Shown here: piece by piece, positions 1 to 27,018 of the stretch
Numbering within the stretch: the stretch's first letter is position 1
How the letters are laid out: each line of letters starts with the position of its first letter
DNA from: a virus
Length of the DNA stretch: 27,018 bases
IMG/VR virus record: IMGVR_UViG_3300012356_000005
Coordinates: 1-27,018 of that record
Direction: 5' to 3' (one strand)
The notes under the pieces: generated by a model
Database searches by the model: none
Seen by the model: the letters and a program-made list of their open reading frames with translations, nothing else
Told to the model about the DNA's origin: nothing
Program-made: the position numbers and the translations under genes

Positions 1-729
1 CCGGAGACCTCGGTCGATGCGCTCTTCTTGGATCGGCACCTGCAGCGCTGCGTCGAGAACCTGAAGAGCGAATCCTTCCGTGGCCAACACGGCCTGGGTA
101 GACTGGTCGTTTCCTTCGACGTTTCGGCCGGCGGTGGCGACTCGTGCGGCGTGGCCGTCCTTCGGGGCCGCATATTTAAGCAGGCGTATCGTTTCGAGAC
201 CAAGGGGCTCATTGATACCGAGGAGCGATGCGCACAGATCCTCCGTGAGCTGGGCATCAAGCGAAATCCGGACCTGCCCTGGGATCCGACATTCGGCGAG
301 ATCGATGCCGACATCATCATCGACAACGCGCCGACGGGCGGTGGACCAGGCATCATCGCACACTTGGAAAAGGACTACGGATACCAGATCATCCGCTTCC
401 TTGGTGCCTCGACGCGCGGCCTGCCGCTAGGCGACGAGGGACAGCCGCTCTACGAGAACCTCCGCGCCCTGGGATACTGGGGCTTGCACGGAGCTGTCCA
501 GGAGGGCACCTGCGCCCTTCCGCCAAACGAGGAGCTGCTCGAAGAGCTGCGCGCGACCTCGTATACAACGAACAAGCAGGACGGTGTACAGATTTCCCGG
601 AAGCCGCTCATTCACAAGGCCCTCAAGCGCTCGCCCGACATCGCGGACGCGTGCATGATGGCATGGACCGTGGACCGCGAGCAGGCGACCATTGGCGGCT
701 CGGATCCTAACCTTTCACTTGGGTTCTAA
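1..729 (+). CDS. terL: Terminase large subunit, C-terminal nuclease domain (5' end outside window)
   Basis: The frame is open from base 1, so the gene is cut by the window edge and the ATPase domain lies upstream. What remains (about 242 residues) fits the RNase H-fold nuclease of large terminases, which cuts concatemeric DNA during packaging at the portal. Likely metal-binding aspartates are in VVSFDVSAGGG (Asp at 118-120), DIIIDNAPTGGG (Asp at 322-324) and SPDIADACMMAW (Asp at 637-639 or 646-648). The last motif is the typical final acidic motif of this nuclease. An in-frame TTG at 28 should not be taken as the start. The next gene starts one base after the TAA. Family assignment is from motif recognition; which aspartates are catalytic is inferred. 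Confidence 0.92.
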   Translation, partial: PETSVDALFLDRHLQRCVENLKSESFRGQHGLGRLVVSFDVSAGGGDSCGVAVLRGRIFKQAYRFETKGLIDTEERCAQILRELGIKRNPDLPWDPTFGEIDADIIIDNAPTGGGPGIIAHLEKDYGYQIIRFLGASTRGLPLGDEGQPLYENLRALGYWGLHGAVQEGTCALPPNEELLEELRATSYTTNKQDGVQISRKPLIHKALKRSPDIADACMMAWTVDREQATIGGSDPNLSLGF

Positions 730-730
730 G

Positions 731-895
731 ATGACGATCATGCCGGAGAAGATTGAATCTGCACCGGAGCTAGCGGATATCGTCTACAGCCTTCGCCAGC
801 GCTTGGAGCAGCTCGAAGAGACTGTGCACGAGCTGCTAATGGTCGTGGACGATCTATCCTCGCGCCAGGACCCCGAACGATACATGGAGGGCTAA
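731..895 (+). CDS. Small predicted coiled-coil protein, unknown function
   Basis: A 54-residue acidic protein with a heptad-like Leu/Val pattern in the middle (IVYSLRQRLEQLEETVHELL), so a short coiled coil is likely. I chose ATG 731, one base after the terminase stop. The frame extends upstream to 692, but that part lies inside the terminase coding region. ATG 740 is an alternative start. No strong ribosome binding site is seen, so translation may be coupled to the terminase. Its TAA overlaps the next ATG (TAATG). I do not recognise a family. Confidence 0.6.
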   Translation: MTIMPEKIESAPELADIVYSLRQRLEQLEETVHELLMVVDDLSSRQDPERYMEG

Positions 896-1257
896 TGTCC
901 AAGGGCTCGAAGCGTCGGCCTGAGAACACGGCCGCTATCCGAGAGAATTGGGAGCAGGCCCTCGGCCTGCCGAAGAAGCGCAAGCGCGACAAGACCGTAC
1001 AGACCGCGAACGCCGCCGTTTGCATCTTCTGCTACCGTATACTGAAGACCTGCAAGTCCTGCGGCAAGCAGCACTGCTCGTGCGTCCGGATCGCGAACTG
1101 CCGGACGCGATCCCCGAAGCGCGTCGGAGATCCGCTGGAGCAGTCGCCTTACGGGTTCACCGTGGATCGCTCGGGGTGCCGGGATATCGGTGCGCCGGCC
1201 GAGAAGGACACGCCGGCCATGATCAACCAGGAGTTCATCAAGAAAAGGTACGGGTGA
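895..1257 (+). CDS. Small Cys-rich basic protein, possible zinc-binding
   Basis: 120 residues. The N-terminus (MSKGSKRRPENTAAIRENWE) resembles a widespread class of short phage proteins that begin SKGSK-RP and have no assigned function. Residues 43-69 hold CxxC (43, 46), CxxC (53, 56) and HCSC (60-63), which could bind zinc. Residues 27-33 are strongly basic, so nucleic-acid contact is possible. GGAGG at 886-890 precedes ATG 895, which overlaps the previous TAA. Its position beside the terminase would suit a packaging or DNA-handling role, but that is inference. Confidence 0.65.
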   Translation: MSKGSKRRPENTAAIRENWEQALGLPKKRKRDKTVQTANAAVCIFCYRILKTCKSCGKQHCSCVRIANCRTRSPKRVGDPLEQSPYGFTVDRSGCRDIGAPAEKDTPAMINQEFIKKRYG

Positions 1258-1291
1258 GGGTTTTCGTATAAAAGTTTACGCCCGCGGGAGC

Positions 1292-1321
1292 TTGCGGACA
1301 GTGTCGTGACGGTGATATATT
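1292..1321 (+). promoter_or_regulatory. Sigma70-like promoter with extended -10 (copy 1)
   Basis: TTGCGG at 1292-1297, an 18-base spacer ending in TGA (extended -10 TGn, 1313-1315), then TATATT at 1316-1321. The block 1291-1330 matches 9511-9550 at 29 of 40 bases without gaps, in another intergenic region, which supports a real element. It lies 42 bases before the ATG at 1364 and would drive the block before the portal. CCCGCGGG, an 8-base palindrome, sits at 1281-1288 just upstream. Confidence 0.6.
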
Positions 1322-1363
1322 CGATATCGTACGTAATCCCACCGCGACATACCAGGAGCACCC

Positions 1364-1597
1364 ATGTCAACTGACGTCCATTTCGAGCAGCTGAACCCTG
1401 GCGAGACCAATCCCGCCGAGGTGTTCGTTGTGATGAACCAGCGACCCATGTGGCTCCCGCTGGTCGCCGTGCAGAGCTACGCCCGCTTCATTGTCGAGGT
1501 GACGAAGCAGGCCGGTACCGCCGCCATTCCGCAGGCCGGTGAGCAGACCGTCTTCGCGAAGCACGCCAGTTTGCGCGGTGTAACGATGGGGGCCTAG
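1364..1597 (+). CDS. Small hypothetical protein
   Basis: 77 residues, first gene after the promoter-like site at 1292-1321. AGGAG at 1354-1358 is well placed before ATG 1364. The protein looks globular (NPAEVFVVMNQRPMWLPL) and has no signal peptide or membrane segment. It ends one base before the next gene. I do not recognise a family; placement suggests a minor virion or packaging-associated protein. Confidence 0.65.
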   Translation: MSTDVHFEQLNPGETNPAEVFVVMNQRPMWLPLVAVQSYARFIVEVTKQAGTAAIPQAGEQTVFAKHASLRGVTMGA

Positions 1598-1598
1598 T

Positions 1599-2447
1599 AT
1601 GGCTGACGTTCATGCGGACCGGATGGGTATCGACGATAACGAGGTCCTCATCACCATCGGTGGAAACAGCTGCCACGTCCCGATTGCGATGATCCCGAAT
1701 TTTGGGGCGCTACAAGCGTGGTACAAGAGGCACTATCCGGCGTACCGCCAGATCGTCGCGAGTGATCAAGGAGCCCTCATCGGGCTCCTCATCGCCCTCG
1801 GCATCCCGTGGACCGTACCTAGTACTGGAACAGGACCCGACATGGCTGATAACATACGGTTCGCGTCACCGACCTTCGGCTTCGACTGCTACTACATCGC
1901 AGGCTTGGCGGGAGACGGCTCGGCGCTGACTACCGGATTGATCACCCTTAATGCGCTGATCGGCATTCCGTTCTCGACGTCGAAGACGCTCTCCGTGGAT
2001 CGGCTGGTCTTCAACACCACCGTCGTCGGTGGCGCAGGGGCGAAGGGTCGCGCAGGCATCTACGCCTCCGATTCTATAACCGGATACCCCACGACGCTCG
2101 TGGTAGATGCGGGAGAATTCGATCTCTCCTCCGTGGGTGGGATCGGCTCGAAGAATGCAACGATCAGCGCATCATTGACGCCCGGTCTCTACTGGTTCGC
2201 GTATCTCTGTGGCACAACGTCGGCAACGCTCTACACCATCGCCAATACGTCCGGCACCGGTGCGAGCGGAGTCCTGCAATCACTCGGGTGGCGCAGCACG
2301 TTCGCCGCGCAGCAACTGGCTCTCTCGGTGTTCCAGGCATACGGTGCATTGCCGGCGACGTTCCCGGCCGGAGCCGTTGACACGACCAACGCCGGCGCGA
2401 ACACGAATACGCCCGCAATCGGCGTTCGTATCGCCTCCATCTCATAG
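1599..2447 (+). CDS. Putative virion (fibre or decoration) protein with beta-sandwich domain
   Basis: 282 residues. From about residue 120 the sequence is rich in Ser, Thr, Gly and Ala with the run KGRAGIYASDSITGYPTTLV, then VVDAGEFDLSS and LTPGLYWFAYLCG. I recognise this pattern from uncharacterised phage structural proteins with a beta-sandwich fold, sometimes linked to carbohydrate binding. The N-terminal 80 residues are different (GALQAWYKRHYPAYRQIV) and could be a virion-attachment part. It lies in a block before the portal, so it may be a head fibre. The role is inferred. Confidence 0.55.
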   Translation: MADVHADRMGIDDNEVLITIGGNSCHVPIAMIPNFGALQAWYKRHYPAYRQIVASDQGALIGLLIALGIPWTVPSTGTGPDMADNIRFASPTFGFDCYYIAGLAGDGSALTTGLITLNALIGIPFSTSKTLSVDRLVFNTTVVGGAGAKGRAGIYASDSITGYPTTLVVDAGEFDLSSVGGIGSKNATISASLTPGLYWFAYLCGTTSATLYTIANTSGTGASGVLQSLGWRSTFAAQQLALSVFQAYGALPATFPAGAVDTTNAGANTNTPAIGVRIASIS

Positions 2448-2448
2448 C

Positions 2449-2646
2449 ATGACATATCCTTCGCCAAGTGGTGGCCTGGAGACGATCCCTGTCGTCGGCA
2501 GATTTCCAAAGAAGCCGACGAAACGTCCCATCAAGCGCATCTCTCGCAAGAAGCGCAGTCCGATTCTAAAAGGCTCACCCAATACCTCGGGCCGCAGCTA
2601 CGGAACCCCTGGACCCGGCTCGGCCGGCGGATGGAGGACGGCATGA
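2449..2646 (+). CDS. Small highly basic protein, unknown function
   Basis: 65 residues starting at ATG 2449, one base after the previous TAG. Residues 20-45 are mostly Lys, Arg, Pro and Ile (KKPTKRPIKRISRKKRS), so it is strongly basic and probably disordered. It may bind DNA or acidic virion surfaces. The stop overlaps the next start (ATGA, 2643-2646). The frame stays open upstream to 2209 inside the previous gene, but that part is a shadow. No clear ribosome binding site is seen. Confidence 0.5.
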   Translation: MTYPSPSGGLETIPVVGRFPKKPTKRPIKRISRKKRSPILKGSPNTSGRSYGTPGPGSAGGWRTA

Positions 2647-2936
2647 GCAAGCAACTATTCGGCGCAACGCCGTCGACATGGAGCGCAGATGCCCCCGTGA
2701 TCGATCTCAATCGCGATGGGCAGTCTGCTCCGCATCCCGAGTTTGCGCGTCACGTGAATACCGAAACGGGCCCCGGCGCCGGCAAGCAGAGCGTCCGTGC
2801 GCACAGCCGCGGCGGCAAGGACATGAAGCCGTACTTCCGCGCGAAACCTAAGTTCGGTGGTAACGCCTCTGATCCGATGGCCCCGTTTACCAATCCCAAC
2901 GAGCGCGATACGTTGCCCGGCGGAAAGGCCTCCTAA
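2643..2936 (+). CDS. Small Gly/Pro-rich hypothetical protein
   Basis: 97 residues from ATG 2643, chosen because GGAGG (2634-2638) precedes it and it overlaps the previous stop as ATGA. The in-frame ATG at 2631 would place that GGAGG inside the gene. The protein is hydrophilic, with RAHSRGGKDMKPYFRAKPKF in the second half, and is probably disordered. No family recognised. It ends in TAATG, overlapping the next gene. Confidence 0.55.
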   Translation: MSKQLFGATPSTWSADAPVIDLNRDGQSAPHPEFARHVNTETGPGAGKQSVRAHSRGGKDMKPYFRAKPKFGGNASDPMAPFTNPNERDTLPGGKAS

Positions 2937-3094
2937 TGCCATACGCCAGTCAGCAGCAGGCAAGGTTCATCCATGCCAAGGCTAATGAGGGCGTTTCGTG
3001 GGCTCGTAAGTTCGTGCGGGATGCTGCTGGTCAGCTTCTACGACGTCTTCCCCGAAAAGTCAAGCGCCTCAACTCCAAAAAGCGAGCGGCTTGA
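2936..3094 (+). CDS. Small conserved phage protein (SxxQxRFxHAK type)
   Basis: 52 residues: ATG 2936 overlaps the previous TAA, and the TGA at 3092-3094 overlaps the next ATG. The N-terminus MPYASQQQARFIHAKANEG matches a frequent phage small-protein pattern (MP-x-S-xx-Q-R-x-F-HAK), of unknown function. The C-terminus is very basic (RRLPRKVKRLNSKKRAA). The tight overlaps on both sides and the recognisable N-terminus argue that this is a real gene despite its length. Confidence 0.6.
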   Translation: MPYASQQQARFIHAKANEGVSWARKFVRDAAGQLLRRLPRKVKRLNSKKRAA

Positions 3095-3300
3095 TGAGTG
3101 GATTCAGCGCACTCAACTGGGCCCCATCGATGAACAGTGGGCAGGGCGTCCCCGGAGCAAAGATGGAGAAGATCAACAAGGGCCCCGCGATCCCGAAGAA
3201 ACTTCGGCGCAAAAAGACCCGAAAGATTCTGACCCCTAAGCGCCAGCCCTACGTGGCGCATCCCGAGCCACCGATCCGTACCGATGAGGGCGCAAGATGA
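3094..3300 (+). CDS. Small basic hypothetical protein
   Basis: 68 residues from ATG 3094, which overlaps the preceding TGA. The middle is Lys/Arg-rich (IPKKLRRKKTRKILTPKR), resembling the composition of the neighbouring small proteins. Its TGA overlaps the next ATG (ATGA at 3297-3300). No family recognised; disordered and probably nucleic-acid or virion associated, by inference from charge only. Confidence 0.5.
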   Translation: MSGFSALNWAPSMNSGQGVPGAKMEKINKGPAIPKKLRRKKTRKILTPKRQPYVAHPEPPIRTDEGAR

Positions 3301-3434
3301 AGAACAAGATGCATCCGACCCCCGCCGGCGCGGCGCGTAAAAAGGTGATCGTGTACTCGGCGAGCGGTGCAGTGCTCCGGTCGAAGACGTGGAACGTCAA
3401 GAAGCTGTCGTCGAAGAAGATGAAGAAGTCCTAA
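3297..3434 (+). CDS. Very small basic protein
   Basis: 45 residues from ATG 3297, overlapping the previous stop. The sequence starts MKNKMHPTPAGAARKKVIVY and ends with a Lys/Ser-rich tail. It is the last member of the chain of tiny overlapping genes. Its 3' end overlaps the 3' end of the minus-strand endonuclease gene by 38 bases (3397-3434). Support is gene spacing and start overlap, not homology. Confidence 0.45.
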   Translation: MKNKMHPTPAGAARKKVIVYSASGAVLRSKTWNVKKLSSKKMKKS

Positions 3435-3975
3435 GCGCGGCTGCCTGTTTCTTTCTTCCGGCCACGAGGGCAGCGAGATGTTCGGTCGTCAGTTTACCCG
3501 GCTTGATCCCGCGTGGCCGCTTGATTCCTGCCCGCATCTTGTTCATGTGAGCTTTGCGCTGTGCCTTCGTCTTTCTCTTCCATGCCTTTTTGCCCCCGAG
3601 CGAAGAGGCTGTGCTATCTTGCAATGCGCGACCTTGCCGACCCGCTTCTTGCCTCTGAAGAAGCGTCGTGTTCTCTATCAAGTTGCGGCGGCCTATCTCT
3701 TGGTTGGTTGCATTGACGACGTCGACGCAGCGTTTGCGCAACGCAAGTATGGCACGATCTTCCCATTCGCGTATCTTCCTTCGAGTACCGTGCGGAAGAT
3801 CGATGGCGATCTCAAGGATGCAACCGAGCTGTAGCGCAGGACGGTGCGCCCCGTAGCGGTTTCCGAAGTCCGTGGTCGATCCCACATATACGCGAGACCG
3901 ATCCGGCAACCAAAGACCGTAGACGCAGCAAGTCAGATGAGCCAGTTCGGTAGGCAGTTTGTACTTGTTCTTCAC
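3397..3975 (-). CDS. GIY-YIG homing endonuclease
   Basis: A minus-strand gene inside a plus-strand block. The nuclease core is visible: CVYGLW (GIY position), RVYVGST (YIG position), then Arg and His in GNRYGAHR, Glu in IREWEDRAIL and Asn in VVNATN, so the catalytic set looks intact. The C-terminal part is Lys/Arg-rich, with GIKPGKLTTEHLAALVAGRK as a likely DNA-contact segment. I prefer GTG 3975 (192 residues) because AAGAG lies a suitable distance upstream. GTG 3981 (194 residues) is possible but too close to that site. The region is more A+T-rich than its neighbours, in keeping with insertion of a mobile gene. Such enzymes nick or cut DNA to spread their own gene. Confidence 0.85.
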   Translation of the reverse strand: MKNKYKLPTELAHLTCCVYGLWLPDRSRVYVGSTTDFGNRYGAHRPALQLGCILEIAIDLPHGTRRKIREWEDRAILALRKRCVDVVNATNQEIGRRNLIENTTLLQRQEAGRQGRALQDSTASSLGGKKAWKRKTKAQRKAHMNKMRAGIKRPRGIKPGKLTTEHLAALVAGRKKQAAALRTSSSSSTTAS

Positions 3976-4007
3976 TATCACATCTCTTGTTGTGGATACT
4001 TAAATAT
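3971..4007 (+). promoter_or_regulatory. Possible promoter (weaker relative of the repeated motif) before the portal
   Basis: GTGGATACTTAAATAT at 3992-4007 matches GTGGTATCTTACATAT at 9532-9547 at 12 of 16 positions. TTCACT at 3971-3976 is a possible -35 with an 18-base spacer to GATACT (3995-4000). It overlaps the start of the endonuclease gene and lies about 110 bases before the portal ATG. The A+T-rich stretch could also hold the minus-strand promoter. Evidence is similarity only. Confidence 0.3.
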
Positions 4008-4114
4008 AAGTCGCCGCTACGAGTAAGTCAAGCGGCGCCTCGTGCGTCAGAGAGCACCTCGGTGCTGACCCCGTGATCGTAACCGACGAGCAATAGGGAG
4101 GACCAAACAAGAAC
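3982..4114. other. Divergent intergenic region between endonuclease and portal
   Basis: 133 bases with no gene. The left third is A+T-rich and promoter-like for both directions. A hairpin, AGCACC-TC-GGTGCT, sits at 4053-4066. AGGGAGGA at about 4095-4102 is a strong ribosome binding site with a slightly long 12-base gap to ATG 4115. I see no tRNA and no clear intron core. Confidence 0.5.
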
Positions 4115-5989
4115 ATGTCGCTATTCTCTACCAGTTACACAGACCCGATTGCTGGGGCAGGTGGAGTCGACTTGTTCCTGTAAGTTCCGGCGGGATCCAA
4201 TCTCTATGGTACGCCTAACTTACTAGGACTTCCGTCCGCTGTCATCAAGCCCCAGACCTGGCTGGATTTTCATCCGCCGGTCTACCTTCGTGACATCGTG
4301 AAGTGGGCCTATGCCCGGGATCACTACACCGGTGAGTGCGCGAACCTCCGCAAGATCACGCACTACCTGATCCGCAAAGGCATCGGAGAAACACTAGAGC
4401 AGTTCCAGGAGCGCGTAGCGCTGGCGGACTACACGCCGCACTTCGCGCACATCGTGGACTCGCTGGCCGGCATGCTCTTCGGTATCGAAGTCGATGCGAA
4501 CCGCGACATGGGATCGCTCGGCGATGAAACGCATCGCGATACGCCCGCAGGCCACCTGTGGATTAACGCAGACGGCGATCGAAACGGCTACCAGACGATC
4601 TGGAAGGTCCTGACGACCGAGTTGATTGCGATCCACGATACGTGGATTTTCGTCGATGGCGGCGAGGACGGTCGGTACCCAAAGATCCGCCTGATTCAAG
4701 CCGAAGCCGTGACGAACTGGCGCTACGAGAACGGCATCCTGGTTGAGGCAGTGATACGCGAGGTCTTGGATCAGCGCACGAGTCTCGACGATGATCCAAA
4801 GAAGGCCGCCGCGCAGTACCTGTACATGACGACCGAGGGCTGGCAGCGCTGGGAGAAGCAGCAGGCCTCGACGAACCCGACGTCCGCGAATCCCGCGGAC
4901 ACGAGCACGCCGGGTCGCGAGATCGCCGTACCGCTTGGCGAAATGACATCATGGCAGTACTTCACGACCAATGGGGAGCGGACGATTCCGCTGATCCCAG
5001 TGTCGCTGGCGCTTCGCCGGCACGTGGGCTACATGCTCGCGCGCAAAGCGAACGTCATCTTCAACAAAGAATCTGAGCGCGACTCGCTGCTGCGTCACTG
5101 CACGTTCCCGCTACTGAACGTTCATGGCTCGGATACGCACTTCAAGAAGGTCACGGATGCGCTTCGCCGTGGCTCCCGCGCGCTTCAGGTACCACCTGGT
5201 GGAACCCCGCACGGATTCATCGCTCCATCGCCTGCGCCGGCGCAGGAGCTGCAGAGCGCGCTCGACAAGAAGACGAATGATCTGTACATCACGGGCTTCC
5301 GTGAGTACGGCGGTGCCGCGCAGCGCTCGCAGGGAAACGCCAAGACCGCGCTCGAAGTCCGATACGATGTACAGACCGGCGTGGCGGCCTTCCTGCAGAT
5401 GCTGAAGAGCGCCATCGACGACGCTGAGAACGCGACGCTCTATCTCCTGGAGCAGACGCTCTTCCCGAACAACCGCGCTAAGTGGGGCACGGCGCACGTA
5501 GAGCGCTCGGACGACTTCGTGCCGTTCGACATCAATGAGGTGCTGGAGCGCCTGCACAGCCGATACTTTGGGAAGACCACCAACGTTCCGATTGGCCGGA
5601 CGGCCCGGATCGAGGTTGCGAAGCGGATTGTTGAGTGGGACGGCCTGCCCGTCGACGAGGACGAGATTGCCGCCGACATCGACAACGCAGCGCTCTTCGC
5701 TGCGCTGCAGACCGTCACCGCGCTCTCTCCGGATATTCCGCCCGAGGCGAAGGCCGAGATGGTCGTTCGGATCCTCAGCTCGCTCGGATACTTCGATTCA
5801 TCGGATGGCGTGATCGGCAAGGATGGCAAACCGAAGAATCCGCTCAACGTTGAAAAGGTCCGTGCAGCGGCGCTCAAGCTCGCCTCAGAGCCCCCTGCTG
5901 GCCCAGCAGGGTCGGCCGGTGGGAAGGCTCCTCCGCAAGCACCAGAAGGTCATCAAACCCCGGCTGCGCCGGGAAGTAAGGGGGCCTAA
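4115..5989 (+). CDS. Portal protein (DUF4055-type), frame interrupted by TAA at codon 23
   Basis: The portal forms the ring at the head vertex through which DNA passes. From 4271 the protein fits DUF4055-type portals: VYLRDIVKWAYARDHYTGE, then FAHIVDSLAGMLFG, VIFNKESERDSLLRHCTFPL and SQGNAKTALEVRYDVQTGVA, with a Pro/Ala-rich tail. The only good start is ATG 4115, with AGGGAGGA upstream. That frame meets TAA at 4181-4183 after 22 codons and then stays open to 5989 (624 codons in all). After the TAA there is no ATG, GTG or TTG until GTG 4298. That GTG has no ribosome binding site and would remove conserved N-terminal sequence. So either the stop is read through or bypassed, or the gene is damaged. 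A conservative call is 4298-5989 (563 residues). Confidence 0.82.
4181..4183 (+). other. In-frame TAA inside portal gene (possible recoding site)
   Basis: Context is GAC TTG TTC CTG TAA GTT CCG. The preceding 22 codons have a strong ribosome binding site, and the following frame leads without a stop into the portal. The same TTC CTG TAR context occurs at 14320-14328 in another structural gene. Confidence 0.6.
5893..5973 (+). other. Two strong hairpins at the 3' end of the portal gene
   Basis: CCCTGCTGG and CCAGCAGGG flank a single C at 5893-5911. CCCGGC-TGC-GCCGGG lies at 5959-5973. Both are inside the Pro/Ala/Gly-rich coding tail just before the next gene. Neither is followed by a T-run, so they are not classic terminators; they may stabilise or tune the mRNA. 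Confidence 0.4.
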
Positions 5990-6655
5990 ATGCGTACGAC
6001 GTACCTGAGCGATAAGCTGCTTAACCACGTCTATCGCGCCACGGCGATGACGTCGCCGACGAACGTCTATGCGTCGATCCTCACCGCTGTTGCGGATGCG
6101 GAAGCGGGAACGGTCACTGAGACGGCATACGCGGGCTACGCGCGCATCGCGATCACATTCGCGGCGCCCGGTGCCGCAACGGGTGGACGTCGCATTCAGA
6201 ACTCCGGCGCCATCACGTTCGGCCAGAAGACCGATGCCGGTACCGTCACTGCGATTGCTATTGGAATTCACGATGCGGTCTCTGCCGGTAACATGCTCGA
6301 CGTGGTCTTCTTGGATACGTCCGCGGTGACGCCGTTCGAGATCGAGACGACGGATACCGCGGGTGATACGCTTACGAGCGTTGGCCACAACATGGCCGCG
6401 AACCAGCAAGTGCGCTTTGAGCAGACTCCGGCCGGTGGAGCACTTCCGGCCGGTCTGTCGGAGAACACCACGTACTTTGTGATCGCGACCGGCTTGACAG
6501 CTGACGTGTTCAAGGTCTCGACGACGCAGGGCGGTGCCGCGGTGGACATCACGGCATCTGGGATGGGCATCGGTATGCGTCTCACCCCCGTGGTCATCAA
6601 CCAGAACGACACGCCGCAGTTCGCCGCGAACGCACTCAGCGTCCTGGACGACTAG
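5990..6655 (+). CDS. Putative virion structural protein
   Basis: 221 residues starting directly after the portal TAA (TAAATG). The N-terminus (YLSDKLLNHVYRATAM then SPTNVYASIL) matches a phage structural domain found near head or fibre genes, of unknown exact role. A second beta-rich domain at about residues 110-185 (HNMAANQQVRFEQ, GLSENTTYFVIATGL) looks like an Ig-like insertion seen in many phage surface proteins. GGGGG upstream may serve as ribosome binding site. Likely a head decoration or fibre component, from position. Confidence 0.55.
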   Translation: MRTTYLSDKLLNHVYRATAMTSPTNVYASILTAVADAEAGTVTETAYAGYARIAITFAAPGAATGGRRIQNSGAITFGQKTDAGTVTAIAIGIHDAVSAGNMLDVVFLDTSAVTPFEIETTDTAGDTLTSVGHNMAANQQVRFEQTPAGGALPAGLSENTTYFVIATGLTADVFKVSTTQGGAAVDITASGMGIGMRLTPVVINQNDTPQFAANALSVLDD

Positions 6656-6658
6656 AGT

Positions 6659-6949
6659 ATGGCCGCGCTCGGCACCACCACCGTGGACTTTGGCGCAGGC
6701 GCCTCCAATAGCAACGACACGCACAAGGTCGTGACGATAACTGGTCAGACCGGTATCGTGGCAGGTTCGCTTCCGGAGGGCTGGATCCGCGCTGAGGCGA
6801 GCGCTGACCACAACGTCGATGAGCACATGGTCGAGGCGCTGGAATTTACGGCAGGCAACATCGTCGCCGGCGTCGGATTCGACATCACCGTGCGATGCTT
6901 CCAAGGCAAGACGTACGGCGTATTCAACATAAATTGGGGCTGGGCCTAA
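6659..6949 (+). CDS. Small putative structural protein
   Basis: 96 residues. Contains TTTVDFGAGASNSND and a beta-rich body (EHMVEALEFTAGNIVAGVGF) ending in GVFNINWGWA. The alternating hydrophobic pattern suggests a compact beta-sandwich. It sits between two putative virion proteins with gaps of only 3 bases on each side, so it is part of the same block. No named family recognised. Confidence 0.55.
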   Translation: MAALGTTTVDFGAGASNSNDTHKVVTITGQTGIVAGSLPEGWIRAEASADHNVDEHMVEALEFTAGNIVAGVGFDITVRCFQGKTYGVFNINWGWA

Positions 6950-6952
6950 CAC

Positions 6953-7576
6953 ATGGCACTTCCGATCGTATCCGGCGCATCAACAGATCAGTGGACCATC
7001 GACCCGACGAGTAAAGCGGGCCGCGTTACGCTGTACGACTCTGCCGGGAACCCGATCATCGCGAACTACCTGGGGCGGTACATATCGCCCATTGCGCAGC
7101 GGATGACGGGAACACCCGTGGCGAACATCATGATTCATCAGCTGCAGAACAGCAATGGAACGCGAACAGTCGTCGTCAATCGCCTCAATGTCAGCATGTT
7201 CTTTGATGGTGTGTCCACGGACTCGTTGTTCACCATCGAGATCGGCAAGGCGACGGGCATGACGCTCATCACTGGAGACACGACTGCTGTCATCAAGCGT
7301 ACCGCACAGGGCGCGCCGGTCTCTGGAATCGTTCGCAACACGTTCGGTGGCACGGTCACTGGTACCTTCGTGAAATTTGCACAGTTCAGTGCGTCGCGGA
7401 TCTCTCCCGGTGTGGGTCAACCGATGGGGATCACGAACTATGACCTCTATGACCAGGCAACGCTCTCGAATGAAATCGAGCTGAACAACCTGGAGGGGCT
7501 CGTGATCCGGTACGGTTCGAACGGCGGCATCGCCGGCGACAACCTGCAGGGCTTTATCGAGTGGGAGGAGAAGTAA
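6953..7576 (+). CDS. Putative virion structural protein
   Basis: 207 residues, beta-rich, with YLGRYISPIAQRMTGTPV near residue 40 and RTVVVNRLNVSMFFDGVST near 65. No signal peptide or membrane segment. The C-terminal part (LNNLEGLVIRYGSNGGIAG) resembles receptor or surface-exposed phage beta domains only in composition. It ends with GGAGGAG that serves the next gene. It shares a theme of short beta-domain proteins with both neighbours; a fibre or decoration role is inferred. Confidence 0.5.
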   Translation: MALPIVSGASTDQWTIDPTSKAGRVTLYDSAGNPIIANYLGRYISPIAQRMTGTPVANIMIHQLQNSNGTRTVVVNRLNVSMFFDGVSTDSLFTIEIGKATGMTLITGDTTAVIKRTAQGAPVSGIVRNTFGGTVTGTFVKFAQFSASRISPGVGQPMGITNYDLYDQATLSNEIELNNLEGLVIRYGSNGGIAGDNLQGFIEWEEK

Positions 7577-7577
7577 C

Positions 7578-8096
7578 ATGGCCGCGACACCAGCGATCTA
7601 TCGCGCCGCAACCGTTGGTTCCTTGGCAACCGCCTCGACGACGACCTCCTTCTTTGTCATCCCGGGCAGCGCAACGCGAACTGTCCTCGTCCGTCGCATC
7701 ATTGTCTCTGGATTGACCACGGCGACGCTGGCGATCAATACGTTGCTATGCCGAAAGCTGTCGACCGCACCTACCGGCGGCACGGCCACGGACCTCGTGA
7801 AAGTTCCGCTCGATTCGGCCAGCGTGGCCTCAACACTCGGCGGAGCCGGTCTTGGCCCCCGATTCTACACGGCTGCACCGACAGACGGAACCGTTGTCGG
7901 TTCACTCGGCGTGGACATGTTCATGGCAAAATCAACAACGGTCGTTGACGGTGCTGAACCGGAGTATCGTGAGTTTCACTTCGTAACGCCCGCTGAGGTA
8001 TATCTGCGCGGAATAGCGGAGCACGTAGCGGTATCGTTAGGAACGGCCGTCATCATGAATGTCGGCATCCAAGTTGAGTGGCAGGAAATCCAATAA
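7578..8096 (+). CDS. Putative virion structural protein
   Basis: 172 residues, ATG 7578 with strong GGAGGAG at 7564-7570. Starts MAATPAIYRAATVGSLATA; then STTTSFFVIPGSATRTVLVRR, a pattern of a beta-sandwich carried by phage surface proteins with conserved RTVLVRRIIVSG. Like the preceding gene it ends in a strand-rich segment (VAVSLGTAVIMNVGIQVEW). Function not identified; the block context suggests it is exposed on the particle. Confidence 0.5.
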   Translation: MAATPAIYRAATVGSLATASTTTSFFVIPGSATRTVLVRRIIVSGLTTATLAINTLLCRKLSTAPTGGTATDLVKVPLDSASVASTLGGAGLGPRFYTAAPTDGTVVGSLGVDMFMAKSTTVVDGAEPEYREFHFVTPAEVYLRGIAEHVAVSLGTAVIMNVGIQVEWQEIQ

Positions 8097-8106
8097 CGGA
8101 GGCTCC

Positions 8107-8736
8107 ATGAGCAAGCAGGTATACCCGCATGCTGGTGCAACAAGCTCTGACATCGATCCGTCGTTGGGCCGTACGCTTGAGTACTTTGCCTGTGATACGC
8201 TGAGCGAGATCACCGAGGCCGTGGGCGCCGGCGATATGGCCTATGAGCGCTCGACAAAGAAACTTTTCGTCCATGACGGCGAGTTTCAGGCCATCGACAA
8301 GACGCAGACCGTCGTGCTCGCGAGCGATTTGGCCAGCACGTCGACGTCCTTTGTGGACGCCACGGGCCTCTCGTTCCCCGTTGTGGCCTTCGGTATCTAC
8401 TCGTTCGTGTTCACGGTGCTCTGGAAGGCGTCCTCGACGTCCTCTGGTCTCGGGCTCGGACTCACTGGGCCGGCTTCGCCGGCGCACCTAGGCATGATGC
8501 AGGTGATGCCGATCAGCTTCTCGAACATCGATACGACCTTCGCACGCAGCTACGACCAGGCCATCGCCTCGTCGAGCGTCAATGATGCGAACGCGGACAT
8601 GCTCGCAACGCTGAAGGGCATATTCGTGAACGGCGCGAACGCCGGTACGCTCCAACTACGCCGGAAGAACCAGGGTGGCAATGTCACGACGACGATCCTC
8701 GCCGGGAGCATCTGCCGCTGGCAGCAAGAGAACTAA
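8107..8736 (+). CDS. Putative fibre or decoration protein
   Basis: 209 residues from ATG 8107, with GGAGG at 8099-8103. The frame is open upstream to 8059, but only 8107 has this site. Residues 75-125 (VVLASDLASTSTSFVDATGL, FSFVFTVLWKASST and GLGLGLTGPA in order) match a beta domain I recognise from many phage and prophage structural proteins, where it often follows a short adaptor. The N-terminal part (SKKLFVHDGEFQAI-like) resembles that adaptor. The exact role on the particle is not known. Confidence 0.55.
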   Translation: MSKQVYPHAGATSSDIDPSLGRTLEYFACDTLSEITEAVGAGDMAYERSTKKLFVHDGEFQAIDKTQTVVLASDLASTSTSFVDATGLSFPVVAFGIYSFVFTVLWKASSTSSGLGLGLTGPASPAHLGMMQVMPISFSNIDTTFARSYDQAIASSSVNDANADMLATLKGIFVNGANAGTLQLRRKNQGGNVTTTILAGSICRWQQEN

Positions 8737-8742
8737 TCTCCG

Positions 8743-9486
8743 ATGTCGATCCTCCTCGCATTTCAGGGTGGAGGTCAGACCCGAGCGCTCCGAGCAGCGG
8801 GAGTAGCGCGAGGGATTGACGCAGCGCAGTGGACCGGTATCACCCACGCGCTGACGGTCGCGGGCAGTGCCACCGGCACTGATGCCATCAAGTGGACCGG
8901 TATCACGCACGGGATGATCGCCGCCGGCCTGAGCGCCGGAATAGCGGCTACGCAGCTCACGGGCTTCATACGAGGCTTGAAGGGCGCCGGCATCGCGGAA
9001 GGAATCGATCGCGCGCAGTGGACCGGCATCACGCACTCGCTACAAGGCGAGGGGATCGGTGAAGGCACGTCCGCTGTCAAGTGGACCGGTGTCACGCACG
9101 GTCTGAGCGGCGCCGGTCGAGCAGTAGGAATTGATGCCGTCAAGTGGACCGGCATCACACACGGACTCATCAGCGCCGGCCTCTCCCGTGGCGATGGCAT
9201 CATCATCGCGACTAGCGGCCAGACGCTCGTGCTCACGGGTCGAAGCATAGCCCGCGGCAATAGCCTCGTACAGTGGACCGGCATACTCCACCCCCTGACG
9301 GCCGCAGGCGCGGCCCGAGGGATCGGACGAAGTAGCCTGGTTCCCTACGTGGTCGTTCGCTTGGAGATCTGGAACGAATTCATGTCGACGCGGCGCCTTC
9401 GGGTGCTCGCGACGACCGTCGGCCCCGGGACGCCACTCTATCCCGAGGATCAGGGCTGGGTCCCGAACACGGGACAGGGCCCATAA
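8743..9486 (+). CDS. 21-residue tandem-repeat protein, probable virion protein
   Basis: 247 residues. About residues 1-198 are built from a 21-residue repeat with consensus AG-A-GIDAVKWTGITHGL. The key Trp (or its replacement) falls at 9(G), 30, 51, 72(L), 93, 114, 135, 156(A) and 178, so the period is exact apart from one extra residue before the last copy. The period is 63 bases in DNA, with GTGGACCGG-type blocks recurring. The C-terminal 48 residues are different (PYVVVRLEIWNEFMSTRRLR) and may anchor it. Such regular repeats favour a beta-solenoid or beta-prism. It sits last in the block of putative surface proteins. I know no described family with this repeat. Confidence 0.65.
   Translation: MSILLAFQGGGQTRALRAAGVARGIDAAQWTGITHALTVAGSATGTDAIKWTGITHGMIAAGLSAGIAATQLTGFIRGLKGAGIAEGIDRAQWTGITHSLQGEGIGEGTSAVKWTGVTHGLSGAGRAVGIDAVKWTGITHGLISAGLSRGDGIIIATSGQTLVLTGRSIARGNSLVQWTGILHPLTAAGAARGIGRSSLVPYVVVRLEIWNEFMSTRRLRVLATTVGPGTPLYPEDQGWVPNTGQGP
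8778..9330 (+). repeat. Coding tandem repeat, 63-base unit, about 8 copies
   Basis: Each unit encodes AG-A-GID-A-KWTGITHGL. The best conserved DNA core is GTGGACCGG followed by YRTCAC, seen at about 8830, 8893, 9019, 9082 and 9145 (spacing 63 or 126). It is not a CRISPR: there are no unrelated spacers and the frame is kept throughout. Confidence 0.75.
9460..9475 (+). other. Hairpin at the end of the repeat-protein gene
   Basis: GTCCCG-AACA-CGGGAC, a perfect 6-bp stem with a 4-base loop, just before the stop codon and upstream of the promoter-like site at 9512-9541. No T-run follows, so a terminator role is uncertain. Confidence 0.35.
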
Positions 9487-9511
9487 CCGCATAAAAAGCT
9501 GCAAGAACCAC

Positions 9512-9541
9512 TTGCGTGCACTGTCATGACAGTGGTATCTT
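9512..9541 (+). promoter_or_regulatory. Sigma70-like promoter with extended -10 and palindromic spacer (copy 2)
   Basis: TTGCGT at 9512-9517, an 18-base spacer, TGG (extended -10) at 9533-9535 and TATCTT at 9536-9541. The surrounding block matches copy 1 (1291-1330) at 29 of 40 bases. The spacer holds the perfect palindrome CACTGTCATGACAGTG (9519-9534), a likely protein-binding site. It would drive scaffold and major capsid expression. Confidence 0.62.
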
Positions 9542-9602
9542 ACATATTGGTCGCCGGCCGGTGACCGCCCGCCCCGCTGGGTAAGCGGAGAAGCTGAAGC
9601 GC

Positions 9603-9618
9603 CACGCGATCACGCGTG
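9603..9618 (+). other. Hairpin just upstream of the scaffold ribosome binding site
   Basis: CACGCG-ATCA-CGCGTG, a perfect 6-bp stem, ends two bases before AGGAG (9621-9625) for ATG 9635. A second imperfect palindrome, GGTCGCCGG/CCGGTGACC, lies at 9549-9566. They may protect or tune the leader mRNA. Confidence 0.35.
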
Positions 9619-9634
9619 AGAGGAGACGGCCCAG

Positions 9635-10453
9635 ATGAAAATCAACACGAAGCTGCCCGACGGGACCCCTACGACCATTGAGGTCTCAGACGAGGAAGTG
9701 CAGTCGACGGGCTTGTTCATGCCGACGTCCAAGTTCCAAGAAGAGCTGACCCGGCGCGGTGTGAGCATCGCCACCAAGCAGGGGTACGTGAAGCCCGAGG
9801 ACCTGACACCGGAGCAGATCAAGGAGCTGGCGACCTCGAAGGGCGTCAAGCTCGTGACGGAGCCGGATCCAGGCAAGACCGCTACCGCGATCGAGGAAGC
9901 AACCGCGCGTCAGCGCGAGTCGTGGGAGCGCAGCGAACTCACCCCCGTGAAGACGAAGGTATCGGAGCTGGAGTCCGAGAACGAGACGCTGTTGCAGCAG
10001 CAGCTGCACAGCCAGATTCTCGCGGCAGCAGCCGCGGCAGGCATCGAGAAGACGCTGCTGCGCGCGCCGAGCAAGCACTCTCTGCCCCCTATCGTCAGCA
10101 TGTTGCAGGACGCGTTCGCGTACGACGTTGACACCAAGCAGTTCTACGTCATGTCAGATGACGGTGAAGGGTTTGCATTCTCGGATAAGCCTACTGAGGA
10201 TCATCCGTACAAGGATCCCGATGAGTTCGTGAATCAGTGGGCGAGCGACAAGGCCAATGCGAAGTTCATCGAGGTGACGTCCCAGCGCGGTCCTGGTCTC
10301 CAGGGAACCGTTGGCGGCGGCCGGCCGGGACAAGGTCCCGTGCATCTCTCGAAGGCCGATTCGCGCAACGCCCGTGTCATCCAGGCAGCGCAGGCAGAAG
10401 CAATCAAGCGTGGTCTCGATCCGTACAACGGCGGGATCGTCTACGACGCTTAG
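9635..10453 (+). CDS. Probable capsid scaffolding protein
   Basis: 272 residues, directly before the coat protein gene, the usual place for a scaffold. The composition fits: acidic and helical, with a coiled-coil stretch at about residues 85-140 (SELESENETLLQQQLHSQIL then an Ala run). The C-terminal end has a basic helix (NARVIQAAQAEAIKRG) that could contact coat protein, as the C-terminal helix of P22 scaffold does. Scaffolds guide procapsid assembly and leave the head. AGGAG at 9621-9625 serves ATG 9635. Identification rests on position and composition; there is no obvious protease domain. Confidence 0.65.
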   Translation: MKINTKLPDGTPTTIEVSDEEVQSTGLFMPTSKFQEELTRRGVSIATKQGYVKPEDLTPEQIKELATSKGVKLVTEPDPGKTATAIEEATARQRESWERSELTPVKTKVSELESENETLLQQQLHSQILAAAAAAGIEKTLLRAPSKHSLPPIVSMLQDAFAYDVDTKQFYVMSDDGEGFAFSDKPTEDHPYKDPDEFVNQWASDKANAKFIEVTSQRGPGLQGTVGGGRPGQGPVHLSKADSRNARVIQAAQAEAIKRGLDPYNGGIVYDA

Positions 10454-10617
10454 CACGATAGTCAAGGCGCTCATTTAGGCCTCCCACCCCGAGGGTCATC
10501 GGAGACGCAGGTACTGTTTCCCTGGTGGTACAGCAACGCAACATAGACGTCGGCCCGGTCCACCCCGGCCGCAGTACTGAGACGTCTCACCGCCCCTATG
10601 GGGCAGGAGCAAACCGC
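10454..10617 (+). promoter_or_regulatory. Leader of the coat protein gene with palindrome and hairpin
   Basis: 164 bases between scaffold and coat. TGAGACGTCTCA at 10578-10589 is a perfect 12-base palindrome. GCCCC-TAT-GGGGC at 10592-10604 is a hairpin ending exactly at AGGAG (10605-10609) before ATG 10618. The coat frame is open to a GTG at 10525, but the ribosome binding site and protein composition favour 10618. I see no strong promoter here. Confidence 0.4.
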
Positions 10618-11766
10618 ATGGCTAACACCCTTGGCGTGTTTGATCCGATCTTCTACGCTTCGGAAGCGCTGATCTACCTGACGAACAGGCTCGGGCTCGC
10701 TAGCCGCGTCTACCGTCAGTATGATCCGGCTCCTCAGCAAAAGGGATCCACGATCAACATCGCACAGCCTGGCGTCTTCTCTGCCAGCGCGATGCCGGGC
10801 ACTGGCTCGGACATCACCCCGCAGACGATTTCCCTGGTGCTGAACAACTGGAACGGTGTCGTGCTCCAGCTCAGCGACAAGGAACTCGCGTTCACGAAGG
10901 AAAAGATCATCCAGGATCACGTGGGCCCCGCGGCCTACGCGGTCGCAAACCAGATCGACGTTGACATCGCGAAGCTGTGGACGGATGTGCCGTGGTTCGT
11001 TGCGGCCGCTGGCCCACCGTCGACCGAAGCCGACATCATCGCGGTCCGGAAGATCCAGCTCAACCAGCGCGTGCCGCTTCAGGACGGCCTGATGCACTTC
11101 ATGGTCAGCCCGAGCGTTGAGGCCGACTGGCTTGGTCGTTCCCTGTTCAACCAGGCGAACACGTCCAGCGACGGTGCAGATTCGCAGCGGCGCGGCGTGC
11201 TTGGCCAGAAGTTCGGGTACGAGCTGTTCTCGAACCAGAACGTGCAGAGCATCGTCGACACCGCCATGACCATCGTTGGTGCAGTCACGGTCACCGGCGC
11301 GACGGCGCAGTACAGCGCGACGATTACGATCACCGCGGCTACGACCTTGACGGGCACGCTGAAAAAGGGCGACGTCATCGTAGTGACCACGGGTGGCGTG
11401 GCGTACAACTACGCCGCAACGGCTGATACGGTCGCTGCATCGAACGCCCTCACCAACCTGCCGATCAGCCCCTCGCTCCGCGTGGCGGCTTTGAACGGTG
11501 ACACGGTGACGATCAGTCAGTTCAACGGCAAGCAGGCGAACCTGGCTTTCCACCGGAACGCGTTCGCGCTCGGTATGGGCGTGCTCAGCGAGCTGGGCGA
11601 CGGCAAGGGTGCCTCCATCGGGTCGGTCTCCGATCCCGTGACGGGCCTCGCCCTGCGGTCGACGGTATGGTACGACGGAAACAACGGTCAGCTAAAGCTC
11701 CGTATCGATGCGCTGTACGGTACGAAGACCTTGAACCCTGACCTGTCCGTACGGCTACACTACTAG
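10618..11766 (+). CDS. Major capsid protein, P22 coat-type
   Basis: 382 residues. The N-terminal part (FYASEALIYLTNRLGLASRV, VYRQYDPAPQQKGSTINI) and the helix KEKIIQDHVGPAAYAVANQI fit the P22-type coat family (HK97 fold). So does the C-terminal QANLAFHRNAFALGMGVLSE. Residues about 217-300 (VTVTGATAQYSATITITAAT, LKKGDVIVVTTGGVAYNY) form a beta-rich inserted domain between core segments, as an I-domain does in P22. Hundreds of copies form the head shell. Start ATG 10618 has AGGAG. A stem-loop follows the gene at 11799-11826. The fold call is by motif; the inserted domain is inferred. Confidence 0.87.
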   Translation: MANTLGVFDPIFYASEALIYLTNRLGLASRVYRQYDPAPQQKGSTINIAQPGVFSASAMPGTGSDITPQTISLVLNNWNGVVLQLSDKELAFTKEKIIQDHVGPAAYAVANQIDVDIAKLWTDVPWFVAAAGPPSTEADIIAVRKIQLNQRVPLQDGLMHFMVSPSVEADWLGRSLFNQANTSSDGADSQRRGVLGQKFGYELFSNQNVQSIVDTAMTIVGAVTVTGATAQYSATITITAATTLTGTLKKGDVIVVTTGGVAYNYAATADTVAASNALTNLPISPSLRVAALNGDTVTISQFNGKQANLAFHRNAFALGMGVLSELGDGKGASIGSVSDPVTGLALRSTVWYDGNNGQLKLRIDALYGTKTLNPDLSVRLHY

Positions 11767-11770
11767 CGTA

Positions 11771-11833
11771 GGAATGTTGTTCTAGTAGTCGTTCTTCTCT
11801 GGCGGTTGGGTCGAACCGACCGCCAGACATTCC
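11771..11833 (+). terminator. Strong stem-loop after the major capsid gene (terminator-like, no U-tract)
   Basis: CTGGCGGTTGG pairs with CCGACCGCCAG (11799-11826; 11 bp with one G-U pair, loop GTCGAA). An outer 7-bp stem is possible between GGAATGT (11771-11777) and ACATTCC (11827-11833). The missing U-tract argues against simple intrinsic termination; transcript-end protection or partial read-through is an alternative. Confidence 0.5.
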
Positions 11834-11852
11834 CCAACAAACAGGGACCTCC

Positions 11853-12227
11853 ATGACCGCAGGAATGGGACACTTCAATCTCGTCGACGGCGACAGCGTG
11901 AACGCTGTCGGTTCCGCCACGACGCCGGGCGCTGGTGCTGCGATTGCGACGATTGCCGCCGCGTCGTTGCCCAAGGGCAAGTACCGCGTCAGCATCATGC
12001 CGTCGTTTGGCGGCACGGCAGGCACGGCGAACGACATGCAGCTCAAGAAGGGTGCCACCGTGGTCGGAACGCTCTTTACGCAGGGCGCCACCGCGAACAC
12101 CGGATACGCGCGGCAGGATTTCGACCAGGTCACGCTTGATGGTGCTACCGCTCTTTCCGTGAACGCTAACGCCGGTGGCGCGGGCGTGTACCAAGCCGTC
12201 CTGACCGCAACCAAGCTGCCGGACTAA
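11853..12227 (+). CDS. Putative head decoration protein
   Basis: 124 residues, first gene after the coat protein. The body (IATIAAASLPKGKYRVSIMP, then MQLKKGATVVGTLFTQG and ALSVNANAGGAGVYQAVLTA) has the strand pattern of a small beta-sandwich I recognise from phage surface proteins that stabilise or decorate the capsid. ATG 11853 has GGGAC a few bases upstream. No cysteine or membrane segment. The position after the coat gene and the size fit a decoration protein, but a fibre domain is possible. Confidence 0.55.
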   Translation: MTAGMGHFNLVDGDSVNAVGSATTPGAGAAIATIAAASLPKGKYRVSIMPSFGGTAGTANDMQLKKGATVVGTLFTQGATANTGYARQDFDQVTLDGATALSVNANAGGAGVYQAVLTATKLPD

Positions 12228-12237
12228 AGGGGTCTTC

Positions 12238-12831
12238 ATGAAAACCGATCAGAACCGCGCGAAGCTCCGGGGCAATGTCGCTCCGCAGGTTGCTCCCGTG
12301 ATGGTACCGGAGTTCCCGATGCACGACTGGGAAGCGACGGATCTCGTCCGCACGAGCAGCATTCGGACCGAGCAGCAGGCGATCAAAGAGGGCGTCAATG
12401 ACCCGACGATCGCGGAGCACCTGAGTTCCACTCGCGGCCGGCAAGTGCCGAGCCCCGACGCGAACGCCGCCGTGTTCCAGCCACATGACAAGACGCGTGG
12501 ATTCGAGAAGGCCGAAGTCCGATGGGAGCACGGCTCCGAATCTGACTCGCAATACAACGGCATGGACGTGCAGCCGGGCGTCGCGCCGGGCGGTTTGGCG
12601 AAGGATCCGCAGTTCAACGCCAAGACCTGTATCGTGGGCGACATGGTCACGGGCCCCGATCCGAAGGCCATGGACGTTGGCCGGAAGCAGATCGATGCCA
12701 TCGTGACTGGTACGTTGATGTCTGGTGGAGAGTTCCCGCGAGCCAAGGGCCCGCGTGTTCCGCTGAAGGACTGGCCGAAGGACGAAACGAAGACGTACGT
12801 CAACAACGCGCCCGAACCGGGCAAGGAGTAG
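12238..12831 (+). CDS. Hydrophilic low-complexity protein, unknown (related to next gene)
   Basis: 197 residues, Pro/Asp/Lys-rich and probably largely disordered. Short motifs recur in the following gene: GMDVQPG versus GMDVTPN, IVGDMVTG versus VVGDMGTG, and TLMSGGEFP versus ALMSGGHYD. This suggests shared ancestry or a shared partner. ATG 12238 has AGGGG upstream. Located between decoration and neck genes, so an internal head or head-completion protein is possible. No family recognised. Confidence 0.55.
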   Translation: MKTDQNRAKLRGNVAPQVAPVMVPEFPMHDWEATDLVRTSSIRTEQQAIKEGVNDPTIAEHLSSTRGRQVPSPDANAAVFQPHDKTRGFEKAEVRWEHGSESDSQYNGMDVQPGVAPGGLAKDPQFNAKTCIVGDMVTGPDPKAMDVGRKQIDAIVTGTLMSGGEFPRAKGPRVPLKDWPKDETKTYVNNAPEPGKE

Positions 12832-12834
12832 GTC

Positions 12835-13590
12835 ATGATCGAGCAAATGGGAGCCGCAACGGGCGCCGGCGAAGTCAACAAGGTTGACAAGGGTTGGCCG
12901 CCTAAGTCCATGAACCAGAAGATGCTGAAGCAACAGGGCGAGGACCGCGGCAACATCGACGCGCTCATGAGCGGTGGGCACTACGATCCGTCAACCGTGA
13001 CGGGCGCGAGCGAGGGCATGGACGTCACGCCGAACGAGAGCACTCCGTACGGTGGTGGCGAGAACGCGCACGTGGCGGGCGGCACCTATGGCTTCACGGG
13101 TGTCCCGGCCGTTGGCACGAAGGTCGAACCGTATCCTGAGATCGATTCGCTCATCTACAAGGGAGAGCCGATCGGCGCGGGGTATCAGCCGCGCAACATG
13201 GTCCCCGTGACCGAGACGCCTGGCAATTCCAAGGTGGTCGGTGACATGGGTACCGGGATGCCGAGAGACGGCGAGTTCTCCGGTCCCGCGAAGATCGGGC
13301 CCGGCAACATGGTATCGGACTTCGAGGCCAGTGAGGCTCGTGACTCTGGCGCCGAGGACACGTTCACGGCGCCTCTCGTCGGCGACCTGTTCGCTGGCAT
13401 GCCGTGGGATGGCAGCTCGACCGAGAAGCACATGGCCTCGCAGCTGTCGCCCGAAGGGCTCGTCACGGGCAACGAAAAGGGTGCCTATGCGCCTGGCGTC
13501 AACAAGCCCACCGTCGTGCCGCCTGTTGGCACGCGTCCATCGAACGATCGTGGCATCGCGGGTTCCGCCGACATCAAGGCGGGGGAGTAA
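12835..13590 (+). CDS. Gly/Pro-rich protein, unknown (related to previous gene)
   Basis: 251 residues with AAGGAG at 12823-12828 and ATG 12835, 3 bases after the previous stop. It repeats motifs of the previous gene (LMSGG, GMDV-P, VGDM-TG) and has internal echoes: VVGDMGTGMPRDGEF and LVGDLFAGMPWDGS. Composition (Gly, Pro, Asn, Asp) suggests an extended flexible protein. No transmembrane or catalytic motif seen. It could be a minor capsid component; function not known. Confidence 0.55.
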   Translation: MIEQMGAATGAGEVNKVDKGWPPKSMNQKMLKQQGEDRGNIDALMSGGHYDPSTVTGASEGMDVTPNESTPYGGGENAHVAGGTYGFTGVPAVGTKVEPYPEIDSLIYKGEPIGAGYQPRNMVPVTETPGNSKVVGDMGTGMPRDGEFSGPAKIGPGNMVSDFEASEARDSGAEDTFTAPLVGDLFAGMPWDGSSTEKHMASQLSPEGLVTGNEKGAYAPGVNKPTVVPPVGTRPSNDRGIAGSADIKAGE

Positions 13591-13593
13591 TCC

Positions 13594-13770
13594 ATGGCCC
13601 CCTACAAGGTAACGGGTAAGCTCGGCACGGGCTCGCGCTTCAAGAAGTTGAAGAGCACGCTCGGCAAGCGTCCGGGGATCAAGAACCCCGGTGCTCTGGC
13701 CGCATTCATCGGCCGGAAGAAGTTTGGACCGAAGAAGTTCGCGAAGCTGTCCTCTCACGGACGCAAGTAG
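13594..13770 (+). CDS. Small basic phage protein
   Basis: 58 residues, ATG 13594 with GGGGGAG at 13581-13587. Sequence MAPYKVTGKLGTGSRFKKLK continues into GIKNPGALAAFIGRKKFGPK. I recognise this as a widespread short phage protein, rich in Lys and Gly, with the NPGALAA-IGRKK core. It is often found in head gene blocks; function unknown. It may bind DNA because of its charge. Confidence 0.7.
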   Translation: MAPYKVTGKLGTGSRFKKLKSTLGKRPGIKNPGALAAFIGRKKFGPKKFAKLSSHGRK

Positions 13771-13775
13771 TCACC

Positions 13776-14135
13776 GTGACCAAGCCGACGGGCAAAGGTC
13801 GTGGATTCAATCGTCGTGGCATGGAGAGTCCGCGTACGCAGCACGCTACACGGAGTCCCACCATTCGAGATTTGGAATGGGCCGCTGGATTCGTTGAAGG
13901 AGAAGCTTCCTTTCAGAACCAGGCGGGCTCGCCGACGATGCATGCCCCACAGGTGAATCGAGAGCCGTTGGTGCGCATGCTGGTGCTCTTCGGTGGCACT
14001 ATCGATCCGCCGCGCAAGGTTGGTAGTCCGACGAGTTGCTGGCGCATCAGCGGCGCCCGTGCTCGCGGCGTCATGCTCACTCTCTATCCGCTGTTATCCG
14101 AGAAGCGGAAACAACAGATTCTGGCCTGCGTGTAG
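13776..14135 (+). CDS. LAGLIDADG-like homing endonuclease domain protein
   Basis: 119 residues. LEWAAGFVEGEASFQ is a single LAGLIDADG-type motif (helix followed by the acidic Glu-Gly-Glu). Then PQVNREPLVRMLVLFGG and WRISGARARGVMLTLYPLLS follow the order of this fold. Such small single-motif proteins act as dimers when active and are frequent in phage genomes. GTG 13776 is 5 bases after the previous stop and has no strong site; ATG 13821 is an alternative. It sits just upstream of a structural gene with an in-frame TAG, as the GIY-YIG gene does for the portal. Activity is not certain. Confidence 0.65.
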   Translation: MTKPTGKGRGFNRRGMESPRTQHATRSPTIRDLEWAAGFVEGEASFQNQAGSPTMHAPQVNREPLVRMLVLFGGTIDPPRKVGSPTSCWRISGARARGVMLTLYPLLSEKRKQQILACV

Positions 14136-14175
14136 CCTCGCTCACGTAGCGTAGCTGGGGGGTGACTCAGGAAGT

Positions 14176-14709
14176 ATGGCGACGACGTATTTCGATCCAG
14201 CAAGCGCCGGTGACAGGAATCTATTGCCACCGGGCATGCGAAGCGACGCAGAACTGGCTAACGTAGCAGCGCTGTCGGAAGTGGACGTGATTGGGTACTA
14301 CACACAGGACCCCGCCTACTTCCTGTAGCTTTACACGAACCAGCTTGGCCTGCAGGGCTTCTTCGATGCCACATTCGGCGTCGGTGAAGATGTAACGAAC
14401 CAAGGTGCACCGGCCAACGCCGTCGTACCGCAGCTCCGCGTGTTCCTGCGTGGGTACAAAGCTGACGCCTCGGATCCCGCTGTGGATCCGAATCTGAAGC
14501 TCGCGCTCAAGCGCGCGATCGCGGAAGTCATCGCGTGGCGCTTGAACCAGTGGAAGTCCATCGAGCCTGGCGTCGAGGCATCCTCCGGCACCGATGGCGG
14601 CGTGCCGAAGAGCAAGAAGTTCCGGGCGACGGCAGAGGATCGCTATCCGCCCGACTGGACCCGTTGGCTATATGCCTTCGATTCACGTCCCGTGCTGTGG
14701 GGATGGTGA
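14176..14709 (+). CDS. Probable neck (head-tail connector) protein, interrupted by TAG at codon 51
   Basis: ATG 14176 has AGGA a few bases upstream. The first 50 codons (MATTYFDPASAGDRNLLPPG up to DPAYFL) look coding, with about two thirds G/C in third position. They then meet TAG at 14326-14328. The same frame continues open for 127 codons, with LRVFLRGYKADASDP and VIAWRLNQWKSIEPG, to the TGA at 14709. After the TAG the first start is GTG 14440, with no ribosome binding site. The intact product would be about 177 residues. Position between head genes and tail completion genes suggests a connector; no family is recognised. Readthrough, bypass or a disrupted gene are the options. A conservative call is 14440-14709. 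Confidence 0.6.
14326..14328 (+). other. In-frame TAG inside neck gene (possible recoding site)
   Basis: Context is GCC TAC TTC CTG TAG CTT TAC. The six bases before the stop, TTCCTG, are the same as before the TAA at 4181. A downstream C after TAG is a known leaky context. In both genes a Tyr codon (TAC) in place of the stop would give FLY. Confidence 0.6.
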
Positions 14710-14713
14710 CGAC

Positions 14714-14965
14714 ATGGACGTATGGGATGACAGCCAGCCCGATGGCCCCGAGCCCGAGCCGTGGAAGAAGCAGCCCCAACCGCCCCGACAGGATGTAACC
14801 CCGAGCGGACAACCGCACGGTTACTTCGAACCGAGCAAGTACTCGCTACTCGATTCAGATGCCCTACGGCGCCAGAAGCACTACCATCGACTCCTAGCCG
14901 ATAGCATGACGCCGCATCCGCTGTGGTGGAAGCGCCTGATGGCCTTCCTAGGGCGTGGCGTATGA
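14714..14965 (+). CDS. Small Pro-rich hypothetical protein
   Basis: 83 residues from ATG 14714. The N-terminal half is Pro/Gln/Asp-rich (PDGPEPEPWKKQPQPPRQ), the C-terminal half basic and helical (LRRQKHYHRLLADSM, WWKRLMAFLGRG). The frame is open upstream to 14594 only as a shadow of the previous gene. Its stop overlaps the next start (ATGA at 14962-14965). Not recognised; likely a small neck or assembly component by position. Confidence 0.5.
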   Translation: MDVWDDSQPDGPEPEPWKKQPQPPRQDVTPSGQPHGYFEPSKYSLLDSDALRRQKHYHRLLADSMTPHPLWWKRLMAFLGRGV

Positions 14966-15495
14966 TGGACACATCGCCGCTCGACTACACGTACGTGCTC
15001 ATGGGCAACCTGACGAATCAAGTCCGTGATCTCTTCACGCGGATATTCGAGTCAGAGGGCTCAGAGGCCGGCGAGGCATGGGAGCCGTTATCCCCTGCTA
15101 CCGAAGCCCGAAAATTGCGACTCGGGCTCAGTTCCGCGATCCTCGTAGCCGAGGACGACCTCCGACGCTCCCTAGCATTCGGGACGGGAGGCGGATACGC
15201 TGAGCTGCGCGATGAGCATACACTGGCAGTCGGTACCGATGACCCAGCAGGACCGTTTCATCAGCTCGGAACGCGTCGGATGCCGCAACGAAAAATTGCG
15301 CCCGATGCATCTGACATTCCACAGGCGGAGACCACGGACTGGTCGAACATCGCCGGTCAGCATGCTAAGGGACAGATCGGGAAGCGACTAATGGATGCCT
15401 TCGGCGAGCTGAAGCGCTTCGAAGAGGGCGCCGAGGGCGCGATCGAATTGGTCCTAGAGGACCTGGCAGAACTCGCGGAGGTCTTGGTCATATGA
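14962..15495 (+). CDS. Phage virion morphogenesis (tail completion) protein
   Basis: 177 residues from ATG 14962, overlapping the previous stop; the in-frame GTG at 14923 lies in the previous gene. The sequence EAWEPLSPATEARKLRLG, then LRRSLAFGTGGGYAEL and the region GPFHQLGTRRMPQRK, fits the phage virion morphogenesis family (gpS/gpG-like), which acts in tail completion and head-tail joining. In this family a WxPLs-T followed by a HQ-G-R-MPxR motif is characteristic. The last 30 residues are acidic and helical. It ends as ATGA with the next gene. Confidence 0.78.
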   Translation: MMDTSPLDYTYVLMGNLTNQVRDLFTRIFESEGSEAGEAWEPLSPATEARKLRLGLSSAILVAEDDLRRSLAFGTGGGYAELRDEHTLAVGTDDPAGPFHQLGTRRMPQRKIAPDASDIPQAETTDWSNIAGQHAKGQIGKRLMDAFGELKRFEEGAEGAIELVLEDLAELAEVLVI

Positions 15496-16070
15496 GCGGA
15501 CGCCTGGAAATCGAACGACAGGTCGCTGACTGGCTTGGTAGTGACGTGAACACACGGATCACCACGGTGCCGGTTGATGCCGGGGATCCACTACCCCCCG
15601 TGATCCCGACGTTCATGGCGTCTGGTGAGGGCGTTGACGTCGCCACGCCGAATAACCTGGCGATCTTCGACTCCACGCGGCACGCGATTGTTGCCTCGCG
15701 TCAGGCGCCGCCGGCGTATCCGGCGCTCTACGTGATGTCGCAGGGTCCGATCCTCTTCAAGGGTGAGCCGGTACCCGCGGGACAGATCCGCTACGCTGCT
15801 GCTCCAGTGAAGATCGCGATTCGGTACCTGACTGCGAACACTGATGTAGCCGCGGCGAGACGCGACGGTTGTTACACGCTGCGAGCCGTTGCGCGAAGCC
15901 TACGGCAGATGTCCAAGACCCAGATGCCGCTCGTTCGGAATGGCATCGAGATGATCCTCGGGATGGATCCGCTAGAGTTCTACCCCGTGGTCGAATCAGT
16001 CGGTAATGGCCGTGTGGCCGGCGCCGTTGTTGTTGCCTACGACGTTCGCGATGTTAACCCGGAGTACTGA
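15492..16070 (+). CDS. Probable tail terminator / tail-completion protein
   Basis: 192 residues, overlapping the previous gene by ATGA. It lies between the morphogenesis protein and the tube protein, the normal place for the tail terminator that caps the finished tail. The body (VKIAIRYLTANTDVAAARR, LRAVARSLRQMSKTQMPLV, GAVVVAYDVRDVNPEY) alternates strands and helices as expected. I see no decisive motif, so the name rests on gene order and size. Confidence 0.55.
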   Translation: MSGRLEIERQVADWLGSDVNTRITTVPVDAGDPLPPVIPTFMASGEGVDVATPNNLAIFDSTRHAIVASRQAPPAYPALYVMSQGPILFKGEPVPAGQIRYAAAPVKIAIRYLTANTDVAAARRDGCYTLRAVARSLRQMSKTQMPLVRNGIEMILGMDPLEFYPVVESVGNGRVAGAVVVAYDVRDVNPEY

Positions 16071-16075
16071 CCAAC

Positions 16076-16234
16076 ATGAGCACGACATTCATCATGCCTA
16101 ACGGGGAAGCTATTCCAGTGCCGCAGGATGTCGTGGCGCAGGGGAACGCGGCCCAACAGTCGTTCTACGACCTTCAGGCGCAGCGCATTGCGCTCGAAAC
16201 AGCGCCGGCCGAGCCGGCAGGGAGTGACGCATGA
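16076..16234 (+). CDS. Tiny hypothetical protein
   Basis: 52 residues from ATG 16076 (MSTTFIMPNGEAIPVPQDVV) with GGAG at 16061-16064. The stop overlaps the start of the tube gene (ATGA at 16231-16234), and the GGAG at 16221-16224 in its tail serves that gene. The short tight junctions support a real gene. Acidic, Ala/Gln-rich; function unknown. Confidence 0.5.
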   Translation: MSTTFIMPNGEAIPVPQDVVAQGNAAQQSFYDLQAQRIALETAPAEPAGSDA

Positions 16235-17304
16235 CCGCACCTCGCACACTTAACCAATGGGGCTACGCGGCCAAGATCGAGACGACGTATGGTCTGATCA
16301 ACGCGCCAGGAGTCGGCGACGGCATCCTGTTGAAGATGGTCCCCTCTGTCGACGTTCCGCAGTGGCTGAACCCCGGCGATCGTGGTGTCACGCCTGGTGC
16401 CGCGCCGCGTCAGAATGCGCCGAACTCGGGCCGCTGGGGCAGCTACAAGCTCCAAGCAGAAGGTATCGGCTTCGGGGCAGCGTACAGCGCCGGCAACAAG
16501 CCACACCTGGACGTGCTCTACCAGGCATCCGGCTTCAGCTCGACCGGTAGCTTCACGGGTGGCCAGGAAAACTACCTGTACGCTCCGCAGACGCAGCCTA
16601 CCGCGTTGACGTCCGTTACTTCCGATGTGAACCTGTCCGGAATGCTCTATCGTTTGTACGGCGCCTACGCCGATCTGTCCGTGGCGTCGAAGGGCCCCGA
16701 GATCCCGATCTGGGACTTCGAGATGAACGGCATCATGGATCCGATGACAGACGCCGCGATTCCGGCTTATTCATCGTATCCCGCCATGGCGAATGTGCCT
16801 ATGAAAGCGGATGCCATGACGGCGAAGATCGGTCTCTTCGTGGCCGGCGCGAATAACACTGGCTTGGTTCTGCGGTCGTTCGGCCTGAAGATGGGCCGTA
16901 GCATCAAGAATCACCGTGCCAACCTCGCCTCGCTTGGTTCGTCTTTCGGGCACGCTGGCTTCACGCCCGCCTACCGCAAGACCGAGATCGAGATGGTGGT
17001 CGAGCGCGTGGCATTGGCGACGACCACGCCGTGGAATACCGCGACGACGCTGAACCCGTACAAGCTCGCAGAAGACGCGGTGCCCGTGTTGCTGCAGTTG
17101 TCGGTCGGCGCGACGCAGTACAAGCGCTGGCACATCCAGACCGGAACCGCTCTGACCGCAGGCGCCCCGAATCCGGCGGCGCAGGCGATCCTGACGAACG
17201 TGAAGGACACCGCGGACGGGCCAACGGCCACGTGGACCCTGACGTTCGAGTGCTTCGCATCGACGTACGGCGCTTCAGATGAGGTCAGCATCCTCTACAA
17301 TTAG
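16231..17304 (+). CDS. Probable major tail tube protein
   Basis: 357 residues, ATG 16231 with GGAG at 16221-16224. The N-terminus (QWGYAAKIETTYGLINAP) has the pattern of siphovirus tube proteins, in which a WG-A-E-TYG motif precedes the first strands. The body is strand-rich (GSYKLQAEGIGFGAAY, MKADAMTAKIGLFVAG, ATWTLTFECFASTYGA). It comes just before the chaperone pair and tape measure. The tube protein stacks in rings and forms the tail shaft. It is followed by a strong stem-loop (17317-17351). Longer than many tube proteins, so an added C-terminal domain is possible. Confidence 0.72.
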   Translation: MTAPRTLNQWGYAAKIETTYGLINAPGVGDGILLKMVPSVDVPQWLNPGDRGVTPGAAPRQNAPNSGRWGSYKLQAEGIGFGAAYSAGNKPHLDVLYQASGFSSTGSFTGGQENYLYAPQTQPTALTSVTSDVNLSGMLYRLYGAYADLSVASKGPEIPIWDFEMNGIMDPMTDAAIPAYSSYPAMANVPMKADAMTAKIGLFVAGANNTGLVLRSFGLKMGRSIKNHRANLASLGSSFGHAGFTPAYRKTEIEMVVERVALATTTPWNTATTLNPYKLAEDAVPVLLQLSVGATQYKRWHIQTGTALTAGAPNPAAQAILTNVKDTADGPTATWTLTFECFASTYGASDEVSILYN

Positions 17305-17316
17305 ATTCACTCCGCA

Positions 17317-17351
17317 GGGACCGGATGGACGCTTCGCGACCGTCCGGTCCC
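17317..17351 (+). terminator. Strong stem-loop after the tail tube gene (no U-tract)
   Basis: GGGACCGGATGG (17317-17328) pairs with CCGTCCGGTCCC (17340-17351): 12 bp with one G-U pair and an 11-base loop. A C-rich stretch, not a T-run, follows. Similar in style to the stem-loop after the coat gene. Confidence 0.5.
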
Positions 17352-17366
17352 CGCACCCCTCCCCGC

Positions 17367-17376
17367 AGGAGCTCCT
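17367..17376 (+). promoter_or_regulatory. Palindromic ribosome binding site before chaperone gene
   Basis: AGGAGCTCCT is a perfect 10-base palindrome that includes the AGGAG for ATG 17380. The symmetry may be chance. Confidence 0.3.
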
Positions 17377-17379
17377 CCG

Positions 17380-17859
17380 ATGTTCGACGCACAAGCCTAC
17401 CTAACCACACTTGAACCTCCCGTGTACATCGATCGCGCAGGTAAGAAGCATACGGGACGCGTGCTCGGTGCGGATCAGTGGCTGATGTTCCAGCACTCTC
17501 TTCGCGCTTCAGACAACGTCGATCGCATACTTCAGCGCATCGTTGCGCACATCTTTCCCCATCCGTGGTGGAAGATCTGGCGCCACTCTGTGCGGTGGGA
17601 CATATGGCAACTGCCGCCGATTGGACGGATGCGAGCCGTGTGGAATTTTATGCAGTCCCAGGCGAAGGCGATGGGCGTCTCCTTCCCTGGGACATTCCCG
17701 ACGCTGCAGCCGCCGCTCGACTCGATGGCCGTCCCGTCGCCCGACTCCCCGACACCTGGCTACTCGCAAAGTTCCATCAGCGATACCCAGGGCTTTACTA
17801 TAAGTGGGGCGCCGGCTGGCACACCACCGATGGAACCATCCCCCACCGTCTATTCTTAA
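17380..17859 (+). CDS. Tail assembly chaperone, first frame (gpG-like)
   Basis: 159 residues, ATG 17380 with AGGAG at 17367-17371. It lies directly before the tape measure, where siphoviruses encode a pair of overlapping chaperone genes. The N-terminal 90 residues (PPVYIDRAGKKHTGRVLGA, LQRIVAHIFPHPWWKIW) look well ordered; the end (SPDSPTPGYSQSS) looks like a frame past its functional end. A second frame overlaps, open to 18023. G/C in third position supports this frame to about 17755. Role: chaperone for the tape measure, inferred from context. Confidence 0.7.
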   Translation: MFDAQAYLTTLEPPVYIDRAGKKHTGRVLGADQWLMFQHSLRASDNVDRILQRIVAHIFPHPWWKIWRHSVRWDIWQLPPIGRMRAVWNFMQSQAKAMGVSFPGTFPTLQPPLDSMAVPSPDSPTPGYSQSSISDTQGFTISGAPAGTPPMEPSPTVYS

Positions 17860-18023
17860 TGCTATTGGGCGGGATCGAGGTCCTCGAAGCTGGTGACAGC
17901 GTTCGTGCAGCAAACAGCGCGGCCTTGGGACAGGCGCTGGCAACGGCTGGTGACACGCCCTCCGTGCAGCGCGTGATGGCACAGATGATTCGAACCGCTT
18001 ACCCTGAACGATACGACGACTAA
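17604..18023 (+). CDS. Tail assembly chaperone, second frame (gpT-like extension, -1 frame)
   Basis: The frame is -1 relative to the first chaperone and runs to TAA 18023. The convincing part starts near KFHQRYPGLYYKWGAGWHTT (about 17770) and ends AQMIRTAYPERYDD. It is most likely made by -1 frameshifting. In-frame starts at ATG 17604 (weak GGTGGGA) and ATG 17859 (TAATG overlap with the first stop, giving 54 residues) are alternatives. I find no canonical X XXY YYZ heptamer in register; the best candidate is the T-run in AATTTTA at 17644-17650. The next gene starts right after its stop (TAAATG). Confidence 0.55.
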   Translation: MATAADWTDASRVEFYAVPGEGDGRLLPWDIPDAAAAARLDGRPVARLPDTWLLAKFHQRYPGLYYKWGAGWHTTDGTIPHRLFLMLLGGIEVLEAGDSVRAANSAALGQALATAGDTPSVQRVMAQMIRTAYPERYDD

Positions 18024-20222
18024 ATGGCCTCCATCGTTGAAATTCTGATCAACATCAAGGATAACGCATCCGCGGGATTGGCGAGTCTTGCCAATGCCAT
18101 GAGCGGAGCGTCGGATGCCGGATCGGGACTCAGCAGCACCCTCAAGACGGTCACCGAAGTCATCGGTGCCGCGGCACTCGGCGCTGCTGTCACGGCTTCG
18201 GTTGAGGTATGGGCCAAGTGGCAGCAGAGCGTGGTCGAGTTGAATGCCGCCTTGTCGCTGACGGGACAGTACTCGGAGGCCGCGAGCGCGCAGATCCAGG
18301 GCATGGCGGAATACATCCAGAACGTGACGAGTGTCTCCAAGCAGAGCGCGCTCGGTGTGTCGGAGATGGCCGCGGCCTTTACGCATCTGCAGCCCACGCA
18401 ACTTGCAGAGCTTCAGAAGGCTGCCGTCGGATTCCAAGCGGTCTTCGGCGGCGGTATGGAGCACGCCGCATCGCTCTTCTCCCGGTCGCTGGAGGGTTCA
18501 GGAATCGTGCTGCGCCGGTATGGTGTGGATATCGATTCCACCATGTCGGAATCGGAGCGCTTCAGCGCTATCATGTCGCGATTTGGCCCGATGTTCCAAG
18601 TCGCCGTATCGGGTGCGGATACGCTTGCTGGACGCTTCGAGCAGATGAAGAATCAGTTCCAGGATCTCGAACGTACCGTGGGAGACCTGGTGACGCGTAT
18701 ACTCGGCCTACAGGGTGGTATCGAGGGCACCAAGGGCGTAGTTGAGCGTGCCAATGAGTGGATCAAGGACCACGGGGACATCCTCGTGGCTTACGGCACG
18801 AGATTCGTCGCCGCGATGACGGCGCTCATCGAGCTAGTCCCTGCGCTCTTCCTCGTGGTGATCGATAAGGTCGCACCACTCTTCGAAACGGTGAAGGGAT
18901 GGATCGACAAGATCGAGGAGCTGTTGGCGAAATCGAGCAAGGCAATTCTTGACGCCACTCAAGGGGCTGGTCCGAAGCTCGTGATAACGGCGGACACTAC
19001 GCCGGCGGAGAAGCACATCGCAGAACTTGAAACCAAGTTCCAGAATCTCGTGAAGCTCCTGATGACGCCCGTGGAAGTCTCGCCCGTGCGTCGCTTGGGG
19101 ACCGTGGAGACCGGAAAGGGTGCCGAGGAGAACCTTCCAACAGCGATAGTGAAGGCCTCGGATACGACGATCATCTCGGGCATGATCTCGCAGCAGAAGG
19201 AGCTGACGGAGCGCGTTCATGAGGGATCTTTGACGTATCAGGACTACTTGTACTACATCAACAAGGTCCGTGACACCATGGTGGTGCAGCTCGCCGCTAT
19301 GCGCGCGCACAAGGAAGCCCTGGTCGACGAGGAGAAGACCGGAAAGGACAACAATCTCGCGATCCAAGGCACCGAGGTACAGATCAATCGGCTCGTTGTG
19401 GCCCTCAAGTCGCTCGGCCTCGAAGGAGATCCGAACGTCAAGAGCCTAACCGCGAGCATCAAGGACCTGGATGAGCAGTACAAGACCGGCGTCATCACGC
19501 TCGGGGCATACGAGACGGCGAAGCAGAAGCTCATCGATCAGATCAAGGCCGAGATCGCGGCCGATGTAGCGCTGTTGACTTCGTTGACCTTGACGAAGGA
19601 TCAGTCCGATGCTCTGACGAAGAGTATCGCGGCACTCCGTGGAGAACTCGATAAGTTGGAAAAGGCCGGCGCGACTGCCGGGGAGCGTATCTTCCGCGCA
19701 TTCGCCGGTAGTGGCGGTATCACCGAGGCGGCCGAGGCAGCTAAGAGATCCTTCAAGGAACTCGGGGAAGAGACCATTACGGCAGGCACTGCTGCTGCTG
19801 GCGCGGCACTGGCGAGCGGAAAGAACGTTGGCGCTGCGCTGAAAGAGGTGGCGCGGACTGAGTCGGCGCACGCCTTTGCCAAGGCCTTGGAGTACCTCGC
19901 GGAGGCACTTGCCGCGACGGTGATAAGTCCTGGTCAGGCGGGCGGGCTCTTTGCTGCCTCGGCGGAAATGTTCGCTGCTGGTGAGGCCTTCAAGCTAATC
20001 GGAGGGGGTGGCGGGGGCGGAGGGGGCGCAGGCGGTGGCGGAGGTGGCGGAGGTGGCGCTTCGGCGCAACAGACCTCGAACTCCGTACAGGGACTTGCCC
20101 AGGGAGGCTTCACTCTCGTGATTCCGGCGGGGCTGACCAACTCCCCGCGCTTCTACGACGAGCTTATGGGCGCCATCGAGCAGGCGGGCATCCGTGGCAT
20201 CCACGTCGCCACGCAGGGCTGA
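18024..20222 (+). CDS. Tail tape measure protein
   Basis: 732 residues, the longest gene, starting directly after the chaperone stop. Long Ala/Gln/Ser-rich helical parts (LASLANAMSGASDAGSGLSS), a hydrophobic segment near residues 262-281 (VAAMTALIELVPALFLVVID) and a C-terminal half of repeated helices are typical of tape measures. They set tail length and may help DNA entry. At roughly 1.5 angstrom per residue, the tail would be about 110 nm. A run of about 20 glycines with one Ala (20001-20060) precedes the last 45 residues. No cell-wall hydrolase motif was noticed. Confidence 0.93.
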   Translation: MASIVEILINIKDNASAGLASLANAMSGASDAGSGLSSTLKTVTEVIGAAALGAAVTASVEVWAKWQQSVVELNAALSLTGQYSEAASAQIQGMAEYIQNVTSVSKQSALGVSEMAAAFTHLQPTQLAELQKAAVGFQAVFGGGMEHAASLFSRSLEGSGIVLRRYGVDIDSTMSESERFSAIMSRFGPMFQVAVSGADTLAGRFEQMKNQFQDLERTVGDLVTRILGLQGGIEGTKGVVERANEWIKDHGDILVAYGTRFVAAMTALIELVPALFLVVIDKVAPLFETVKGWIDKIEELLAKSSKAILDATQGAGPKLVITADTTPAEKHIAELETKFQNLVKLLMTPVEVSPVRRLGTVETGKGAEENLPTAIVKASDTTIISGMISQQKELTERVHEGSLTYQDYLYYINKVRDTMVVQLAAMRAHKEALVDEEKTGKDNNLAIQGTEVQINRLVVALKSLGLEGDPNVKSLTASIKDLDEQYKTGVITLGAYETAKQKLIDQIKAEIAADVALLTSLTLTKDQSDALTKSIAALRGELDKLEKAGATAGERIFRAFAGSGGITEAAEAAKRSFKELGEETITAGTAAAGAALASGKNVGAALKEVARTESAHAFAKALEYLAEALAATVISPGQAGGLFAASAEMFAAGEAFKLIGGGGGGGGGAGGGGGGGGGASAQQTSNSVQGLAQGGFTLVIPAGLTNSPRFYDELMGAIEQAGIRGIHVATQG

Positions 20223-20225
20223 GTG

Positions 20226-20561
20226 ATGACCGTCCAGGTGTTCTCCTTCACCGATGCCGTCTCGCGGTCGCTCGCCGTTATCAGCGCGATCCGCCAACGA
20301 CTGTTCTCGGAGGCAGACATCGCTGCCCGTGCTCCAATCGGATTGCTCGATGGCTCCGGCTTCATGGACGGGACCTACATCCTGGACGGCATGCGGTGGC
20401 CTGACGTTGCTCTTACTGACGCCATCAAGCGTCGGGATGTCTCGACGGGCGCGGCACCTCGCGCCCCGGCGGGCATCTGTGACGGCTCTGGATATGCTGA
20501 CGGAACTTATTTCTGCGACGGGATGAGGTGGGCTGATGTCGCCTTCAAGGACGCTATCTAG
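20226..20561 (+). CDS. Small protein with duplicated 32-residue module, probable tail protein
   Basis: 111 residues; ATG 20226 (or GTG 20223) just after the tape measure. The second half holds two copies of a 32-residue unit (20331-20426 and 20463-20558), 22 of 32 residues identical, both reading DGSG--DGTY--DGMRW-DVA--DAI. Within each, a DG pair recurs every six residues. The DNA of the copies has diverged, so the duplication is not recent. N-terminal FTDAVSRSLAVISAIRQRLF is helical. It stands between the tape measure and tailspikes; it may sit on the tail tip. Confidence 0.6.
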   Translation: MTVQVFSFTDAVSRSLAVISAIRQRLFSEADIAARAPIGLLDGSGFMDGTYILDGMRWPDVALTDAIKRRDVSTGAAPRAPAGICDGSGYADGTYFCDGMRWADVAFKDAI

Positions 20562-22121
20562 ATGACTATTCTCTCTTGGGCTCTCGCGAATGAGAAGTTC
20601 GTCGGCCTGAATCATCCGACATTCGGCGACGTTGTCAATCGACCGCTTCGTCAGATGCTCAGCCTATCGGGTCGTGACCCGGATGCGGCGTTCACTGGGT
20701 TACGTCCGGTATTCAACGTCAAGTCCTACGGTGCGCCTTGGGACGGCGTGAATGACGACGCGCCGTTCGTCAACGCTGCCGCATCGGCAGCGTTCGCGGC
20801 AGGAGGCGGCGACGTGGTATTTCCGGCAGGTACTGGCATCACCGGGGCATCGTTAATCCTCTATCCTAAGGTCCACTATGTCGGAGCCGGACGCGAGGCG
20901 ACGATCATAAAGGCGAAGCCGGGTACGGCGGTTGACGTCTTCAAGGGGAACAACTACGATTCGCTCACGGGGACAAACAGCGCCGATGGCGCGTATGCCT
21001 GGGCGATTCGCCACTTGACGATCGACGGAAACTCTGGCGCGGGAGCCACCGGTGTCGGGGTGAAGGTCTATGGATACTCGTTCGACGTGCAGAATGTCGC
21101 GATCCGCTTCTGCTCAGGCGATGGCTGGCTCTCCGAGTGGGGCACCGCAACGACGCCATCGCCCAACCGCTCAGACTTCATGGAGTCCGTCGTAATCGGC
21201 CTGCGGTCACACGACAATGGCGGCTGGGGAATACACTGGAAGGGACCGCACGACAGCTATCTCGCCTTCTGCGTGGCGGCTCTGAACGGCAACGGCATCT
21301 GGAATGATGGCGCGGGCGACGCCGTATTCATGCACGGCTGCCACGTGTGGGGCTCCAACACGATCGTCGGCTTCCAACTCGATCACATCACCCATTGCAC
21401 GGAGTGCTACGCCGAGCCAGCAGGCACCAACGCCATTGGCTTCGCGATTAACGCTCAGCAGTGCCAGCTTGAGGCATGCCGGGCGTCCAGTTCCTCCATC
21501 GGTTACGAGATGCAGGCGGGGGGGAACCACTGCCGCGTGAAGGGCGTCTCGTCAGGCAACGGAACGGGACTCAAGATCACCAACCCGGCCAGCGCGAACG
21601 ATGTTGACCTGATGATCCAGTCGCCCACTGTGTCGCCGATCACGTTCAACGGGACCGACGCTGGTGGTCACGTCATCACGGCGCATGTCGACGGCTTCAC
21701 TGGATCCGTCATCAGCGGTACGCCCTCGGGCGCGACGACGCTCAAGCTGTACACAAGCGGCGGTACGACGGGTGGCCAGGAGAAGGGTTCGATCATGGCG
21801 CCTACCGCATGGGCGCGAGTTGACCTTGCGGACGGTGCATCCGTAGCGATCGACGCGTCGAAGGGAAACTGGTTCCGGTTTGCGCCCAGCACGACGGGGG
21901 CAAAGACGATCCAGTTCCCGACCAACCTGGTTCAGGGACAGCCGTTCATCTTCGAGTGCTTCAACAACAGTGGCGGTACCATCACGCTGACGTTTGCCGC
22001 AGGTTGGCACGTGGGGTGGACCGATCCAGCCGGCGGCAAGGTGCGCGCATTGCTTGCCGTGGCAGAGAACAATCCCCCGACGGTGCTGATCCAGATCGGC
22101 GCCGTATCACCGGATACTTGA
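20562..22121 (+). CDS. Tailspike/fibre with pectate-lyase-like beta-helix
   Basis: 519 residues, starting on the base after the previous TAG. Residues about 48-90 (FNVKSYGAPWDGVNDDAPFV, ASAAFAAGGGDVVFPAG) match the start of the Pectate_lyase_3 family: a right-handed beta-helix found in phage depolymerases. Later repeats (AIRHLTIDGNSG, FMESVVIGLRSHDNGGWG) continue the helix. The first 40 residues (SWALANEKFVGLNHPTFGDV, NRPLRQML) are shared with the next gene and probably attach it to the virion. The last 120 residues form a different beta-rich domain. Likely role: binding or cutting of host surface polysaccharide. Confidence 0.78.
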   Translation: MTILSWALANEKFVGLNHPTFGDVVNRPLRQMLSLSGRDPDAAFTGLRPVFNVKSYGAPWDGVNDDAPFVNAAASAAFAAGGGDVVFPAGTGITGASLILYPKVHYVGAGREATIIKAKPGTAVDVFKGNNYDSLTGTNSADGAYAWAIRHLTIDGNSGAGATGVGVKVYGYSFDVQNVAIRFCSGDGWLSEWGTATTPSPNRSDFMESVVIGLRSHDNGGWGIHWKGPHDSYLAFCVAALNGNGIWNDGAGDAVFMHGCHVWGSNTIVGFQLDHITHCTECYAEPAGTNAIGFAINAQQCQLEACRASSSSIGYEMQAGGNHCRVKGVSSGNGTGLKITNPASANDVDLMIQSPTVSPITFNGTDAGGHVITAHVDGFTGSVISGTPSGATTLKLYTSGGTTGGQEKGSIMAPTAWARVDLADGASVAIDASKGNWFRFAPSTTGAKTIQFPTNLVQGQPFIFECFNNSGGTITLTFAAGWHVGWTDPAGGKVRALLAVAENNPPTVLIQIGAVSPDT

Positions 22122-22122
22122 T

Positions 22123-24243
22123 ATGACCGCTATCTCCTGGGTTCTCTCGACCGATCGCTTCGTGGGCCGCAACAACGCGGTCTACGCGGACGTGCTCAAC
22201 CGTCCGCTGCGCGCGCTCCTCACGCAGTGGGGATACGACCCGGACGGCACGGACTTCTCGATGCCGACCGTCTATGCGCACACGTTCGCGGGCGCGAACG
22301 GTGGTCTCAAGATCCAGGCCGCCATCACGGCGGTCGCAGCGGCGGGGGGTGGGGTCGTGGACTGTCAGGGTCTTACCGGCGCGCAGACGTTGGACGTCAA
22401 CCTCTTCGCCAACGTGACGTCTGAGACGCCGTTGAAACTAATCTTCGGCGCATCAATCTGGACCGTGGCGACGACCGGTTCCCAGCAGCCCTGGGGCAAG
22501 CTGACCGTCGCGCTGAACAACACGACGTTCGTCCTCGCGGACGGCACCGTGGCCTGGTTCCTCTGGGACTTCAGTGTACATGTAGCGGGAGGCTCCGCCG
22601 TCGTGACCAACGGCTCAGCGGACATCACGATATCAGTCGTTCCGTCCGGCGTTCCGCTGGACGTCGGTCGTGCCATCTCGATCTTCGGACACCTGGCGGA
22701 GCACGGCGGGCGAGACAACTCGACGCTGAGCGCTGATATCACGTCGACGCAGACGACGATCGCGTTGGTCTCAACGACGGGACTAGCGAATGGGCATTAC
22801 ATAAAGATGGAGAACGAGATCTGTCGCATAGGCACCGTGGACAGTGCCACGCAGATCTCCGGGTGCATCCGTGGGGACCAGGGAACCGTTAACGCTTCTC
22901 ACCTTAGCGGCGTTGCAACCGATCGGGTCGTCTACCAGAGCTACGAGATCAAGGCGGTCAACGGCTCGATCGTGACGCTTGACGAGCCGTTCGCCGGAAT
23001 ATCTAGCACCGGGACGCGCAGCCTGAAGGTGGGACCGCGTGACGTATCCTTCGAGGGCGTCGGGACATTTGACGGCAGCAAGCCTCCCACCAACTCACCC
23101 AACAACGCCGGATGCATCGGCTTCTACAATGGGACCAACCTTAAGGTCGCTCGGACCATCACCATCAAGTCCTGGGATCACATCGGAGTGTTCACACGGC
23201 AGGCACGCCATGCGGAGGTCGACGGCACGTATCGCGACATGGGCTGGCCCCTAGAAGCGCTCGGATTCTCCGTTATATTCATGCATGGGTCGAAACACTG
23301 CACGGCCTACGGGGAGTACGAGAACTGCAACTACGGCCCCGCGACCGATGACCGGACCACCTCACCATCGATCGATGACAACGCCACGGTGGGGTGTGTC
23401 CTTAAGCCCCGCAGCATCCGTCACGTTCACGGCGGCGTGATCTCCGAGGGCTCGATCAACTGCTACGCTGACGTTCCCTACGTCTTTGATTGGGGCTTGG
23501 GCGGCAGCGGGTTCGCACTTTCGATGACGGGCTCGCCGCAGTGGGTCACGTCACCGACGATCGTTGGCCAGGTTGGCCTCCTGGGCTACGCCTCGCCAGC
23601 CGCCAACGCGGTCCTGATCAGCGGAACACCGAGTGACGGGTGCGTGGTCGTCTACCGAAACAGCGCCGGGACTGTTAGCGGCACGCTGCCGAACGGCGTA
23701 CACGTTGTGGGAGCCTCGATCACGGTCAAGGTCGCTGGCACGACGCGGTTTAGTCTTCCCATCAGCGGCCCGATCACCTTTGGCGACTCGGTCGCGGTGA
23801 CCGGCAATTTCACGGCCACCGGCACCATCGGCGTCATCGGGGGCGTCGGGGCGACGCTCGGAGGCGGCGGCCAAGCCAAACTAAACCTGGACGGCGTGGC
23901 GGCCACGTTCGCTGCGGGCGAGATGGGAATCGGTGCGAGCGTCGGCAACATGAACTATTACGCCCGGGGGTCACATAATTTGGGGAACGCTACCACGGGT
24001 ATCACCCAATTCAGCATCTCGAACGCTGGCATCATTAATGCGGTCACGGGAAATTACCGTGTGGCTGGCGTCGACGTCGTCAAGACGCGTAAGACGGGCT
24101 ACACGAACCTCATGACCGGCACGGCCAACCGCGCCACGGCGTACGACACATCAACGATCACCCTCGTCCAACTCGCCGAGCGCGTCAAGGCGATCGAGGA
24201 CGACCTCCACGCCACGGCCGGACACGGCCTGATCGGAGTCTAA
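22123..24243 (+). CDS. Second tailspike/fibre protein
   Basis: 706 residues. The N-terminal 40 residues (SWVLSTDRFVGRNNAVYADV, NRPLRALL) match those of the preceding gene. Then comes a beta-helix-like middle (GGLKIQAAITAVAAAGGGVV, VSFEGVGTFDGS, ARTITIKSWDHIG) and a C-terminal part ending RVKAIEDDLHATAGHGLIG. Such an ending (ATAYDTSTITLVQLAERVKA) is common in phage fibres. Other inserted parts (LADGTVAWFLWDFSV) suggest a composite protein. It is probably a second receptor-binding protein carried on the same attachment site. Catalytic residues are not identified. Confidence 0.7.
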   Translation: MTAISWVLSTDRFVGRNNAVYADVLNRPLRALLTQWGYDPDGTDFSMPTVYAHTFAGANGGLKIQAAITAVAAAGGGVVDCQGLTGAQTLDVNLFANVTSETPLKLIFGASIWTVATTGSQQPWGKLTVALNNTTFVLADGTVAWFLWDFSVHVAGGSAVVTNGSADITISVVPSGVPLDVGRAISIFGHLAEHGGRDNSTLSADITSTQTTIALVSTTGLANGHYIKMENEICRIGTVDSATQISGCIRGDQGTVNASHLSGVATDRVVYQSYEIKAVNGSIVTLDEPFAGISSTGTRSLKVGPRDVSFEGVGTFDGSKPPTNSPNNAGCIGFYNGTNLKVARTITIKSWDHIGVFTRQARHAEVDGTYRDMGWPLEALGFSVIFMHGSKHCTAYGEYENCNYGPATDDRTTSPSIDDNATVGCVLKPRSIRHVHGGVISEGSINCYADVPYVFDWGLGGSGFALSMTGSPQWVTSPTIVGQVGLLGYASPAANAVLISGTPSDGCVVVYRNSAGTVSGTLPNGVHVVGASITVKVAGTTRFSLPISGPITFGDSVAVTGNFTATGTIGVIGGVGATLGGGGQAKLNLDGVAATFAAGEMGIGASVGNMNYYARGSHNLGNATTGITQFSISNAGIINAVTGNYRVAGVDVVKTRKTGYTNLMTGTANRATAYDTSTITLVQLAERVKAIEDDLHATAGHGLIGV

Positions 24244-24245
24244 AC

Positions 24246-24458
24246 ATGCCCGCCCTCAAGATCACCGAACGTCAAGCGGAGCTGTTCCGGCGCTTACAGG
24301 CCAACCTCGGCCAGGCACAGCGCGAGATGCAGCTCGTCACAGCAGCCATCCTCAGCGGTCACGACGTCGTTGACGCTGAAGACATCCAGCTCGTCTGCGA
24401 GCCGGGCGCTCCGCCCTTGCTCGTCTACCAGGTGCCGGCGCTGCCGGCGCAGGAGTAA
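24246..24458 (+). CDS. Small helical protein downstream of tailspike
   Basis: 70 residues, ATG 24246 with GGAG at 24235-24238. N-terminal helix (ITERQAELFRRLQANLGQAQ) looks amphipathic; the rest includes DVVDAEDIQLVCEPGAPP. No signal or membrane segment. The size and place recall small proteins accompanying fibres; function unknown. Its AGGAG tail (24451-24455) serves the next gene. Confidence 0.55.
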   Translation: MPALKITERQAELFRRLQANLGQAQREMQLVTAAILSGHDVVDAEDIQLVCEPGAPPLLVYQVPALPAQE

Positions 24459-24460
24459 CC

Positions 24461-24853
24461 ATGGCCACCCCGCAGAGCATCCGAAACTACGTCCCGGGCG
24501 ACGACCTGCAGATCGTCGTGACCGTCTCGAACCTCGACCCGTCTGACGCGCTCGTCAAGGCATGGCTGACCGTCAAGGCCAGCGAGGCTGACGCCGATCC
24601 CGGCGCGCTGCAGAAAATCATCACGACGACGCTCGGCACGTCCGGCCAGATCACGGCAGACGGCAGCGTGGCCCAGGGTAATGGTGTAGCGACGATGAAC
24701 TTCCTGGTCCTGGCGACCGAGTCGCTCGCGCTCGGCACGCGCCGCTACGTGCACGATGTACAGGTGAAGACCGCCGCTGGCAAGATCTATACCGCGCAGT
24801 ATGGGGACTTCGGCCCGCCGGCTTTCCCCGGCATAACGAGCGCCACGAGCTGA
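24461..24853 (+). CDS. Small beta-rich minor tail protein
   Basis: 130 residues, ATG 24461 with AGGAG at 24451-24455. YVPGDDLQIVVTVSNLDPSD, then KAWLTVKASEADADPGA and RRYVHDVQVKTAAGKIYTAQ has the outline of a small Ig-like domain found in phage tail-tip proteins (resembling the N-terminal domain of baseplate upper proteins). The resemblance is to pattern only. It lies between two fibre genes and a minor tail protein, fitting a tip role. Confidence 0.6.
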   Translation: MATPQSIRNYVPGDDLQIVVTVSNLDPSDALVKAWLTVKASEADADPGALQKIITTTLGTSGQITADGSVAQGNGVATMNFLVLATESLALGTRRYVHDVQVKTAAGKIYTAQYGDFGPPAFPGITSATS

Positions 24854-24854
24854 G

Positions 24855-26543
24855 ATGACGTCGGAGCGCGTCTTTCGGATCCTCTGGGGACCAACCCTGG
24901 AAAGCTCGCTCGACTTCACCTGGCCGGTTGTGGGGTCGATGCCGCTGCATTGGCGCGCACCACGGGCGCAGTCCCAACTGATCACGAACGGAACGAGCAG
25001 CGTCGCGTGGATCACTGGCCGGTACTACCGCTTGAGGGTCACTGCGCAGTACTTTGCCGCACAGCAGAACTTTGGGTCGACCGGCCTCCAGGCGTTCCTC
25101 GATTGGGCCGCGGACTCGAATTCCTTTACGCTTGTCCCGAACATCGCGACGCCTACGATCACCGTGCCCGGCTGCTACCTTGAAGGCCCGTTCACGAGCT
25201 TGAATCCCGTCCTGGAGAAAGACTCGACGCAGACGCTCGACCTGACCATCTTACACCCGACGCAGGACGTGGGCCTTGCGTGGCGGGGCCTGTTCTTTGA
25301 GTATGCGACCGGCGGTAGCCTCTCCGATCCGCTCGCCTACACATTCTCGCGTGCGAGCATCGCGTACGAGATCAACAACCAGGGATACCTGACCCAGCTC
25401 GCGTCCGGCGTCCTCGCCGACGGGCACACGCCCTCCCCGGTGGGCGACGGGCTGCAGGGCACGCTAGTCCGGAGCGCGATCACGAACGATGTGACTTTCC
25501 CCGAGGCGCTCGACAACGCCGCCTGGGACAAGACGGACAACGTCACGATCACGGCGAACAGCACCATCTATAAGGCGCCCGACCAGGCGTCGACGGCGGA
25601 CACGGTCGTCGAGACAGCGACCGTGACGGTCACACACACCGTCAAGTCCGCCACGTGGACTATCGTCTCGGCTGACGTCGTCACGTGCCTGGCGTTCGTG
25701 AAGAATCTCGGACGGTTCAGGGGCGTCCTGGCGATCGGCGACACGACGCGCACGAACGCCGTCGGGGTGATCTACGACCTGCACGCGGGCACGGTAGCAT
25801 CGTTCACGGCGGGTGCCGGGACGCTCGCTGCCTCAAAGATCGTGCCGCTCGCCAACGGCTGGTTCCTGCTCTGGTTCCGGGGCCAGGTGAACGGCGGCGT
25901 GACGACCGCGCAGCTCTCGCTCCGTCTCCGGGACGGCTCGGGCAACGAGACCTACACGGGCGACGCCGCGAGCGGCACGTTCCTCTGGGGCGCGTCCGCC
26001 GTGCACGGCGCGGCGAACCTGCTCCCGGGCTACGCGCAGGCCTCCGGGGTCGCGGACCTGCTCTACGCGCCGTTCACGAGTACCCCGACGAACCTGAACA
26101 ACGCGACTATCTACGTTCGCGCTCTCCGGCCGTTCTGGGCGGACGCCGCCGGCACCTTCGGCGTGTTCCCGGGCCTATTCGCCGTTGGGCGTGGCGCCTC
26201 GGGCACGGACCCGAGCATCACTATCTTCGGGGACAGCGCGAACCGAAACCTGATCGGCCTGATCCGGACGGGCTCGGGCGACTCGCAGACGGTGGGCCAG
26301 GCGATCCCGGCCGGTGTATCCTTCGACGCCATCGTGCAGGTCAAGAACCTCCTGACGGGCGGACAGGCAGCGCTCGACGTCGGGGCCGGCCTCGGCGCGT
26401 TCGCGACCGCAGCGCCCGCGATCACCGCCTTCGGCGCGGCGAGCATCCGCATCGGACAGTATACCGCCCCGTGGGACGGACCCGTCATGACCGTGAAGAT
26501 CGCGCCCGGTCTCGTCTCGCTTGCGGACATGAGGGCACGATGA
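24855..26543 (+). CDS. Minor tail protein, two-domain (tip domain plus carbohydrate-binding-like region)
   Basis: 562 residues, directly after the previous stop. Residues 1-150 (VFRILWGPTLESSLDFTWPV, GLQAFLDWAADSNSFTLVPN) are paralogous to the next gene; shared features include FRILWG/VQFLWG, FQAFLDW, D-NSF-FVP, VPGC-L--PF and GLAWRGL-FE. The rest (DNAAWDKTDNVTITANS, LAFVKNLGRFRGVLAIGD) has a repeated beta domain common in phage fibre proteins with carbohydrate-binding or concanavalin-like folds. So the protein may combine a tail-tip base and a receptor-facing domain. Confidence 0.6.
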   Translation: MTSERVFRILWGPTLESSLDFTWPVVGSMPLHWRAPRAQSQLITNGTSSVAWITGRYYRLRVTAQYFAAQQNFGSTGLQAFLDWAADSNSFTLVPNIATPTITVPGCYLEGPFTSLNPVLEKDSTQTLDLTILHPTQDVGLAWRGLFFEYATGGSLSDPLAYTFSRASIAYEINNQGYLTQLASGVLADGHTPSPVGDGLQGTLVRSAITNDVTFPEALDNAAWDKTDNVTITANSTIYKAPDQASTADTVVETATVTVTHTVKSATWTIVSADVVTCLAFVKNLGRFRGVLAIGDTTRTNAVGVIYDLHAGTVASFTAGAGTLAASKIVPLANGWFLLWFRGQVNGGVTTAQLSLRLRDGSGNETYTGDAASGTFLWGASAVHGAANLLPGYAQASGVADLLYAPFTSTPTNLNNATIYVRALRPFWADAAGTFGVFPGLFAVGRGASGTDPSITIFGDSANRNLIGLIRTGSGDSQTVGQAIPAGVSFDAIVQVKNLLTGGQAALDVGAGLGAFATAAPAITAFGAASIRIGQYTAPWDGPVMTVKIAPGLVSLADMRAR

Positions 26544-27018
26544 CCGTAACCACGATCACAGGCCCCGGCCGCGTTGTACAGTTCCTCTGGGGCGTGCGGC
26601 TCCAGAACACGTTCACGTTCAGCTACCCGCTGGCCGTGGACGAGCCACGGTTCTGGCGCCAGGTCCGGAAGGGCTCGGAGCAGGTGGTGATGAACAACCT
26701 CGCCGAGTCGTGGACCACGGCGCGTGACTACTTTGCGACTCTGAAAGTCCGCTGGGTCCCGCTCGCGCAGTGGGCCGGCCACGCCGGGTTTCAGGCGTTC
26801 CTCGACTGGTGCACCGATGGGAACAGCTTCTCCTTCGTGCCGGACGCCGTCAACGCGCCGCAGTTCGTGGTCCCGGGCTGCCTGCTCCTGGAGCCGTTCG
26901 ACGCGCCCAGCGTGGTGATGGAGCCCGACGGCTCGCAGCAGGTCACGATCACATTCCGGAACCCGACCTTCGACCTCGGGCTGGCGTGGCGCGGGCTCTG
27001 GTTCGAGCTGACGCCCGG
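26540..27018 (+). CDS. Minor tail protein (paralog of preceding N-terminal domain; 3' end outside window)
   Basis: ATG 26540 overlaps the previous TGA (ATGA); the frame is open to the window edge (159 complete codons). It resembles the first 150 residues of the previous protein: VVQFLWGVRLQNTFTFSYPL, FQAFLDWCTDGNSFSFVP, VPGCLLLEPF and LGLAWRGLWFEL. It begins without the long C-terminal part, but more may follow beyond the edge. Probably a structural tip domain; the two form a tandem duplication. Confidence 0.6.
   Translation, partial: MTVTTITGPGRVVQFLWGVRLQNTFTFSYPLAVDEPRFWRQVRKGSEQVVMNNLAESWTTARDYFATLKVRWVPLAQWAGHAGFQAFLDWCTDGNSFSFVPDAVNAPQFVVPGCLLLEPFDAPSVVMEPDGSQQVTITFRNPTFDLGLAWRGLWFELTP

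Follow-up and report, generated by a model that had tools for sequence, protein, structure and literature searches.

The portal gene of an uncultured virus and a second conserved gene of its head-tail block (g2) are each interrupted by an in-frame stop codon, TAA and TAG respectively, in the shared context TTC CTG TAR STT, and an endonuclease-like ORF stands immediately 5' of each gene (Table 1). The sequence analyzed (the window, 27,018 nucleotides) is an IMG/VR virus fragment carrying a head-tail gene block. The reading we favor, with a probability of roughly 0.4, is that both TAR stops are decoded past in a context-specific manner; a lesion or an error in the consensus comes close to it in probability.

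Table 1. Features of the two interrupted genes and their upstream neighbors in the window.
Feature	Position	Strand	Evidence or remark
GIY-YIG endonuclease-like ORF directly upstream of portal	3397..3981	-	PF01541 E = 0.0036, below cut-off
Shine-Dalgarno-like AGGGAGGA	4095..4102	+	sequence; spacer to ATG 4115 of 12 nt, longer than usual
Portal 5' frame, 22 codons, MSLFSTSYTDPIAGAGGVDLFL	4115..4180	+	conserved with closest relative's TDPISGAGGIDLFL
In-frame TAA	4181..4183	+	context TTC CTG TAA GTT
Portal body, 601 open codons, PHROG 145 / DUF4055	4184..5989	+	profile matches
Homing-endonuclease-like ORF directly upstream of g2	13776..14135	+	PHROG 5046 "HNH endonuclease", E = 1.6e-7
g2 first 50 codons (MATTYFD...DPAYFL)	14176..14325	+	conserved in further relatives; pN/pS 0.23, P = 5e-7
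g2 in-frame TAG	14326..14328	+	context TTC CTG TAG CTT, within 6-nt insertion
g2 remainder (LYTNQLGLQGFF... to TGA)	14329..14709	+	no canonical start before GTG 14440

The portal frame opens at ATG 4115, runs for 22 codons to the TAA at 4181-4183 and continues for 601 sense codons to a TAA at 5987-5989, as a preliminary description of the window had reported. Residues 32-424 of the portal body match the PHROG 145 profile (E = 8.6e-29), and DUF4055 (PF13264) is matched at E = 2e-4 with 21.9 bits, below the family cut-off of 25; judged by these profiles, the protein is a PHROG 145 / DUF4055 portal. An AlphaFold model of the portal was of too poor quality and was left out of the reasoning. The portal frame holds no ATG, GTG or TTG between the TAA and GTG 4298, and no well-placed ribosome-binding site follows the TAA. 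GTG 4298 itself falls after conserved sequence, since residues W48, L49 and Y56 (relative's numbering), invariant across seven homologues, precede it, in agreement with what had been claimed for this start.

Relatives were found through the capsid protein, a capsid-profile scan, and portal alignments with a portal-profile scan; single-sequence scans of viral and genome contigs with the window portal as query gave no matches, and tblastn against phage records gave nothing significant. The closest relative, reached through the capsid protein, is contig IMGVR_UViG_3300020004_000005 (L001/L013/L014), with 76% identity to the window in the capsid and 72% in the portal. Its whole portal 5' region is one intact frame from an ATG, with Gln (CAG) at the position of the TAA, which is the kind of homologue, bearing an amino acid where the window has the stop, that the preliminary description had proposed to look for. 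The relative reads MRSVTFATDFTDPISGAGGIDLFLQ, a three-residue gap and GSNLYGTQNILG, against MSLFSTSYTDPIAGAGGVDLFL, the stop and VPAGSNLYGTPNLLG in the window; around the stop, GIDLFLQ, the gap and GSNLYGT align with GVDLFL, the stop and VPAGSNLYGT. A length difference of 9 nt between the two sequences thus adjoins the TAA.

Both sides of the portal stop are constrained at the protein level. The pN/pS ratio is 0.25 for codons 5-22, before the stop (bootstrap 0.08-0.51, P = 0.003), 0.28 from the stop to GTG 4298 (P = 2e-4), and 0.35 in the body. The upstream 22 codons are therefore not noise, and the TAA interrupts sequence that was translated in-frame for most of the divergence of both viruses. 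Weaker codon bias near the stop had been read as ground for doubt: a lower GC3 is indeed present before 4240, but the portal of the intact relative has it too (0.50 before the stop position vs 0.88 in the body). It is thus characteristic of the start of the gene and does not argue against coding.

More distant portals, from the capsid-profile and portal-profile scans, are built differently. Those of L027, L097, L098, L099 and L101 start at or after the position matching the window TAA (for example, MARETSWLENEHPEY in L098 and MLYPYPLSAAVAAMTEALPGLYKPTTWLEY in L097), and the conserved start region aligns at residues 5-40 of two solved portals. Homologues beginning after 4183, which had been held to speak against an interrupted gene, thus exist in these five distant sequences, but the closest relative is not among them. 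The 22-codon N-terminal extension is common only to the window and its closest relative, and by these alignments it is dispensable for the portal fold in general. Because a complete portal core is possible without the 22 codons, the earlier statement that a complete portal is hard to obtain from a normal start goes too far where the core is concerned; the gap does lack a canonical start, however. The genes that lie upstream of the portal in the relatives were looked for in the window and not found, so the comparison does not identify the 22 codons as what is left of an upstream gene. The string CTGTAAGTT (window 4178-4186) also occurs at L027 1942-1950, directly before the L027 portal start, where its TAA is the stop of the preceding gene, followed by GTT ATG; the coincidence may be accidental or may be left over from an ancestral gene junction.

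The stop in g2 surfaced in a comparison of the whole window with the relative, in which six-frame matches were noisy except that to g2. This conserved gene (14176-14709) carries its in-frame TAG at 14326 and has the capsid gene on one side and a Neck1-like gene at 14923-15495 (PHROG 26) on the other. A family search gave no match of weight and a fold search no match; gene order suggests a role in the head-tail connector. MATTYFD...TQDPAYFL, the stop and LYTNQLGLQGFF... in the window align with ...TEDPAYF, a two-residue gap and LYTNQLGLQGFF... in the closest relative, making the junction YFL, stop, LYTNQ in the window against YF, gap, LYTNQ in the relatives. The 6 nt holding the TAG are absent from all compared relatives (L001, L027, L028, L040 and others). 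After the stop, pN/pS is 0.30 (P = 3e-9). Conservation of the N-terminal half extends to six further sequences (L097, L098, L027, L028, L040 and L099), and a downstream start would therefore be unable to give a complete g2 protein.

The two sites resemble each other closely. Across the whole window, on either strand, TTCCTGTA occurs at the two stop sites only; given one site, the chance of a second position sharing the preceding codon pair is 7e-4, a figure from which the post hoc choice has yet to be discounted. Each stop is located in a linker that varies by indels, that of g2 being a low-confidence loop in a modest structure model, and the portal and g2 bodies are otherwise intact. Predicted RNA stems can pair the stops and are no stronger than stems elsewhere in the window. 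A homologue of the ORF upstream of the portal stands beside the relative's portal as well (L013 12385-12804), with 39% identity and in the opposite orientation, and the place 5' of g2 is taken in the relative by an endonuclease VII-type gene unrelated to the window ORF (L014 2610-3020). With endonuclease genes at these places in both phages, the loci 5' of the portal and 5' of g2 are apparent homing hotspots.

Two other places in these genomes deserve mention. In the closest relative, a GIY-YIG-like ORF (L014 about 4246-4743; contig 23246-23743) directly follows the homologue of the window gene at 14923-15495, the C-terminal part of which differs. Before the tape-measure gene of the window, ORFs 17380-17859 and 17478-18023 overlap in different frames and are both conserved in L001; they look like the usual tail-assembly-chaperone frameshift pair.

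If the favored reading is right, the portal gene and g2 would each be one continuous coding sequence, with ribosomes passing TAR after TTC CTG. The one mechanism that fits both sites is context-dependent readthrough, which would add one residue per linker, most simply Gln: a single transition converts CAR to TAR, and Gln is what the relative carries at the portal site. For g2 there is an alternative, as CTG TAG CTT could allow a +6 "stop-hop" that would restore exactly the relative's protein. By analogy with T4 gene 60, the stop-bearing indels may have arisen with the neighboring homing endonucleases, perhaps as altered target sites, and they would be tolerated because the linkers are variable and the proteins are probably needed in few copies. 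Against decoding past the stops, the closest relative has neither stop, so that a recoding signal is not conserved, and UAA is generally the least leaky stop codon, which counts against readthrough at the portal. The portal also offers no matched landing codon for a hop, the predicted RNA structure at the stops is ordinary, and the window, though only a fragment, has no tRNA gene. The whole case comes from one consensus sequence, and its coincidences were spotted after the fact. The fuller proposition, that two structural-block genes carry homing-endonuclease-linked, stop-containing micro-inserts that are decoded past at TTC CTG TAR STT, as in-frame counterparts of T4 gene 60, is doubtful.

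The preliminary description had named recoding, suppression, and a lesion or assembly error; these are the right alternatives and all of them still stand. It missed the second stop at 14326. Without any recoding, this genome copy could be defective or a decaying prophage in which both stops are true nonsense mutations, or the metagenome consensus could have the wrong bases there, for example TAR in place of CAR twice. One substitution from a Gln codon would be enough at each site of this single uncultured contig, indels are common in both loops, so the adjoining length differences need no special cause, and all three stop codons end genes normally in the window. Such an account has to contend with the lack of any further visible lesion in about 8,000 codons, and with the shared 8-nt context, the tolerant linkers and the endonuclease ORFs beside both sites. 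Moreover, none of 118 homologous genes of other contigs (79 capsid, 39 portal) has an internal stop; nine flagged portal stops lie at ends of the matched region, outside the genes, and one flagged capsid match was a second, distant frame. With a second stop in the same context beside an endonuclease ORF, an error at one isolated base becomes a less likely cause, and decay of a prophage a less natural one. If the stops are not passed, the pattern of damage or misreading in this genome copy is a strange one.

It is quite unlikely that 4115-4183 is a short leader or the end of an upstream gene, with the portal translated separately from a non-canonical codon (e.g. ATC 4244 or ACG 4211). The product would resemble the distant portals that begin at or after the matching point, the L027 gene junction reads CTG TAA GTT ATG, the solved portals hold the conserved start region at residues 5-40, and initiation without a canonical start has a precedent in mycobacteriophage Corndog (PMC4351075). 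The absence of ATG, GTG, TTG and a well-placed ribosome-binding site past the TAA argues against it, as does the fused frame used by the closest relative; it would also leave g2 unexplained, in which the N-terminal half before the stop is conserved in every relative and no canonical start follows closely. A general sense reading of TAA and TAG by phage or host, through an alternative code or a strong suppressor tRNA, is scarcely credible. Both internal stops are TAR, so one ochre-type suppressor would serve, but TAA closes 12 genes and TAG 9, several of them followed by a next gene that is open in the same frame, so that general readthrough would fuse genes (221 codons are open after TAA 5989 and 519 after TAG 20561). 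No tRNA gene was found in the window, which is only a fragment. Global reassignment of TAA and TAG is excluded. Among candidates that were tried and rejected, a group I or other intron has no Rfam match and the extra sequence is only 6-9 nt, while compensating frameshifts would run into other frames that close within 45 nt. Selenocysteine or pyrrolysine does not suit two different stops, TAA and TAG, and a long gene-60-like bypass in the portal (CTG 4178 to CTC 4202 or CTA 4223) would skip the constrained GSNL or GSNLYGT.

Should the stops be real and passed, one phage would have natural in-frame recoding at two sites, with a connection to homing endonucleases. One could then test whether inserts that protect against endonucleases are commonly concealed by recoding, and it would be a caution that viral gene callers cut such genes short. 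If the stops are errors or lesions, they show how patterned such errors can look.

The precedents of T4 and mycobacteriophage Corndog back an endonuclease-linked reading by analogy and fall short of proof. T4 gene 60 is the well-documented case of a link between recoding and an endonuclease: an endonuclease gene split gene 39, and the downstream gene 60 has a bypassed insert of 50 nt that is possibly nuclease-protective (PMC5009743; PMC3014915). The window resembles T4 gene 60/mobA in that an endonuclease gene immediately precedes the affected gene (with a GIY-YIG-like score here that is below the Pfam cut-off), that the stop directly follows a sense codon no more than about 50 codons into the gene, and that relatives are uninterrupted (PMC5009743; PMC3014915). 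A lineage-specific insert is a further likeness at g2, whereas the 9-nt difference at the portal may be a gain in the window or a loss in the relative. It differs in that 6-9 nt in frame replace 50 nt, two genes are affected rather than one, and the case is known here from sequence alone. Where gene 60 has a stem-loop signal, the predicted stems here are ordinary. Where it has matched codons, g2 has CTG...CTT (synonymous Leu) and the portal has none that would preserve the conserved GSNLYGT; lacking a matched landing codon at the portal, the window is not classed as a gene 60-type bypass. The g2 site, CTG TAG CTT, is also like the synthetic stop-hops of E. coli, in which matched codons flank the stop, while the portal site is without such a match; a 2016 review knew of no natural in-frame stop-hop (PMC5009743). 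In Corndog-type phages, where peptides were measured, an HNH insertion precedes a tape-measure gene that is translated without a canonical start (PMC4351075). The oddity there is a missing start rather than an in-frame stop, and the likeness to the window is that an endonuclease has been inserted 5' of a structural gene.
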